NCBI GenBank assembly: GCA_021531755.1
Contig: JADYUK010000002.1
Coordinates: 124,001-188,000, forward strand
Length of the DNA: 64,000 bases
Origin: Hoylesella loescheii
GTDB lineage: Bacteria; Bacteroidota; Bacteroidia; Bacteroidales; Bacteroidaceae
Direction: 5' to 3'
Positions 1 to 64,000 of this stretch are shown here, piece by piece; position 1 is the first letter of the stretch; the number at the start of each line of letters is the position of its first letter. The position numbers and the translations under genes are program-made. The notes under the pieces were generated by a model. The model made no database searches. It worked only from the letters and a program-made list of their open reading frames with translations, and was not told the origin of the DNA.

Positions 1-522
1 GAAGAACAGGCAAATTATATATCCAACCCTACTTTGGAAAAAGATGATTATACACTGGGAATCATCATTTCCAATGTCCGAACCATTCGGGAAATAGATG
101 CATTGTTGAATGAGAATGAATCGTCACTTGCCAATAGTAATACAGACGACGTTTCAGAGAGGCTCTTCAGGTGCCGGGAACTCTTGGCAAACATACAAAG
201 GGATGGAAAGAAAGAGGTAACAGCGAAATACAACACCCTATTTGATGAACAGCAACGCAAATTAAGGATTACAACAGACAACAAAAAGGCACCGCAATAC
301 TTCAATAAGAAGGAGTATAAATCGGCAATCCTTTCGCTGATTGAGAGATTGGAAATAATTCAAAAAACATTTAATGATGGTGATTATGACACCTGTGAGA
401 CGGCCCTAGAAATCGCTTATTATATGTTGGATGAGATTCAGGCAAATGATGACAACACCACATTGATAAAGCGGCAACTCGACCAATGGACTGAACGTAT
501 CAACAGCATGAAAGGAATTTGA
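1..522 (+). CDS. Unrecognised protein, 3' end only (5' end outside window)
   Basis: The frame is open from the first base, so the gene starts before the window; a TTG at 34 is an unlikely start because coding continues upstream of it. The visible 173 residues are charged and almost certainly mostly helical, rich in Glu, Asp, Lys and Asn, with no signal peptide, membrane segment or catalytic motif I recognise. A strong hairpin terminator follows about 40 bases after the stop. Base composition is AT-richer than the core of the window. It may be the C-terminal helical tail of a larger cytoplasmic protein, but I cannot name a family. Confidence 0.75.
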   Translation, partial: EEQANYISNPTLEKDDYTLGIIISNVRTIREIDALLNENESSLANSNTDDVSERLFRCRELLANIQRDGKKEVTAKYNTLFDEQQRKLRITTDNKKAPQYFNKKEYKSAILSLIERLEIIQKTFNDGDYDTCETALEIAYYMLDEIQANDDNTTLIKRQLDQWTERINSMKGI

Positions 523-563
523 TTACTCTGTGTTTATGGCACATACAGCAACAGCAATTCAGC

Positions 564-598
564 ATACCGTCTTCGCTCTATAGACGGTATTTTCTTTT
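564..598 (+). terminator. Rho-independent terminator after the first gene
   Basis: A perfect 9-bp stem (ATACCGTCT at 564-572 pairing with AGACGGTAT at 582-590) with a 9-base loop is followed by a T-rich run. It sits 42 bases after the stop codon at 522. Confidence 0.85.
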
Positions 599-623
599 AT
601 TGCTGTCCGATAAAACTTTTTTG

Positions 624-980
624 AGCTCTGAGAATCGTGTCGGCACTGCATGTGCGAAGTGTCGGATTAAGCGAGAGGTGGTACATCAGATGAGTGGTGA
701 CATCTTCTATGCATGAGCCGCCACAGAAATAAACGCTCATAAGCAAACGGTTTCGTTAAGCCAGATGAGCAATGATGAACTTGCTCGGGCATTGTCATGG
801 CGAGAAACGGTCGGATAAAATCCAACGGATGATTTCGCTGTATTGATAACCATACAGCCTGCATCTCATACCGAGGGTTGAGTCGATTACAGATGAGAGA
901 TTGGAGTCAAATTGCTCCATTATTGAAAAAACTCCTCCAAAAGGAGAGAGTTTCTCAGATTTTATTGCTACCTTTACCAT
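624..980 (-). pseudogene. Broken IS1380-family transposase, N-terminal fragment
   Basis: Reading the minus strand from 980, the first 52 codons (MVKVAIKSEKLSPFGG ... GYQYSEIIR) match the N-terminus I know from Bacteroides IS1380-type (IS942/IS612-like) transposases. That frame then leaves the family. The match resumes in another frame at 734 with VYFCGGSCIEDVTTHLMYHL and runs to about 624 (TCSADTILRA), so about 90 bases (735-824) of unrelated sequence interrupt the gene. The rest of the transposase and the other end of the element are missing. The identification rests on memory of the family, not on a search. Confidence 0.75.
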
Positions 981-1181
981 GTCTGTCGGGTTGGATACAT
1001 ATTTTGATTTGCAACACTAAGATAGGTGAAAAATCTGCCATGGCAACATCCTGAGCTGCTCGGCTTTGCCGCTTGCCACAAGCAAGAACTTTTTGTTGCT
1101 CAGGTACTTAAAAAGTTATATTTGTAATAGTGTTGCGGAATTAAGGCTTAATAGATTTGGGCCAAAAACCGTACCCCCCCC
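981..1181. other. Non-coding gap beside the IS1380 remnant
   Basis: No gene is visible. The part next to 980 is probably the left-over leader or end of the IS element. A TATATTTG box at 1117-1124 on the plus strand resembles a promoter but faces the 3' end of the convergent gene, so it is probably an orphan. A run of nine C residues at 1174-1182 abuts the stop of the next gene. Confidence 0.4.
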
Positions 1182-3257
1182 CTATTTCGCCACTCCTGTC
1201 TCCGTGTCCTTCAGGGAGTTGGTGTCGCGGTCGATGCCTTTGAAGTTGCGGCCTTCCGACAATTTCCACGTCAGTTTTATACCGATGGCACTCGACGTAT
1301 TGTGATTATGTGCTATCAGGAGTTTGTGGGCAAGACGGTTATGGTTTTCCACTTCTTCAATCTTGGCATTACGCTTGAACAGGTTTTGGCAGAAGAGGCC
1401 TGCCGTGATATTCTTATATTTATAAGAAACACTTACAAAGTCGGAGAAGATGTTGCGGCTCTCGTATTCGTTTTCCATGAAATGATAACCGTTGTCCATA
1501 GTTGCCATTATCGTCCAATTGCCAAGCCAGGCTGTGAGACCTATGTTGAAGTTGAACGACGTGAGGCGGTGGCTATAGTTCTGTCCGTCATTCCAGATGT
1601 TCAACATTTCTGCTGACATATAGGCATTGAGATGCTGTGGTATGATGTCGTAGTTGGTGTAGCTCTGCAGCATGAGTAAATCAATACGTCGGCCTTCGAG
1701 GAAGGTCTTTACAAAATGGTCGTCTTCTGTACGGTAAACGTGCTGCATGGCAGGATGAGCGTTGTGGCGAAAGAATGTCATCAGTTGGGTGTAGAGGCGT
1801 GGCGATTGATAGCTCAGTGTGAGTGTATGGTCGTCGCGTCTTGCCATAATCATTTCTGGATTACCCTCTGAATACTCCATACCATTGGTTATGATGGACA
1901 TTCCGCTCATGTTCTGCAGTTTTGACGAGGCAGGCGCGGAGGTGAGGGTGTAGTTGAGCCTGATATGTTGGGAAAGAGGTAGGGAAAGGTTCAGTTTCGG
2001 ACGAAGCCACACTCGGTCATACATTGTCTCTCCTTGGCGATAGTATTCACGACTAAGCCCAAGTCCCACCATATAACCGATTTTCCACAATGAGCCTTGG
2101 ATTTGCGAGAAGGCATAGATATTGCTTGAATGGATTTGCGACACGAGAGTGGCATCGCCCGAATAGTCATTATCGATATATTTCTGGGCATAGCGAAGTC
2201 CTGCCGAGAGGGTGAAGGGCTTCATGCGGTTTTCATACATCGCCTCCGACTTGAGCGACCAAGTCTTTCCGAGAGTATTATAGCCAAAAGATGTATCGTC
2301 GGATATAAACAGATAAGCATAATCGGTATGTGTGTATGATCCTGTCGCATTGGCGATGAGGCTTTGGCTCTTGCCTAATTGGGTTTTGAAATACAGGTCA
2401 AGCAGAGGACTTATGGTCTTCTCGCTGTTGTCGATGGTTTCTGTCGTGTTTCTCCCGTCGGAGTATGCGACATCTGTCTTCCTGAAGTCTCGCGGGTTGT
2501 TGTCTATTGATGTGGACAGTGTTGTGAGGAATGCGGAGCCATCTGCATTTATCCAACTGTATCTTGCCTGTATATCATGCATTGTGTTTCTGTTGATGAT
2601 GTCGTTGGTGTTTCTCTCCACCTTACTATATTTATTATCCGCCATGAGATATTCTGTATGCTCTACTGCGTTCATACCATTGGAGTGTCTGTAATATCCG
2701 GAATAGTTTAGCGACAACTCGTTGTTTCCGCTGTTGTTCTTGGTATAGGCATTGCCCTTAACCATATCAGCCTTTGGAACGAGAGTGCCGCTTGCCCCTA
2801 CTACATATCCACTTGTGACCTTTCGTGTTATGATATTTAGGACAATGCCTACATTCTCCCCATACCTAACTCCAGGCCTATCGATGAGTTCCACCTTCTC
2901 AACCTCTTTCGGTTGCATCGACTGTATATCGGCAGTCGTTGCTTCCACGTCGTTGATTCTCACTTGCACATTGCCCATAAGAGAATTGGCGGCGGATACG
3001 GTCTCGTTGATGTCGTCAACTTTCACGTTTGGTAGTGGTAGCATCTTTAAAAGAGTGTAACCGGATGATGCAGACTTGGTCATTTCCTCGGATGGGAAAA
3101 TCAGTTTGCCGTCGGCGCGGTTTACGACCCTTGCTCCTTTTATCACCACTTCCTCAAGTTGCACGCTGTCGTTAGGGGCATCTGTCTGCGCTTTTAGCTC
3201 AGGCGATGTCCACATTGTCAATAATACGAAGATTAATGTACTTTTCATCTTTTGCAT
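1182..3257 (-). CDS. Outer-membrane beta-barrel protein with TonB-receptor-like plug
   Basis: This 691-residue protein has a signal peptide (about 1-23, ending ELKAQ), then a plug-like segment (about 30-160) beginning with the VQLEEVVIKG pattern typical of Bacteroidetes TonB-dependent proteins. The rest is an aromatic-rich, alternating beta-barrel sequence of the OMP_b-brl_3 type. It lacks an N-terminal carboxypeptidase-regulatory domain and does not end in an aromatic residue. Met4 is an equally good start. It lies 116 bases downstream of a membrane-tethered winged-helix regulator on the same strand, which suggests that regulator controls it. The substrate is unknown. A TACTTTTG promoter box lies 43 bases upstream. 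Confidence 0.85.
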   Translation of the reverse strand: MQKMKSTLIFVLLTMWTSPELKAQTDAPNDSVQLEEVVIKGARVVNRADGKLIFPSEEMTKSASSGYTLLKMLPLPNVKVDDINETVSAANSLMGNVQVRINDVEATTADIQSMQPKEVEKVELIDRPGVRYGENVGIVLNIITRKVTSGYVVGASGTLVPKADMVKGNAYTKNNSGNNELSLNYSGYYRHSNGMNAVEHTEYLMADNKYSKVERNTNDIINRNTMHDIQARYSWINADGSAFLTTLSTSIDNNPRDFRKTDVAYSDGRNTTETIDNSEKTISPLLDLYFKTQLGKSQSLIANATGSYTHTDYAYLFISDDTSFGYNTLGKTWSLKSEAMYENRMKPFTLSAGLRYAQKYIDNDYSGDATLVSQIHSSNIYAFSQIQGSLWKIGYMVGLGLSREYYRQGETMYDRVWLRPKLNLSLPLSQHIRLNYTLTSAPASSKLQNMSGMSIITNGMEYSEGNPEMIMARRDDHTLTLSYQSPRLYTQLMTFFRHNAHPAMQHVYRTEDDHFVKTFLEGRRIDLLMLQSYTNYDIIPQHLNAYMSAEMLNIWNDGQNYSHRLTSFNFNIGLTAWLGNWTIMATMDNGYHFMENEYESRNIFSDFVSVSYKYKNITAGLFCQNLFKRNAKIEEVENHNRLAHKLLIAHNHNTSSAIGIKLTWKLSEGRNFKGIDRDTNSLKDTETGVAK

Positions 3258-3299
3258 TCCTTTTTACATTAGCGAGGACTATTCCGCGCTTTCGGAATG

Positions 3300-3307
3300 C
3301 AAAAGTA
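3300..3307 (-). promoter_or_regulatory. -7 promoter box for the barrel gene
   Basis: The minus strand reads TACTTTTG, matching the Bacteroidetes TAnnTTTG box, about 43 bases before the start at 3257. A small inverted repeat (ATTCCG ... CGGAAT, 3281-3298) lies in the leader. Confidence 0.6.
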
Positions 3308-3373
3308 GTAAGTATTGCTAAAAAAAATGATTTCTCATGCTGACAATTGTCTGACAAATAATCTGTCAGAAAG

Positions 3374-4159
3374 TCAACTCTCTGATTTTCTCCGCTTTAG
3401 GATATAAGCCCTACCTCGGTCTGATATGATGTCGAAACTGCTTGTCTTGTCCAATTCGCGTTTCAATCTGCTTATCAAGGCATATAATGTCTCGCTGGCA
3501 TCGTCCTTCTTTGGCCAGAGAGCATCACATATTTCATGCTTTGACAGGCGGTGGGAGCCGGAGGCGACAAACATCTCCATGAGTTGGCGCTGCATGGGAG
3601 TGAGATGGGTTGCACTGAAACTATCCATCGTGATTGGTTGACTTCGTCTTCCTCCTTCGCACCTCGGCCATTCAAGCGAGCTTGATGGCTCTCGGTTTGT
3701 CGTCGGTTGGCTTTGCCTTCTGTCCCTGAACGACAAGGCGAGCGAAAGCAATGCCATGACGGAGAGCCATGCAGACAACCTTTGGTCGGAGAGGCTCCAT
3801 ATCATTACTGCAGAGCACTTGGCCTCGGTATCGAACGTCACTTTCCATTCTCCCCTCTCGCATCTTACTTTATAGGTGATAAAAGCCATCTCACCCAACT
3901 GCGGATTACGGAGATGCCTGCGCAGGGTCTCGTCGCCCACAGCGATAGTCATCATCTCTCCCTCTGTGCGGGCAATGCTTCGATAGGCGCGTATAGAGTC
4001 TTGGCGCATTGTTTCCATGCCCTTCTCGTTGATGGTCTTGGCGAGAGCCTGTTTCAGGTCATTCTCTATGTTTCTTTCTGCCTTGCGATAGCTTCCGCAA
4101 CTTGTTGCCATGGCAGAGAGGCAAAGCAATAAAAATATAAGTATCGGCAGTTTCTTCAT
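3374..4159 (-). CDS. Membrane-bound winged-helix transcriptional regulator
   Basis: The 261-residue protein begins with a hydrophobic segment (3-19) ending in a lipobox-like ATSC, followed by a periplasmic-looking domain (21-115). A second membrane segment lies at about 128-144, then a Ser/Arg-rich linker. The C-terminal domain (about 184-256) is of the OmpR/PhoB winged-helix type: LTPMQRQLMEMF, then HRLSKHEICDALWP, recognition helix ETLYALISRLKREL and wing DIISDRGRAYIL. This puts the sensor outside and the DNA-binding domain at the C-terminus, the reverse order of ToxR. It sits directly upstream of the barrel gene on the same strand. Cys21 might be lipidated, but an uncleaved first helix fits a two-pass topology better. 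Confidence 0.8.
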   Translation of the reverse strand: MKKLPILIFLLLCLSAMATSCGSYRKAERNIENDLKQALAKTINEKGMETMRQDSIRAYRSIARTEGEMMTIAVGDETLRRHLRNPQLGEMAFITYKVRCERGEWKVTFDTEAKCSAVMIWSLSDQRLSAWLSVMALLSLALSFRDRRQSQPTTNREPSSSLEWPRCEGGRRSQPITMDSFSATHLTPMQRQLMEMFVASGSHRLSKHEICDALWPKKDDASETLYALISRLKRELDKTSSFDIISDRGRAYILKRRKSES

Positions 4160-4254
4160 ATTGTTATATCCTACAAATCAGATACACTTCTCCAAGGTGT
4201 TAGTAGCACTTGGATGCAGCCCTATGCAGTATAGTTCTAATGGACGGTCACATG

Positions 4255-5871
4255 TCATTCATACTTCTGCTCGTCAATGACCTTGCCTTCATTATCCACC
4301 GCACGCCAATGCACAATGTTTCGGGCCTCAGAGGATATAGTCACGCCGCATTTTGTCAGCTGGCGTCCGTCGGCTTCGTAGGGAATGGCATAGCCCTTGG
4401 AGTCTATTTGGGCCAAGGCATTATCTACGGTGTCATCCACCTTCAGTTCGAGGACATAGATGTCGTTCTTGGTCTTGATTACCACATCGGCTCTGCCGAG
4501 CACGCTCTTCACCTCTGTATCCACCTTGCTGTTGAGCAAAGAGAACACAACGTACATCAGCAACTTGTAGAACGCCTCCTTTTTTTTCTTCGCCATCCAC
4601 TCCTTGCGGGTTATGATGTCGTAGGGCAAGGAGGCTATGTAGGAGCGGAGTTCGGTAAGTGCCGATGGCAGGTCGCCACGTTTCAGAGCGCGAGCCATGG
4701 CAAGAATGGTGGCATTTCTGTCCCAGTCAGATATATCCATCAGATAGTTTGTCAAACTATATACTATGCCCTGGCGCACCTCGTAGTTGGGGAAGTGAAG
4801 TACATATACATCGTCCTCCTTATTATAATAATCTATTGTCAGGTAGCCACTCTGATAAAGCATTGGAACAGGTGTCGAAGCATTCTCGCAGGGCACATTA
4901 AATTCCTCCAACGACAATTCCACGCCGTCGAAGTCGAGAGGGTTGAAATCGGGGAAATGTTTGAGATGCTCAATGAGCGATGCCGATGTGCCCGACTCAA
5001 ACCAGTAGTGTCTTGTGGCCCTGTCGTTGAGTGCATTCAAAAGGCTGTATGGGGCATATACATCCTGACTGTTTTCTGAGAAATGATAACCGTCATAGTT
5101 CTTTTTGAGCACGGCGTATGCCTCGTCAACGCTAATGCCAAGACCTTCGGCATATTCCTCAACGCAAGGGCGAAGGACGGAGTCGAGTTCTTCCTGAGTA
5201 ATTCCACACAGACCGGAATATTCGTCAAACATGGAAACTTGTTTCAGGTTGTTCAGCTCCGAGAAGATGCTCATCTGAGAAAACTTCGTCACTCCTGTGA
5301 TAAACACGAACTTAAGATATGCTCCTTCATCCTTCAGCACCTGATAGAACTCACGCAGCATCATACGCATTTCCTCCAACTGCTCCGTGTCGTAGAGCAA
5401 TCGCATAACGGGTGCGTCGTATTCGTCGAGGATGACCACGACACGCTCGCCGGTCTTTTCACAAGCCCTATGAATCAAGCCGCGGAAGCGGGCTCCGGGA
5501 GTTTCCTCCTCCGTATTACGTCCATAAAGTCGTTCGTAGTCTGAAATGAAGTTTTCCAGCTTGGTCTTTGCCTCGCTCACCTTCAGGTTCTTCAGTCCGC
5601 TCATTGTGAAATGCAGCACGGGATATGTTTTCCACTCCTTTTCCAAGTCCATGACCTTCAACCCCTCAAAGAGTTCTTTCTGTCCTTGGAAATAAGCCTT
5701 GAAGGTGTTGCACAACAACGACTTGCCAAAACGGCGGGGACGAGCAAGGAATACATACTGATACTTGCTGACAAGGCTATACATCATGCCGGTCTTGTCA
5801 ACATACACCTTGCCATCTTCACGAATCCTCTGAAACTGGTCGGTATCTACAGGGTACTTGAATTTGCTCAT
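4255..5871 (-). CDS. AAA-ATPase / PD-(D/E)XK nuclease-like protein
   Basis: This 538-residue cytoplasmic protein belongs to the large Bacteroidetes family with an AAA-ATPase-like N-terminus and a DUF1703-type PD-(D/E)XK C-terminus. Visible motifs are a divergent Walker A RPRRFGKSLL (44-53), Walker B VVVILDEYD (144-152), and a nuclease-like core GRADVV ... YVLELK with Asp462, Glu475 and Lys477. Such proteins occur in many paralogous copies per genome and have no settled function; links to mobile DNA are often suggested. The gene stands alone, with its own promoter box 39 bases upstream. Length is normal for the family and no defect is visible. Confidence 0.88.
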   Translation of the reverse strand: MSKFKYPVDTDQFQRIREDGKVYVDKTGMMYSLVSKYQYVFLARPRRFGKSLLCNTFKAYFQGQKELFEGLKVMDLEKEWKTYPVLHFTMSGLKNLKVSEAKTKLENFISDYERLYGRNTEEETPGARFRGLIHRACEKTGERVVVILDEYDAPVMRLLYDTEQLEEMRMMLREFYQVLKDEGAYLKFVFITGVTKFSQMSIFSELNNLKQVSMFDEYSGLCGITQEELDSVLRPCVEEYAEGLGISVDEAYAVLKKNYDGYHFSENSQDVYAPYSLLNALNDRATRHYWFESGTSASLIEHLKHFPDFNPLDFDGVELSLEEFNVPCENASTPVPMLYQSGYLTIDYYNKEDDVYVLHFPNYEVRQGIVYSLTNYLMDISDWDRNATILAMARALKRGDLPSALTELRSYIASLPYDIITRKEWMAKKKKEAFYKLLMYVVFSLLNSKVDTEVKSVLGRADVVIKTKNDIYVLELKVDDTVDNALAQIDSKGYAIPYEADGRQLTKCGVTISSEARNIVHWRAVDNEGKVIDEQKYE

Positions 5872-5909
5872 ATCATCTGCATTTTATCAAACAAACACTT
5901 TTCTTTCTG

Positions 5910-5917
5910 CAAAAATA
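5910..5917 (-). promoter_or_regulatory. -7 promoter box for the AAA/nuclease gene
   Basis: The minus strand reads TATTTTTG, 39 bases before the start at 5871. A TTGG lies about 19 bases upstream as a possible -33 box. Confidence 0.65.
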
Positions 5918-6229
5918 CGAAACAAAAACGATATTTCCAAGAAATAGGGAAGAAATGTATCGATGGCATCTCATCGTCTCTACAAATCAATAATCTTTCA
6001 TAGATGCTAGACTTGAGGATTACCTAAATATTTATCCATGCACAGCCCTCTGTGCACCATCAGTATGTGATAACAGTCGGGTAGGAGTTGATACCGTATA
6101 CTGATTCTGCATCACCATACATTATAAATTCCGGGAAAACAGCGCTTCTGTCCCATGAAGCGGACACCCACTCGAACAGATACTGCGCATCATGGGAATA
6201 ATATCATAACTGCCAAATACTGAAAGATA
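5918..6229. other. Non-coding gap with a small hairpin
   Basis: No coding sequence is recognisable. A perfect 7-bp stem with a 4-base loop (TGCACAG CCCT CTGTGCA, 6039-6056) is the only clear structure. A promoter for the small gene that follows is not obvious. Confidence 0.4.
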
Positions 6230-6427
6230 ATGACTGAATACATATTCTACACAACCGAAGGCTTCACGCAAGCGCCTGATGGAGAGGATATCGAGAATTG
6301 TCAGTTGCTTGGACATGCATACGGCAATGACGAAAACGATGCACATCTGAATCTCTTGAAGGAGAATCCTTGGATAGAACAAAGAGGTTTTAGCCCAAAC
6401 GAAGCTATTGGCAAAGAGTTGGCTTAA
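6230..6427 (+). CDS. Small conserved hypothetical protein (65 aa)
   Basis: The 65-residue product (MTEYIFYTTEGFT ... NCQLLGHAYGND ... LLKENPWIEQRGF) resembles a family of small cytoplasmic Bacteroidetes proteins that share a YIFYTTEG start, an ENCQ-LG centre and an NPW/NPY-GF end. I recognise the pattern but know no function. It is acidic, without signal peptide or membrane segment. It is a single gene with a good terminator 115 bases downstream, and it lies in the AT-richer left part of the window. Confidence 0.65.
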   Translation: MTEYIFYTTEGFTQAPDGEDIENCQLLGHAYGNDENDAHLNLLKENPWIEQRGFSPNEAIGKELA

Positions 6428-6540
6428 CTGCTATATTAAGCTGGTATGAATAACAACCGACTTCCTGTTTTTTGCATATTTCAATTATAAGCCCCCTTTG
6501 GCTAACATATTACATTCATCCCCCCAAAAAATATATATGG

Positions 6541-6571
6541 ACATGAGGTGTGTTTTCCCCTCATGTTTTTT
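6541..6571 (+). terminator. Rho-independent terminator
   Basis: An 8-bp stem (ACATGAGG 6541-6548 with CCTCATGT 6559-6566) is followed by a T run. It would end the transcript of the 65-residue gene. Confidence 0.8.
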
Positions 6572-6640
6572 TGTGTTTTAGGTGTCAAGGTGTCAATCTC
6601 TGATGCAAATATCTGGGAACGTGTTGGTTAGGATGGATAT

Positions 6641-6695
6641 GAGGTGTCAAGAAGGTGTCAAGAAGGTGTCAAGAAGGTGTCAAGGAGGTGTCAAG
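6641..6695. repeat. Tandem array of an 11-bp unit, five copies
   Basis: Five consecutive copies of (g/a)AGGTGTCAAG lie end to end, the inner three identical. Two further overlapping copies of the GGTGTCAA core lie at 6580-6596. An 11-bp period equals about one helical turn. No gene overlaps it. Confidence 0.9.
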
Positions 6696-6726
6696 CTGGA
6701 GACGTATGTTGCCATGCTCTGCAAGA

Positions 6727-6880
6727 GGTGCTGAAAGGCTGTCTCAAAGGTGCTGTATGGCTGTCTCAAAGGTACTGAATGACCGCCCTAAAGGTACTGT
6801 ATGGCTGGCTTATAAGTATTGAATGGCCGCCCCATAGGTACTGAATGGCTGTCTCATTTGTGCTGGATGACGATGCTTCT
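6727..6880. repeat. Degenerate 22-bp tandem array, about seven copies
   Basis: Seven consecutive 22-bp units of the form GGTRCTGWATGGCYGYCTCAWA are visible, starting at 6727, 6749, 6771, 6793, 6815, 6837 and 6859. The last is weak. The period is twice that of the 11-bp array 32 bases to the left. The period is not a multiple of three and no gene covers the region. Confidence 0.85.
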
Positions 6881-7056
6881 GGAAGAGGATGGGGGATGGG
6901 GTGTTTTCTTGTGATAGATGATGGCTGCCGTTACCGTCTCAATATGTTTTTTCCACTCTGGTGGCTGTCAGTGCTTACGGCTATTCTTTTCGCTGACTGT
7001 ACGGGCTTGCCGAGAGGGGATGTGTATAGCGGCTGGGCGTGGCTGTGTGGATAAAT

Positions 7057-7112
7057 GCCAATCCCTCCACACCACGGGGGTGATATTCCCTTGTGGGTGT
7101 GGAGGGATTGGC
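7057..7112. terminator. Long perfect hairpin downstream of the GNAT gene
   Basis: A perfect 17-bp inverted repeat (7057-7073 with 7096-7112) encloses a 22-base loop that has its own GGG/CCC pairing. It lies 81 bases beyond the stop of the minus-strand gene at 7193. There is no T run, so a terminator or 3'-end-protecting role is inferred only from position. Confidence 0.5.
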
Positions 7113-7192
7113 GTGCTGTATATGCTGTGGCCTTATATGTGCTGGCTTATGGGGTGGCTGTCACGCCCGCTTGCGGGGCATGCCAGGCGGGG

Positions 7193-8329
7193 CTATATTC
7201 TCTTGCAGTAGCAGCGGCGGCGTTTCGGGAAGGTGGGGTTCAGCACGTCCCACTGGTTCAGCTCCTTGTGGTTTGTCTCGAGCTGTGGTGCTGTCTCTGC
7301 CCATGTGAATCCCGCCTTGTTGTATTTCGGGATGAGGTCGCGGAAGAACAGTGCGTTCACTCCTCGTCCCTGGAGGCGTGGCGCTACGGCTATGAGTATC
7401 ATCTCGACGGTGTCCTCCATCTTCAGGCGTAAGGAGCGCAGCAGATGCCACCATCCGAGGGGGAGGAGCTTTCCGCCCGACTTCCTGAGGGCGTGGGAGA
7501 GGCTTCCCATGGTCACTCCGATGCCTACGACATTGTCGTCGCTGTCGACGACGAGGGCCACGAATGTCATGTCTATGAGCTTGAAGTATTTTGAGGTTAT
7601 CTCCTCTATCTGCCTGTCAGAGAGCTTGGAGAAACCGAACAGGGGCGAGTAGGCCTCGTTGAGGAGGTCGAATATCTTCTTCCCGTAGCCCTCCTTGAAG
7701 AGCATGTGGCCTGTCAGGGGCACTGTCCTCAGTCCGAACCGCTTCTCCACCATCTCTGAGACCCTTATGAACCGCTCGGGCGTCTCCTCTGGTATCCTTA
7801 CGCGGATATGCACCCAGTCGGCCTCTTTCACATAGCCCATTCTCTCCATGTGTTGCGGATAGTAGGGGGCGTTGTAGTATGATGTCATGGAGCCCATCTC
7901 GTCAAATCCCTCGACGAGCATTCCCTCCTTGTCGAAATCGGTGAATCCCATGGGCCCCTGGCATGCTGTCATGCCCTTGTCCCTTCCCCATCGCTCGACA
8001 GCTTGCAGGAGGGCGTCGGCCACAGCGCTGTCGTCGATGAAGTCGAGGTATGAGAACCTGACGTTCTGTGTGTGCCAGGTCTCGTTGGCGCGGTGGTTGA
8101 TGATGCCGGCAACACGCCCCACGACATCGCCGTCGCGCATGGCGAGGAACAGCTGTGACTCGCAGAACTCATAGGCGCTGTTGGCTTTCGGGGAGAAGGT
8201 GTCGAGGATATCCTGCTCCAGGTCGGGGACATAGAAGGCTGAATCCTTGTAAAGTGTGTTCCCGAATGATGCGAAAAGCCTGCGGGCTGAGCGGCTGTCG
8301 GCTTTTATAATCTCTATGTTGTGGTTCAT
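7193..8329 (-). CDS. GNAT-fold N-acetyltransferase-like protein
   Basis: The 378-residue cytoplasmic protein is of the double-length GNAT type found across Bacteroidetes. The acetyl-CoA-binding motif A is visible near the C-terminus as IAVAPRLQGRGVNALFF (313-329), followed by a helix and the TWAETAPQLETNH segment. The N-terminal half has a second GNAT-like strand pair (LAMRDGDVVGRVAGIINHR, 62-80) and a conserved GPMGFTDFDKEGML stretch. The acceptor substrate is unknown. Database entries for close relatives carry varied names, so no gene symbol is given. A TATCTTTG promoter lies 90 bases upstream, divergent from that of topoisomerase. Confidence 0.82.
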   Translation of the reverse strand: MNHNIEIIKADSRSARRLFASFGNTLYKDSAFYVPDLEQDILDTFSPKANSAYEFCESQLFLAMRDGDVVGRVAGIINHRANETWHTQNVRFSYLDFIDDSAVADALLQAVERWGRDKGMTACQGPMGFTDFDKEGMLVEGFDEMGSMTSYYNAPYYPQHMERMGYVKEADWVHIRVRIPEETPERFIRVSEMVEKRFGLRTVPLTGHMLFKEGYGKKIFDLLNEAYSPLFGFSKLSDRQIEEITSKYFKLIDMTFVALVVDSDDNVVGIGVTMGSLSHALRKSGGKLLPLGWWHLLRSLRLKMEDTVEMILIAVAPRLQGRGVNALFFRDLIPKYNKAGFTWAETAPQLETNHKELNQWDVLNPTFPKRRRCYCKRI

Positions 8330-8418
8330 TGTCGTGTCTGTTTCCTTTACGTTTCAGTTGTGTGCTCCACTGCCGTGCAGGCGTGATGGGTGCGGGAGGG
8401 GAGCCTGTAAGTTTTCTG

Positions 8419-8426
8419 CAAAGATA
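8419..8426 (-). promoter_or_regulatory. -7 promoter box for the GNAT gene
   Basis: The minus strand reads TATCTTTG. It is 90 bases from the start at 8329 and divergent from the promoter at 8464-8495. Confidence 0.65.
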
Positions 8427-8463
8427 CGAAAAATCGACGAACCGACAAAAAACCCAGTAATAA

Positions 8464-8495
8464 TTTTGAATTGTCATGCTTTTTGTGTAACTTTG
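8464..8495 (+). promoter_or_regulatory. Canonical Bacteroidetes promoter for topoisomerase subunit A
   Basis: TTTTG (8464-8468), a 19-base spacer and TAACTTTG (8488-8495) match the -33/-7 consensus. The leader to the chosen start at 8696 is about 195 bases and contains no clear gene. Confidence 0.8.
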
Positions 8496-8695
8496 CAATG
8501 ACATGCCTTTGGCCTCACGCGTGTCCCTCGGCCTGTGTTCATGCCACGGCAAGCATGGGACAGTGGCGGCCCGCGGGGCATCATCCCCCTCTCTCCAATG
8601 GTGTGTGAGAGCCGGGGAGGGCTGATATTGTGAATCTATACCATCCCCTCACTTCATGTTCTGAGGGGCAGCTATATACCCACCCTTATCCATCT

Positions 8696-11368
8696 ATGAG
8701 CGAAGAAACAAACACGACAGACTACAAGCCTGCTAACCGTTTTGATGCATCCGTTGTCCACCATCTGTCGGGGATGTACCAGAGCTGGTTCCTCGACTAT
8801 GCCTCGTATGTGATTCTCGAGCGTGCCGTCCCCCATATCGAGGACGGCCTGAAACCCGTCCAGCGCCGTATACTCCACTCGATGAAGCGTATGGATGACG
8901 GCCGCTATAACAAGGTTGCCAATATCGTGGGGCATACGATGCAGTTCCATCCCCATGGCGATGCGTCGATAGGCGACGCCCTGGTGCAGATGGGGCAGAA
9001 GGACTTGCTGATAGACTGTCAGGGAAACTGGGGCAATATCCTCACGGGCTCACGCGCCGCGGCGCCGCGCTATATCGAGGCACGCCTGTCGAAGTTCGCG
9101 CTCGAGACAGTCTTCAACCCCAAGACGACACTCTGGCAGCTCTCTTATGACGGCAGGAACAAGGAGCCTGTCACGCTCCCCGTCAAGTTCCCGCTGCTGC
9201 TGGCACAGGGTGCCGACGGTATCGCTGTGGGCCTGTCGAGCAAGATTCTGCCACACAACTTCAACGAGCTGTGTGACGCGGCTATAGCCTCGCTGCGTGG
9301 TGAGGACTATTCGATATACCCCGACTTCCCCACGGGAGGCTCAATAGACGTGTCTAAGTATAACGACGGGCAGCGCGGCGGGAAAGTCAGGGTGAGGGCA
9401 AAGATAGAGAAGCTCGACCAGAAGACACTCGTCATACGTGACATACCCTTCACCAAGAACTCAGAGACCCTCATAGCGTCGATAACATCGGCCATAGACA
9501 AGGGCAAGATAAAGGCGCGGAAGGTGGAGGACCTCACAGCGGCACAGGTGGAGATACAGGTTCATCTCGCGCCTGGCATATCGTCTGACAAGACCATTGA
9601 CGCCCTCTACGCCTTTACCGACTGTGAGGTGAGCATATCCCCCAACTGCTGTGTCATAAAGGATGACAAGCCGGAGTTCCTCTCTGTCTCTGATGTCCTC
9701 GACGCCAGCGCGCAGCAGACGAAGAATCTCATAAGGCGTGAGCTTGAGATACGCCGCGGCGAGCTCATGGAGCAGCTCTTCTACGCATCGTTAGAGAAGA
9801 TATTCATCGAGGAGCGCATATACAAGGACCGCAAGTATGAGCAGGCTCCTGACCTCGAGGCGGCATGCCGGCATATTGACGACCGCCTGACACCATTCTA
9901 TCCGCAGCTGGTGCGTGAGGTGACGAGGGATGATATCCTCCGCCTCATGGAGATAAAGATGAAGCGCATACTCAAGTTCAACAAGGACAAGGCCGACGAG
10001 ATAATGGCCAACATCAAGGCCGAGGTGGCTGAGATAGACCGTGACCTGGCACATCTCACAGATGTAGCGTGCGAGTGGTTCAGGTATCTCAAGGAGAAAT
10101 ATGGCGCAGCACATCCAAGGCAGACAGAGATACGCAGCTTCGAGAACATCGACGCTGTGCGTGTGGTAGAGGCCAATGAGAAGCTTTATATCAACCGCCA
10201 GGAAGGATTCGTGGGGACAGGGCTGAAGAAGGACGAGTTCGTCTGCAACTGCTCTAACCTCGACGATATCATCATATTCTACCGCAGCGGCAAATATAAG
10301 ATAATCAAGGTGGCGGAGAAAGTCTTCGTGGGCAAGAATGTGATACATGTGCAGGTGCAGAAGCGCAATGACACACGCACCATATACAATGTCGTATACC
10401 GTGACGGCAAGCAGGGAGTGTACTATGTCAAGCGCTTCAATGTCACCAGCTTCACACGCGACAGCGAGTATGACCTCACGAAGGGCACGCCACAGTCACG
10501 CATAGTCTACTTCTCTGCCAACCCCAATGGCGAGGCGGAGATAATCAAGGCCACTATGGAACCAGGGCCTAAGGTGAAGAAGCTCTTCCTTGAGTACGAC
10601 TTCAGCACCCTCGCCGTAAAGGGACGCACAGCGGCAGGAAACATATTCTCAAAGCATCCTATCCACCGCATATCGCTGAAGCAGCGCGGCCACTCTACAC
10701 TAGACGGGCGCGATGTGTGGTTCGATGGGGATGTAGGGCGGCTCAATTACGAGGGACGGGGCAGGTACCTCGGCAAATTCAATGATACTGACCGCATACT
10801 TGTCGTCCTCGACAACGGAGACTTCTACATAACCGGTTTTGAGCTCGACAACCATTACGAGCAGAATATCCTTGTCATTGAGAAGCTCGACACGGAGAAG
10901 CCATGGACCCTCCTCTTCAACAATGGCGAGCAGCAGGGACAGGTATACATGAAGCGCTTCCGCATGGATGGCGCTACGAAGCGTGTCCAGAACATGTTGC
11001 TCGACCCACGCTCGCGCATAGCGCTGCTTACCGATACGCCTTATCCGTTAGTGAAAGTAAGCTTTGACAATACTGACACGCTGCAGCATGAGCCCCTCAC
11101 TGTCGACTGTGAGCAGTTTGTCGATATCAAGGTGGCTGGCTTCAAGTCAAAGGGACGCCGTGTGGCCGTGTGGCCTGTCTCTGCAGTTGAGGAGATGGAG
11201 CCTGTGCGCAAGCCAGAGCCCAAGGATGATGGCAGCGGCCCAGACAGTGGCGATGACACCATGAACCAACCTCAGCCGTATGAGAATCTCGACCCTGACG
11301 CCGGCAAGAGCGAGCAGCAGGTGGCAGACGAGATAACAGGACAGCTAAGTTTTAAATTCGACGACTGA
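8696..11368 (+). CDS. parC: DNA topoisomerase IV / gyrase-type subunit A
   Basis: The 890-residue subunit cuts and rejoins DNA in a type IIA topoisomerase. The N-terminal winged-helix region contains HFPHG-like MQFHPHGDASIG and the active-site tyrosine Tyr126 in AAAPRYIEARLSK. Tower, coiled-coil and a C-terminal beta-propeller-like region follow, and the tail is acidic. A GTG start at 8630 is possible, but the ATG at 8696 (MSEETNTTD) gives the usual N-terminus. No ParE/GyrB partner lies in the window. Bacteroidetes carry a second, true GyrA, and the shortened C-terminal domain here favours the ParC-like paralogue. The stop overlaps the next start by one base (ATGA). Confidence 0.9.
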   Translation: MSEETNTTDYKPANRFDASVVHHLSGMYQSWFLDYASYVILERAVPHIEDGLKPVQRRILHSMKRMDDGRYNKVANIVGHTMQFHPHGDASIGDALVQMGQKDLLIDCQGNWGNILTGSRAAAPRYIEARLSKFALETVFNPKTTLWQLSYDGRNKEPVTLPVKFPLLLAQGADGIAVGLSSKILPHNFNELCDAAIASLRGEDYSIYPDFPTGGSIDVSKYNDGQRGGKVRVRAKIEKLDQKTLVIRDIPFTKNSETLIASITSAIDKGKIKARKVEDLTAAQVEIQVHLAPGISSDKTIDALYAFTDCEVSISPNCCVIKDDKPEFLSVSDVLDASAQQTKNLIRRELEIRRGELMEQLFYASLEKIFIEERIYKDRKYEQAPDLEAACRHIDDRLTPFYPQLVREVTRDDILRLMEIKMKRILKFNKDKADEIMANIKAEVAEIDRDLAHLTDVACEWFRYLKEKYGAAHPRQTEIRSFENIDAVRVVEANEKLYINRQEGFVGTGLKKDEFVCNCSNLDDIIIFYRSGKYKIIKVAEKVFVGKNVIHVQVQKRNDTRTIYNVVYRDGKQGVYYVKRFNVTSFTRDSEYDLTKGTPQSRIVYFSANPNGEAEIIKATMEPGPKVKKLFLEYDFSTLAVKGRTAAGNIFSKHPIHRISLKQRGHSTLDGRDVWFDGDVGRLNYEGRGRYLGKFNDTDRILVVLDNGDFYITGFELDNHYEQNILVIEKLDTEKPWTLLFNNGEQQGQVYMKRFRMDGATKRVQNMLLDPRSRIALLTDTPYPLVKVSFDNTDTLQHEPLTVDCEQFVDIKVAGFKSKGRRVAVWPVSAVEEMEPVRKPEPKDDGSGPDSGDDTMNQPQPYENLDPDAGKSEQQVADEITGQLSFKFDD

Positions 11369-12144
11369 TGACACAACGCCTCTTATCCATACTGCTTCTC
11401 CTCATGCCAGCCCATGCAGTGATGAGCCAGGAAGCGCCATCCCCGCAGCGTCATGTCATAAACGCGAAGATGGCTGCCATAGGCTACAACTCTGTCCAGG
11501 ACACATACCTCTCGCCAGAGAGCTATGGCGGTGGAGAGCTGAGATACATATCCCACACCATACGTGAGACCGAGGGCCGCCGCTGGAGCCGTCTCATCAT
11601 CAACGAGGGCTATGGCGCCTATGGCAAGTCGCGCTCAGAGAATGGCGCGACACTGTCGGCAGCCTACCGCTTCCAGTACGGCCTCATGAGGGATATGGGC
11701 TTCACTGCAGGCCCGTTCAGTCTCAGGGCTGGCGTGCAGGGAGAGTTCATCGGCGGATTCATATACAACACACGCAACGGCAATAACCCAGCCCAGGCCA
11801 TAGTGTCGCTCGATGCCGGGCCCCTTGTCCATGCTGAGTACAGCCTCTCCAAGGTCCGGCTGTCATACGAGGCATCCTGTCCGCTGCTCGGACTGACATT
11901 CTCACCCGCCTACGGACAGTCATACTATGAGATATTCGAGCGTGGCAACTATGACCACAACGTTGTCCCTGTGACCATTGTCAGCATGCCAAGCCTGCGC
12001 CACACGCTGACGGCCGATATACCATTCCTCGGTGTCACATGGCGCATAGGATATCTTGGCGACTACAGGCAGCAGGATGTCAACCATCTGAAAAGGCATA
12101 TATACACATCCGCCTTTATGGTAGGCATTGTAGTAAGACGCTGA
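11368..12144 (+). CDS. DUF3316 family probable outer-membrane protein
   Basis: The 258-residue protein has a signal peptide (about 1-21, ending AVMSQE) and then alternating aromatic/Gly-rich strands consistent with a small beta-barrel. The sequence fits the Bacteroidetes DUF3316 family. Its start overlaps the topoisomerase stop by one base, so the two are translationally coupled. The function is unknown and no functional link to topoisomerase is apparent beyond the shared transcript. Confidence 0.8.
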   Translation: MTQRLLSILLLLMPAHAVMSQEAPSPQRHVINAKMAAIGYNSVQDTYLSPESYGGGELRYISHTIRETEGRRWSRLIINEGYGAYGKSRSENGATLSAAYRFQYGLMRDMGFTAGPFSLRAGVQGEFIGGFIYNTRNGNNPAQAIVSLDAGPLVHAEYSLSKVRLSYEASCPLLGLTFSPAYGQSYYEIFERGNYDHNVVPVTIVSMPSLRHTLTADIPFLGVTWRIGYLGDYRQQDVNHLKRHIYTSAFMVGIVVRR

Positions 12145-12274
12145 CAGTGCAGCCCACACGCCGGCTCACTCTCCCTCAGCAGCCATCGTCAGCCATGCTC
12201 CCTTCAGCCACAGCCATATCAAATCCAACCGTCCCTTTTATCTGTCTTTATCGTCCCTAATTATCCCATTCCCC

Positions 12275-13297
12275 ATGCACAAGCCATTCCCATCCACCAT
12301 CTTCCCCCTCCTCCTGCTCTATGCCATGACCTTCTTCTCGTGTGTGTCAGAGGATGAGTATGCAGACACCGCTGAGGGCAATCTGGAAGCCTTGTGGAGT
12401 ATCATGGACCAGCGCTACTGTTTCTTTGAGGAGAAAGAGAGGCAGCTGGGTGTCAACTGGGACGAGGTGCACGTGAGATACAGCAGGCAGGTGACAAGCG
12501 GGCTCTCTGCCGACCAGCTCTTTGAGGTTATGGGGAATATGCTCGGGGAGCTGCGCGACGGACATGTCAATATGTCCTCCTCTTTCGACCTCGCACGCAA
12601 CTGGTCGTGGAAGGAAGACTATCCCACCAACTTCTCGGACACTCTTCTGCGCCGCTATCTCACTACAGACTACCGTGTCTCAGGCGGACTGCGATACCGT
12701 ATGCTCGACGACAACATAGGCTACATCTACTGCCCTACATTCGAGAGCATGCCCGGTGAGGGCAATCTTGACGAGATACTCTATTATCTCGCTCCGACAA
12801 ACGGGCTTATCATCGATGTGAGGTCGAACAGTGGCGGACTGCTGACGGCTGCCGAGCGCCTTGCCTCACGCTTCACAGACAGTGAGATCCTTGTAGGATA
12901 CATGCGCCATAAGAGAGGTCCCGGACATAATGACTTCTCTGATATGCAGGAGCAGAGACTGTCGCCCTCAACACATCTGCGATGGCAGAAACGTGTCGTC
13001 GTCCTCACCAACCGCGGCGTATACAGTGCGGCGAATGAGTTCGTGAAGTATATGCGCGAGTGTGGTGCCACAATCATCGGCGACAAGACGGGTGGCGGAG
13101 CAGGCCTGCCATTCTCGTCAGAGCTGCCTAATGGATGGTCCGTGCGCTTCTCCGCATGCCCTATGTATGACACCCGCCAGCAGTCGACAGAGGACGGTAT
13201 AGAGCCGGACATCGCTGTGGCTATTACAGATGATGACTTCGCACGTGGACGGGACACTATCATAGAGCGCGCCCGCCAGCTCCTTGCCGGCCATTGA
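12275..13297 (+). CDS. S41-family peptidase lipoprotein
   Basis: The 340-residue protein starts with a lipoprotein signal (hydrophobic 9-20, Cys23 in FFSC) and carries a tail-specific/IRBP-like S41 protease fold. Visible parts are IGYIYCPTFE, the oxyanion segment DVRSNSGG (181-188), the nucleophile Ser251 in RGVYSAANEF, and IIGDKTGGGAG (267-277), which resembles the S41 Lys region although the Ser-Lys spacing is short. No PDZ domain is obvious. It probably acts in the periplasm, membrane-anchored. The substrate is unknown. A strong hairpin terminator lies 115 bases downstream. Confidence 0.88.
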   Translation: MHKPFPSTIFPLLLLYAMTFFSCVSEDEYADTAEGNLEALWSIMDQRYCFFEEKERQLGVNWDEVHVRYSRQVTSGLSADQLFEVMGNMLGELRDGHVNMSSSFDLARNWSWKEDYPTNFSDTLLRRYLTTDYRVSGGLRYRMLDDNIGYIYCPTFESMPGEGNLDEILYYLAPTNGLIIDVRSNSGGLLTAAERLASRFTDSEILVGYMRHKRGPGHNDFSDMQEQRLSPSTHLRWQKRVVVLTNRGVYSAANEFVKYMRECGATIIGDKTGGGAGLPFSSELPNGWSVRFSACPMYDTRQQSTEDGIEPDIAVAITDDDFARGRDTIIERARQLLAGH

Positions 13298-13411
13298 GTA
13301 GCTCTTTTATATTTATTGCCCGGCAAGCGGCCCCGACACGTTTGCATCATCGGCTATATCATAGGGACAAGCCCCCATTCAGACAAGCATGCATGGATGT
13401 CCGCCAAAACT

Positions 13412-13459
13412 TATCTCTGCTCATGATGAAGTTTTACCGGGCAGAGATACTTTTTTTAT
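13412..13459 (+). terminator. Rho-independent terminator after the S41 peptidase
   Basis: A 9-bp stem (TATCTCTGC 13412-13420 with GCAGAGATA 13441-13449) is followed by CTTTTTTTATT. The rest of the 379-base gap to the next gene shows no gene. Confidence 0.85.
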
Positions 13460-13676
13460 TGATTATATGTAGTAAATGGCACATGTGACGTGTCAAAGTG
13501 ATAGAGACAGGATAGGGAGGCGGTATTCTTCGCATAGCCTCTACCCCCTCATTATTATATTATGGTAAGGGCCGTCGACGGTCGCTGACTATACTGACGG
13601 GAGCCCTCTCTTGTCTCGCCGTGCACCAGATATCAATTAAATAAAAAAAACAATAACAACAACAATAACCATAAAC

Positions 13677-14483
13677 ATGTTACAGGCAAACCATATTGTG
13701 AAGCGTTATGGCCAGCATACCGCTCTCGATGATGTCTCCGTAAGCATTGGGCGTGGCGCAGTCTTCGGACTCCTTGGCCCCAATGGCGCAGGCAAGACGA
13801 CACTCATACGTATCATAAACCGCATAACGATGCCCGACAGTGGAGAGGTCATCTTCGACGGACATCCATTCCGCGCAGAGGATGTCCGCAGCATAGGCTA
13901 TCTCCCAGAGGAACGCGGACTATACAAGAAGATGGGTGTCGGCGAGCAGGCCATATATCTCGCACGCCTGAAAGGATTGTCACACTCTGATGCTAAACGT
14001 GAGCTGACCCGATGGTTCGAGAAATTCGACATCATGCCCTGGTGGCACAAGAAGCTGGAGGAACTGTCGAAGGGTATGCAGCAGAAGGTGCAGTTCATAG
14101 CCACTGTTGTCCACCGCCCTCCGCTGATGATATTCGATGAGCCGTTCTCTGGCTTCGACCCTGTCAACGCCGAGCTGCTGAAGAGGGAGATACTCTCACT
14201 CCGTGACGAGGGACATACCATCATCTACTCCACCCACAATATGGCGTCTGTCGAGGATGTCTGTGACTCTATCGCCCTTGTCAACAAGGGACGCATAGTG
14301 CTCCAGGGCTCTGTGCTCGATGTCAAGCGGCAGTTCTCCGACGGACGTTATGAGATTACGGCACAGGGAACGAGGGAGGAGGTCGACAGGATGGCGGCAC
14401 AGTTCAAGGATGTCACTATACGTGAGGTGCTGCCTTCTATGAACGATGTCTTCCTGAAGACCGTCGCTGCCACACATGAATGA
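13677..14483 (+). CDS. ABC transporter ATP-binding protein (NatA-like)
   Basis: The 268-residue cytoplasmic ATPase has Walker A GPNGAGKT (34-41), signature LSKGMQQK (130-137), Walker B LMIFDEP (150-156), the D-loop at SGFDP (158-162) and switch His187. A C-terminal extension follows, as in NatA-type exporters, which the downstream permease supports. The A/C-rich leader (AACAATAACAACAAC) just before the ATG replaces a Shine-Dalgarno site, as is common in Bacteroidetes. The transported substrate cannot be told; sodium, drugs or peptides are all possible for this class. Confidence 0.92.
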   Translation: MLQANHIVKRYGQHTALDDVSVSIGRGAVFGLLGPNGAGKTTLIRIINRITMPDSGEVIFDGHPFRAEDVRSIGYLPEERGLYKKMGVGEQAIYLARLKGLSHSDAKRELTRWFEKFDIMPWWHKKLEELSKGMQQKVQFIATVVHRPPLMIFDEPFSGFDPVNAELLKREILSLRDEGHTIIYSTHNMASVEDVCDSIALVNKGRIVLQGSVLDVKRQFSDGRYEITAQGTREEVDRMAAQFKDVTIREVLPSMNDVFLKTVAATHE

Positions 14484-14625
14484 TACAATACCAATCATCA
14501 TACACCATGTGGCAATGATGATGCCGTAACTCATGAGAATGAGAAAGGCAAGCATACATACATCAGGACAATAAACATACAATCCCCTAATTCCCATACA
14601 AATATAATCAACCAGCAGAACCACT

Positions 14626-15954
14626 ATGCATAATATATTCATCGTAATAGGCCGCGAGTACATGACACGTGTGAGGAAACGCTCTTTCCTCATACTCACT
14701 ATCCTCGTGCCCTTCCTCATTGTCGGCATCGTCACGCTGCCATTCCTCCTCGGCTCTGTCAAGGACGACAAGGAACGTCCTGTAGCCATAATAGACAAAA
14801 CAGGCCGCTATATGCCTCTGTTCACTGAGGCGCAGAAGACTGACAGCACACGCTGTGAGGGATATATCTTTGTCAAGGCCGACCGCAGCCTTGCCGCATA
14901 CAATACCGACGACTCCCCAGCAGATGTCGTTATAAACATCACAGGCAATCTCGCCAAAGACCCCTCAGCTGTCCGCATGTACAGCCGTGGAGAAATACAG
15001 CAGGACCTCCTCAACTATGTCGAGGCCACGCTTGGCCGCCAGGTACACGCTGACAAGATTGAGGCGTATAATATCCCGGAGCTAGAGAATATCATAGCCG
15101 ATATACAGCAGGATGTCAGTGTCAAGACCATCAAGTGGGACTCGCAGGGAGGCGAGACATTCTCATCGGGCGATGTCGCCATGGCTCTCGGCCTCATATC
15201 ATCCCTGCTTATATATATGTTCGTGCTGTCATACGGCGGAATGGTCATGCAGGGCGTGATGGAGGAGAAGACGAACCGCATTGTGGAGGTGATTATTGGA
15301 AGCGTACGGCCATTTGACCTCATGATGGGGAAGATAATCGGCATCATGCTCGTAGGCTTCACACAGATGCTTGTCTGGGGGCTCATGCTGCTGAGCATAT
15401 CAGCCTTGACGACAATCTCCCTGACTCCCGATGTCGCTGCCAGCTCAGCCATGATGGAAAGCTCTATGTCTGAGGCTATGGTAGAGGCCGCTCAGAACCC
15501 TGCAGTAGAGATAATGGCAGCACTCTCGACATTGCCACTCGCGGAGATAGCCATCCTCTTCGTCCTCTATTTCCTTGGCGGATACATACTCTACTCGTCG
15601 TTCTACGCTGCCATAGGTGCTGCCGTCAACTCGCAGGAAGACTCAGCACAGTTCATGATGCCTATGATGATTGTCATGGTCTTCTCTATCTATGCCGCGA
15701 TGGGAAGTATGGAGAATACCGACGGTCCTCTTGCCTTCTGGGCGTCAATGTTCCCGCTGACATCGCCTGTCGTCATGATGGTGAGGCTGCCCTTCGGTGT
15801 ACCGCTGTGGCAGGAGCTTCTCTCTGTTGGCTTGCTCTTCACTACTGCCATCTTCTTCGTCTGGATATCAGCAAGGATATACCGCATAGGAATCCTTATG
15901 TACGGGAAGAAGCCTACACTCAAGGATATGTTGAAGTGGATGAGGTATAAATGA
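14626..15954 (+). CDS. ABC-2 type permease (NatB-like)
   Basis: The 442-residue integral membrane protein has one N-terminal membrane helix (about 20-45), a large extracytoplasmic domain (about 46-185), then about five more helices (for example SSLLIYMFVLSYGGMVMQGV and LPLAEIAILFVLYFLGGYIL). This is the ABC2_membrane_3 layout. EEKTNRIVEVIIGSVRPFDLMMGK is the conserved coupling stretch, split here between the second and third helices. It follows the ATPase after 142 bases and almost certainly forms the exporter with it. Confidence 0.9.
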   Translation: MHNIFIVIGREYMTRVRKRSFLILTILVPFLIVGIVTLPFLLGSVKDDKERPVAIIDKTGRYMPLFTEAQKTDSTRCEGYIFVKADRSLAAYNTDDSPADVVINITGNLAKDPSAVRMYSRGEIQQDLLNYVEATLGRQVHADKIEAYNIPELENIIADIQQDVSVKTIKWDSQGGETFSSGDVAMALGLISSLLIYMFVLSYGGMVMQGVMEEKTNRIVEVIIGSVRPFDLMMGKIIGIMLVGFTQMLVWGLMLLSISALTTISLTPDVAASSAMMESSMSEAMVEAAQNPAVEIMAALSTLPLAEIAILFVLYFLGGYILYSSFYAAIGAAVNSQEDSAQFMMPMMIVMVFSIYAAMGSMENTDGPLAFWASMFPLTSPVVMMVRLPFGVPLWQELLSVGLLFTTAIFFVWISARIYRIGILMYGKKPTLKDMLKWMRYK

Positions 15955-16019
15955 CCTGATATCCCAGCCCCGCATAATGGACGGGGCCATAGAAAGGGAG
16001 ATATAAGGACATGAAACGG

Positions 16020-16084
16020 GGAAGCCCCCTCAGGCAGAGCTTGTTAGAGACTCTTGTCTCACTGCTCTGCCTGAGGGGGCTTCC
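16020..16084. terminator. 21-bp perfect nested hairpin between convergent genes
   Basis: A perfect 21-bp inverted repeat (16020-16040 with 16064-16084) flanks a 23-base loop that itself pairs GAGAC with GTCTC. It lies between the ends of the permease (15954) and the FKBP gene (16277), where a bidirectional terminator is expected. No T run follows on either side. The remainder of the 322-base gap has no gene. Confidence 0.6.
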
Positions 16085-16276
16085 TTGCTTATTGTTGTCT
16101 GCCTGTTCCGTTGTTGTTGTACTGGCGGCGGCGGGCTTACTGCTGGCCCATAAACGCTTGTCGCAAATCAGGGCATCAGATTCCAAATCAGTCTCGTTTT
16201 TATGTATGCCAGATTGTATCCGCCCTCCTGTGTCTTATAGGGATGTAAAGAAAGGATGAGTCTTGATGGTACACTC

Positions 16277-16867
16277 TTATATCCTCTTCTTCCATGCCTT
16301 CACGAGCGTCAAGTCGAATTTGAGCGTGCTGTAGGCTGGTATAGAGCTTTGGCTGCTTTTCCCGTATCCTAAGGCGTATGGGATGTATATCTCCCATCTG
16401 TCACCCGGCTTCATAGCCATGACGGCTGTTGTGAATCCGTCGATATACATGCTCGCGACACCCTTTGATACTGTCATTGTTTCAAGATTGTAGTCGCCAG
16501 TCCATGATGAGTCGAACGTATATCCCTCGGGATAAGACTCTGATGGCATGAGGCTGCCACTATAGTGTATGGCGACAGAGTCGGTATAGAGTGTTGGCTC
16601 GGCAGACGAGTCGCCTTCTGTCAGGACATGGGCTACGATATGGTCTGCTATGTTTGTCGTCTCCGTGTTCTTCGTGTATGCACGTATTATCTTCCACGAT
16701 TTGTCACCACTCTGCTGTGCTGAGCGTGCTTTCTCGTATATGGATGTGAAGAACGCGTCGTTACGTTCCTGCCAGTTGTCGAATTCTGTTGACTCGTCGC
16801 TTGTCTCGCTGCATGAGGCTATGAGCATCGGTATGGCGAGGAGGAGAGTGTATATCGTCTTGTTCAT
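16277..16867 (-). CDS. FKBP-type peptidyl-prolyl isomerase lipoprotein
   Basis: The 196-residue protein carries a lipoprotein signal (TLLLAIPMLIASC, Cys19), an alpha-helical spacer (25-60) and a C-terminal FKBP domain (about 85-192). FKBP signs are DSVAIHYSGSLM, FDSSW, the MKPGDRWEIYIPYALGYG segment and IPAYSTLKFDLTLV. It should act as a folding helper in the periplasm, tethered to a membrane. Some usual active-site aromatics are replaced, so isomerase activity is inferred, not shown. The gene lies downstream of glyS on the same strand. Confidence 0.9.
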   Translation of the reverse strand: MNKTIYTLLLAIPMLIASCSETSDESTEFDNWQERNDAFFTSIYEKARSAQQSGDKSWKIIRAYTKNTETTNIADHIVAHVLTEGDSSAEPTLYTDSVAIHYSGSLMPSESYPEGYTFDSSWTGDYNLETMTVSKGVASMYIDGFTTAVMAMKPGDRWEIYIPYALGYGKSSQSSIPAYSTLKFDLTLVKAWKKRI

Positions 16868-16952
16868 CTTGTTTTTTTCGTGAAGCGTTGGGTGTATGTC
16901 GTCGTCAGGAGGGTAGGGGGGAGATAAGGGAACGGTGCGTTGGCCGCCCCGT

Positions 16953-17050
16953 CCCCTGTTATTCCATATTCTTCAGCAGCGACGCGAAGCTTGCTCTGTC
17001 GCCCCTGTTATTTCATATTCTTCAGCAGCGACGCGAAGCTTACTTTGTCG
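16953..17050. repeat. 49-bp direct duplication of the glyS 3' end
   Basis: Two head-to-tail 49-bp copies (16953-17001 and 17002-17050) differ at only a few positions. The right copy holds the last codons and stop of glyS. The left copy repeats them just beyond the stop (minus-strand reading ends FASLLKNM then E). Confidence 0.9.
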
Positions 17051-18558
17051 CCGATGATGCCAAGGAGGTCGCTTATGGCTACTCGCTCCTGCTCCATTGT
17101 GTCACGATAGCGCAGTGTCACGGTGTTGTCCTCAAGAGTCTGGTGGTCGACAGTGACGCAGAATGGTGTTCCGATGGCATCCTGACGGCGGTAGCGCTTG
17201 CCTATCTGGTCCTTCTCCTCATATTTGCAGTTGAAGTGGAACTTCAGTCCGTCGATTATCTCCCGTGCCTTCTCTGGCAGTCCGTCCTTCTTTGTGAGAG
17301 GGAAGACGGCGAGCTTCACCGGAGCGAGGGCTGCAGGGAGATGCAGTACAGTGCGTGTCTCGCCGTTAGGCAGTTTCTCCTCCTCGTATGAGTGGCACAT
17401 GATGGACAGGAACATACGGTCGACACCGATGGATGTCTCGATGACGTATGGTGTATAGCGCTCGTTTGTCTCCGGGTCGAAGTATTCAATCTTCTTGCCA
17501 GAGAATTTGGCATGCTGTGAGAGATCGAAGTCAGTGCGTGAGTGTATGCCCTCTACCTCCTTGAATCCGAAAGGCATATGGAACTCTATGTCCGTCGCTG
17601 CGTTGGCGTAGTGGGCCAGCTTATCGTGGTCGTGGAAGCGGTAGTTCTCAGCTCCGAATCCCAGAGCCTGATGCCATGACATACGGCGCTCTTTCCACTC
17701 TTTGAACCATTCGAGCTCTGTACCCGGCTTCACGAAGAACTGCATCTCCATCTGCTCGAACTCACGCATACGGAATATGAACTGTCTTGCGACAATCTCG
17801 TTGCGGAAAGCCTTTCCTATCTGTGCTATGCCGAAAGGCACCTTCATGCGGCCTGTCTTCTGCACATTGAGGTAGTTGACGAATATTCCCTGTGCAGTCT
17901 CTGGTCTCAGGTATACTGTCGATGAGCCCTCGGCTGCCGCGCCCATCTCTGTCTTGAACATGAGGTTGAACTGCCTCACGTCGGTCCAGTTACGTGTGCC
18001 GGAGATAGGGCATACTATCTCCTCGTCGAGGATAATCTGCTTCAGTCCGTCGAGGTCTATTCCTCCCTCAGCGTTCATGACGTCCTGGAATCTCTTGTGC
18101 AGGGCATCACGCTTCTCTGCGAGCTCTGCCACTTTAGGCGATGTCTCACGGTACTGCTCCTCGTTGAAGCTGTCCTTGAATCTCTTTCTCGCCTTCTCGA
18201 CCTCCTTCTCTATCTTCTCGTCGTATTTGGCTATCTGGTCCTCGATGAGCACATCGGCGCGGTAGCGTTTCTTCGAGTCGCGGTTATCGATGAGAGGGTC
18301 GTTGAATGCGTCGACATGTCCTGACGCCTTCCATATTGTAGGGTGCATGAAGATGGCAGAGTCTATGCCGACGATATTCTCATGGACATTGACCATATAC
18401 TGCCACCAGTATTGCTTTATGTTGTTCTTCAGCTCAACGCCGTTCTGGCCGTAGTCATAGACAGCGCCCAGACCGTCATAGATTTCTGATGATGGGAATA
18501 CGAAGCCATATTCTTTACAGTGGCTTACGATTTTCTTGAAAACGTCTTCTTGTGCCAT
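17008..18558 (-). CDS. glyS: Glycyl-tRNA synthetase (single-chain, alpha2 type)
   Basis: The 516-residue enzyme charges tRNA-Gly with glycine. It is the single-chain eukaryote/archaea-like class II form, which Bacteroidetes use. Visible are the N-terminal SEIYDGLGAVYDYGQNG, motif 2 around AFRNEIVARQFIFRMREFEQMEMQ, the YVIETSIGVDRMFL motif 3 region, and a C-terminal anticodon-binding domain (about 395-516, LAPVKLAVFPL onward). Length is normal. The promoter box TAACTTTG lies 48 bases upstream. The 3' end is tandemly duplicated just outside the gene. Confidence 0.96.
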   Translation of the reverse strand: MAQEDVFKKIVSHCKEYGFVFPSSEIYDGLGAVYDYGQNGVELKNNIKQYWWQYMVNVHENIVGIDSAIFMHPTIWKASGHVDAFNDPLIDNRDSKKRYRADVLIEDQIAKYDEKIEKEVEKARKRFKDSFNEEQYRETSPKVAELAEKRDALHKRFQDVMNAEGGIDLDGLKQIILDEEIVCPISGTRNWTDVRQFNLMFKTEMGAAAEGSSTVYLRPETAQGIFVNYLNVQKTGRMKVPFGIAQIGKAFRNEIVARQFIFRMREFEQMEMQFFVKPGTELEWFKEWKERRMSWHQALGFGAENYRFHDHDKLAHYANAATDIEFHMPFGFKEVEGIHSRTDFDLSQHAKFSGKKIEYFDPETNERYTPYVIETSIGVDRMFLSIMCHSYEEEKLPNGETRTVLHLPAALAPVKLAVFPLTKKDGLPEKAREIIDGLKFHFNCKYEEKDQIGKRYRRQDAIGTPFCVTVDHQTLEDNTVTLRYRDTMEQERVAISDLLGIIGDKVSFASLLKNMK

Positions 18559-18605
18559 GTTCCTTTTTTTATTTCTTGTCTTGTTGTTCTGGTAAAATTC
18601 GGATG

Positions 18606-18613
18606 CAAAGTTA
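18606..18613 (-). promoter_or_regulatory. -7 promoter box for glyS
   Basis: The minus strand reads TAACTTTG, with a TTG about 18 bases upstream. The start codon is 48 bases away. The remaining gap to comEC (18614-18860) has no gene, only a small CCCCC/GGGGG hairpin at 18826-18843 beyond the comEC stop. Confidence 0.7.
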
Positions 18614-18860
18614 ATGCTTTTTCTTGAGAATCAATACATTTTGTCCTGCTTTTTCGTATTTATAACATATTGGTGACATAAATTATGCCCACACCTGTGT
18701 CCTCCGTTCCGTCTCAGCTTTCCTCCTGCATTGATTGTCTCGGGTAGGGGGAGAGTGGTGGATTATGGCGTCTGGGTCCTGTTGTCCCTTCTGTTACGTC
18801 GACGGATATGGGGGGTGAGCACCAGCCCCCAAGTGGCTGGGGGTATGATGACGTCAGTGG

Positions 18861-20498
18861 CTATCGTCCTGAGCCGGTCAGGTTGTGGTGGCGGTATATG
18901 CATGTTATGCCTACACCCACAATGATGTAGAGCATCAGAGTCTGTATCATGTTACAGCTGACTCCCGTTATGGAAGTCCAGGGCCATGACGCTATTTCTG
19001 TCACAGCGCTGTCCATGAATCCTGCACATAGGCCGAGAGCCCATCCCGTTGCGCCCGTCAGAGAGGATAATGGAGTGATATACAGAGTGGGCACGAGCAG
19101 CAGCGTCAGCACGATTATCGCTGTCGCTGAGGGAATGACGATGATGTTCGTCAGGAGGAATCCCGTCGCGATGTTCCCGAACCAGAAGGCCACCAATGGA
19201 GCTGTCATCACCTGCGCCGCTATGCTTACGGCCATGATATCCCATAGCCAGCGGCCCGCCTTGCCTATAGCTGTGCTGGCCATCCTCATGCATCTGCCGT
19301 GCCGTCCTACTGTTTTTGGGCTATTCATGCTCCTGAGGGCCTCTGGCATGCTGCCGATTATGGGAGGGGCGATGAGGACAATGCCTGCGACGGCGAGGAA
19401 TGAGAGCTGGAATCCGATGTCCCATAGAGCAGCCGGAGAAGCCATGAGTATTATCAGCATAGCTGCGGCGATGATATTCAGCTGGTGTTGTCGCCGTCCT
19501 GTCGCTGAGGCTATATGGTGGAGCGAGAGCATGATGGCAGCCCTTACCACAGATACCGGCATGCCGACCATAACGACATAGGCCCATACGATGGTTATTA
19601 TCATCCATCTCCTCCATCCGCCCCCTCTGCCGGAGAACATTGTCAGCACCATATATATGATGGAGAGATGCATGCCTGAGAGGGCGAGGATGTGTGAGGC
19701 TCCAGCCATGCTGTATGTCTCGCGCGTCTTCTTGTCCAGCCCCGACTTGTAGCCCAATGTCATGGCCGCTGCTATGGCCAGCGTCTTGTCGTCGATTTGT
19801 GTGCCAGCCATCCGCCTCATCATGTCCTGTCTCGCTATCTGTGCCTGGAGCCTTATACGGTCGGCTATGCCCAGTCCGTCCATATCCTCTGTGCCTGTCC
19901 CTGCTGTCTTCCTGTCCGTTGTCTCTGTCCCTCCGGGTATGAAGAGCTTCGCCGTTATGCCTCTCGCCATGAGCCATCTCCTGTAGCCGGAGTGTCCCTC
20001 AGCCGTCTGTCCCACTTCGCTTAGGGGAGTCACCATCGCCCTGGCAGCCCTCAGTCTTGTCCCTATGCCTCCCGGCGTGGTGTCTCGCGCGGCATGCCTC
20101 AGCTCTGCGACATGGACATGGTGTCCTGCCATGCCATCCCCTCCAGCTATAATGATAGCGTCATACTGTATGGTCTTGACATATTCGCGCGGCTCGCTCG
20201 CCACTACCATCTCCACCTCCGTCTCCATCTGCTCCCGCACCATTCCGCTGGTCATGACATTATATCTTATGGCTCCTGCCGCCATTATCCCCACCATTAC
20301 CGCGCCGCTTGTCAGCAGCCCGTGTCTTCCCCATGCCAACACCGCCACCCCGACGGCTATGGAGAGAGCCGTCAGCGCGACATCCATTCTGGCAGCCGCC
20401 TCTATATTGTCAGCTATCAGAATGCCAGCCATGATGAGTATGACGTATCTCACCATCGGCATGGCCTGTAGCGCTCCGCGTGCATATCCCTTAGCCAT
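18861..20498 (-). CDS. comEC: ComEC/Rec2 family DNA-uptake channel protein
   Basis: The 545-residue polytopic membrane protein matches the ComEC competence domain. It has two or three N-terminal membrane helices, an OB-like domain (about 85-200), then the core with GASHILALSGMHLSIIYMVL and DIGFQLSFLAVAGI, and several further helices. It lacks the C-terminal metallo-beta-lactamase domain of Bacillus ComEC, as many Bacteroidetes versions do. It would carry single-stranded DNA across the inner membrane. Its start overlaps the end of the upstream unknown gene by 8 bases, so the two are co-translated. Other competence genes are not in the window. Confidence 0.9.
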   Translation of the reverse strand: MAKGYARGALQAMPMVRYVILIMAGILIADNIEAAARMDVALTALSIAVGVAVLAWGRHGLLTSGAVMVGIMAAGAIRYNVMTSGMVREQMETEVEMVVASEPREYVKTIQYDAIIIAGGDGMAGHHVHVAELRHAARDTTPGGIGTRLRAARAMVTPLSEVGQTAEGHSGYRRWLMARGITAKLFIPGGTETTDRKTAGTGTEDMDGLGIADRIRLQAQIARQDMMRRMAGTQIDDKTLAIAAAMTLGYKSGLDKKTRETYSMAGASHILALSGMHLSIIYMVLTMFSGRGGGWRRWMIITIVWAYVVMVGMPVSVVRAAIMLSLHHIASATGRRQHQLNIIAAAMLIILMASPAALWDIGFQLSFLAVAGIVLIAPPIIGSMPEALRSMNSPKTVGRHGRCMRMASTAIGKAGRWLWDIMAVSIAAQVMTAPLVAFWFGNIATGFLLTNIIVIPSATAIIVLTLLLVPTLYITPLSSLTGATGWALGLCAGFMDSAVTEIASWPWTSITGVSCNMIQTLMLYIIVGVGITCIYRHHNLTGSGR

Positions 20499-21615
20499 GG
20501 TTGTCGGTGAGGATTACTTTTGCCACATGGTTGCGCTTTGTCCCGTCCTTCCCCCGTCTGAGGAACATGACAATCCTTATCTCCTGCTGTGGCCTGAGGC
20601 TCACCGCGCCGTCGCCCAGCAGACTCAGTCTCGCGCTTCCCGTCAGGCTCGTCTCCCCCTCAGGCGTTGGTTTTATCTCAGACGTTATGGTGTAGGAGAA
20701 GAATCCGCGCTCCCTGTCAATCATCCCGACAGTCGCTGTGTATGTCCCGAACTCCCTCAGGCCGTCCTCGTCGCTGAGCGTCTGGCATATGACAGCTGTC
20801 TTGAACTTGTCGTTAGTCGCTATCACGGGCGCGAACATCACAAACTGGCCTTTCCCGCACCTTATTATCTCTCCTTGTGCCACGAAATGGCGTGACATAT
20901 TGTCGAACACATGGTAGTGGCCATGGTTCAGGTCCAGCGCGTCGATATATCCCACAACAGGGGCGAAGAGATTCTCCGCCCTCAGCTCAGACAGCGCCAC
21001 GCCCATGACAGCAGGCTCCCCTCTTGTGTTCTTCCTGAGCAGAATGTCGAATACGCGGTTCTGTATCTCCCATGGCTTGCAAGGGAAGAGATGTGCATCA
21101 GCCATCAGGCCCATACCGCTCTGCGCCACCAGCTTCACCGTTTTGGTTTTCCTTCCCCTCATGGTGGTCTCGAACACTTTCACCGCCACCATGCTCACGA
21201 TTCTCTCTGTCCCCTGCCGTTGGTCGGGGTGGTGGAGCGCATAAGTCATCCGGGCCCTCTCTGTCCTCTCCATGAGCGATATCGATATGTGGCCGTCCTT
21301 TCCCCTCTGTCTCTCCCTGTCCTCCTGTCTCAGCATGCTGTCATATCCCCACAGCCTCAGGAAGTCAGGGAGCCTGAAATCGCTGTATTCCTCAGCTATC
21401 TTCAGTGCTATGGCGAGCATGCAAGAGTGTATGAGCGATGGTCTCGCCACGGGCAGCTTCATGTATGTCGCGAGCAGCATGCGCGACTCTGCCGACCCTC
21501 CTTTCTTGTAGTTCGTCTTCAGGTAGTAATATATCTCCCACGCCGTTGTGTCCGGGTGTCTGCCGGCTGTCTCTATGCAAGCCAGCAGCTCTTCAAAGCT
21601 CATTGGTGTTTTCAT
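20491..21615 (-). CDS. Unrecognised 374-residue protein coupled to comEC
   Basis: I do not recognise the family. The product is soluble, without signal peptide or membrane segment. The N-terminal third is helical (MSFEELLACIE ... EIYYYLKTNYKKGG ... DFRLPDFLRLWGYD). The C-terminal part (about 230-374) is beta-rich with GYIDALDLNHGHYHVFDNMSR and a Gly/Ser-rich segment. The layout resembles tetratricopeptide-poor nucleic-acid-associated proteins, but nothing decides that. It overlaps comEC by 8 bases, which suggests a shared transcript and perhaps a shared process. A three-copy 21-bp repeat lies upstream of the start. Confidence 0.75.
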   Translation of the reverse strand: MKTPMSFEELLACIETAGRHPDTTAWEIYYYLKTNYKKGGSAESRMLLATYMKLPVARPSLIHSCMLAIALKIAEEYSDFRLPDFLRLWGYDSMLRQEDRERQRGKDGHISISLMERTERARMTYALHHPDQRQGTERIVSMVAVKVFETTMRGRKTKTVKLVAQSGMGLMADAHLFPCKPWEIQNRVFDILLRKNTRGEPAVMGVALSELRAENLFAPVVGYIDALDLNHGHYHVFDNMSRHFVAQGEIIRCGKGQFVMFAPVIATNDKFKTAVICQTLSDEDGLREFGTYTATVGMIDRERGFFSYTITSEIKPTPEGETSLTGSARLSLLGDGAVSLRPQQEIRIVMFLRRGKDGTKRNHVAKVILTDNHG

Positions 21616-21731
21616 CGTATCGCATCGTTTGTGAGGAGGGTGGGCATGGACACCACGCTGTCATCCGCTGTCCGCTGTGTCTCACAGACAGAGACTTCCA
21701 GGTGATAATCATGCCCACTCTCATTATATAA

Positions 21732-21800
21732 ATATTCTGCACGTTCCAGCAAATATCCTGCATGTTCCAGCAAATGTCCTGCACGTTCCAGCCACGCATC
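21732..21800. repeat. 21-bp tandem repeat, three copies
   Basis: Three consecutive units of CTGCAYGTTCCAGCAAATRTC lie between metH and the comEC-coupled gene. The third diverges at its end. A second small duplication (ATATCATAGAGA at about 21869-21880 and 21887-21898) spans the metH stop. Confidence 0.8.
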
Positions 21801-21890
21801 CTCATGCCATCCGTGTGCTCCACGAGAATATCCACACAGGCCTGTATAGCCTGTTCCCCCCGTTTCAATATATCATAGAGATTTCATATA

Positions 21891-24800
21891 TCATAGAGAG
21901 AAGTAGGTGGAGTCAGGATGCTGTATGTATAGTCCTGTCACTGATGCCTGTGGGTACATCGCCCCGTTCTCTGTCAGCCTTATGCCGAGCTCGCTGTACG
22001 GCATGAGCTTGTCGAGGAGGAATATCGCCCGCTGGTCGGGCAGCGATGGGTAGCCAACGGCTGGCCGTATGCCGTGCCATGAGTATTGTCTGCCGTCCCT
22101 GGCGCTTGTATACCCTCTGGCGAGCTCAGCGCCCATCATCTCTGACGCCGCCTCGGCCAGACGGTCGGCAATGGTCTGCAAGAGCAGAGTCTCGTAGTCG
22201 TCGTTCCCCGTCTGTTTCATCTCCTCCAGTCTCCTGACAAAAGCCTCAGAGACTGTAGCGGCGAACACTCCGATATAGTCTCCTCCCATGGGCGAGACAT
22301 AATCGCACAGGGCGAGACACTGGCTGCGCCGCTGTCCCCCGGGCATTATTGCCGCCTGCCTGGGTGTTGGGATATCGACAAGGCCTGTCTTGATAGACGT
22401 TGATGTCCCGCGAGCTGTGTAGAAAGCCTGCCGTGTGACGATGTGCATCGTGCTGTCGGCGGCCAGCTCTGTGAGTTTCCTCTCTGCGTCGTCCCGGAGG
22501 AGGCGGCCCTCATCAGAGTCCTCCCTGACACGCCACGCCCAGTAGAAATAGCTCCAGTCTATATATCCCTTAAGCTCGGCTATGCCTATCCTCCTTACCT
22601 CGCCCAGTCCCTCTATCGGGGGCAAGGCAGGCCTGTACTCCTCCCATGGGCATGAGAAACGCCGCTGCAGTGGTGTCGGCTCTCCGAGGGCGTCGCTTGT
22701 GGCACGCTGCACGATGAGGCGCTGCTCACGCTTGTGGTGGGCCATCCTCAGTCTCTGCTGCCGTGACCTGTTGGCCATGATGACAGCCTCGCGCTGCCTG
22801 CTGTCGGCGAGTTGTGTCGCCACGACGGGATTCTGCGACGCGTCCCTCATGTGGAACACGCTTCCGCCGTATAGCGGAGCGATTCTCACGGCTGTATGCA
22901 TCTCAGACGTTGTGGCGCCTCCCACGAAGATTGGTATTGTCAGATGGTGGCTCTGCATCAGCTCCGCCACCCGGCACATCTCGTCGAGACTCGGCGTTAT
23001 GAGTCCGGAGAGGCACACTATATCAGCATTGTTCCTCACCGCCTCGTCGACAATCCGCTCTGGCGGCACCATCACTCCGAGGTCAATGACATGGAATCCG
23101 TTGCACGCCATGACCACCCCGACGATGTTCTTCCCTATGTCGTGGACATCGCCCTTCACTGTCGCTATGACCACTGTCTTGCCTGGCACGCGTCCCATGC
23201 CATGATGTCCCCCCTCGTTTGTTGCCATCTCACTGCTGCCGGTGTTGTCTCCTACGGGGCTGCTGTCCCGCTCGGGGAGCAGTATGGCGACAGCTTTCTT
23301 CATCGCCCTCGCTGTCTTCACCACCTGCGGCAGGAACATCTTCCCCTCGCCGAAGAGCTGTCCGACGATGTTCATGCCCTCCATCAGCGGGCCGCTGATG
23401 ATGTCGAGTGGCGACATGCCACGCTGTGTCAGCTCGGCTATGTCCCTCTCCATTGTGTCGTGGCGCCCCTCGGCCAGAGCCTTCTTCAGTCTTTCCTCTG
23501 GCGTGTTGTCGGGCTGTGGTGTGGCCTCCTGCTTATTGTTGTCCTTGCCGTCCGGTGTCCGCCTCACGTTGTCGAGCCTCGCTTTCGCTTCCTGTTGCTG
23601 CCTCAGTATCTCCCCAGCCATCTCTGTCAGACGCTCTGTGGCGTCGGGAGTCTCGTCCAGTATCACACGGCGTATGGCGTCGCGCAGATTCCCGGGAATA
23701 TCCTCATACCTCATCGCTGTGGCGGGATTCATGATAGCCATGTTCATTCCCGCCTCTATGGCGTGGTGGAGGAAGACGGAGTGCATGGCCTCACGCAGGT
23801 AGTTGTTGCCGCGGAAGGCGAACGAGAGGTTTGACAGTCCGCCGCTGACACGTGCTCCGGGCAGATTCTCTGTTATCCACCGTGTCGCCCTTATGAAGTC
23901 GAGGGCATAGCGGCGGTGCTCGTCCATTCCTGTGGCTATTGTCAGCACATTAGGGTCGAAGATGATATCCTCGGGTGACATCGCGGCTTTGCCGACGAGT
24001 AGGCTGTACGCCCGCTGTGCTATGCTGATGCGCCGTTCGTAGTCTGTCGCCTGCCCCTCCTCGTCGAAGAGCATGACGATGACGGCAGCCCCGAGTCTCT
24101 TTATCCTCCTTGCCTGCTCCACGAAAGTCTCCTCGCCCTGCTTCAGCGATATCGAGTTGACGATACATTTCCCCTGGCAGCATTTCAGTCCTGCCTCGAT
24201 GACATCGAAGCGGCTTGAGTCGACCATGACAGGAACCCGGCATACAGAGGGGTCGGACATGAGGAGATTGAGAAACAGTGTCATCTCCTTACGGGTGTCG
24301 AGCAGTCCGTCGTCCATGTTCACGTCGACGACCATGGCGCCCTTCTCTATCTGTGTGCGTGCTATATCGAGAGCCTCGTCGTATTTGTGCTCGTTTATGA
24401 GCCTGAGGAATTTCCTCGACCCCGCCACGTTACATCTTTCCCCGACGACGACAAAATCCCGTTTGCCGAACTCGAATCTCTCCAGTCCGGTCACCGTGAG
24501 CCGCTCCGCCTTCTCCCTGTCGTCTGCCATGTTTGCTGTCCCCTGTGGTGTGTCAGCCGTGGTCTGGGGCTTTATGGCGGCTATGGTTCTCCCGCCGTAT
24601 CCTCTCAGCTCTCTCCCGAAAGCCTCTATGTGGCTGGGAGTCGTGCCGCAGCATCCGCCTATGATATCGACGAGCCCCTCCCTGACCATGGGCATCATCT
24701 GCCTTACCATATCCTCTGGCGTGTCGTCATACTGCCCCATCTCATTAGGCAGTCCGGCGTTGGGATGGCATGCCACGAGACACCGTCCGCCGATAACCTT

Positions 24801-25577
24801 CCGCATGCGTCTCAGATAAGGCACCATCGCCTCTGCCCCCAGGCCGCAGTTCATGCCTATGATGTCAGGTCTGGCATGCATCACTGACTCGACGAAAGCC
24901 TCTATCGTCTGCCCCGAGAGTGTGCGCCCCGAGGCGTCGGATATGGTCATCGACACATGCAGCAGCGGCCTTGTGGCCATCAGCTCTGTGACATCGGCGA
25001 ATGCGGCCAGGGCAGCCTTGAGGTTCAGAGTGTCGAAGCATGTCTCCATGATTATACCGTCGGCACCGCTCTCCAAGAGGGTCTTTATCTGCTCATGGTA
25101 TGCCGTAGCCATCTCGTCGAATGTCACGCTGCGCGCTGCTGGGTCGCTGACATCGTCGCTCATGGACAGCATGCGGCTTGTAGGCCCCACGTCGCCCATG
25201 ACATATCGTCTCCTTGTATCACCCGCCGCGGCTATCTCGTCGACAGCCTGGCGTGCCAGTCTGACCGCCTCACGGTTCATCTCCTCAACCATATCGCCCG
25301 CCATGTATTCCTGCTGTGATATGCGTTGGGCCGAGAAGGTGTCAGTGATGATGAAGTCAGCCCCAGCCCTGAGGTATCTCCTGTGTATGTCGAGAATGAT
25401 GTCGGGCCGTGTCAGTGAGAGCACATCGTTGTTGCCCTTCATCTGCACCCTGCTGTCTCTGAGGCGTGAGCCCCTGAAGTCCTCCTCGCCGAGTCCGTAC
25501 TCTTGTATCAGCGAGCCCATTGCCCCGTCCATTATGAGCGGAGCCGCTGTGTGTGTTGTTGTGTCGTTCCCTGTCAT
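21891..25577 (-). CDS. metH: Cobalamin-dependent methionine synthase
   Basis: The 1228-residue enzyme moves a methyl group from methyltetrahydrofolate to homocysteine through cobalamin. All four modules are present: homocysteine-binding (1-330, zinc ligands Cys244, Cys309 and Cys310), pterin-binding (about 360-650, starting FVVVGERCNVAGSRKF), cobalamin-binding (about 690-900, with DVHDIGKNIVG and base-off ligand His812) and the reactivation domain (about 930-1228, with RPAVGYPSLPDQ for S-adenosylmethionine). The ATG at 25577 gives the normal N-terminus; an upstream in-frame ATG adds 23 odd residues. No cobalamin or SAM riboswitch is recognisable upstream. metF lies upstream on the same strand, separated by a repeat array. 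Confidence 0.96.
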   Translation of the reverse strand: MTGNDTTTHTAAPLIMDGAMGSLIQEYGLGEEDFRGSRLRDSRVQMKGNNDVLSLTRPDIILDIHRRYLRAGADFIITDTFSAQRISQQEYMAGDMVEEMNREAVRLARQAVDEIAAAGDTRRRYVMGDVGPTSRMLSMSDDVSDPAARSVTFDEMATAYHEQIKTLLESGADGIIMETCFDTLNLKAALAAFADVTELMATRPLLHVSMTISDASGRTLSGQTIEAFVESVMHARPDIIGMNCGLGAEAMVPYLRRMRKVIGGRCLVACHPNAGLPNEMGQYDDTPEDMVRQMMPMVREGLVDIIGGCCGTTPSHIEAFGRELRGYGGRTIAAIKPQTTADTPQGTANMADDREKAERLTVTGLERFEFGKRDFVVVGERCNVAGSRKFLRLINEHKYDEALDIARTQIEKGAMVVDVNMDDGLLDTRKEMTLFLNLLMSDPSVCRVPVMVDSSRFDVIEAGLKCCQGKCIVNSISLKQGEETFVEQARRIKRLGAAVIVMLFDEEGQATDYERRISIAQRAYSLLVGKAAMSPEDIIFDPNVLTIATGMDEHRRYALDFIRATRWITENLPGARVSGGLSNLSFAFRGNNYLREAMHSVFLHHAIEAGMNMAIMNPATAMRYEDIPGNLRDAIRRVILDETPDATERLTEMAGEILRQQQEAKARLDNVRRTPDGKDNNKQEATPQPDNTPEERLKKALAEGRHDTMERDIAELTQRGMSPLDIISGPLMEGMNIVGQLFGEGKMFLPQVVKTARAMKKAVAILLPERDSSPVGDNTGSSEMATNEGGHHGMGRVPGKTVVIATVKGDVHDIGKNIVGVVMACNGFHVIDLGVMVPPERIVDEAVRNNADIVCLSGLITPSLDEMCRVAELMQSHHLTIPIFVGGATTSEMHTAVRIAPLYGGSVFHMRDASQNPVVATQLADSRQREAVIMANRSRQQRLRMAHHKREQRLIVQRATSDALGEPTPLQRRFSCPWEEYRPALPPIEGLGEVRRIGIAELKGYIDWSYFYWAWRVREDSDEGRLLRDDAERKLTELAADSTMHIVTRQAFYTARGTSTSIKTGLVDIPTPRQAAIMPGGQRRSQCLALCDYVSPMGGDYIGVFAATVSEAFVRRLEEMKQTGNDDYETLLLQTIADRLAEAASEMMGAELARGYTSARDGRQYSWHGIRPAVGYPSLPDQRAIFLLDKLMPYSELGIRLTENGAMYPQASVTGLYIQHPDSTYFSL

Positions 25578-25671
25578 GTCTTTCCTTCTCTTGGATTTGT
25601 TTCTCGCGTGGTGGCGTCCTGGTGTATATGACTGTTTCGGGGGCATATCCCACCCCTGCGGCTACAGAGTC

Positions 25672-25955
25672 CCAGGGAGCAAAAGCCCGTGTCTCTCCGC
25701 TTAGCCTATTGGTAGGGGGAGGAGCAAAAGCCCCGTCTCTCCGCTTAGCCTATTGGTAGGGGAGGAGCAAAAGCCCCGTCTCTCCGCTTTGCCTATTGGT
25801 AGGGGAGGAGCAACAGCCCCGTCTCTCCGCTTATCCTATTGGTGGGGGAGAAGCAAAAGCTCCGTCTCTCCGCTTGGCCTATTGGTGGGGGAGGAGCAAA
25901 AACCCCGCCTCTCCGCTTAGCCTATTGGTGGGGGAGGAGCAAAAGCCCGTGTCTA
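25672..25955. repeat. 43-bp tandem repeat array between metF and metH, seven copies
   Basis: The unit GAGCAAAAGCCCCGTCTCTC followed by CGCTTAGCCTATTGGTAGGG and GAG repeats with anchor positions 25680, 25725, 25768, 25811, 25854, 25897 and 25940. The spacing is exactly 43 after a first step of 45. The copies differ by few substitutions. The array fills most of the 431-base metF-metH gap. The period is not a multiple of three, so it is not coding. Confidence 0.95.
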
Positions 25956-26008
25956 TCTACCGCCCCTTTCTGCCCGTCAGTCGTCTCTCCGCCCTGTCCT
26001 CTTGTTTG

Positions 26009-26977
26009 TCATGCGTTGAGGCTTGTCATTATCTCCTCAATGGCTGCTGCTGCGTTCATGGTGTAGAAGTGGAGCGACGGCACCTTGGCCTTCCTCAGCT
26101 CCTCACACTGCCCTATCGCCCATTCCACGCCGACTTTCCTCACATCGGCGTTTGTCTCACATTTCCTCAGCTTCTCCACCAGCTTGTCGGGGAAGTCGAT
26201 GTGGAATGTCCGTGGGAGCATGGACATGTGGTTCAGTGTCGATATCGGCTTCAGGCCCGGCACTATGGGCACGTCTATCCCCGCCTTGCGGCATTTTTCC
26301 ACGAAGTCGAAGTATTTGTTGTTGTCGAAGAACATCTGTGTGACGATATATCCCGCCCCGAGGTCGACTTTCTCCTTCAGCGCGTCCATGTCGCTCTGTG
26401 GTGACATAGCCTCGTCATGCTTCTCAGGGTATCCCGCCACGCCGTATGTGAAAGGACGCTTGCCCTCGAGAGTGGTGTGAGTGTCCCCGAAGAGCAGCTT
26501 GCCGTCGTTGAAGCGGTTGACGAGTGTGCAGAGTTGTGAGGCGTACGTCAGTCCCCCCTCCTTGGGTATGAAGCGGTTGTCCATCTTCGACTTGTCGCCC
26601 CTGAGCACGAGGAGGTCGAAGATATCGAAGAAGGCGAGGTCGATAAGCTCGTTCTCTGTCTCCTGCTGTGTGTAGCCGGAGCATATTATGTGGGGGACAA
26701 CGGGTATGTCGTATCTCTGCTTCAGCGCGGCGGAGACAGAGACAGTGCCAGGGCGCAGACGGTCCTCTATGCGCACATAGCGGCCCGGCTCAAGCTCACG
26801 GTACGAGAAGTCAGAACGGTGGGTTGTGACCTCTATGAATGCCGGATTGAAAGCCATCAGGCGGTCTACAGTAGAGTATATCAGCTCTATACTCTTGCCT
26901 TTCACAGGCGGCAGAACCTCAAAGCTGAACAGCGTCTCGTCCGTCTCGCGCAGTATGTCGGTGACTGATTTTCTCAT
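26009..26977 (-). CDS. metF: 5,10-Methylenetetrahydrofolate reductase
   Basis: The 322-residue cytoplasmic flavoprotein reduces methylenetetrahydrofolate to methyltetrahydrofolate, the methyl donor for MetH. The TIM-barrel is evident from FSFEVLPPVKGKSIELIYST, the LVLRGDKSK segment, the AGYPEKHDEA motif (substrate and FAD region) and GAGYIVTQMFFDNNKYFDF. Length is normal. The gene has its own TAAATTTG promoter box about 104 bases upstream and divergently faces the HIT gene. The seven-copy 43-bp array begins 53 bases beyond its stop. Confidence 0.96.
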   Translation of the reverse strand: MRKSVTDILRETDETLFSFEVLPPVKGKSIELIYSTVDRLMAFNPAFIEVTTHRSDFSYRELEPGRYVRIEDRLRPGTVSVSAALKQRYDIPVVPHIICSGYTQQETENELIDLAFFDIFDLLVLRGDKSKMDNRFIPKEGGLTYASQLCTLVNRFNDGKLLFGDTHTTLEGKRPFTYGVAGYPEKHDEAMSPQSDMDALKEKVDLGAGYIVTQMFFDNNKYFDFVEKCRKAGIDVPIVPGLKPISTLNHMSMLPRTFHIDFPDKLVEKLRKCETNADVRKVGVEWAIGQCEELRKAKVPSLHFYTMNAAAAIEEIMTSLNA

Positions 26978-27080
26978 TTTTTTCTTATATATCCTTTTAC
27001 CTTGTTTCTTTCTTTACATTTTGTTCCTGCCCATACATATATACCTCTCCCCCTCTAACATTATATATAAAAAAACGATG

Positions 27081-27088
27081 CAAATTTA
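27081..27088 (-). promoter_or_regulatory. -7 promoter box for metF
   Basis: The minus strand reads TAAATTTG, 104 bases before the metF start. Confidence 0.6.
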
Positions 27089-27131
27089 CAAAAAATATCA
27101 TAATATCATGCCTTTTCTCCAGAAATTATTA

Positions 27132-27139
27132 TAATTTTG
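27132..27139 (+). promoter_or_regulatory. -7 promoter box for the HIT gene
   Basis: The plus strand reads TAATTTTG, with a TTTT tract about 19 bases upstream. The start codon is at 27215. Confidence 0.65.
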
Positions 27140-27214
27140 CGTCTGTAAAGCCTGCCGCGCCCTCTTCCATGCGGAAGGTCTGACACACTTGTTAATCATA
27201 AATCTTTTTATCTT

Positions 27215-27640
27215 ATGTACAGCGATCCATCAGCCTGTCTCTACTGCACCAACAACGAGACACTCCATTCTCTCATGATTGAGATATGCCATCTGCGTGT
27301 CTCACGTCTTTTCCTCTTCAAGGAGCAGACATACCGCGGCCGCTGCCTCGTGGCATACGACCATCATGTCAATGACCTCAACGAGCTCTCTGAGAGCGAG
27401 CGTAACGATTTCATGGCCGATGTCTGCCAGGCGACAAGTGCCATGCAGAGAGCCTTCGAGCCGGAGAAAATCAACTACGGGGCATTCTCTGACACCCTCT
27501 CGCATCTCCACTTCCATCTCGTCCCGAAATATATCGGCGGGCCAGACTATCCCGGGCTCTTCCGCATGAATCCTGGCGAGGTATACCTCTCTGACGAGGA
27601 ATACAGCGACATGATATCGCGCATAAAGGCCGAGCTCTGA
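27215..27640 (+). CDS. HIT-family nucleotide-binding protein
   Basis: The 141-residue protein has the histidine-triad signature HLHFHLVP with His97, His99 and His101. A Cys8-x2-Cys11 pair is a likely zinc site, and INYGAFSDTLSHLH fits the phosphate-binding loop. HIT proteins hydrolyse or transfer nucleotide phosphoramidates or dinucleotides; the exact substrate here is unknown. A hairpin that may end the transcript lies about 100 bases downstream. Confidence 0.9.
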   Translation: MYSDPSACLYCTNNETLHSLMIEICHLRVSRLFLFKEQTYRGRCLVAYDHHVNDLNELSESERNDFMADVCQATSAMQRAFEPEKINYGAFSDTLSHLHFHLVPKYIGGPDYPGLFRMNPGEVYLSDEEYSDMISRIKAEL

Positions 27641-27742
27641 CGCTCAGCCACATATCGTCATCCAGACGAGGCGGGCATGGCTCTCGCTGACACCAGCTGC
27701 TGGCGCTAACCGATGCCCCCTCTCTTGTCTCATCCCCTGCAC

Positions 27743-27792
27743 AATCCCCCTCCCGTATCTCCGTCCACATGGCGGCGTGCGAGAGGGGGATT
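27743..27792. terminator. Hairpin downstream of the HIT gene
   Basis: A perfect 10-bp stem (AATCCCCCTC 27743-27752 with GAGGGGGATT 27783-27792) is followed by ATTCAT rather than a T run. It may act as a terminator for the plus-strand gene that ends at 27640. Confidence 0.5.
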
Positions 27793-27844
27793 ATTCATAT
27801 CAGGCAATGTTGCATAACCCCCTCACGGAATCTGGCAAGCGGTG

Positions 27845-28091
27845 GGCAGAATGTCAGGATAATCTCATGCCGGCGAACCACCGGCCGACTGATGGTGGGG
27901 ATATGCAGGGTGTAAGCTGAATGATGCGTTCTGAACGCAAAGTGTCACACCGTTTCTCCACAGAAAAAGCATCGCTCCTGACCTGCCATAGACTCGCAGA
28001 GTCCGATTCGGTTGTCTGAAACCGACTCCCCGCAAGGCGGTCCATGATGAGAGATACTGAACCACCGCCCCATTCAGTATCTCCCGCCTTG
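27845..28091 (-). ncRNA. Candidate structured RNA or structured repeat element
   Basis: This part of the 967-base gap between the HIT and Abi genes folds into several helices at once. Read on the minus strand they are: CAAGGCGG/CCGCCTTG plus GAGATACTGAA/TTCAGTATCTC (28091-28033, 8 + 11 bp with a 10-base bulge); a CGGTT/AACCG hairpin inside GAGT/ACTC; and GGCAG-GTCAGGA pairing with TCCTGAC-ATT-CTGCC (27987-27976 with 27859-27845). The last helix encloses GGTGT/ACACC around the hairpin GCGTT-CAG-AACGC, and a GCCGG/CCGGC hairpin. The strand is uncertain because the helices exist in both. No promoter box is clear. A 101-residue open frame crosses the minus strand but looks non-protein-like. Confidence 0.35.
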
Positions 28092-28506
28092 CCATACATA
28101 GCCTCTGACTTGTGTATCCTGCACTTCCTGCAATGCCTATCCGCTACCTTTCGCCTCATGTCATGCCGTAGTGTCCATAACCGGATTTTTACATCGTCTT
28201 GATATATAGGTGTTTACATGGATGGGAAATTCTGGCGTATTCCGCCGCGTGCGCCGTGTTGCGGCCAGATTCTCCGCTCTCAGCGGTTTCCCCCGAGCCG
28301 TTTTGTAAGCATATCCCCGCATCCTGCTTGCATAATGTCATGCGGAGTGGCGCATAGATAATTGTGGATATAAATCCCCATTGCAAGTAATTCCCTGAAA
28401 CCATTTATGTTCTCCAGATATCAATCATATCCTCATGCCAATAACCACGCATCGCTGTTACCTTTAGCGTCAAAATCATTTTTTCCATAAAATAAATTGG
28501 ATATAA

Positions 28507-28538
28507 TTTGCTCATTCAAGGAAAATAATGTAATTTTG
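28507..28538 (+). promoter_or_regulatory. Promoter of the Abi_2 gene
   Basis: TTTG (28507-28510), a 20-base spacer and TAATTTTG (28531-28538) fit the consensus. The promoter excludes an upstream in-frame start at 28497 and supports the ATG at 28608. From 28092 to 28506 I see no gene. Confidence 0.75.
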
Positions 28539-28607
28539 CAGCAACAGATTCCGCCACGCTTCCCATTTGAACAGCGAACCAGGGCGGAACTTCGTTTTTA
28601 TGGAAAT

Positions 28608-29501
28608 ATGGATTACACAAAGAATGCTCTTGATTATATACAGATATTGGCTCAACTAAAAGGGAGAGGATTGCTATTCAAGGATGAAGAACGTGCAGTC
28701 GAGGTGTTGGCTAATATCAGTTACTTTCGTATTGCAAACTATCTTAGGTATTTTGAGATAGATAACTACAGACACTTGTATATACCTAACACCAATTTTG
28801 AGGATGTGGTTTGTATCTATTATTTCGATAAAAAACTTCGTAGTCTTCTTTTCACGGCAATCCAAAGCATAGAGGTGTCGTTGCGGTCAAAGGTGATACA
28901 TCATGTAGCCCTTTCTCATGGGCCTTTCTGGTTTGCGGATTCCAATCTGTGTATTAACAGTGTGATGTATGCAGACAATTTGAATGCCATAAAGAGAGAG
29001 ATTCAGCGTTCAAAAGAGGATTTTATACAGGAGCATTTTCGGAAATATAGTTCTCCTGATATTCCTCCAGTATGGAAGACACTGGAGGTTGCATCTTTTG
29101 GCACATTGTCCAAACTGTTTTGCAACTTAAATGACAATCGTGTCAAAAAGCAAATTGCCAGACTGTATAATCTCCCTCAACATCAAGTTCTGGAAAGTTG
29201 GATAAAGTGTATTGTAATTCTTAGAAACTGTATTGCTCACCACGCACGTGTCTGGAACCGCCGTTTTCCACAAATGCCACAATTATCAATGAGAGCCAGA
29301 GGAAAATGGATTGATAGTTCAAATATCCGTCCCAACAAACTATACGCACAGATATGTTGTCTGGCATATCTGTTGGACAGCATATATCCCCAAAATGATT
29401 TCAAGACACAGATTAAGAATCTGTTATATGAATATCCAGAGATAAATACCCATCATATGGGTTTCCCAAATGGTTGGGAGAAAGAAATGCTATGGATATA
29501 A
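28608..29501 (+). CDS. Abi_2-family (AbiD/AbiF-like) HEPN defence protein
   Basis: The 297-residue protein matches the Abi_2 family of abortive-infection proteins. The start MDYTKNALDYIQILAQLKGR, the ISYFRIANYLRYF segment, FDKKLRSLLFTAIQSIEVSLRS and the C-terminal HEPN motif LRNCIAHHARVWNRR (Arg206-x4-His211, the usual RNase signature) are all present. Family knowledge suggests it acts on RNA or translation during phage infection. AbiF-type relatives are sometimes paired with a small RNA. It stands alone on AT-rich DNA with its own promoter, next to remnants of other mobile or restriction-like genes, which suggests horizontal acquisition. Confidence 0.88.
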   Translation: MDYTKNALDYIQILAQLKGRGLLFKDEERAVEVLANISYFRIANYLRYFEIDNYRHLYIPNTNFEDVVCIYYFDKKLRSLLFTAIQSIEVSLRSKVIHHVALSHGPFWFADSNLCINSVMYADNLNAIKREIQRSKEDFIQEHFRKYSSPDIPPVWKTLEVASFGTLSKLFCNLNDNRVKKQIARLYNLPQHQVLESWIKCIVILRNCIAHHARVWNRRFPQMPQLSMRARGKWIDSSNIRPNKLYAQICCLAYLLDSIYPQNDFKTQIKNLLYEYPEINTHHMGFPNGWEKEMLWI

Positions 29502-29691
29502 AAGACATCTTTGCAGATTACACTCCGATATTTTCTGTCCGGTAAACAGTCTCAATACCTTTATATCATAGATTATTCTATAGGATAAGCCTATTCAGAC
29601 AAATAAGTATTGTAGTCCGATAAACCTAACGTCACTCGTCCAAAAGTTTAACCCAACAGTAATAAAAGAACTTGTAAGGTTATATCTTTAG

Positions 29692-29843
29692 TTAAAGCCT
29701 AACCCCTTGCCTTGGCAAATTTCCAGTAATCTCTTGTATCACACGGTCCACCATAGACATTTCCTCTTTGGATAATGCGAAATAGCAGTCAATCGTCAGG
29801 CGGTTGGCTGCTTTTTGGTTACGCTCTGCATGAGCAATCATTA
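29692..29843 (-). pseudogene. C-terminal fragment of an unidentified protein, possibly a DNA methyltransferase
   Basis: About 49 codons ending in a stop encode LMIAHAERNQKAANRLTIDC followed by YFALSKEEMSMVDRVIQEI and a short tail. The sequence reads like the extreme C-terminus of a longer protein; the DCYFALSKEEM pattern recalls the end of type IIG/type I methyltransferases, but that is only a resemblance. The upstream part is replaced by group II intron-like sequence on the opposite strand, so the gene is broken. Confidence 0.4.
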
Positions 29844-29945
29844 ACGGGTGTAAGTCCCGAGTGAGCCCTATTAGTGGGAAGGCTATAGCCAAAGGTAAGG
29901 GTACAACCAACAGGTAGAATCTTGTTTCGTACTGATGTGACACCA
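29844..29945 (+). mobile_element. Fragment of a group II intron (domain I-like)
   Basis: The plus-strand stretch contains CGGGTGTAAGTCCCG, then GGGAAGGCTATAGCCAAAGG and TAAGGGTACAACCAACAGG. These match, in order, the conserved 5' domain I segments of bacterial group II introns as I remember them. No reverse-transcriptase gene, domain V or 5' GTGYG end is present, so this is a remnant. It abuts the broken gene at 29692-29843. A domain search or covariance scan would be needed to confirm it. Confidence 0.55.
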
Positions 29946-29996
29946 ACCGCCCAGAGGATTCAATTGTTAATGAAATGTATATTTCATGCCATATGC

Positions 29997-30027
29997 TTTG
30001 ATGTGAGACGATTATACATTATATTTG
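29997..30027 (+). promoter_or_regulatory. Promoter of the CoA-disulfide reductase fusion
   Basis: TTTG (29997-30000), a 19-base spacer and TATATTTG (30020-30027) match the Bacteroidetes consensus exactly. Transcription from here favours the ATG at 30089 over the GTG at 30056, though both remain possible. Confidence 0.8.
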
Positions 30028-30088
30028 CAGTATTATCGTGTGAAGAATATCATACGTGGCAAAAAATCATCCAAAAAGACAGCACAGA

Positions 30089-32569
30089 ATGAAAGAAAAA
30101 GACTCACGGCAGCGATACCTCATAGTAGGAGGCGTGGCAGGAGGAGCCACAGCTGCGGCACGTATCAGACGCCTCACAGAGGACGCGGAGATAATACTCT
30201 TCGAGAAAGGCGGACATATATCATACGCCAACTGCGGACTGCCATATTACATCGGAGGAGTGATAACTGACCGCGAGCGGCTCTTCGTACAGACACCCGA
30301 GGCTTTCGGCAGACGTTTCAATATCGACGTGAGAGTCAACAGCGAGGTGACAGCCATTGACACACAGGCGAAGACCGTCAGCGTGAGGACAACTGCTGGC
30401 AGAGAGTATACCGAGCGGTATGACCGCCTCCTCCTCTCGCCAGGGGCGTCGCCTGTCCGTCCGCCTCTTCCTGGCATCGGCTCAGAGGGAATATTCACAC
30501 TGCGCAATGTCGAGGACACGGACAGAATCAAGGCGTATATGGAGCAGAAGAATGTCAGGCGAGCCGTCATCGTCGGAGGTGGATTCATCGGACTCGAGAT
30601 GGCAGAGAACCTTACACATGCCGGAGCGGAGGTGTCTGTTGTCGAGATGGCGCCACAGGTGATGACACCCATCGACTTCTCCATGGCAGCCCTCGTCCAT
30701 GAACACCTCGTGGAGAAAGGTGTCAGACTGTATCTCGGGCAGGCCGTAGAGGCTTTCGCCCACGACGGGGAAGAGCTGACAGTAAGGCTGAAGACTGGCA
30801 TGGAGCTGAAGGCAGATATCGTCCTGCTATCTATCGGAGTGAGGCCAGAGACACATCTCGCCGAGAAAGCGGGGATAAGGCTGGGCGAGATGCGTGGCAT
30901 ATATGTCGATGAGTATCTCCAGACATCCGCCGAGGGTGTATATGCCGTGGGCGACGCGATAGAGACACCACACCCTCTGACAGGGCGGCCATGGCTCAAC
31001 TTCCTTGCCGGGCCAGCCAACAGGCAGGCACGCATCGTGGCAGACAATATGGTCAATGGCAACACCGTAAGATATGAGGGAGCCATAGGCACCGCCATAG
31101 CCAAGGTCTTCGACATCACCGTGGCAACCGTCGGGCTGCCTGCCAAGCGCCTCAGGGATATGGGTGTGCCATACCTCTCGGCGACAATCCACAACGCATC
31201 GCACGCCGCGTACTACCCCGGAGCACAGCAGATGGACATCAAGATAACATTCGCCCCTGACAACGGGCGGCTCTACGGGGCGCAGATAGTAGGCTATGAC
31301 GGTGTCGACACACGCATAGACCAGTATGCCCTCGCCATAAAGCATGGAGACACTGTAGGACATCTCACAACGCTTGAGCACGCCTACGCCCCTCCATTCT
31401 CCTCTGCCAAAGACCCTGTGGCCATATCGGCCTATGTGGCAGGAAACATTCTCAGCGGCAAGATGACACCCCTCTACTGGAGAGAGATGCAGCAGGCGGA
31501 CACTACACGCGTGACACTCGTTGATGTCCGCACACCCGTAGAGTTCGAGGCAGGTTCCATACCGGGAGCCATAAACATCCCACTCGACGATATGAGGGAG
31601 AGGCTGGGCGAGATACCAGCCGGCAAGCCTGTATGGCTCTTCTGTGGTGTCGGACTGAGAGGCTATCTCGCCTCCAATATCCTGAAGGGGCATGGCTTCA
31701 GCGATGTCAGGAACCTCATAGGAGGCCTGAGGACATACCGTGCTGCCACAGCCACAATACCACTCCCTGAGACATCTGGCAGCAGCGGCGGACAGACTCC
31801 TGCCCAGGATGCAGACCACGGGGAGAGCCATGGGGCGGAGATAACCATAAGGGTCGATGCATGCGGAATGCACTGTCCGGGACCGCTGATGAGGATGAGG
31901 GAGGCAATGGAGAATGCTACGGTGGGACAGCATGTGGAGATAGTCTCGACCGACGCAGGATTCAGAAGGGACGCTGAGGCATGGTGCCGCACAACAGGCA
32001 ACAGAATCGTACAGGCCCATTCAGAGAAAGGCCTGCACACTGTCGTCATAGAGAAGACGGGCGGCAGGGACATATCCCCAGCCTGCCAGCAGGAAGGTGT
32101 CAGGGGCAAGACCCTCATCCTCTTCAGCGACGACCTCGACAAGACCCTCGCCACATTCGTACTCGCCAACGGCGCCGCGGCGACAGGAGCACACGTCAGC
32201 ATATTCTTCACATTCTGGGGGCTGAATGCCATAAAGAAGCAGCAGAAGCCCAAGGTGGCGAAAGATATCTGGGCGAGGATGTTCGGATGGATGCTGCCTT
32301 CAGACACAAGGAGCCTCGCACTCTCCAAGATGAACATGATGGGCATAGGGCCGAGGATGATGCGCCATGTGATGAGGCTGAGAGGTGTCGCCTCGTTAGA
32401 GACATTGAGACAGCAGGCGATAGACAACGGTGTGGAGTTCATCGCCTGCCAGATGTCGATGGATGTGATGGGGATAAAGCGTGAGGAACTGCTCGACAAT
32501 GTCACCGTAGGAGGTGTGGCGACATACATGGAGAGGGCCGAGGGCGCTAACACGAACCTGTTTATCTGA
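30089..32569 (+). CDS. CoA-disulfide/persulfide reductase fused to rhodanese, TusA and DsrE modules
   Basis: The 826-residue cytoplasmic protein joins four sulfur-handling modules. Residues 8-455 are a FAD/NAD(P)H disulfide reductase with VGGVAGGATAAARIRRL, the single active cysteine Cys49 in SYANCGLPYYIGG, NAD-binding IVGGGFIGLEMAE and FAD-binding GVYAVGDAIE. Residues 465-555 are rhodanese with Cys519 in WLFCGVGLRGY. Residues 583-656 are TusA/SirA with Cys592 and Cys596 in CGMHCPGP. Residues 673-826 are DsrE/F-like with Cys787. The parts suggest reduction of CoA disulfides or persulfides and relay of sulfane sulfur along successive cysteines. It is a single gene with a clear promoter and a hairpin downstream. 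Confidence 0.93.
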   Translation: MKEKDSRQRYLIVGGVAGGATAAARIRRLTEDAEIILFEKGGHISYANCGLPYYIGGVITDRERLFVQTPEAFGRRFNIDVRVNSEVTAIDTQAKTVSVRTTAGREYTERYDRLLLSPGASPVRPPLPGIGSEGIFTLRNVEDTDRIKAYMEQKNVRRAVIVGGGFIGLEMAENLTHAGAEVSVVEMAPQVMTPIDFSMAALVHEHLVEKGVRLYLGQAVEAFAHDGEELTVRLKTGMELKADIVLLSIGVRPETHLAEKAGIRLGEMRGIYVDEYLQTSAEGVYAVGDAIETPHPLTGRPWLNFLAGPANRQARIVADNMVNGNTVRYEGAIGTAIAKVFDITVATVGLPAKRLRDMGVPYLSATIHNASHAAYYPGAQQMDIKITFAPDNGRLYGAQIVGYDGVDTRIDQYALAIKHGDTVGHLTTLEHAYAPPFSSAKDPVAISAYVAGNILSGKMTPLYWREMQQADTTRVTLVDVRTPVEFEAGSIPGAINIPLDDMRERLGEIPAGKPVWLFCGVGLRGYLASNILKGHGFSDVRNLIGGLRTYRAATATIPLPETSGSSGGQTPAQDADHGESHGAEITIRVDACGMHCPGPLMRMREAMENATVGQHVEIVSTDAGFRRDAEAWCRTTGNRIVQAHSEKGLHTVVIEKTGGRDISPACQQEGVRGKTLILFSDDLDKTLATFVLANGAAATGAHVSIFFTFWGLNAIKKQQKPKVAKDIWARMFGWMLPSDTRSLALSKMNMMGIGPRMMRHVMRLRGVASLETLRQQAIDNGVEFIACQMSMDVMGIKREELLDNVTVGGVATYMERAEGANTNLFI

Positions 32570-32645
32570 CCCTCCTTCTCCCCATGCTCCAAATGAGTGT
32601 CTCCCTCTCAAGGGAGGGGAAAGAGCACGTGGGAGTATATCAACG

Positions 32646-32689
32646 CAGAAAAGGCGGTAGGGAACAAGATGTCCTTACCGCCTTTTCTG
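32646..32689. terminator. 14-bp hairpin between convergent genes
   Basis: CAGAAAAGGCGGTA (32646-32659) pairs perfectly with TACCGCCTTTTCTG (32676-32689), with further weak pairing inside the loop. It lies between the ends of the fusion enzyme (32569) and the UPF0210 gene (32877) and probably stops transcription from both sides. The rest of the 307-base gap is empty. Confidence 0.65.
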
Positions 32690-32876
32690 GCTATCGTCTT
32701 CATGGGCAGACATGCTGCCTCAAGGCGCGATGATGGAGCCCGGTACTGCCAATGTGATGCTCCATGCCCCTCTTCCAAATGTTATCTATCCCCCGCACAG
32801 CCTCCATACCCCTGCTCAGAAGCAAAGGCTATCAGTCTGCACGGCCTCACAGCCAAATGGGGAGGAGAGGGAGATG

Positions 32877-34259
32877 TCAGTTCTTGAACGAGTGGATAGG
32901 GGCTGGAATCCTACCCCCACGGTCGACAAAGCGCTGTGAGGAGAACGTGTTGACAGGCATCACAGGAGCGTGGCCTAACAATCCGCCGAACTCCACGTTG
33001 TCGCCGACACTCTTCCCGACAACAGGGATGAGCCTTACGGCTGTCGTCTTCTGGTTGACCATGCCAATGGCTGCCTCGTCGGCTATGATGCCCGAGATGG
33101 TCGTGGCAGGCGTGTCGCCGGGGATAGCTATCATGTCAAGGCCTACAGAGCAGACACATGTCATCGCCTCAAGCTTCTCTATCGTCAGCGCACCAGCCTC
33201 GACAGCGTCAATCATGCCTTGGTCCTCAGAGACAGGGATGAAGGCGCCTGAGAGTCCGCCGACATACGAGCTCGCCATCACTCCGCCCTTCTTCACCTGG
33301 TCGTTGAGCATGGCGAGGGCGGCTGTCGTGCCAGGAGCACCGGCATGGCCGACACCCATGCAGCGCAGGATATCGGCAACACTGTCGCCGACAGCTGGGG
33401 TAGGGGCGAGGGAGAGGTCGATTATGCCGAAGGGGATGCCAAGGCGTGCTGCGGCTTCCTGAGCCACGAGCTGCCCTACGCGTGTTATCTTGAACGCCGT
33501 ACGCTTTATTGTCTCGCTGAGAGTCTCGAACGATGCCAGCCCTCCTGCAGCCTCATGGTCCATCTGTTCCAGGGCATACTTGACGACACCGGGGCCTGAG
33601 ACACCGACATTGATGATGGCGTCGGCCTCTGACACACCATGGTAGGCGCCTGCCATGAAGGGGTTGTCGTCAGGAGCGTTGCACAGGACGACGAGCTTGG
33701 CACAGCCAAGAGAGTCCCTGTCGGCTGTCAGCGAGGCTGTCTCGAGAATTATATCGCCCATGAGGCGCACAGCGTCCATGTTGATACCCGTCTTCGTCGA
33801 GCCGACATTGACACTCGAGCAGATGCGCTCTGTAACAGCCATGGCCTGGGGGATGGAGCGGATGAGAAGCTCGTCACTATGTGTCATGCCCTTGGCGACA
33901 ACGGCAGAGTATCCACCGAGGAAATTGACCCCGACATCCTTGGCAGCGCGGTCGAGAGTCTTGGCGATGGTGACATAGTCAGCCGGGATATGGCAGCACG
34001 ACGCGCCGACAAGGGAGATGGGGGTGACGGAGATGCGCTTGTTGACAATGGGGATGGCAAACTCGCGCGATATGGACTCGCCTGTCTCCACAAGGTCACG
34101 GGCGAGGGTCGTTATGCGGGTGTATATGTTCTGGCACGTCTGCTCGAGAGAGCTGTCAGCGCAAGAGAGGAGGGATATGCCCATGGTTATCGTGCGGACA
34201 TCAAGATTCTCCTGCTCTATCATCTTGTTGGTCTCTAATACCTCTGTGATATTTATCAT
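32877..34259 (-). CDS. UPF0210 / DUF711 (PFL-like) family protein
   Basis: The 460-residue cytoplasmic protein fits UPF0210 (DUF711), a family structurally related to pyruvate-formate lyase but of unknown activity. Recognisable stretches are [71 protein letters not shown] and the Gly-rich [21 protein letters not shown] small ACT-domain gene lies 96 bases upstream on the same strand. This pairing (UPF0237 with UPF0210) recurs in many bacteria and suggests an amino-acid-sensing partner. Confidence 0.9.
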
Positions 34260-34355
34260 GTCTGTGTGTGGGGGCGTATGGATAGGATGATGTGATGATG
34301 TGTGTGAGAGAGGGGTATAAGGTGTGGGAGGGGGCTCTGTAAGGTGTGGGAGATA

Positions 34356-34628
34356 TCAGATGCGGTGCATCTTGTCGAAGATATCCTCAAGCTGGCACTT
34401 GGCTATCACGCCGAGCTCGCTGCCGATGGTTGCGAGCGACGAGGATATCTCGTCGAATGGTGTCGGGCACGAGGTGAGGTCGACTATCATCATCATATTG
34501 AAATAGCCGCTGACGATGGTCTGACTGATATCGAGAATGTTGATGCTGTTGTCTGCGAGGTGTGTGCAGATGCGTGCTATGATGCCTACATTATCCTTTC
34601 CTACTACGGTGATTATCGCTCTTGTCAT
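34356..34628 (-). CDS. ACT-domain protein (UPF0237)
   Basis: The 90-residue product is a single ACT domain: MTRAIITVVGKDNVGIIARI, a helix with INILDISQTIVSGYFNMMMIVDL, and a C-terminal helix. The ATG at 34628 is chosen; an in-frame extension upstream is low-complexity and not protein-like. ACT domains bind amino acids and regulate partners. Its neighbour, UPF0210, is its usual partner. The two are probably one transcript. Confidence 0.9.
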   Translation of the reverse strand: MTRAIITVVGKDNVGIIARICTHLADNSINILDISQTIVSGYFNMMMIVDLTSCPTPFDEISSSLATIGSELGVIAKCQLEDIFDKMHRI

Positions 34629-34785
34629 AGTCTTTTTCTTCTTTATCCTGTTTTTATTTTTTTTATGAAGAGGGTGCTTGTGTCTGTATGGGCTTGATGG
34701 GGTGCTTGTGTCTGTGTGATGGGGGAGAAGGCGGGGATTTGTGTCACAGTGGATGAAATGGCATGTTGGGGTATGATACATGAGA

Positions 34786-34822
34786 ACTGAGGGAGACAAG
34801 GCCTCTGCCTGTCTCTCTCAGT
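34786..34822. terminator. Nested hairpin downstream of recA
   Basis: ACTGAGGGAGACA (34786-34798) pairs with TGTCTCTCTCAGT (34810-34822) with one G-T pair, and AGG pairs with CCT inside. It lies about 95 bases beyond the recA stop on the minus strand and upstream of the ACT gene, so it may separate the two transcripts. No T run follows on the minus strand. Confidence 0.5.
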
Positions 34823-34915
34823 CTGTCAACTGTTTTTCTCTCCCTTCATCCAGCCTCTTTATGTGGTATAGGGGCTCGTCTGGAATATTATGGGCCTGGG
34901 GGAGGGGAAGCTGTC

Positions 34916-35947
34916 TCAAGCGTTCATCTTCTCCTCGGCGAGAGCTCTCACACGGCTCTCTATCTCCTCGCAGAGCTCAGGGTTGTCGAGCATGAGCTGC
35001 TTCACAGCGTCACGTCCCTGGGCGAGGCGTGTCTCGCCGTAGCTGAACCATGAGCCCGACTTCTTTATGACGTCAAACTCCACGGCGAGGTCTATTATCT
35101 CTCCGACCTTCGATATGCCCTGGCCGAAGAGTATCTCAAACTCTGCCTTGCGGAATGGCGGTGCCACCTTGTTCTTGACAACCTTGACCCTGACCTGGTT
35201 GCCAAGCACCTGGTCGCCATCCTTGATGGCTGTCACACGGCGTATGTCAAGACGGACAGAGGCATAGAACTTCAGGGCGTTGCCACCTGTCGTGGTCTCT
35301 GGATTGCCGAACATGATGCCTATCTTCTCGCGCAGCTGGTTGATGAAGATGCATGTCGTGTTTGTCTTAGAGATTGTCGCTGTCAGCTTCCTCAGGGCCT
35401 GAGACATGAGACGTGCCTGCAGACCCACCTTGTTGTCGCCCATATCACCCTCAATCTCTGCCTTCGGTGTCAGGGCTGCGACTGAGTCAATGACAACAAT
35501 GTCAAGGGCGGCGGAGGATATCAGCTGGTCGGCTATCTGTAGCGCCTGCTCGCCGTTGTCAGGCTGGGAGATGTAGAGATTGTCTACATCAACACCGAGG
35601 CTGGCGGCGTAGAATCTGTCGAAGGCATGCTCCGCGTCTATTATGGCTGCCATGCCTCCCTGCTTCTGAGCCTCGGCAATGGCGTGGATGGCGAGAGTCG
35701 TCTTGCCCGACGATTCCGGGCCGTATATCTCTATGATGCGCCCCTTGGGGTATCCGCCGACACCAAGCGCAAGGTCAAGCCCTAACGAGCCTGAGGGGAT
35801 GACATCTATCTTGTCAATCTGCTGGTCGCCAAGCTTCATGACAGAGCCTTTACCGAAATCTTTCTCAATCTTTGCCATTGCCGCACGCAATGCCTGGAGC
35901 TTCGCCTCCATCTGGTTCTGCGGCTGGTCTGTTTCTTTCTTTGCCAT
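34916..35947 (-). CDS. recA: Recombinase RecA
   Basis: The 343-residue protein catalyses strand exchange in homologous repair and activates LexA-type autocleavage where present. Walker [21 protein letters not shown], Walker [13 protein letters not shown], loop L1 around [20 protein letters not shown] and the [21 protein letters not shown] stretch (L2 region) are all intact. The C-terminal tail is short and moderately acidic. Length is normal. No LexA or RecX gene is adjacent. Confidence 0.98.
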
Positions 35948-36019
35948 AGTATTATGTTGTGTTTCCTTTTTTGTTTCTTCCTATTTGTAGGCTCCTGTCT
36001 TTAGGTTCCTGTCGCAGGC

Positions 36020-36691
36020 TCATGCCTTTATCTCGTCGGCTCTTATGCCCAGAGCAGCCATGAGCGAGTAACCGAGAATCTCTGTCCTACACGGCATGCC
36101 TGTTAGAGGCTGCATGGCGAATGTCGTGACACGCTTCTCCTGGCATACACGGTCGATATGTCTCAGCACAGGCATCATGATTTCCATCATAGGCGTAGAG
36201 CTGTCATCAAGGTCGGGGATGAGCATGATGCGTCTGACAGAGGGCTCGTCGGCCATGGCTGCGAGGATATCGGCCATTATATCGGCTTTCGTCATTGATG
36301 GCGCAGACTCGTCAGTCTCCACACAATGGAAAACAAACTCACCGAGCCTGCCCGTGAATGCCTGCCCCTCCATCGGAGCCTCGCTGGCATCCATGACGCT
36401 GCCGGAACTAAGACGCCCGGGATTGAAATTGTCCATCTCCTCACGCTGCTTGTCGTGGACGAGGATGACATCCGTCTGGACGGTCTTGGGGGATGAGGTG
36501 TCGATGTGAGACATGCCACCATCAAGGCCGATACACTCCACCCACTGCCCCATGTCGGCCTTCGGGATGTGACGCCCTATCATACGCTCGAAATTAACTA
36601 TGAGGTTGAACGCCACACGGTCGATATAGTCTGCGTCGGCTATGATGACGTTCTCTCCCCATGATATGTTGTGATGTGTGCTCGTCTTCAT
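36020..36691 (-). CDS. Hypothetical Bacteroidetes protein near recA, leaderless start
   Basis: The 223-residue soluble protein (MKTSTHHNISWGENVIIADA onward) belongs to a Bacteroidetes-specific family of unknown function that I loosely associate with DUF6621. Notable segments are DYIDRVAFNLIVNFERMIGR, VQTDVILVHDK and the Rossmann-like VRRIMLIPDLDD. The ATG at 36691 is chosen because a TATCTTTG promoter box ends only six bases before it; an 11-residue longer form would start inside the promoter. recA follows 72 bases downstream on the same strand and may be co-transcribed. Confidence 0.72.
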   Translation of the reverse strand: MKTSTHHNISWGENVIIADADYIDRVAFNLIVNFERMIGRHIPKADMGQWVECIGLDGGMSHIDTSSPKTVQTDVILVHDKQREEMDNFNPGRLSSGSVMDASEAPMEGQAFTGRLGEFVFHCVETDESAPSMTKADIMADILAAMADEPSVRRIMLIPDLDDSSTPMMEIMMPVLRHIDRVCQEKRVTTFAMQPLTGMPCRTEILGYSLMAALGIRADEIKA

Positions 36692-36696
36692 GTCTG

Positions 36697-36704
36697 CAAA
36701 GATA
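36697..36704 (-). promoter_or_regulatory. -7 promoter box giving a probably leaderless mRNA
   Basis: The minus strand reads TATCTTTGCAGACATG: the box is followed after five bases by the start codon, so transcription should begin at or within a few bases of the ATG. Confidence 0.7.
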
Positions 36705-36798
36705 CTATTTTTTCCTGTAAACACATGGGCATGGCATCATACAATTAAGATAAGTTAATAGTTATGGCATGGAGTACTGCTGTTCAGGAGAAAATCAT

Positions 36799-36806
36799 TA
36801 TATTTG
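36799..36806 (+). promoter_or_regulatory. -7 promoter box for L-serine dehydratase
   Basis: The plus strand reads TATATTTG, 53 bases before the GTG start at 36860. The -33 region is weak. Confidence 0.65.
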
Positions 36807-36859
36807 CATTGCAAAAAAATAAACTTAATCACCAGAAAAAATAGAAAATAACCTGAACT

Positions 36860-38062
36860 GTGAAATCATTAAGAGAACTATACCGCATAGGCAAAGGCCC
36901 ATCGTCAAGCCATACCATGGGGCCACAGTATGCAGCGAGGATTTTCCTCGAGCGCCAGAAAGAGGCGGCGGCGTTCGAGGTGACACTATATGGAAGCCTC
37001 GCTGCGACGGGGCGGGGACACCAGACAGACACCGCCATAACAGAAGTGCTGGAGAAAGCCGCTCCCGTAAACATTATCTGGAGACCATCCGAGTTCCTGC
37101 CCTTCCATCCTAACGGGATGATGTTCAAGGCGAGAGACAAGGAGGGAAACATCGTTGACGAGTGGACCGTCTACAGTGTCGGAGGAGGGGCTCTGTCTGA
37201 AGGTAAGGGAGAGGGCGACATGTTCAACAGCGGAGACATTTACGGCATGACGACAATGACGGATATCATGAGATGGTGTTACGACAACGGACGCAACTAC
37301 TGGGAGTATGTCGCCGAGTGTGAGGACAGCTCCATCTGGGACTATCTCGCACAGGTATGGCGTGCCATGCAGGAGGCCGTGGAGAGAGGGCTCGGGACAG
37401 AGGGACGCCTGCCCGGACCATTGAATCTCAACCGCAAGGCCCCGATATACCATGTCAAGGCTATGGGATACAAACCGTCGCTCCAGTCGAGAGGGCTCGT
37501 CTATTCATACTCGCTCGCCGTCAGTGAGGAGAATGCCTCGGGCGGGACAATCGTCACTGCCCCGACATGTGGGGCGTGTGGTGTGCTCCCAGCCGTGCTA
37601 TACCATTCTGCCAAGGCCCACGACTTCAGTGATGAGCGCATAATACACGCCCTCGCCACTGCCGGATTAGTCGGGAACATCGTCAAGGAGAACGCCTCAA
37701 TATCTGGTGCCGATGTCGGGTGTCAGGGAGAGGTTGGTGTGGCATGCGCCATGGCATCGGCCGCGGCGTGCCAGCTGTTCGGCGGAAGCCCCTCGCAGAT
37801 AGAATATGCGGCGGAGATGGGATTGGAGCATCATCTCGGTATGACATGCGACCCTGTCTGCGGACTCGTGCAGATACCATGTATCGAGCGTAACGCTTTC
37901 GCTGCCTGCCGTGCCCTCGACGCCAATATCTACGCCTCGTTCTCCGATGGTAATCACCGTGTGTCGTTCGACAAGGTCATCAAGGTCATGAAACAGACCG
38001 GACACGACCTGCCATCTCTTTATAAGGAAACAAGCGAGGGAGGCCTGGCAAAGAGCCTCTGA
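36860..38062 (+). CDS. sdaA: L-serine ammonia-lyase, iron-sulfur type
   Basis: The 400-residue single-chain enzyme converts L-serine to pyruvate and ammonia using a [4Fe-4S] cluster. The beta domain begins with SLRELYRIGKGPSSSHTMGP (substrate-binding SSSHT). The alpha domain has APTCGACGVLPAV, GCQGEVGVACAMASAAA and DPVCGLVQIPCIERNAF, whose cysteines should hold the cluster. The start is GTG; no ATG lies closer to the conserved N-terminus. Length is a little shorter than the Escherichia coli enzyme but complete. Confidence 0.93.
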   Translation: MKSLRELYRIGKGPSSSHTMGPQYAARIFLERQKEAAAFEVTLYGSLAATGRGHQTDTAITEVLEKAAPVNIIWRPSEFLPFHPNGMMFKARDKEGNIVDEWTVYSVGGGALSEGKGEGDMFNSGDIYGMTTMTDIMRWCYDNGRNYWEYVAECEDSSIWDYLAQVWRAMQEAVERGLGTEGRLPGPLNLNRKAPIYHVKAMGYKPSLQSRGLVYSYSLAVSEENASGGTIVTAPTCGACGVLPAVLYHSAKAHDFSDERIIHALATAGLVGNIVKENASISGADVGCQGEVGVACAMASAAACQLFGGSPSQIEYAAEMGLEHHLGMTCDPVCGLVQIPCIERNAFAACRALDANIYASFSDGNHRVSFDKVIKVMKQTGHDLPSLYKETSEGGLAKSL

Positions 38063-38108
38063 CCTCCCCCCTCATCATCCGGACTAAAAAGTAAAATAAG
38101 TTGATAAG

Positions 38109-38292
38109 TTTTCACATGGATGTCCGCGGAGTATCATGGGGATTTTCATGTATCATAAATGTTGATTCAACGGATTTTCTCGTTTCTTCATTATGATAAC
38201 AATCCCTGTGATACTCTGCTGACATCCGTATGAGAACCCATTCCTTCATTATTGTACTTATCCTGTGATACTCCGCGGACATCCGTGTGAAC
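38109..38292. repeat. Three copies of a palindrome-forming repeat (one inverted, two direct)
   Basis: A unit with the core GATACTCCGCGGACATCC and flanks TCCTGT and GTGTGAA occurs at about 38258-38292, as a diverged direct copy at 38201-38237, and inverted at about 38109-38143. The first and last can pair over about 30 bases with 3-4 mismatches. Homology between the two direct copies extends about 15 bases upstream (TTC-TTCATTAT). They fill the gap between convergent sdaA and the GH43 gene. Confidence 0.85.
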
Positions 38293-38309
38293 AGCCGTAA
38301 ACTCGTTAT

Positions 38310-39926
38310 CTACCCCGGAATGACAGTCATGGCGAAATCATGTATCTCGCATACCGACTTCCCCTTGACGTCGGCCTTTATTACGAAAAACAAGGCATGC
38401 TTGCCGCTCATATCCCTTATCCCCGGTATAGGAGCCGTAAGAGTCTGACGCTTGTGGGGCATGGTGCGCCTTATTGATAGCGAGCCGACCTTCTTCCCGC
38501 CACACGACAAGTGCGGACTGTCCACATATATGTCTATCGTGCCGTCTATACCCTCAGGCACGACAGTCATGCTCATGCACAGATTGTCAACGCCGTTTGT
38601 GACAGAGAGATTGAAGTATTTGTATCCTACGACCGATCCGTCCGTATTATTCACCACAGGGTTGTGGTTCACATCAAGCCTGTACACATCTCCTAAAGGC
38701 GGCTCTTCCAGACGCATGGGCTTCACGTACGACCCGTAGAATGTGTTCCTTGGCCATTTGTGGACAGCCGGCTTTGTCGCCGTATAATAGCAGGCTATGC
38801 CTGCAGAGTGGCGGCGGAATGGGTTCAGGCCATCTGTCATGAATCCCTCTGATGTGTATTCTCCCTCCGATATCCTCACCATGCCATCCTTGCCTTCAGT
38901 AACCTCGACAGTTATCGGTGCCACCATTGCCTGGCGTGAGTATTCGTCGAGACCTGTCTGACGGTGGTAGAAGACCCACCATCGCCCGTTAATCTCACAT
39001 ATGCTGCCATGAGTGTTGCCGTCAGGTGTAGCCGTCGGGATGGGGCGGCTGTGCTCGTCAAGACCGCGCCCACGGCCATCGATAATCGTTCCGCCATAGA
39101 CGAACGGCCCCATTGGGCTGTTGCTGTAAGCGTATGCCAGGGTATAATTTGATGAGGGCAGACCGAACTCGCCTTCTCCCGTGAATCTGCTGTACACAAG
39201 GACATACTTGTCCTTTATCTTCCTTATCGACGAGGCCTCGAAGAATCTGAAGATGCCCTCCTTCTTGTATCCGTTGATATAATTGCGGCGCACTTCTGTC
39301 CCAGCCTTCACTGTCGCCATGGTGGTAGGGTCAAGCTCTGCGACACATGGCTCCTCGAATCCCCAATAGCCATACACCCTGCCGTCATCGTCGATGAACA
39401 CAGCAGGGTCGAATCCCAAGTCACCCACAGTCTCCATATCATTTGTCTCGCTCCAGTTGATGACACGGAACGGTCCGTCTGGACGCTCGCTGGCCGCCAC
39501 CATGCCGTTGCGCCCGCCACATTGGTCGTTAGGGTAGAGATAGTACATCTTCCGCCCGTCGCTCTCCGTCTTCTCCACTATGTCAGGGGCGTAGAAGACA
39601 TCGCTGCGATGCTCGCTGTCGAGATATTCCCCCTTTGCGTTCTGCCTGACCTCAAGGATGATACCGTCGTATCTCCACCGCGAGAGGCTGTCCGTAGAGG
39701 CAGACCACGCAACGAGCTCGCGGCCACAGTAGCCGTCAATGAGAGTGTCGTGTGAGCCATAGATATATACGCGCTTCTTGCCAGGATTGTCAGGGTCGGC
39801 GAAGACGTATGGCTCGCCGTCAGGTATATACTCCCACATAGGGAGATACGGATTCTGGGCGCTCATGTTGAGAGGCATGAGAGAGAGTAGAGTGAAGCTG
39901 ACGCTGTGTAGAATGTTAGTGTTCAT
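38310..39926 (-). CDS. Glycoside hydrolase family 43 protein
   Basis: The 538-residue secreted enzyme has a signal peptide (about 1-23, ending NMSAQ) and a five-bladed beta-propeller of GH43. The likely catalytic residues are visible: Asp44 in VFADPD, Asp173 in LGFDPAVF and Glu230 in RFFEASSI. Repeated blade segments such as GPFVYGGTIID follow. A C-terminal beta-sandwich (about 400-538) resembles a carbohydrate-binding module. GH43 enzymes remove arabinose or xylose from plant glycans; specificity cannot be read here. There is no adjacent SusC/SusD pair, so this is not a classical polysaccharide-utilisation locus. Confidence 0.9.
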   Translation of the reverse strand: MNTNILHSVSFTLLSLMPLNMSAQNPYLPMWEYIPDGEPYVFADPDNPGKKRVYIYGSHDTLIDGYCGRELVAWSASTDSLSRWRYDGIILEVRQNAKGEYLDSEHRSDVFYAPDIVEKTESDGRKMYYLYPNDQCGGRNGMVAASERPDGPFRVINWSETNDMETVGDLGFDPAVFIDDDGRVYGYWGFEEPCVAELDPTTMATVKAGTEVRRNYINGYKKEGIFRFFEASSIRKIKDKYVLVYSRFTGEGEFGLPSSNYTLAYAYSNSPMGPFVYGGTIIDGRGRGLDEHSRPIPTATPDGNTHGSICEINGRWWVFYHRQTGLDEYSRQAMVAPITVEVTEGKDGMVRISEGEYTSEGFMTDGLNPFRRHSAGIACYYTATKPAVHKWPRNTFYGSYVKPMRLEEPPLGDVYRLDVNHNPVVNNTDGSVVGYKYFNLSVTNGVDNLCMSMTVVPEGIDGTIDIYVDSPHLSCGGKKVGSLSIRRTMPHKRQTLTAPIPGIRDMSGKHALFFVIKADVKGKSVCEIHDFAMTVIPG

Positions 39927-40022
39927 GATAGTTAGTTTTTTTTCTTTGTTAGTCAGTTTTTATGTGCAGGGGGGACAATGCTTGTCCTGTTTGTCTGTCT
40001 ATCCAGGTATCTGTCGCGCATG

Positions 40023-40030
40023 CAAAGGTA
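40023..40030 (-). promoter_or_regulatory. -7 promoter box for the GH43 gene
   Basis: The minus strand reads TACCTTTG, 97 bases from the start at 39926. A long purine tract on the same strand begins about 35 bases upstream. Confidence 0.6.
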
Positions 40031-40064
40031 GGAAAAAGATTCCGTAATCACAAATCCGTCGCCT

Positions 40065-40160
40065 GTTTTTTCCTCTCTCTCTCCCTCTCTCTCTCTTTCC
40101 CTTTCTTTCCCTTTCTTTCCCTTTCTTTCCCTTTCTTTCTCCCTCCCCCTCTCTCTCCCT
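40065..40160. repeat. Polypyrimidine tract with tandem CCCTTTCTTT units
   Basis: About 95 bases are nearly pure C/T on the plus strand: CTCTCTCC runs, then four tandem copies of the 10-mer CCCTTTCTTT, then more CTCTC. The tract is close to mirror-symmetric and lies just upstream of the GH43 promoter. Simple-sequence slippage or triplex formation is possible. Confidence 0.9.
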
Positions 40161-40308
40161 CTGAGTATGTCATGGAAAAGGGAATACGGATATACACCTC
40201 CCATAGTAAAGCTGGGGAGGGAGTCAGCCTATATATATCCTTTGACAATAAGGAATAACAGCCGGTTCAGAATCCATGTGCTCTCCCATTCTTGTTTATT
40301 CTACGGCA

Positions 40309-40382
40309 GCAAAAAAGAAAGAGAGAGACGGGACGCCCAGGACATTATGATAAAAAATGCTGGAGCTAACCCGTCTCTCTCT
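40309..40382 (-). terminator. Rho-independent terminator of tRNA-Leu
   Basis: On the minus strand AGAGAGAGACGGG (40382-40370) pairs perfectly with CCCGTCTCTCTCT (40332-40320) and is followed by TTCTTTTTT. It begins six bases after the tRNA 3' end. Confidence 0.88.
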
Positions 40383-40387
40383 GTTTG

Positions 40388-40469
40388 TGCGCCCGATAGG
40401 ACTCGAACCTACACGTCGCAAGACACCAGATCCTAAGTCTGGCGCGTCTACCAATTTCGCCACGAGCGC
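40388..40469 (-). tRNA. tRNA-Leu (anticodon TAG)
   Basis: The cloverleaf is complete: acceptor GCGCTCG pairs with CGGGCGC, the anticodon stem CCAGA/TCTGG holds the loop CTTAGGA with anticodon TAG, a long variable arm is present, and the T loop is TTCGAGT. CCA is not encoded. It has a promoter box upstream and a terminator directly downstream, so it is transcribed alone. Confidence 0.96.
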
Positions 40470-40520
40470 ATGGCCTATTGCCTATGGCGACATAGATGCT
40501 GTAGAAACCAAAGGCGGATG

Positions 40521-40528
40521 CAAAGTTA
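40521..40528 (-). promoter_or_regulatory. -7 promoter box for tRNA-Leu
   Basis: The minus strand reads TAACTTTG, about 52 bases before the tRNA 5' end. Confidence 0.65.
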
Positions 40529-40720
40529 CATATTTTTATTTGAACACGCAAATATTTCTTTGTTTTTCTTCATTTCTACGACTTCCATACAGCTTTTGGA
40601 ATTATTCCTCATACCCAATCTCCAAGATACATAGCCCCATATGAGGCAGGCATAAAGTAAATTCTCCCACCACCTTATCCAGGCAGCGGGAGAATTGAAT
40701 ATATTTTTTATGTGTGGGGG

Positions 40721-41743
40721 TCAGTGGGCTGCGCTGACAGTGTGGAGCGTTTTCCCTTTGCTGTCTATCATATAGAGATTGAGGCTTTTTGCAGTGGCAG
40801 AGATAACGCTGAACCCTGCTTCTGGGGAGCAGAAGACAGTCCCGGCGATGGGTTTGACTTTGCGCGCCAGTGAGGCCGAGCTGTTGACAACATACTGTGT
40901 GCGGTCGGCTGGCATGGTGATATGCTGGAAGTTATGTATATGTCCGCAGGCATAGATATCAACATTCTTGTGCTTCTTGAATACAGGGAGGAGTCTCTGC
41001 TGCATGTCTGTGCGCTCGCTCTCGCTCTTCGATGTCTCGGCATATATGGGATGGTGGCCTACGACAATGACCCATGTCTCGTGTGCGGCGGCGAGTGTTG
41101 AGTCAAGCCATGCTATCTGTCTGTCGGCATCCTGCTTCACTGCATCAGGATATACTTCGCTGTCCTTGCGGTATTTATCTATGAGCGGTGTGGTGTCGAG
41201 GAATATGACACGCAGTGTCACGCCTGCCTTCTTGTCTGCGAAAACTCTTGAATAGTATCTTCCCTCTGCCATCCAGCGGCGGCTTCTCGCCTTGTAGTCG
41301 AGGCATGCCTGGGTGTTGCCACGGTACTCGTGGTTGCCAAGGATAGGGTTCCAATTCATCATCAGTTCAGGGTGTGTGTATATGTTCTCGAAGTTTGATG
41401 TCCATAGAGGGTCATCGACTGATGCCACACCATTGAAGTGGTGTACATCGCCTGCCGCTATGATGCTCTCAGGGCCTATCTCTCCAGCCATCTCGCCCAT
41501 GAGCTCTGCTATTGGCTTCTGCTCGTAGTATCCATTGCGGCCGAGGTCGTTTGCCATGAAGAGGTTTATGTCGCCTTTCATCTTCTCCCACTCGGCAGGT
41601 GTCTGTGCCATTGCCGGCGATATTGCCAATAATGCCAGCGAGATGAATGCGAGCCGTAGCAGAGATGCCAGACGGTTCTGGGTGATAGAGTTGTGTTTTG
41701 AGCCGTTGTTGTAAACAGAATGTGCTATTATCTTGTGTATCAT
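40721..41743 (-). CDS. Secreted metallophosphatase (purple acid phosphatase-like)
   Basis: The 340-residue protein has a signal peptide with an unusually long N-region (hydrophobic 28-43, cleavage after AMAQ near 47). It carries the calcineurin-like phosphoesterase motifs AAGDVHHFNG, GNHEYRG, VVGHHPIYA and CGHIHNFQH. The first conserved block, usually GDxG, is less clear (FMANDLGRNG). It should remove phosphate from esters in the periplasm or outside. It lies downstream of a TonB-dependent receptor on the same strand, separated by 184 bases that contain a hairpin. The pair suggests uptake and dephosphorylation of a phosphorylated nutrient. Confidence 0.88.
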   Translation of the reverse strand: MIHKIIAHSVYNNGSKHNSITQNRLASLLRLAFISLALLAISPAMAQTPAEWEKMKGDINLFMANDLGRNGYYEQKPIAELMGEMAGEIGPESIIAAGDVHHFNGVASVDDPLWTSNFENIYTHPELMMNWNPILGNHEYRGNTQACLDYKARSRRWMAEGRYYSRVFADKKAGVTLRVIFLDTTPLIDKYRKDSEVYPDAVKQDADRQIAWLDSTLAAAHETWVIVVGHHPIYAETSKSESERTDMQQRLLPVFKKHKNVDIYACGHIHNFQHITMPADRTQYVVNSSASLARKVKPIAGTVFCSPEAGFSVISATAKSLNLYMIDSKGKTLHTVSAAH

Positions 41744-41826
41744 AATATTTTTTTATTCTTGTATTAATTCAGACATTTGTTTCCCCCCGAAGCCATGTGG
41801 CTTGCCTATCCGTAGCCCTTCTCGCC

Positions 41827-41865
41827 ATGAGCAGAGTCCAAGTTTTGCTTGAAGACTCTGCTCAT
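41827..41865. terminator. Nested hairpin between receptor and phosphatase genes
   Basis: ATGAGCAGAGTC (41827-41838) pairs perfectly with GACTCTGCTCAT (41854-41865), and CAAG/CTTG pair inside. It lies 62 bases after the receptor stop. It could terminate or attenuate transcription into the phosphatase gene. A smaller AAGCC/GGCTT hairpin follows near 41790-41805. Confidence 0.55.
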
Positions 41866-41927
41866 CTGGTTCTGCTCTCGCTTATCGAAAACGTGGGCTT
41901 CGTGGTTCCTATCTTTATGCCGACGCC

Positions 41928-44732
41928 TTAGAGATTGATTTTCACTCCGGTATTTACCTTCACACCGTAATACTCCACCTGCATTGTGCGTTCCTTGTTT
42001 CCCTGGTAGTAGCGCAGAGGCTGGTTGAGCAGGTTGTTTGCCTCGGCGAAGATTGTGATCTTGGTCTTCTTGCCCCATGTGTATGAAGCGTTGATGTCGA
42101 GGTAGTTAACCTTGTCGTAGTAGCGGTCAAGCTCACGGCTGCCTGTGTTCATCATATCTACGAATGATGATGCGAAGTTGTATGAGAGGCGGATGTTCCA
42201 TCCCTTGTTCTCGTAGTAGAGTGAGGCGTTGGCTGTGTGCTCTGGTGAGCCTGCCATCTTCACGTCGTCAGTGTCCTCTATGCCAAGGCGTGGGTTGTAG
42301 TTGCGTGTGGTAGATTTTGTGTATGTGTAGTTGCCGTAGAAGCCGAGGCAGCGGAGTGCAGGGGATATGAAGCCGAAGTCGCGCTGGTAGGCAGCCTCCA
42401 CACCATAGACACGTGCGTCATAGGCATTCATGTTCTGTGTGACCTCGAAGGTCTCGTCGTTGCCAGCCAAGCCGAGTTCTGTTCCAGTGTAATAGCCGAG
42501 GGTCTCAACGTTCACGTTCTTCACGTCCTTGTAGAAGAGTCCGAGGCTTACCATACCTATGCTCTTGAAGTAGTGGTCGATAGAGAGGTCGATGTTCCAC
42601 GATGTTGTAGGCTTGATGTTCGGGTCGCCGATAGTAGCTTCCTGGTCAGCGAGGTTGAAGCTCTTGTTTGCGATGAGTGCTGAGTATTTCGGGCGAGAGA
42701 GTGTCTTCGTGATTGATGCTCTCACGCTTCCGTCCTCGTTCATCTTGTACTTCAGCAAGAGGCTTGGCAGGAGGTTTGTATAGTCGTTCTTGAACTCTCC
42801 TGTAGGTTTGAGAGACTCGTTCTCGTCCTCGTCCATGGTATAGTTGACACCGCTGGTGTTGAGGCGTGTGTTCTCTATACGCAGACCAAGAGTCGCGTCG
42901 AGTTTCTTTCCCAGTTTCTGGTCTAAGCGTATGTATCCGGCATGTATCTGCTCTGTCGCCTCGTAGTTGCCGGCTTCCTCCTCGTAGAGCTCTACACCGT
43001 CAGCCTTGTCGAACACGATTGTGCCCATGTAGTCCTTGCTCACGAACTGAGTGCCTGTTGGATACTGACTTCCTGGCATGAATCCCTCACGCACCTCGCT
43101 CACGAGGTTGTCTTTCCAGTCTGGTATGTATTTGTCGGCAGCGTCAGAGTAGTCGTAGTATTCTGTGTTGCGCTCCTTGTCCTTGCGTGTATATTTGTAT
43201 CCGAACTTGAGTGTGTTGCCATAGAGTCCCTTTGACAGTGGCAGTGTGAAGTTGATGCGTTCCTTTATCTCGTTTTCCTTGATTGACTGGTCAGAGTTGG
43301 TGAACTCGTCAATCTTCCATTTCCCCTCGCTGAACGATGGGATTGCAAGAGTAGAATAAGGCTGCTCGTCGCCAACGTCTTGGAATGAGTCACCGAAGTT
43401 GAGGCTGTCGCTGCCTTTCAGCTTCAGGCCGATGTAACGCTCGTTAGGACGGTCCTCTGTGGCACGTGAGTAGCTTGATGCCCAGTCCATCTTGAGGTTG
43501 CCGAATGTGTGCTCACCGTCAAGGGTGAAGTCCATGGTCTGCTGACGTTCCAGACGTGCGCTCTTGTTGTCGTCAGAACCTGCCTTTGTCTGAATCACCA
43601 CGCTCTGGTCGCCAGCGTCAGAGTTGAGCTTCTTGTAGCTGATGCGATAGCGGTTCTCCCAGTCATTACGGCGGTTGTAGATGCCCTTGAATGAGATTTT
43701 GTGGAGAGGGCTGAACTGATAGTCAAGAGCCAGGGAGTAGCTCTGGCGCTCACGTGTCACATAGTATTGGCGCACCTGTGCCTCCTTGAGCTGTATCTCT
43801 CCCTTTTTCTCTGCATATTCAAACTCTGTGTTGTCTGAACCTCCAGGAGCATACTGGTAAGATGCGCTTGCCATGATGCCGAGCCTGTTATTGAAGAAAC
43901 GGTCGCCCCAGGTGCCTCCAATGTTCCACTGTGGTTTGCCTGAGATCCATGTGTAGCCTGTTGAGCCGGTGAAGTTGAGCACTCGGCGGTATGGGGTGTT
44001 CTTTGTCACAAGATTGATTGAGCCACCTATGGCATCGCCGTCCATATCCGATGTCACAACCTTGGACACCTCGATGGTCTGTACCATATCGGCTGGAATG
44101 AGGTCGAGCTGTACGTTACGTGTGTCGCCCTCTGCCGAAGGAAGACGGTTGCCGTTAACTGTAACTGACGTAAGGTCGGCACTCGTGCCTCGCACCTGTC
44201 CGAAACGTGCCTCGCCCTGGTCATACTGGACATTGATGCCGTTTATGCGTTTCAGTGCGTCGCCTATGTTTGAGTCAGGGAACTTTCCTACCTGGTCGGC
44301 GCTCACCACGTTAGTCACTCCCATTGAGCTCTTCTGCATCTGCATGGCACGTCTTTGGCCAGAGAATGCGCCTTTCACCTTCACCTCGTCGAGCTCCATG
44401 CCCTCTGTCAGCACCACGTTGGCTGTGGCTGCCTTGCCGTTGCCTATGGTGATGGTCTTGCGCACGGGGGCGTATCCTACATATGTCACCTTTATAGTAT
44501 ATGTGCCTGGTTTGAGGCTTGGCATGGTGTAGTATCCGTTTATGTCGCTCGTAACACCGATGTTCTCGCCCTCAACAATAATTGTCGCTCCTGGCAGGGA
44601 GTGGTTCTCGGTGTCGCAGATACGTCCCGCAATCACTCCGAGACTGTTGTTCTCCGGCACTGTTACAGCTGTCATGCCTGATGTCCATACGGCTAAGAGA
44701 GCCGCGATAGTTGTTTTCCTGATGTTCATCAC
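41928..44732 (-). CDS. TonB-dependent receptor with carboxypeptidase-regulatory domain
   Basis: The 934-residue outer-membrane protein has a signal peptide (about 1-22), a CarboxypepD_reg-like domain (about 32-110: GRICDTENHSLPGATIIVEG), a plug domain (about 125-245, with PDSNIGDALKRINGINV and RGTSADLTSVTVNGNRLPSA) and a 22-strand barrel. The pattern is close to the TonB-Xanth-Caul (TIGR01782) type rather than SusC. No SusD partner is adjacent. The downstream phosphatase hints that the cargo carries phosphate. Energy would come from ExbB/ExbD/TonB, whose genes lie at the right end of this window. A TACTTTTG promoter box lies 51 bases upstream. Confidence 0.93.
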   Translation of the reverse strand: MMNIRKTTIAALLAVWTSGMTAVTVPENNSLGVIAGRICDTENHSLPGATIIVEGENIGVTSDINGYYTMPSLKPGTYTIKVTYVGYAPVRKTITIGNGKAATANVVLTEGMELDEVKVKGAFSGQRRAMQMQKSSMGVTNVVSADQVGKFPDSNIGDALKRINGINVQYDQGEARFGQVRGTSADLTSVTVNGNRLPSAEGDTRNVQLDLIPADMVQTIEVSKVVTSDMDGDAIGGSINLVTKNTPYRRVLNFTGSTGYTWISGKPQWNIGGTWGDRFFNNRLGIMASASYQYAPGGSDNTEFEYAEKKGEIQLKEAQVRQYYVTRERQSYSLALDYQFSPLHKISFKGIYNRRNDWENRYRISYKKLNSDAGDQSVVIQTKAGSDDNKSARLERQQTMDFTLDGEHTFGNLKMDWASSYSRATEDRPNERYIGLKLKGSDSLNFGDSFQDVGDEQPYSTLAIPSFSEGKWKIDEFTNSDQSIKENEIKERINFTLPLSKGLYGNTLKFGYKYTRKDKERNTEYYDYSDAADKYIPDWKDNLVSEVREGFMPGSQYPTGTQFVSKDYMGTIVFDKADGVELYEEEAGNYEATEQIHAGYIRLDQKLGKKLDATLGLRIENTRLNTSGVNYTMDEDENESLKPTGEFKNDYTNLLPSLLLKYKMNEDGSVRASITKTLSRPKYSALIANKSFNLADQEATIGDPNIKPTTSWNIDLSIDHYFKSIGMVSLGLFYKDVKNVNVETLGYYTGTELGLAGNDETFEVTQNMNAYDARVYGVEAAYQRDFGFISPALRCLGFYGNYTYTKSTTRNYNPRLGIEDTDDVKMAGSPEHTANASLYYENKGWNIRLSYNFASSFVDMMNTGSRELDRYYDKVNYLDINASYTWGKKTKITIFAEANNLLNQPLRYYQGNKERTMQVEYYGVKVNTGVKINL

Positions 44733-44782
44733 TTGTATACTTTTGTACCTATTAAGATAGTGTAATTTGTTTTTTCCGGGTG

Positions 44783-44790
44783 CAAAAGTA
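44783..44790 (-). promoter_or_regulatory. -7 promoter box for the TonB-dependent receptor
   Basis: The minus strand reads TACTTTTG, 51 bases before the start at 44732. Confidence 0.62.
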
Positions 44791-44951
44791 TAAGTATCAG
44801 ATGACGCAGTAGTGTCATTCTCGTTAAGAAACTGTTACATCTCCTCGTGCTGTGCGCCTCCATTGTGCCATATCGCCCAGTGGGCGTATTGACATTATAT
44901 GGCCGGTTGATTTGTCTGCGATACCTGTTGGGACGATATTCGTTGCTGATG

Positions 44952-45020
44952 AAAAAAAAGATACGGACAGGCAAGACTTCCCACATCCCAAAGAGTGGGG
45001 GTGGTGGTCATGCTTGTCCG
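44952..45020 (-). terminator. Rho-independent terminator of the EIIC-like gene
   Basis: On the minus strand CGGACAAGCA (45020-45011) pairs with TGCCTGTCCG (44973-44964) with one G-T pair. CCCAC/GTGGG pairs inside, and TATCTTTTTTTT follows. This is the clearest nested hairpin with a T run in the window. Confidence 0.85.
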
Positions 45021-45041
45021 CATTGGTTGTTGTCAGGCGCC

Positions 45042-45087
45042 TGCCTGTTAGCGGGATGTCATATTGCCTGTTAGCGGGCTGTCATAT
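45042..45087. repeat. 23-bp direct duplication over a stop codon
   Basis: Two adjacent 23-bp copies of TGCCTGTTAGCGGGMTGTCATAT (45042-45064 and 45065-45087) differ at one base. The right copy contains the stop codon of the EIIC-like gene. Confidence 0.88.
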
Positions 45088-46128
45088 CTTCAGGTCGCCA
45101 GGCTTTATCCATCCCATGCGTCTGAAGGCTATTCCTATGAGAGGTGTCAGCACGGCAGGCAGCACGAGCGATATGAGCAGCAGTCCAGTCCAGTCGGTCA
45201 TGGTAACTGATAGTCTCGCTCCGCTCTCCATCTCTGCCATCCATCCTGTGTAGACTCCTATTTGTCCTACGAGGCCGCATGTACCCATTCCCGACGATAT
45301 TGCGGGGCCGTTCATCTCGAGATGGAACAGGCATGTGGCCAATGGTCCTGTTATGGCGCTGACGATGATAGGCGGGAGCCACACTCTGGGGTTGCGCACG
45401 ATATTCCCCATCTGCAGCATGCTTGTCCCGATGCCTTGTGATATGAGGCCGTTTATGCCGTTCTCCTTGATGCTAAGGAAGGCGAATCCCACCATCTGCG
45501 CGCAGCATCCGGCCAGTGCGGCGCCGCCAGCCAGCCCTGTGAGTCCGAGCGCGGCGCATATTGCAGCTGAGCTGATGGGCAGCGTGAGAGCCATGCCGAC
45601 GATGACAGATACGATAATGCCCATGACGAGGGGTTGCTGTGCTGTGGCCCATATTATGAGTCCGCCGACGCTGCTCGCTGCCGCTCCGATGCCTGGAGCG
45701 AGGAGATAGGCCATGGCGACGCCACAGCCAATGGTGAGGAGCGGTGTGGCAAGTATGTCGACACGTGTCTTGCCAGATACCAGACGCCCTATGCCTGTCG
45801 CCACGAGCGATATGATGAAGACTGCCAGCGGGCCGCCCGCTCCGCCCAGGGTGTTGGCGGCATGGCCGACAGTGGCCATGGAGAATATGACAAGCGGCGA
45901 GGCATGGAGAGCATAGGCTATGGAGACAGCCATGGCAGGGCCGGCCATAGCCATGGCGAAGGAGCCTGCCTCGACAATGGCGGGGATGCCAGCCTGGCGG
46001 CCTATGGTGGATATGATGGTGCCGATGAGGAGTGATGCGAAGAGGCCCTGGGCCATCGCTGACAGCGATGTGATGATTATCTTGCCGTATGGGGCGCTCT
46101 TGACAGTGTTTATGATTTTTCTTGTCAT
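45082..46128 (-). CDS. PTS EIIC-like polytopic membrane protein (PTS_EIIC_2 type)
   Basis: The 348-residue protein has about ten Gly/Ala-rich membrane helices and matches the PTS_EIIC_2 family (MTRKIINTVKSAPYGKIIIT start, GGAGGPLAVFIISLVATGIG, CCAQMVGFAFLSIKENG, and a MGTCGLVGQIGVYTGWM stretch). The start at 46128 is chosen; an upstream in-frame ATG adds a Pro-rich, unlikely N-terminus. No EIIA, EIIB, HPr or EI gene is near, so it may work as a transporter or sensor without sugar phosphorylation. It lies downstream of asd, separated by a hairpin. Confidence 0.85.
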   Translation of the reverse strand: MTRKIINTVKSAPYGKIIITSLSAMAQGLFASLLIGTIISTIGRQAGIPAIVEAGSFAMAMAGPAMAVSIAYALHASPLVIFSMATVGHAANTLGGAGGPLAVFIISLVATGIGRLVSGKTRVDILATPLLTIGCGVAMAYLLAPGIGAAASSVGGLIIWATAQQPLVMGIIVSVIVGMALTLPISSAAICAALGLTGLAGGAALAGCCAQMVGFAFLSIKENGINGLISQGIGTSMLQMGNIVRNPRVWLPPIIVSAITGPLATCLFHLEMNGPAISSGMGTCGLVGQIGVYTGWMAEMESGARLSVTMTDWTGLLLISLVLPAVLTPLIGIAFRRMGWIKPGDLKI

Positions 46129-46240
46129 GATGATTATCGGTGGGTCTTTATGATTTCCACCGGGAATATGCGTAAAAAGTGGTGGGGCTGTCTTGGCTGA
46201 AGGTGGTGATTCTCTTTCCCCACCTTTATATATAAACAAG

Positions 46241-46293
46241 AAGGCATCGCCTGGATGACAGCCTCATGGCTTTGTCATCCAGGCTGAAGCCTT
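46241..46293. terminator. Three-tier hairpin between asd and the EIIC-like gene
   Basis: AAGGC/GCCTT, then GCCTGGATGACA (46249-46260) with TGTCATCCAGGC (46273-46284), then GCC/GGC pair in nested order. It lies 81 bases beyond the asd stop. No T run follows. Confidence 0.55.
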
Positions 46294-46373
46294 CAGATAT
46301 AACTGTATCGGGATGCGTGACAGCTATGGAACGGGATATTCCGTGAGGCAGGCTGTCTGCATGCCGTGTCGTC

Positions 46374-47432
46374 TTATTTTATGTTGCCGACCTTTATGAG
46401 ATACTCTGCTATCTGCACAGCGTTGAGGGCTGCGCCCTTCTTTATCTGGTCGCCAGAGAGCCAGAATGTCAGTCCGTTGTCGTTGGCGAGGTCCTTACGC
46501 ACACGGCCTACATAGACATCGTCCTTCCCTGCTGTGTAGAGTGGCATAGGGTAGGGGAGGCCTTCCATTGTCTCTTTTGAGGCGTCAGGATTGGCTTTTG
46601 CGCCGACACGCTTAGGGTCGTCGATGAGGGTTACTCCCTCGGCTGCTGCCAGTGCCTCCTGTGCTGCCTCCACGGATATCGGCTCGTCAGTCTCTACCCA
46701 TACAGCCTCAGAGTGTGCGCGGAGTGATGAGATGCGTACACACATGGCCGAGCAGCGTGCGTCGGTATGCATGATTTTCTTTGTCTCGTTGAACATCTTC
46801 ATCTCCTCTTTTGTGTATCCGTTGTCCTGGAAGACATCAATCTGTGGTATCACATTGTATGCCAGCTGGTATGCGAACTTCTCCACTGTCGGCTCTTCTC
46901 CTCCGGCCAGCTGGCTGTACTGCTGCTGCAGCTCTGCCATGGCTGCCGCTCCGGCTCCTGATGCCGACTGGTATGATGCGACATGTATGCGGTTGATATG
47001 TGAGAGGCGCTCGATAGGGTTCAGGCATACTACCATCATGATGGTGGTGCAGTTAGGGTTGGCTATGATGCCACGTGGACGTACAAGGGCATCCTCGGCG
47101 TTGCACTCAGGGACAACGAGAGGCACATCGTCGTCCATACGGAAGGCGCTCGAGTTGTCAATCATGACGGCTCCATAGCGTGTGATATCCTCGGCATACT
47201 CTTTCGATGTGCCTGCCCCAGCTGATGTGAACGCTATATCAACATCCTTGAAGTCGTCGTTGTGCTGGAGAAGCTTCACCTCTATCTCCTTGCCGCGGAA
47301 CGTGTACTTGGTGCCTGCCGACCTTGAGGAGCCGAACAGAACGAGTTCATCAACAGGGAAATTCCTTTCGTCGAGGACACGGAGAAACTCCTGGCCTACT
47401 GCGCCACTGGCGCCAACAATTGCTACTTTCAT
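46374..47432 (-). CDS. asd: Aspartate-semialdehyde dehydrogenase
   Basis: The 352-residue cytoplasmic enzyme reduces aspartyl phosphate to aspartate semialdehyde, feeding lysine/diaminopimelate, threonine and methionine synthesis. The NADP-binding start [20 protein letters not shown], the catalytic Cys128 in NPNCTT, the [14 protein letters not shown] segment and [16 protein letters not shown] with the active-site His are all present. Length is normal. No other pathway genes adjoin it. Confidence 0.97.
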
Positions 47433-47537
47433 CTTTTTTACCTTAATTGTATATATTTATGTGTGTGTTATTTATTCTCTTGTCTTATGTTCGGGATAGC
47501 TCGCCTGTGTGCTGCTGGTGAACCCATGTTGACGGGG

Positions 47538-48998
47538 TCAGTTGTTCTTCCAGAACTCAGGGGTGAAGAGTATGAGCACGGAGAATATCTCCAGACGTCC
47601 TATGAGCATCATCACCGCGCAGAACCACTTGCAGTCAACTGGCAGCTCTGCCCACGACATCGTGGGGCCTATCTCTACACCTAATGTCGGGCCTACGTTG
47701 GAGAGGCACGAGAGGCACAGCGTGATGGAGTTGATGACATCGACACCTATGGCGGTGAAGTATGTCGCACAGATGAGGAACAGTCCGAGATACAGGAAGA
47801 GGAAGGGGAGGAGCCTGTTGCGGGCCGACTGTGGTATGGAAGTGTTGTTTATGCGCACAGGGAGCACCGCGTTGGGATGCAGAATCTGCTTGAACTCATT
47901 GGCGATGTACTTCAGGACCATGACGATGCGTATGCACTTCACTCCTCCAGCCGTGGAACCGGCGCATCCGCCGATGAACATGCAGACACCCAGCACTATC
48001 CATGTGACATGTGGCCACTGGCCTGCATCGTCGCTGAAGAGACCTGTACTCGTCAGGAACGATACTGTCTGGAACACTGCACAGCGGAATGCCTTCTCCA
48101 AATCGTAGCCGAGGCCGGTGATGAGATAGTACATTATTATAGCTGTGCCGAAGACTGTTATGAAGCTGTACAGGCGCATCTCTGTGTTCTGCAGGAAATC
48201 CTTAATGCGCAGCTTCATGCATGTCATGTACAGCAGCGTGAAGTTTATGCCTGAGAGGAAGCAGAAGACTGCTCCTGTATACTCTATGGCTGGGGAGTTG
48301 AAGAATTCTGTCGATGTGTTGTGGGTAGCGAATCCTCCTGTCGCACATGTTGTCATAGAATAGTTGATGCAGTCGAAGAACGACATCCCCCCGACATAGT
48401 AGCAGAAGGCACATGCTGCCGTGAGTATGATGTATGTTATCCAGATGGCGTGTGAGTTGGTCGACAGGCGCGGGTGCATCTTTGTGCGTATGGGGCCTGT
48501 CGTCTCTGCCGAGAAGACCTTCACGCTGCCGCTGCCGGCGAGGGATGGCAGGACGGCTATGGTGAAGAAGACTATGCCGAGACCGCCTATCCACTGGGTC
48601 ATGGTGCGCCAGAAGAGAATGCCGTGGGGCAGACACTCCACATCGTTGAGTATAGAGGCTCCGGTCGTGGTGAATCCGGATATTGTCTCGAACATCGCGT
48701 CCGTCACATTGTCTATGTATCCGCCTATGAGGAATGGCAGCATGCCGAACATAGTGAACACCACCCATGCTGATGTCACAAGCATATAGGCATCCTTGCG
48801 GTTCAGCTCGTTGTCGGCATTGCGGCCGTAGAGACGGCACGAGACACCGGCTACAGCTGTCACGGCTCCACTGACAAGGAACGGTATGCTGTCATCCTCG
48901 CCGTAGAAGAGCGAGATGACAAGGCATAGTGCCAGCAGTGATGCCTCGAGAATGAGCAGTGTGCCCATTATCTTATGCAGAAGTTTCCAGTGGAGCAT
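47538..48998 (-). CDS. trkH: Trk-type potassium channel subunit TrkH
   Basis: The 486-residue inner-membrane protein has the four pseudo-repeated membrane-pore-membrane units of the TrkH/KtrB family. Selectivity-filter-like loops are visible at TISGFTTTGASIL, MTTCATGGFATHN, SFLTSTGLFS and CLSNVGPTLG. The ATG at 48998 (MLHWKLLHKIMG) is chosen because the longer frame begins with an unlikely Arg/Gln-rich stretch. It follows trkA on the same strand after 249 bases, and the two products form the potassium uptake system. Confidence 0.94.
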   Translation of the reverse strand: MLHWKLLHKIMGTLLILEASLLALCLVISLFYGEDDSIPFLVSGAVTAVAGVSCRLYGRNADNELNRKDAYMLVTSAWVVFTMFGMLPFLIGGYIDNVTDAMFETISGFTTTGASILNDVECLPHGILFWRTMTQWIGGLGIVFFTIAVLPSLAGSGSVKVFSAETTGPIRTKMHPRLSTNSHAIWITYIILTAACAFCYYVGGMSFFDCINYSMTTCATGGFATHNTSTEFFNSPAIEYTGAVFCFLSGINFTLLYMTCMKLRIKDFLQNTEMRLYSFITVFGTAIIMYYLITGLGYDLEKAFRCAVFQTVSFLTSTGLFSDDAGQWPHVTWIVLGVCMFIGGCAGSTAGGVKCIRIVMVLKYIANEFKQILHPNAVLPVRINNTSIPQSARNRLLPFLFLYLGLFLICATYFTAIGVDVINSITLCLSCLSNVGPTLGVEIGPTMSWAELPVDCKWFCAVMMLIGRLEIFSVLILFTPEFWKNN

Positions 48999-49247
48999 GG
49001 TCTTATCGCTTTGTGCGGCTCGTGTTGTCCGCCGTTGTGTGTCGGGGGCTTTTCCTTGTTGGTGGGCGTTTGTGAAGATAGGGGGGCTGGCTCTATGCAT
49101 AGCCCCCTAACTGTGTCGTTGTTGTTGTTGTCGCGCAGGGGTGTCCAGTCTGGGAGGTTGTCAGCCTCTGCCTGTGTCCCTGCCCGTTGCCTGTGGTTTG
49201 CGTTCTTGGTGCGGGGTGTGGTTGGGGTGTGGGGCCTCTGTCAGACT

Positions 49248-50594
49248 TTACCTGAACAGCTTCTCTATCTTGCGCAGGTTGACATCGTGGGAGAAGACCA
49301 TGACGCTGTCTCCCGCCTTTATCTGTGTCATGCCCGATACGAGCATGCCTTTCCCGTCGCGCATCAGTCCGCCTATTGTCACGCCGTGTGGCAGTCCGAG
49401 GTCCTTCACCGGCTTCCGTGTTATCTTAGAGTCGTATGTCGCCACGAACTCCGCCACGTCGGCGTTCGATGTCATAAGGAACCTCACGTTTGTCACGTCG
49501 GTGTCGAGCAGCATCTGGTATATCTTGCCTGCCGCGATGGTTTTCTTGTTTATTATTGTGCCTATGTCGAGACTCTCGGCCATGGAGATATAGTCGAGGT
49601 TCTCCACTTGTGCTACGGTCTTCCTCACTCCGCGTCTCTTGGCGGCAAGACACGCCAGGATGTTTGTCTCGGCGTTCCCTGTCAGCGCTACGAAAGCCTG
49701 TGTGTTGGCTATGTTCTCCTCCCTGAGCAGCGACATGTCTCGTCCGTCGCCGTGTATTATCATGACGTTGCTCTTGTCGATGAGCTCGTTGAGGATGTTG
49801 CATCTCTGCTCGTCCTGCTCTATGATTTTCAGGCGCATGTAGTCGGGTATGTTGTGGGCTACACGCACAGCGGCCTTGTCTCCTCCCATGATGATGACAT
49901 TGCGCACGTCCTCATAAGCCTCCTTGCCGACAATCTTCCTTATGTACGGTATGTACTCCTTGGTTGTCATGAAGTAGGCGAGGTCCTGGTCCTCTATCAT
50001 GTCCATACCGCCTGGTATGATTGTCTCCCCAGCCCTTTTTATCGCTACGATGTGGTATGGGTCGTCTGGGCCGCAGAGGTCTTTCAGCGGGGTGTGCAGT
50101 ATCTGTGACGCTGAGGCGCGCATCTTTATAGCCAGGAGCACGAGCTGTCCGTTGAATATGTCGTATCTCTGTCTCACCCATGTCATCTTCAGCGCCTTGG
50201 CTATGTCGTTGGCGGCGAGCACCTCGGGGTATATGAGGTCGTCGACACCTATCTCTGAGAATATTCTCGGCGAGTCTTCCTTGAGATACTCGAAGTTGTC
50301 GATGCGTGCGACGGTCTTCTTCGCCCCGAGCGCTTTTGCCAGCACGGAGCATGTGATGTTTGTCGTCTCGTGGGGTGTGACGGCTATGAAGAGGTCGGCA
50401 CCGTTCACACCGGCGTCCTTGAGGGCCTTGATGCTTGTCGGCGGCGCTGCTATGGTCATGAGGTCATAGTCTGAGTCGAGGGCCGACAGGCGGGACTTGT
50501 CGGCATCAATCAGAGTGCAGTCAAGGTTCTCTGCTGAGAGGAGCTTCGTCAGATGGGTGCCCATCGCTCCTGCTCCGGCTACGATTATCTTCAT
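49248..50594 (-). CDS. trkA: Trk system regulatory subunit TrkA
   Basis: The 448-residue peripheral protein has two RCK units: a Rossmann NAD-binding domain at the start (MKIIVAGAGAMGTHLTKLL), a TrkA_C-like segment (about 140-220), a second Rossmann unit (about 230-350, NVIIMGGDKAAVRVAHNI) and a final TrkA_C domain. It binds nucleotides and gates TrkH on the cytoplasmic face. The upstream neighbour dxs and the downstream neighbour trkH lie on the same strand with gaps of 178 and 249 bases, an order I recall from other Bacteroidales. Confidence 0.95.
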   Translation of the reverse strand: MKIIVAGAGAMGTHLTKLLSAENLDCTLIDADKSRLSALDSDYDLMTIAAPPTSIKALKDAGVNGADLFIAVTPHETTNITCSVLAKALGAKKTVARIDNFEYLKEDSPRIFSEIGVDDLIYPEVLAANDIAKALKMTWVRQRYDIFNGQLVLLAIKMRASASQILHTPLKDLCGPDDPYHIVAIKRAGETIIPGGMDMIEDQDLAYFMTTKEYIPYIRKIVGKEAYEDVRNVIIMGGDKAAVRVAHNIPDYMRLKIIEQDEQRCNILNELIDKSNVMIIHGDGRDMSLLREENIANTQAFVALTGNAETNILACLAAKRRGVRKTVAQVENLDYISMAESLDIGTIINKKTIAAGKIYQMLLDTDVTNVRFLMTSNADVAEFVATYDSKITRKPVKDLGLPHGVTIGGLMRDGKGMLVSGMTQIKAGDSVMVFSHDVNLRKIEKLFR

Positions 50595-50772
50595 TGTTTC
50601 TCGTTTTGCTTGGGTGGTGGCCCGTCGTTCTTGTAGTGGCTTCTCTCCCTTTTCCGGGATTCTTTCTGTGCTCTGTTTCCTGTCTACGGTTGTCCTGCCG
50701 GCCCGGGGTGTTGCGGCTGGTGAGCCTGGTGGTGTGGGCGAGGTGTCTGGCTTGTGTGGTGTGGAGGGGTGG

Positions 50773-52704
50773 TCAGCCGCTTGTTGTGGTGCTGTCTCTC
50801 ATTTCCTGTATGGCCTTGGCTATGCTTCGTGCGTCGAGCCCGACTATCTCCCTCAGCTGACTGACTGTGCCGTGCTCCACGAAATGGTCGGGCATTCCCA
50901 GTCTCCTGACAGGTATGAGGTGTCCGTGCTGCTGCATCCATTCGCATACTGCCGAGCCGAATCCGCCGTCTATGACACCGTCCTCGACGGTCACGATGGC
51001 GTCATAGCTGTCAGCGACATGGCTCAGGATGGCGCTGTCGAGAGGTTTCACGAAGCGCATGTCATAGTGTGTGACACCGTTCTCCCGCGCTATGGCTGTC
51101 ACGTCGTGGCCTATTGGGCCTATGGTGAGCACGGCTACGCGCCTCCTTGTCCCCTCTGTGAGGGGCGCCTCGTACATCAGCCGTCCTGTACCCGGCTTTA
51201 TCTCTTCCATGGGACACTGCCAGTCAGGCTGTGAGCCGCATCCTCTCGGGTATCTGATGACCCATGTCCCCTGGCCTTCTTTCTGTGCCGTGAACATCAT
51301 ATGGCGCAGCTCATGCTCGTCGTATGGTGAGCATATCGTCAGGTTAGGCACAGGCCGCAGGGCGGCTATGTCGAATGCTCCGTGGTGTGTGGGGCCGTCC
51401 TCGCCGACAATCCCTGCCCTGTCGAGACATATGACAACATTCAGGCGCATCGTTGCGACATCGTGGATGATATTGTCATATGCGCGCTGTGAGAATGCCG
51501 AGTATATGTTGCAGAAAGGCAGGAGCCCGTCTTTCGCCATTCCGCCCGAGAATGTCACGGCGTGCCCCTCGGCTATGCCGACATCGAACACACGTCCGGG
51601 CATCTCCTTCATCATGATGTTCAGCGAGCATCCTGTGGGCATGGCTGGCGTGACGCCTACAATGCGAGGATTCTGCCGTGCGAGCTCGAGTATCGTGTTG
51701 CCGAAGACATCCTGGAATTTCGGTGGCTTCCGCTCGGCCTCACTTTCTGTCGAAGCTGCCGCCGCTGTGTCCCTCTCGCCAGTCTCGGGGTTGAATTTCC
51801 CTGGCGCGTGCCATATTGTGGGCATCTCCTCCGCTGGCTTGTATCCGTGGCCCTTCACTGTGTGTAGATGTAGGAGCTTGGGTCCCTTCATGTCTCTCAG
51901 CAGGCGCAGCACACGCACCACCTCCTTGACATCATTGCCGTCGATAGGGCCGAAGTAGCGTATATTCATTCCCTCGAAGATGTTCTGCTGCTGGGCTATG
52001 GCGGCCTTCATGGCGTTGCTGAGCCGTATGATGCCCTTGCGGCGGTGGTCGGACATGTATCCGTGGTCGGACATCCATCTCGAGAACCTGTATCGGAGGT
52101 TGTTGTATGTCTGGCTGGTGTTGAGGTTTATGAGATATTGCTTCATGCCTCCCACCGAGCGGTCTATCGACATGTTGTTGTCGTTGAGGATGATGAGCAT
52201 GTCGTTAGGCGATGATGAGACATTGTTCAGTCCCTCGAAAGCCAGTCCGCCAGACATGGCGCCGTCGCCGATGACAGCTATCACGTGGCGACGCTTGTCG
52301 AGCAGGCGCGACGCGACAGCCATGCCGAGCGCGGCGGAGATGCTGTTCGACGCATGTCCGCATGTGAAGGTGTCATACTCTGACTCGTCGGGCGAGGGGA
52401 AAGGCTTCAACCCGTGGAGCTTGCGGTTTGTCGGGAAACGGTCACGGCGGCCGGTGAGTATCTTGTGGGCGTAGGCCTGGTGGCCGACATCCCACACAAT
52501 ACGGTCGTATGGGGTGTTGAAGACATAATGCAGCGCCACCGTCAGCTCGAGGGCTCCAAGGCTTGAGGCGAGGTGTCCCGGGTTGACGGCAAGGGCGTTG
52601 ACGATGTTGTCGCGCAACTCGTCACATATCTGCGGCAGCTCGTCTATCGGGAGCTTTCGCAGGTCGTATGGGGTGTCTATATCTGTCAGATGATGGTTGG
52701 CCAT
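50773..52704 (-). CDS. dxs: 1-Deoxy-D-xylulose-5-phosphate synthase
   Basis: The 643-residue thiamine-diphosphate enzyme joins pyruvate and glyceraldehyde 3-phosphate in the first step of the MEP isoprenoid pathway. The N-terminal motif [16 protein letters not shown], the ThDP-binding [18 protein letters not shown], the [16 protein letters not shown] region and the transketolase C-terminal domain (about 500-640) are present. Length is typical. It is the first of three genes reading dxs, trkA, trkH. Confidence 0.97.
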
Positions 52705-52897
52705 TTATGATTGATGGATTGTTGCTGCCCCACGGCCCTGCCTTCAAAGGCCAGGACGCTGGGCGGAGACGCATGACAGAGTGACGGATGCCATCACACA
52801 GGCTCTGGCGTTGGCCGCTCTCTTGGCCCGCAGCGCTGCAGCCGGGGCCTCCCAGCGGAGTGTTGCTGCTGCTGTGTGGGATGGTGACGCGCTGCTC
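52705..52897. other. Non-coding gap between pepC-like gene and dxs
   Basis: No gene or clear promoter box is visible. CGCTGGG near 52758 and CCCAGCG near 52851 could pair but are far apart. Confidence 0.3.
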
Positions 52898-54295
52898 CTA
52901 CTCTTCTGAGAACAGGATATCGTCATACTTGAGCATGACAGGTTTCTGCCCGGCTTCCTTGATGAGGGTCTCTGGGACATACTGCTTCTCAACACAGAGG
53001 CGGAAGGTGTACTCGCGGAACCACTCGTCGGTCATGACGACACATCCATTCTGTCCGCTCGCCGCTCCCCATGAGTTCTCCACCTTCCAGTAGCGTGGCT
53101 TCCCTGTCGCTGTCGTGTCGACGGCTGTCAGCGTCATGGCATGTGCCGACGCGCTCTCACGTGTGGCGAGACGCTCAGCCTTGTCCATCGGGAATGATGT
53201 CTGGAAGAGGCTCTCGTAGTCGTAGACATCGAGCGAGGCGAGTCCGCGCTTGCTGTCGAAGTCTTTTATGTCATACGACGTGTATAACTTCTTGCCTGCC
53301 TTCAGGGCTGTCACGGCGAGGGCTTCTATCTCGTCCATGGGGAGATTCAGGAAACGCCAGTTGTGGCCGTCATAGGTATGGCGGTCATACTCCACCTCAT
53401 AGACTTTGTGGTAGGCATGGCGCGGGTCGTTCATGACGATGAGGTAGCGTGTGTCGAGACCTGTGGCGCCACACTCCTTGGCGAACGACAGCGGCGTGTA
53501 CTCCTTCAGCTCGCCGACAGGCTTGCCGTCCTTGTCTGTATGCTGGTATGTGAATGTCTCCACTGGCTCGCCATAGACGGTCGACAGGATGCCGTAGACT
53601 GTCTTCAGCATAGCAGTCTTCTCTGCTGCCAGCGCCGCCGGCTTCTTCCCCTCGGCCACCATCTGCCTGAGCCTCAGGCCATACTCCCTCAGCTTGCGCT
53701 TTATTATCGACGATGCCTGCGATGTGCTCTCTGACGAGAATGTCTCCGGAGCCACGCTCTGTGGGACAAGCCCATACTTCCCGACAAGGTCTATGACACC
53801 ACAGAATGTGCCGCCGTCGCTGAGAGGCTGCCCGAAGAGGAACTGCACCTCGGGGTCGTTGATGTCCTTCCTGCCCGTGTCGATGATGCTCTGGAGGAAG
53901 AGGTTCGACTTCTCAAGCTGGTCCCAGAAGAACAGGTAGCTCTGTGAGAACACCACGCTCTTGCCCTCATTCTGCAGGGCGAAGTCATTGCGCAGGACAT
54001 TGAGGCCGGAGAACATCCAGCAGCGGCCGGAGTTCTTCTGGTCCTGTATCGACTGCTGGCGTGTCTCGACAGCGAATGTCTTCGGCACAGGCATGCGCGA
54101 CGCCTTGCCCTTGGCGAGGGTGTTGATGCTGTTGTTCTGTATGGCGTTCGTGAGAGCCTTCTGGGCAGGGCTCTTCATGTCCTGGGATGCTATAGACTTC
54201 ATCATTGCTGGCGTGATGCCGCCACTCTTCGTCTGGGCCTGTGCAGCCAGTGTCATACCTGCCGCAAGGACACATAAAGCGATTCTTTTCTTCAT
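52898..54295 (-). CDS. C1-family cysteine aminopeptidase (PepC/bleomycin hydrolase-like)
   Basis: The 465-residue protein has the papain-fold C1B catalytic set: Cys92 in QKNSGRCWMFSGLNV, the histidine in ASAHAMTLTAVD and the asparagine in YWKVENSWGAASG. Unlike cytoplasmic PepC it carries a signal peptide (about 1-21, ending AAQAQ) and a helical spacer, so it is exported, as is common in Bacteroidetes. It should trim N-terminal residues from peptides in the periplasm. A TAATTTTG promoter box lies 29 bases upstream. Confidence 0.92.
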   Translation of the reverse strand: MKKRIALCVLAAGMTLAAQAQTKSGGITPAMMKSIASQDMKSPAQKALTNAIQNNSINTLAKGKASRMPVPKTFAVETRQQSIQDQKNSGRCWMFSGLNVLRNDFALQNEGKSVVFSQSYLFFWDQLEKSNLFLQSIIDTGRKDINDPEVQFLFGQPLSDGGTFCGVIDLVGKYGLVPQSVAPETFSSESTSQASSIIKRKLREYGLRLRQMVAEGKKPAALAAEKTAMLKTVYGILSTVYGEPVETFTYQHTDKDGKPVGELKEYTPLSFAKECGATGLDTRYLIVMNDPRHAYHKVYEVEYDRHTYDGHNWRFLNLPMDEIEALAVTALKAGKKLYTSYDIKDFDSKRGLASLDVYDYESLFQTSFPMDKAERLATRESASAHAMTLTAVDTTATGKPRYWKVENSWGAASGQNGCVVMTDEWFREYTFRLCVEKQYVPETLIKEAGQKPVMLKYDDILFSEE

Positions 54296-54323
54296 GTCTG
54301 TCAGAGGATTATGTTATATTTTG

Positions 54324-54331
54324 CAAAATTA
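54324..54331 (-). promoter_or_regulatory. -7 promoter box for the C1 aminopeptidase gene
   Basis: The minus strand reads TAATTTTG, 29 bases before the start at 54295. Confidence 0.65.
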
Positions 54332-54457
54332 ATAGAAATATCCCGTTTACTTACTTGTAGTAAACAAAAATTAACACATTTGGGCGGTTTTATCCAATGT
54401 GTGGCCAGAAACGGCCTATTGCATCAGCACGTGACATGTGCTCATTATTAATATAAA

Positions 54458-54589
54458 GGGTAGACGAGAAAGGAATAAGGGGCAGGTGAGAAAGGAATAA
54501 GGGACATATGAGAATGGGATAATGGGCAGATGAGAATGGGATAAGGGGCAGACGGGAATGGAATAATGGGCAGACGCGGATAATATAAG
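54458..54589. repeat. 22-bp tandem array, six copies, ended by an IS insertion
   Basis: Six head-to-tail units of GGGCAGAYGRGAATGGRATAAK type start at 54458, 54480, 54502, 54524, 54546 and 54568. The period matches the unrelated 22-bp array at 6727. The last unit runs into the target site of the IS1595-type element. Confidence 0.92.
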
Positions 54590-54908
54590 GTAATGATATA
54601 CTTGTTGACTATAAATAGTTATTAAAAGAAGGTCAGTAGTAGGTTAGCACCCATTAAGATATTCACATACCCTATATGGGTTAAGTTGGATAAAAATATT
54701 GGACTATACCTAACTACTGACCTATATTGTTTATTCTATCATTGGCTTTGTTTTGGTGTTTTTTGATTCACAAATGTAAATACGGTCACATCTAACAACT
54801 CCACTAATGAATGGGTCAATATTACATTTAGATATAAATTTGCCGTTGAATGTTTCTATTCAATTGTTCTTTCTAATTATTTTAGTCATATTCTGTTCAT
54901 TTAACTTA

Positions 54909-55415
54909 TTAGTTATTGAAAGTGTTTTGAATATACTCATCAGAATCAATAGATACCATAGAGATTGCATTAATCAATTCATTTATATTATCAGCAAATT
55001 CTGTACAAACTTGTACTTTTTGAGTATTATTAGTGATATTCTCTCGTACAAATTTGCCTCTGATTATCCTTTCTATCATATTGGCATCATTGTAATCATA
55101 GTCTGTAACTAACATTCTTGTAAGTGTTCGTCTCTTGTCAATGCCATTTTTTATATCAAGGAATTTTAAGTTATCAATACAAGCCTTCAATTCTGTAACC
55201 CAATGAGCAAAATTTTCACATTCTGGATTGAATAATTGACACCATTTACAAAGACACCAATTTTCAACAAGTTGGAATCTTAAACCATCAACTCTTGCTC
55301 GATAATCTTTCAAAGGTACAGCCATTTCATTTATCACCCCAATACGCTTTAACACATCATTGACTGTTTCGTTAATCATTTCTTTAAATTGCTTTTCGGT
55401 TAAAATATGTTTCAT
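54909..55415 (-). CDS. IS1595 passenger gene, unrecognised protein
   Basis: The 168-residue product is not a known transposition protein. Its N-terminus (MKHILTEKQFKEMINETVND) resembles the short 'LTE-x-(D/Q)(L/F)-x-x-(I/M)(I/V)-x-E(S/T)V' opening found on many small Bacteroidetes phage and mobile-element proteins. The rest is helical, with a cysteine cluster CLCKWCQLFNPEC (54-66) that might bind metal. No signal peptide or membrane segment is present. It lies 34 bases downstream of the transposase on the same strand and inside the terminal repeats, so it moves with the element. Function unknown. Confidence 0.75.
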   Translation of the reverse strand: MKHILTEKQFKEMINETVNDVLKRIGVINEMAVPLKDYRARVDGLRFQLVENWCLCKWCQLFNPECENFAHWVTELKACIDNLKFLDIKNGIDKRRTLTRMLVTDYDYNDANMIERIIRGKFVRENITNNTQKVQVCTEFADNINELINAISMVSIDSDEYIQNTFNN

Positions 55416-55449
55416 TTTATATTACTTTTACTTTATTTATAAATATTAT

Positions 55450-56385
55450 TTATGCAGCCATTTCTAACATCTGAACTACCTTGTAATCTACTACACCAAT
55501 GCTTTTCACAAACATCTGCTTGAAACACTCACTACCACTTGTCTTACGATTGTTGTAACGATAGACTGCTTCATCAATGTATCTCTGTAAATACTTGCTT
55601 GTGATAGAGTGATAAACACCCTCAATCATTCGCTTCAATGTCGCCCAGAAACCCTCGATAGTGTTAGTGAAATCACCACCCTTAACATACTCTTTTCTGC
55701 CGTGATTTACTACCTTGTGAGTATATTTATCAGCCTTGATTCCATTGTATGAGTTGAGTTCATCAGTGTGAATTGTAGAACCCTCTGCAATGAACTGCTC
55801 AATGATAGGAAGAAGAGTAGCACCATCAGTCTTTTCGCACTTAACAGCAACCACCTTACCACCTCTCTGAACCATACCAAACACGGGTGTCTTTGTCTTG
55901 GTAGAACGACCTTGTGTACCCTTGGTTTTCTTCCACTCGTGCTTGTTCTGCTCTCTACCACCGATATATGCCTCATCACACTCTACATCACCTACAAGTG
56001 CAGTAGAATCATCTTGTGAGAACAAAGTTCTAATCTTCTGCAAAATGAACCAAGCGGTCTTTTGAGTAACCTCAATATCTCTTGCCAACTGATGTGAACT
56101 AATACCCTTCTTATGGGTAGAGATAAGGTACATTGCCATAAACCATTTACGGAGTCCAATCTTGGTATTCTCAAAGATAGTGCCTACCTTCTCACTAAAG
56201 TTCTTGTTGCACTGTGAGCAACACCATCTACCATCTGCCCTTTTATGACAATGATGTTTACCACAATAAGGGCATACAACATCATCACCCCAACGAGATT
56301 CAACAATCACTTGTTGACACTTTGATTCGGTGTTGAAATACATTGCAACCGAATACAATGAATTGAATTTGCTGAAATTAATCAT
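55450..56385 (-). CDS. IS1595-family transposase
   Basis: The 311-residue protein has the family layout: an N-terminal zinc ribbon (CPYCGKHHC at 38-46 and WCCSQC at 54-59), a helix-turn-helix region (about 90-120, ISSHQLARDIEVTQKTAWF) and an ISXO2-like catalytic domain. Its acidic residues are Asp137 (CDEAYIGG), Asp208 (IHTDELNS) and the NTIEG segment with Glu244. The ATG at 56385 is chosen; an in-frame ATG at 56463 adds a hydrophobic stretch outside the family pattern. It appears intact, so the element may be active. Confidence 0.93.
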   Translation of the reverse strand: MINFSKFNSLYSVAMYFNTESKCQQVIVESRWGDDVVCPYCGKHHCHKRADGRWCCSQCNKNFSEKVGTIFENTKIGLRKWFMAMYLISTHKKGISSHQLARDIEVTQKTAWFILQKIRTLFSQDDSTALVGDVECDEAYIGGREQNKHEWKKTKGTQGRSTKTKTPVFGMVQRGGKVVAVKCEKTDGATLLPIIEQFIAEGSTIHTDELNSYNGIKADKYTHKVVNHGRKEYVKGGDFTNTIEGFWATLKRMIEGVYHSITSKYLQRYIDEAVYRYNNRKTSGSECFKQMFVKSIGVVDYKVVQMLEMAA

Positions 56386-56509
56386 AGTCCTAATATTTTT
56401 ATCCAATGCAATGATACTAAAAATATTTGAAAAAACCAAATTTCTCAGCAAGAAAATCAGCACTTTATCTAATTTTTATAGTCAACAAGTATATCGTTGA
56501 CTAATATAA

Positions 56510-57078
56510 AGACAGGCGGGCAATACGTCGCGTGGAGAGGGGAGACATGTCTATGCAGAGCGGGACAGTGGCAGAGAGGACCCCGTGGGCGGCACCATGG
56601 CATAAGGGCGGCATGGCAGTCAGCAGCATGATTCCACCCATGAGGATACCCCCATCCTTGTACCACCCCGCCTCCCACGCCCCGCCCTCTGCGGCTTCCC
56701 GAATCCGAGGCGCGGAGCCATCGCGTGGAGCCTTGCAGCGCTAATGCGGCGTAAGGCAGAGATGCTCCCGGCGCTTACAGATTGTAACTTCAGGCTATGG
56801 TCTCGCTTACAGTTTTATTGTCTGTCCGTCAATTCTACAAAAGGTACAGGATGAGCTGCTGATTCCTAATGGATGACGAGCCCATGCACTACGGATGGTG
56901 TCGTCATTTCTACTGCTTACACTCCTTAACTGCCACTGTGCAACAGCGAGCATGCAGGAGCAGATGCCGGCGATAGCCCGTGTGGCATATAAGACAGCCA
57001 TCTTGAAGCCGGGATTGAGGCCGGAAGACAGGGCACGCCATGGCGGTTGTGGCATGATGGGACGTGGCATATGGGCAC
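56510..57078. other. Non-coding gap between the IS element and tRNA-Met
   Basis: I see no protein-like frame. The left part continues the DNA that adjoined the 22-bp array before the IS inserted. The right part is GC-rich with several short inverted repeats but no structure strong enough to call. Confidence 0.4.
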
Positions 57079-57107
57079 AAAAAAGCAGCTGCGAATCTCG
57101 CAGCTGC
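57079..57107 (-). terminator. Rho-independent terminator of tRNA-Met
   Basis: On the minus strand GCAGCTGCGA (57107-57098) pairs perfectly with TCGCAGCTGC (57094-57085) around a 3-base loop and is followed by TTTTTT. It lies 14 bases after the tRNA. Confidence 0.92.
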
Positions 57108-57120
57108 CACTCATTCACTG

Positions 57121-57194
57121 TAGCGGGAGGGGGTCACGATCCCTCGACCTCCGGATTATGAATCCGACGCTCTAACCAGCTGAGCTATCCCGCC
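57121..57194 (-). tRNA. tRNA-Met (anticodon CAT)
   Basis: The 74-base gene folds with acceptor GGCGGGA/TCCCGCT, a D arm AGCTCAGCTGGTTAGAGC, and anticodon stem TCGGA/TCCGG with loop TTCATAA (CAT). The T loop is ATCGTGA rather than the usual TTCGANY, and the T stem has an A-C mismatch. It lacks the features of an initiator (no C-A at the first pair). A lysidine-type tRNA-Ile cannot be excluded from the anticodon alone, but the stem sequence looks elongator-Met. CCA is not encoded. Confidence 0.9.
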
Positions 57195-57280
57195 AACATG
57201 TCTTGCTCATGATTGTGTCATACCTTTGTTGCCGACTCGCTAAGAGTGGCCTCAGCAGGCATATCCCTCATTTGCGGGTG

Positions 57281-57288
57281 CAAAGGTA
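57281..57288 (-). promoter_or_regulatory. -7 promoter box for tRNA-Met
   Basis: The minus strand reads TACCTTTG, 87 bases before the tRNA 5' end. Confidence 0.55.
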
Positions 57289-57372
57289 ATACAATTTTTT
57301 TATACTGCAAAGAGAAATGACGTTTTTTTTATTCAAATACCACTTTTTTTTGCTCATATCGGATTTTATTCG

Positions 57373-57380
57373 TACTTTTG
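57373..57380 (+). promoter_or_regulatory. -7 promoter box for the LptF/LptG-like gene
   Basis: The plus strand reads TACTTTTG. It implies a leader of almost 300 bases before the start at 57682, containing the palindrome TCCCACGTGGGA and repeated GCATG-rich segments. No gene is seen in the leader. Confidence 0.6.
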
Positions 57381-57681
57381 CATGACATTATACAATACTT
57401 ATAATCCCACGTGGGAATATAGGCTGCAAGGCCACACACTCCCAGCATCGTGGCGCGTAAGCATGCAGGATGTCATGCCACGCTGTCCATGCTGGGCACG
57501 GGGCAGACCATGACGGCATGCTATCCATGCCGGGAAGCATGGAGACAACGTGGCTATAGAATCTGAAACGACAAACAACAGGGTGGGGAAGGAATGCGGA
57601 CAGGGAGAAACACTGCATAGCCCGGCTCCATAACACAGCACGACATGGCCAAAGCCATGCGACAGCACACAACAAACATAA

Positions 57682-59619
57682 ATGGTAATAATAAAACGTC
57701 TTGACATATTCGTGGCACGACAGTTCGCCATGCTCTTCGCCGGAACGTTCTGCATCAGCCAGTTCGTCCTGATGATGCAGTTCCTGTGGCGTTATGTCGA
57801 CGAGCTTATCGGAAAGGGACTCTCTGTCGATGTCCTCGCACAGTTCTTCTGGTACATGGGCCTCATGCTCGTCCCGCAGGCGCTTCCGCTCGCCATACTC
57901 CTGTCGTCGCTCATAACATTCGGCAACCTTGGCGAAAGCTCTGAGCTCACAGCCATAAAGGCAGCCGGAATATCTCTCCTGCAGGCATTCCGCTCGCTCA
58001 TAGCCATAACAGCTATTGTCCTGTTAGGCTCGTTCTACTTCCAGAATGTCGTGGCCCCCGACGCCAACCGCAAGTTCATGCAGCTCCTGGCTGCCATGAA
58101 GCAGAAAAACCCCGAGCTCGAGATACCAGAGGGCGTGTTCTATGACGGCATACCTGACTGCAACCTCTATGTGCAGAAAAAGGATATGGGCACAGGAATG
58201 CTCTATGGAATCATGATATACCGCATGACAAACTCATTCGAGGACGCGGCGATAATACTCGCCGACAGCGGACGCCTGCAGACAACAGCCGACAAGAAAC
58301 ACCTCCTGCTGCAGCTGTACAAGGGAGAATGGTTCGAGAACATGCAGACACAGAGCATCGTCGGGAACGCCAACGTACCCTATAGGAGAGAGACATTCGT
58401 CACAAAACGCATCCTGCTCGATTTCGACCCGGAGCTCAACGTCGACAACGACCTCTTCGCCGGCGACGCGCGCGGCAAGAGCCTCCACGACATCAGGGAC
58501 GGACTGAAACAGACAAACCACTCGCTCGACAGCATCGGACGGGAAGTGAACAAGGACATAAGGCGCATGTACTTCGCCAGATACATGCCACAGAAGGAAG
58601 ACACCGTGGACGGGAAGAAACTCCTCGCCAAGGCCAAGGCAGCGACATACGACGTGGACACCATATACGGACGCCTCACAACAGACGAGAAGAAATCAGT
58701 AACAATACAGGCACTCAGCGAGGTTAGGATGGTCCACGACTATCTCGCATTCAGCGGACTGACAGCGGCTGACGGAAACCGCATCGTCAGAGAGCACTAT
58801 CTCGAGTGGATAAACAAGTACACGACATCACTGCTCTGCCTCATATTCTTCTTCATCGGAGCACCACTCGGAGCCATCATACGCAAGGGAGGACTCGGAG
58901 TGCCAATCATCATCTCCGTCATCGTCTACATCATATACTTCCTCCTCGACAATACAGGATTCAGAATGGCACGCCTCGGAGCATGGCCCGTATGGCTCGC
59001 AAAAGGCCTCGCGCCCGTCGTGCTCATACCTACTGCCGTCTTCTTCACATACAAGGCCAACAAAGACTCCATGGTCTTCAACATCGACCTGTACCGTAAC
59101 TTCTTCATGAGACTCCTCGGGCTGAGGCTGAAACGGAGCATATCCATCAAGGAGGTCATCATAGAAGAACCACAATATGCCGACGACAAGACACGCCTGC
59201 AGACCATAACACACGATATCGTCGAATACAACAAGGAACACAGGCTATACCTTATGCCTAATGTCATCAACGTCTTCTTCAGGTATGTCCCCGACCATGA
59301 GATAGAACGCATAAGCGATGAGCTCGAGAGCGTCATAGCTGACCTCGGCAACACACGCGAGCGCGACGTCATGAAACTCCTCCAGCAGTACCCCGTCATG
59401 TCCGTAAAGGCACATACAAGACCATTCGACAGGAAATGGATGAACATCCTCGCGTTCCTCATCCTGCCCGTAGGCATATTCCTGTATATACGCATGTGGA
59501 TGTTCAGACTGAGGCTCCTCGGCGACCTCAGGACAATACACAACCTCAACGACGGCGTCATACAGAGGATAGATACATTATTATATATTGCGGAACAGAC
59601 ACAAGACGATGTCATATAG
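57682..59619 (+). CDS. LptF/LptG-family permease
   Basis: The 645-residue inner-membrane protein belongs to the YjgP/YjgQ (LptF/LptG) family, which moves lipopolysaccharide out of the inner membrane with LptB. It has three N-terminal helices, a periplasmic beta-jellyroll-like domain (about 125-375) and three C-terminal helices (about 375-470). Family segments include LDIFVARQFAMLFAGTF, ALPLAILLSSLITFGNLGES and FFFIGAPLGAIIRKGGLG. An extra C-terminal region (about 480-645) with a final membrane helix is longer than in the enterobacterial proteins and is typical of Bacteroidetes. Whether it acts as F or G cannot be told. Confidence 0.9.
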   Translation: MVIIKRLDIFVARQFAMLFAGTFCISQFVLMMQFLWRYVDELIGKGLSVDVLAQFFWYMGLMLVPQALPLAILLSSLITFGNLGESSELTAIKAAGISLLQAFRSLIAITAIVLLGSFYFQNVVAPDANRKFMQLLAAMKQKNPELEIPEGVFYDGIPDCNLYVQKKDMGTGMLYGIMIYRMTNSFEDAAIILADSGRLQTTADKKHLLLQLYKGEWFENMQTQSIVGNANVPYRRETFVTKRILLDFDPELNVDNDLFAGDARGKSLHDIRDGLKQTNHSLDSIGREVNKDIRRMYFARYMPQKEDTVDGKKLLAKAKAATYDVDTIYGRLTTDEKKSVTIQALSEVRMVHDYLAFSGLTAADGNRIVREHYLEWINKYTTSLLCLIFFFIGAPLGAIIRKGGLGVPIIISVIVYIIYFLLDNTGFRMARLGAWPVWLAKGLAPVVLIPTAVFFTYKANKDSMVFNIDLYRNFFMRLLGLRLKRSISIKEVIIEEPQYADDKTRLQTITHDIVEYNKEHRLYLMPNVINVFFRYVPDHEIERISDELESVIADLGNTRERDVMKLLQQYPVMSVKAHTRPFDRKWMNILAFLILPVGIFLYIRMWMFRLRLLGDLRTIHNLNDGVIQRIDTLLYIAEQTQDDVI

Positions 59620-59655
59620 AAAAATAGTTAAAAAGTGAAATAAACTCACATAATC

Positions 59656-59687
59656 TTTGTGATACACGATAAAAATAAGTAAATTTG
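59656..59687 (+). promoter_or_regulatory. Promoter of the aspartate aminotransferase gene
   Basis: TTTG (59656-59659), a 20-base spacer and TAAATTTG (59680-59687). The box rules out the in-frame TTG at 59685 as a start. Confidence 0.75.
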
Positions 59688-59711
59688 CAGTCACTACAAC
59701 AATCAAGCATT

Positions 59712-60905
59712 ATGATGACTTTATCAGAACGACTCAACAGACTCTCCCCCTCAGCCACTCTCGCCATGTCACAGAAAAGCTCAGAGATGAAGGCACAGGG
59801 CATTGACGTCATAAACATGAGCGTCGGAGAGCCAGACTTCAACACACCAGACCATATCAAGGCTGCGGCGATAAAGGCCGTGGAGGAAAACTGGAGCAGA
59901 TACAGCCCAGTGCCGGGATACCCAAGCCTTAAGCAAGCCATAGTGGAAAAGCTCAGAAACGAGAACGGACTGGAATACAAACCATCACAGATAGTATGCT
60001 CCAATGGCGCTAAACAGTCAGTCTGCAACTCCATAATGGCTATCGTGAACGCAGGAGATGAGGTCATCATACCAGCACCATACTGGGTGAGCTACCCGCA
60101 GATGGTCCTCCTCGCAGAGGGAACACCAGTCATCGTTGAGGCTCCGATAGAACAAGATTTCAAGATAACCCCACAGCAACTCGAGGCCGCAATAACCCCA
60201 AAGACAAGGGCCCTCATACTCTGCTCGCCATCCAACCCTACAGGCTCAGTATACAGCAAGGAAGAGCTCGAGGCCCTCAAGGATGTGCTCCTCAGGCATG
60301 AGCGCGTCATCGTCATTGCCGACGAGATATACGAGCACATCAACTACATAGGCAAACACGCCTCCATAGCATCATTCGACGACATCAAAGACCGTGTCAT
60401 CGTCGTCAATGGAGTGTCAAAAGCCTACGCCATGACAGGATGGCGCATAGGATTCATAGCAGCGCCAGAGTGGATAGCGAAGGGATGCAACAAGCTCCAG
60501 GGACAATACACCTCAGGCCCATGCTCCGTGTCACAGAAAGCAGCCGAGGCTGCCTTCTCCGGCCCACAAGAGTGCGTGGAGACAATGAGACAGGCATTCG
60601 AGCGCAGGAAAAACCTCATCGTTAGACTCGCAAAGGATATACCCGGACTCGAAGTCAACAACCCAGAGGGCGCGTTCTACCTCTTCCCGAAATGCTCATC
60701 GTTCTTCGGCAAAAGCTACAACGGCACAACCATCAACACCTCGACCGACCTCGCCATGTTCATTCTCGAGAAAGGACACGTCGCAACAGTCGCAGGAGAC
60801 GCCTTCGGCTCGCCTGAATGCTTCCGCATGAGCTACGCCACAAGCGATGAGAACATCATTGAGGCAATGAGGCGGATAAAAGAGACACTCGCTCTGTTAG
60901 CATAA
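59712..60905 (+). CDS. aspC: Pyridoxal-phosphate aspartate aminotransferase (class I)
   Basis: The 397-residue cytoplasmic enzyme interconverts aspartate and oxaloacetate, and possibly related amino acids. Class I/Ib features are INMSVGEPDFNTPDHIKAA, YWVSYPQM, CSPSNPTGSVYS, the Asp-Tyr pair in VIADEIYEHI, the cofactor lysine in GVSKAYAMTGWRIG, and the substrate-carboxylate arginine near the end (ECFRMSYATSDE). The start is ATG at 59712 or 59715; the promoter box excludes anything further upstream. Length is normal. Confidence 0.94.
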   Translation: MMTLSERLNRLSPSATLAMSQKSSEMKAQGIDVINMSVGEPDFNTPDHIKAAAIKAVEENWSRYSPVPGYPSLKQAIVEKLRNENGLEYKPSQIVCSNGAKQSVCNSIMAIVNAGDEVIIPAPYWVSYPQMVLLAEGTPVIVEAPIEQDFKITPQQLEAAITPKTRALILCSPSNPTGSVYSKEELEALKDVLLRHERVIVIADEIYEHINYIGKHASIASFDDIKDRVIVVNGVSKAYAMTGWRIGFIAAPEWIAKGCNKLQGQYTSGPCSVSQKAAEAAFSGPQECVETMRQAFERRKNLIVRLAKDIPGLEVNNPEGAFYLFPKCSSFFGKSYNGTTINTSTDLAMFILEKGHVATVAGDAFGSPECFRMSYATSDENIIEAMRRIKETLALLA

Positions 60906-60988
60906 CACGAGATATTACAAAAGAGGAAAAATTACATCGAAAAGGTGTTAAAATTGTTTAATGTAGACATTTCTTCAATAAAAATAAT

Positions 60989-60996
60989 TATCTTTG
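60989..60996 (+). promoter_or_regulatory. -7 promoter box for the exbB operon
   Basis: The plus strand reads TATCTTTG and implies a leader of about 375 bases before exbB. That leader has no gene-like frame; it becomes very AT-rich (about 61310-61380) just before the ATG. A closer promoter cannot be ruled out. Confidence 0.5.
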
Positions 60997-61380
60997 CGAT
61001 TGAAAAAACGATGAAGATTGTATGCCTCTATATATCATGAAACACCAAGACATGATTTGTCCTTTCTCATCGTTTTCATACCATGAGGGCTCAAAAAAAT
61101 GTTAATGGCTGATTATTTGAACATTGCAGATGTGGCACACAGCGGTTAACGCTATGCTGGCACACATACAGGATGGGACAATACAACACAAGCCAGGACA
61201 ATAACACGCCTTATGATATCCAACAACCGTGGTAAACGTCTCCAGCTTGCATACAGAAAGCAGACACAAGACACACACCACCACAATCAATCAACCGCAA
61301 GGATATTAAAGACAGATTATAAAGAATAATTTTAATCGAATTCAAGTTTAATTCTATTAATAACTAAATCTAAAAACATT

Positions 61381-62217
61381 ATGGCAAATTCACAGAAAGC
61401 AGCCCCAGCTCAGAAGAAGCAGGGCTTCCAGGGTGTTCGCGCAGCGATTTGGATCATTGTTATCTGCTTTATTGCAGGTGTAGCATTCTTCCAGCTTGTG
61501 CTTGGTAACCCAGCAAACTTCCAGGGTGGCGACAACGCAAACGCTCCTCTCCCAGGTAACCTGCTTGGTACTATCTATAAAGGTGGTATCGTCGTTCCAG
61601 TCATCATCACTCTCCTCTTCACCGTTATCGCCCTCTCTGTAGAGCGTGGTATCGCACTCAATGTAGCTAACGGTAAGGGCAAGCTCGCTAAGTTCGTTGC
61701 TGAAGTTAAGAAAGCCGTTACTTCTGGCGACCTCCAGAAGGCACAGCAGCTCTGCGACAAGCAGCAGGGTGTTGTAGGTAACGTCGTTACAGCATCTCTC
61801 AAGGCTTATGCTGAGATGGAGCAGGCTACTGGCCTCAAGAAAGAGCAGAAAGTCGCTAAGATCCAGCAGGCCCATGAGGAGGCCGTTCAGCTCGAGATGC
61901 CTACTCTCCAGATGAACATGCCTATCCTCGCTACTCTCGTAACTCTCGGTACTCTCACCGCCCTCTTCGGTACTGTGGTCGGTATGATCAAGTCATTCGC
62001 CGCTCTTGCAGCCGGTGGTGGTGGCGACTCTCTCGAGCTCTCTACTGGTATTTCAGAGGCCCTCGTCAATACAGCATCTGGTATCTTGACATCATGGTGC
62101 GCCGTTGTTGCTTATAACTTCTACTCAAACAAGATCGATAAGCTCACTTACGCTCTTGATGAGGTTGGTTACACTATCGCTAAGACATACGAGGCTAACC
62201 ATACAGAAGAGGCTTAA
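61381..62217 (+). CDS. exbB: MotA/TolQ/ExbB proton channel protein
   Basis: The 278-residue inner-membrane protein has a first helix (about 23-43), a second (about 72-90) and two long C-terminal helices around VTLGTLTALFGTVVGMIKSF and SGILTSWCAVVAYNFYSNKI, the pore-forming signature of the ExbB/TolQ family. With the ExbD pair and TonB it turns proton flow into force for outer-membrane receptors. Codon use is dominated by CTC, GCT, TCT and GGT, unlike most of the window, which suggests high expression. It is the first of four closely spaced genes. Confidence 0.94.
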   Translation: MANSQKAAPAQKKQGFQGVRAAIWIIVICFIAGVAFFQLVLGNPANFQGGDNANAPLPGNLLGTIYKGGIVVPVIITLLFTVIALSVERGIALNVANGKGKLAKFVAEVKKAVTSGDLQKAQQLCDKQQGVVGNVVTASLKAYAEMEQATGLKKEQKVAKIQQAHEEAVQLEMPTLQMNMPILATLVTLGTLTALFGTVVGMIKSFAALAAGGGGDSLELSTGISEALVNTASGILTSWCAVVAYNFYSNKIDKLTYALDEVGYTIAKTYEANHTEEA

Positions 62218-62250
62218 TCTTTTTACTAACCCTTTAAAACTTTTATCACT

Positions 62251-62871
62251 ATGGGTAAAGTAAAAATCAAGAAAGCCGACGTCTGGATTGATATGACCCC
62301 GATGTCCGACGTCATGGTCCTCCTCCTCACTTTCTTCATGTTGACTTCTACTTTCGTGAAGAATGAGGCTGTGAAGGTCAATACGCCAGGATCGGTGTCT
62401 GAGATCAAAGTTCCAGAGACTGAAGTTCTGCAAATACTCGTTGATAAAGGTGGCAAGATTTTCATTGGGCTTGACAAACCAGGATACATGCAGGAGATGC
62501 TCAACAACTTCTCAGGCTCTGTGTCAAACCTCAACCTCTCTGCACCACAGCAGAAGAATTTCGTTGCCCTCGCATCATTCGGAGTACCTCTTGCAGAAAT
62601 GTCAAATGTCCTCAGACATGAGTCTTCAGACATCAATAACCTTCAGAAAGAGATGGGTATCCCTACCGACAGCATCAATGGAGGTATGAGTGAGTTCCAG
62701 CTCTGGGTGGATGCAGCACGCAACTCGTCTTTCGGAAGCGATATGAAAATCGCTATCAAGGCCGATGCCGCTACACCTTACAAGGTCGTTAAGAAGATGA
62801 TGTCCGAACTTCAGGACATGAGTGAGAACCGTTACTATCTTATTACCAACTTAAAGAAGGAGGGTGAATAA
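62251..62871 (+). CDS. exbD: ExbD/TolR-family protein (first copy)
   Basis: The 206-residue protein has a short cytoplasmic start, one membrane helix with the functional aspartate in IDMTPMSDVMVLLLTFFML, and a periplasmic domain longer than in Escherichia coli ExbD. The extra periplasmic length is usual for Bacteroidetes. It begins 33 bases after exbB and ends 2 bases before the second copy. It would form the proton-responsive part of the ExbB/ExbD complex. Confidence 0.92.
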   Translation: MGKVKIKKADVWIDMTPMSDVMVLLLTFFMLTSTFVKNEAVKVNTPGSVSEIKVPETEVLQILVDKGGKIFIGLDKPGYMQEMLNNFSGSVSNLNLSAPQQKNFVALASFGVPLAEMSNVLRHESSDINNLQKEMGIPTDSINGGMSEFQLWVDAARNSSFGSDMKIAIKADAATPYKVVKKMMSELQDMSENRYYLITNLKKEGE

Positions 62872-62873
62872 TT

Positions 62874-63518
62874 ATGGCAAAGAAAAAAGGCTCAAGACAG
62901 AAAAAAGCCGAGACCCGCGTCGACTTCACCCCGATGGTGGATATGATGATGCTCCTCATCACCTTCTTCATGTTGTGTACATCGCTTAGCAAGCCGCAGT
63001 CAATGCAGCTCACTATGCCAAGTAACGATAAGAATGTGAACGAGCAAGACCGTGGTGCGACAAAAGCGTCACAGACCATCACAATATACCTCGCAGGTAA
63101 CGACGCAGTTTACCATGTCGATGGTATACCTAACTATGACGATCCAACATGTCTCAAAAAGACAACTTGGGGAGCAAATGGTCTGCGTGATGTCCTCATC
63201 AACCACAAGACAGAAGAAGGATACACTCCTGTTAAGAACATAAAGGCTTCAAAGGCTCTCCTCGACGCCGAGCGCGCCAAGGACAAGACAATGTCAGACT
63301 CCGTCTACAACGCACGCCTTGAGAAAATCAAGAAAGGTGAGCTCGAGACAGGTAAAGTCCCTCCTCTGACTATCATCATCAAGGCTCTTGATACAGCTAA
63401 CTACAAGAACCTCGTTGACGCTCTTGACGAAATGCAGATTTGTGCAATTGGTAAGTATGTTATCGACCAGGTTAATGATGACGACCTCAAGCTCCTCAAT
63501 GCAGCTGGCGTGAAATAA
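62874..63518 (+). CDS. exbD: ExbD/TolR-family protein (second copy)
   Basis: The 214-residue paralogue begins with a Lys-rich cytoplasmic tail, then the helix RVDFTPMVDMMMLLITFFML with its conserved aspartate, then a distinct periplasmic domain. It is only loosely similar to the preceding copy outside the helix. The gap of 2 bases implies translational coupling. Two different ExbD proteins may form a mixed dimer in the channel. Confidence 0.92.
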   Translation: MAKKKGSRQKKAETRVDFTPMVDMMMLLITFFMLCTSLSKPQSMQLTMPSNDKNVNEQDRGATKASQTITIYLAGNDAVYHVDGIPNYDDPTCLKKTTWGANGLRDVLINHKTEEGYTPVKNIKASKALLDAERAKDKTMSDSVYNARLEKIKKGELETGKVPPLTIIIKALDTANYKNLVDALDEMQICAIGKYVIDQVNDDDLKLLNAAGVK

Positions 63519-63560
63519 TACCTGAGAGATAATTAACCCATAAACAGAAATATCCGAACT

Positions 63561-64000
63561 ATGTCAAAAATAGATCTTATTTCAAATGATTGGATCGAGC
63601 TCGTCTTTGCCGGTCGTAATCATGCCTATGGTGCTTATCAGTTGCGTAAGTCAACCGGAAAACGTAACCTCTGGTCTATGGTTTTCGTCGCTGCTGTCGC
63701 AGCATTAGCATACGTAGGTCTCGCAGCATATAACACATATCAGGAACAGCAGAAAGCTCGCTTCGAGGCTGAGATGGAAGCTTCACTCCTCGAACAGAAG
63801 AAAGAAGCTAAGGTCGAGAAGAAGACCGAGGCTCCTAAGATAGAGGTCCAGAAGGTAGAGAAGGTTAAGTCTTCTATCGCCTTCACACCTCCTGTAATCA
63901 AGAAAGACTCCGAGGTTAAGCCTGAGGAGGAAATGAAGACACAGGACGAGCTCAATGAGAACAAGACTGCCATCGGCGCCTTCGACGTGAAGGGTAACGA
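63561..64000 (+). CDS. tonB: TonB-family energy transducer, 5' part
   Basis: The first 146 codons are visible; the gene runs beyond the window. The start MSKIDLISNDWIELVFAGRN, with HAYGAYQLRK after it, is the usual Bacteroidetes TonB opening. A membrane helix (about 42-60, WSMVFVAAVAALAYVGLAAY) and a Glu/Lys/Pro-rich periplasmic spacer (from about 62) follow. The C-terminal receptor-binding domain is not in view. It follows the second exbD after 42 bases. Confidence 0.92.
   Translation, partial: MSKIDLISNDWIELVFAGRNHAYGAYQLRKSTGKRNLWSMVFVAAVAALAYVGLAAYNTYQEQQKARFEAEMEASLLEQKKEAKVEKKTEAPKIEVQKVEKVKSSIAFTPPVIKKDSEVKPEEEMKTQDELNENKTAIGAFDVKGN

Follow-up and report, generated by a model that had tools for sequence, protein, structure and literature searches.

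The window analysed here, a 64,000-nucleotide stretch of a Hoylesella loescheii contig, contains a gene for a HIT-family protein followed on the same strand by a gene of the Abi_2 family, abiF. An earlier note had described the DNA between them as a gene-free gap of 967 bases, which holds with the HIT stop at 27640 and the abiF start at ATG 28608, a start chosen from homologous starts. The note had flagged 247 bases of this gap as a multi-helix element and had missed its last 100 bases, where a promoter match and a conserved small RNA (sRNA) stand directly in front of abiF (Table 1). Eight bases separate the U-run of the sRNA from the abiF start codon.

Table 1. Features of the HIT–abiF region (window coordinates).
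Feature	Position	Strand	Remarks
HIT-family protein gene	27215..27640	+	left bound of the gap
Multi-helix element of the earlier note	27845..28091	.	GC-rich, strongly folding, single-copy; judged a species-specific spacer
Putative Bacteroidetes-type promoter TTTG-N20-TAATTTTG of the sRNA, probably also of abiF	28507..28538	+	
Putative AbiF-associated small RNA, TTC-loop variant of abiF RNA	28543..28599	+	R1 match 28540-28600, 84.6 bits; ends inferred
sRNA outer stem (7 bp)	28549-28555 with 28583-28589	+	
sRNA bulged A	28556	+	
sRNA inner stem (3 bp)	28557-28559 with 28574-28576	+	
sRNA loop, 14 nt	28560-28573	+	
sRNA 3' internal loop, 6 nt	28577-28582	+	
sRNA U-run	28595-28599	+	
abiF, 297-aa Abi_2/AbiD-F HEPN protein	28608..29501	+	R-x4-H motif (RNCIAH); start chosen from homologues

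The abiF product matches the Abi_2 family PF07751 (1e-53, 182.8 bits against a cut-off of 25.6), the PADLOC model AbiD (4.7e-76) and PDB entry 8VZ6, the PbAbiF–AbiFr complex (E 5e-62). The HEPN motif has the form R-x4-6-H. The window protein is homologous to PbAbiF over 284 residues (38% identity over 289), and its RNCIAH is aligned with RNSCCH of 8VZ6, so that R-x4-H is conserved. Judged by its sequence, the 297-aa protein is AbiF, and its gene is the one Abi_2 gene of its own genome. It sits in an island of low G+C (34–44%) at 28400-30050, with surroundings at 54–58%, consistent with acquisition of the module.

The helices reported for the flagged element are present. The bulged hairpin pairs completely in its outer part (28033-28040 with 28084-28091, 8/8) and over 11 bp in its inner part (28051-28061 with 28073-28083), the long-range helix of 27845-27859 with 27976-27987 consists of 5 and 7 bp flanking a 3-nt bulge, and the two-part hairpin placed at about 27995-28030 corresponds to two small hairpins at 27991-28028. 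The 247-nt element folds at -87.0 kcal/mol on the plus and -93.9 kcal/mol on the minus strand (z = -2.94 and -2.82; 1 of 200 shuffles equally good on each strand), and since it folds well on both, the fold names no transcript. Taken by itself, the bulged hairpin (28032-28092) is strong for its composition, with z -6.96. As a control the 64-kb window was covered on both strands by 492 tiles of 247 nt, with 20 shuffles per tile, and a few of these tiles fall within the gap itself: the mean z is -0.54, the 5th percentile -2.96 and the 1st percentile -3.89. Three shifted plus-strand tiles over the element reach -3.53, -4.09 and -3.72, the second of them beyond the 1st percentile. The pairing had been considered unusual, which these controls do not bear out: 26 of the 492 tiles reach z <= -2.9, and at 43 places in the window, the element's own counted, a 69-nt stretch equals or exceeds the large hairpin in stability. 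The fold is above average, yet not rare for the DNA of this window. Of all 69-nt hairpins in the window, the strongest (-57.8 kcal/mol) lies at 16009-16093, where GGAAGCCCCCTCAGGCAGAGC and its complement, about 21 bp each, form an inverted repeat behind a coding region, probably a terminator; the second strongest (-49.6 kcal/mol) lies at 7041-7133.

We searched for relatives of the flagged stretch at several levels, with the two best first-look candidates scored per genome in the genus and family searches. Among 398 same-genus genomes (own counted), 54 match 27820-28480 at E<=0.1, and the matches besides the genome's own cover only 18–44 bases; among 399 same-family genomes (own counted), three match 27700-28400 at E 0.001, namely the genome itself and two over about 30 bases. 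There is no match among 50,697 phage and 72,556 plasmid records, and no homologue was found in any of these collections. Its own genome holds one copy of the element, the next match there reaching E 0.24 over 37 nt; a dispersed palindromic repeat or MITE, the other identity that had been offered and one that requires several copies per genome, was rejected on this ground. Known RNA families give only three sub-threshold matches in the gap (two miRNA models and a wingless localisation element), and no exact TTTG-N17-22-TANNTTTG promoter lies on either strand of 27640-28480. With neither a homologue nor an exact promoter of the window's type, the proposal of a new ncRNA at 27845-28091 is not sustained. 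The suspicion that protein-like readings across it are spurious fits our results: neither the 101-aa frame nor any of the eight stop-to-stop frames (E up to 1) has a Pfam match, and the longest of the latter, of 119 aa, has no relative in viral contigs.

The element is best read as a species-specific spacer, possibly the relic of something lost, with a very local RNA still conceivable. That the whole of 27640-28480 derives from a gene that has decayed, or from a mobile insertion since lost, is a possibility that we take seriously, while holding it to be somewhat short of an even chance. Such an origin would leave behind coding-like G+C and missing syntenic counterparts; G+C is indeed of coding type, at 54–59% across 27500-28124 against 36% in the AT-rich spacer 27000-27249, and the HIT orthologues (70–86% identity) present in 7 of the 40 genomes searched, own apart, are in all seven followed by different DNA, the spacer not being common to these relatives. 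However, the stop-to-stop frames lack Pfam matches, flanking direct repeats of note are absent, and the phage and plasmid records, as well as viral contigs searched with the hairpin and one frame, yield nothing. A phage, plasmid or viral origin of the flagged stretch was set aside on the same searches.

The other end of the gap behaves differently. With 27640-28540 as the query, other genomes of the genus match solely at the right edge, that is, at the promoter; the query was consequently moved to 28480-28640, and the sRNA was found. With this query 97 of 200 genus genomes match at E 0.01, many of them weakly through the promoter only, and these weak matches were left out of use; the strong ones have in common the promoter, a CAACAG-like start, a stem-loop and a T-run. 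TTTG-N20-TAATTTTG is what we take to be a promoter of Bacteroidetes type. Ten exact TTTG-N17-22-TANNTTTG sites occur in the window against 0.33 expected, the one at 28507-28538 fronts the sRNA, and related loci show a similar promoter layout. The earlier note had conceived of an AbiF-linked small RNA at this locus: such an RNA does lie in the same gap, but the place was wrong, the RNA being encoded about 450 bases downstream of the flagged element. Strong folding alone had led to the wrong 250 bases, whereas the conserved RNA folds unremarkably as a single sequence of 57 nt (z -1.37). A generic terminator scan of 27600-28700 marked nothing, the 3' end of the sRNA included.

The secondary structure of the sRNA was drawn from the window copy and from Rfam family RF03085, and it is supported by comparison. 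In 22 aligned sRNAs, 95.0% of 220 cells are paired, 6 of the 10 pairs have changes on both sides (20 cells), and covariation is 0.264 against 0.126 in shuffles (0/500 as high) and 0.005–0.075 in slid controls; the degenerate RNA L038 was retained in alignment A1. In a further set of 91 distinct RNAs, found with a search pattern, stem pairs that the pattern does not fix covary as well: pair 6 is C-G in 53, T-A in 26 and T-G in 7 (87/91 standard), and pair 7 is T-A in 35 and A-T in 31 (71/91 standard). The sequences behind the model R1 were selected by BLAST for similarity to the window copy, and the model finds that copy as its sole match both in the window (E up to 10) and in its own genome (E 0.01).

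The architecture resembles that of RF03085, which likewise precedes abi_2 genes and consists of an outer stem, a single bulged A, a 3-bp inner stem, a loop and a 6-nt 3' internal loop. The letters differ: the inner stem is CGC/GCG in the window RNA and AGC/GCU in RF03085, the 3' internal loop is AACCAG as against CAAAUC, and the loop is TTCCCATTTGAACA (14 nt) as against CUCUCAACGAU (11 nt). The RF03085 consensus letters AGC/GCU and CAAAUC are therefore lacking from the window copy (28557-28582). RF03085 has no match at its gathering score (37 bits) in the window and none in 27600-28700 at E up to 10; in the whole genome, the best 150 of 1723 candidates contain no match at E up to 10. Among 20 hand-picked loci, the gathering score is passed by 8 of the 10 with a CTC loop and by none of the 10 with a TTC loop (TTCC in nine, TTCT in one). 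Going by these scores, CTC-loop copies form a bridge between TTC-type RNAs and RF03085. Sorted by regular expression, 120 near full-length Abi_2 ORFs (82 distinct) comprise 53 with an RNA of TTC type, 34 with one of CTC type, 10 with one of RF03085 type, 12 with variants and 11 with none; several of these 11 show related hairpins by eye, including a class with a GGC/GCC inner stem. At the four loci of this class (L208, L209, L211 and L212) a hairpin of the form CCCG..GGC, loop, GCC..CGGG, followed by a T-run, lies just upstream of Abi_2 without an R1 match.

Next we consider how regularly the RNA accompanies Abi_2 genes. Across 100 genus genomes, from which 16 of the 22 R1 sequences also come, there are 66 long Abi_2 domains, each covering 156 model positions or more; 39 of them have an R1 match 43–140 nt upstream on the same strand. 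The remaining 27 have none within 500 nt upstream, and several of those fetched carry other RNA classes. Conversely, an Abi_2 match lies within 500 nt downstream of 53 of 105 R1 matches and of 24 of 40 at >=60 bits, leaving 16 of the 40 strong matches without one. A degenerate pattern run over GTDB contigs gave at least 118 loci; 55 of 80 among the matches listed are from named Bacteroidales, if Minthosoma belongs there, as we assume. We read 119 RNA copies from GTDB contigs, of which 94 had at least 1,100 nt of downstream sequence: a near full-length Abi_2 starts within 420 nt in 52, a partial one is present in 12, and none is within reach in 30. An Abi_2 gene lies directly behind the RNA in Halalkalibacter, Desulfosporosinus, Legionella, Panacagrimonas, Hymenobacter and an acidobacterial genome, and upstream of it in Lichenibacterium; in Planococcus, Sporosarcina and Tumebacillus none lies directly behind the RNA in the available stretch. 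At least two pattern matches, L075 and L152, look like chance. In a phylum-wide draw of 296 genomes, 38 have an R1 match at 1e-4, and at 13 of the 19 loci fetched (own apart) Abi_2, in one case partial, follows within 150 nt of the RNA; one of the six loci without it ends 67 bases past the RNA. The RNA is thus frequently found in front of Abi_2 genes across several phyla.

The classes of RNA cluster on the tree of AbiF proteins. A quick tree built from the 82 distinct proteins requires 11 changes of the five class labels, against 37.2 in shuffles (0/200 as low), with variants and 8 of the 11 unclassed RNAs labelled by hand and three proteins kept as 'none'. Sampling is biased towards the TTC and CTC types, since the pattern that yielded 118 of the loci was designed for these, and any label clusters more readily when near-copies are present. 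RF03085-type RNAs fall on one side of a branch with support 100 and the GGC class likewise with 99, while neither TTC (9 changes) nor CTC (7 changes) forms a clean clade. Of the larger, well-supported sets that surround the window protein, the smallest comprises 16 CTC and 5 TTC rows. The 11 rows nearest to PbAbiF (10 distinct proteins, 92.6–50.4% identity) have RNAs of RF03085 type (10 by regular expression, L199 by eye), unlike the window protein's own neighbourhood, where the types are TTC or CTC.

The position of the sRNA, its promoter match, the compensatory changes, the association with Abi_2 genes and the clustering of classes on the tree together support the following reading, which by analogy with known systems we hold to be very probable: the functional RNA of the gap would be the sRNA at 28543-28599, roughly 57 nt long and serving as a type III-like antitoxin of the AbiF HEPN RNase, and the flagged 247 bases would be spacer with fortuitous hairpins. 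The sRNA would be transcribed from its own promoter and end at the stem and U-run, most transcripts probably stopping before abiF, and read-through of the U-run would give toxin mRNA from the same promoter. As in the Prevotellaceae AbiF–AbiFr complex and with RCd22 of Clostridioides difficile, the sRNA would bind the AbiF HEPN ribonuclease and keep it inactive. It is from these analogies that we infer transcription, termination, binding, toxin inhibition and a role in phage defence for this locus.

The layout reported for RCd22–AbiFCd of C. difficile phi027 (PMC12373285) is similar: an ncRNA that acts as an RNA antitoxin lies upstream of abiF under one promoter, with a terminator between the two; RCd22 is read through into abiF from the one promoter and neutralises AbiFCd by direct binding, in cis and in trans. 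RCd22 has two abiF motifs and occurs as a main 98-nt and a full 132-nt form, whereas the window RNA has one motif and an inferred length of about 57 nt and, unlike RCd22, a promoter of Bacteroidetes type. PbAbiF is reported to be a HEPN RNase that forms dimers, each monomer binding one AbiFr (PMC12737573), and there too a small RNA is encoded with the gene (PMC12373285, PMC12737573). Neutralisation of the toxin through direct RNA binding, which defines type III toxin–antitoxin systems, is thus reported for AbiFr as well as RCd22. Both papers hold AbiF to be the ancestor of Cas13 and the AbiF RNA to be the forerunner of the guide RNA. Tandem R1 matches occur at G032:C5:2271-2465 and G083:C21:45812-46007; at the former locus the pair precedes a single Abi_2 gene, an arrangement similar to the two motifs of RCd22.

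We consider it quite unlikely that 28543-28599 works solely in cis, as a leader or attenuator of abiF, rather than as an RNA antitoxin acting in trans. Such a role would suit the usual position close before the gene and the U-run at the end, and RCd22 itself also lowers abiF expression at the transcriptional level (PMC12373285). However, RNA copies persist where abiF behind them is truncated or absent, the letters of the loop and internal loop are conserved, RNA class is clustered on the protein tree, as expected if RNA and protein touch, and RCd22 acts in cis and in trans through direct binding (PMC12373285). Least probable, and to our minds very improbable, is that 27845-28091 represents a genuine structured ncRNA or regulatory element confined to this lineage (such as a long abiF 5' leader or a 3' element of the HIT mRNA), too young or too fast-evolving for homologues in the sampled species: its z near -2.9 on both strands, the shifted tiles down to -4.09, the hairpin's z of -6.96 and a G+C unlike that of the AT-rich spacer speak for it, but the genus and family genomes hold no homologue among the two best candidates scored per genome, an exact Bacteroidetes-type promoter is lacking, and equally exceptional tiles and equally stable hairpins recur across the window as counted above.

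On the reading of the sRNA as the antitoxin of AbiF, the locus adds to a known theme. AbiF RNA antitoxins are already known; the additions here are an RNA class that the Rfam model does not cover, the range over which this class occurs, and the way it clusters among the proteins. This class, invisible to Rfam, is common before Abi_2 genes in Prevotella and other Bacteroidales, and because the Rfam model does not see it, AbiF toxins can look solitary despite an unannotated antitoxin. No description of the TTC-loop class was found in the literature searched; Zilberzwige-Tal 2025 and Weinberg 2017 (the latter reportedly a motif paper), which lay outside that search, may describe such RNAs. The clustering of classes on the tree offers ready pairs for orthogonality testing. 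The AbiF modules of a single genus carry four or more RNA classes (those of RF03085 type, with a CTC loop, with a TTC loop and with a GGC/GCC inner stem). We suggest, tentatively and with considerable doubt, that these may be mutually non-neutralising antitoxin specificities; in that case orphan RNAs with a truncated or missing toxin gene would serve as trans anti-addiction RNAs against incoming cognate modules, and tandem copies before one gene would be array-like precursors toward Cas13-type arrays.

Thirteen orphan loci of the genus were looked at individually. Six (L215, L217, L222, L224, L230 and L231) have Abi_2-like coding sequence right behind the RNA, which in L230 is truncated by a contig end and in L224 gives a weak match (E 8e-4); weak Abi_2 matches that lie elsewhere are all that L220 and L237 show, and L226 and L241 have no Abi_2 match, these classes leaving out L238, L242 and L243. 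The simple reading of several orphans is that the toxin was lost and the RNA retained. At five further RNA copies without Abi_2 another good frame comes next, and these frames look like a nucleotidyltransferase (L070), a HEPN protein (L160), a PIN protein (L061), a RhuM-like protein (L123) and a phage antirepressor-like protein (L147).
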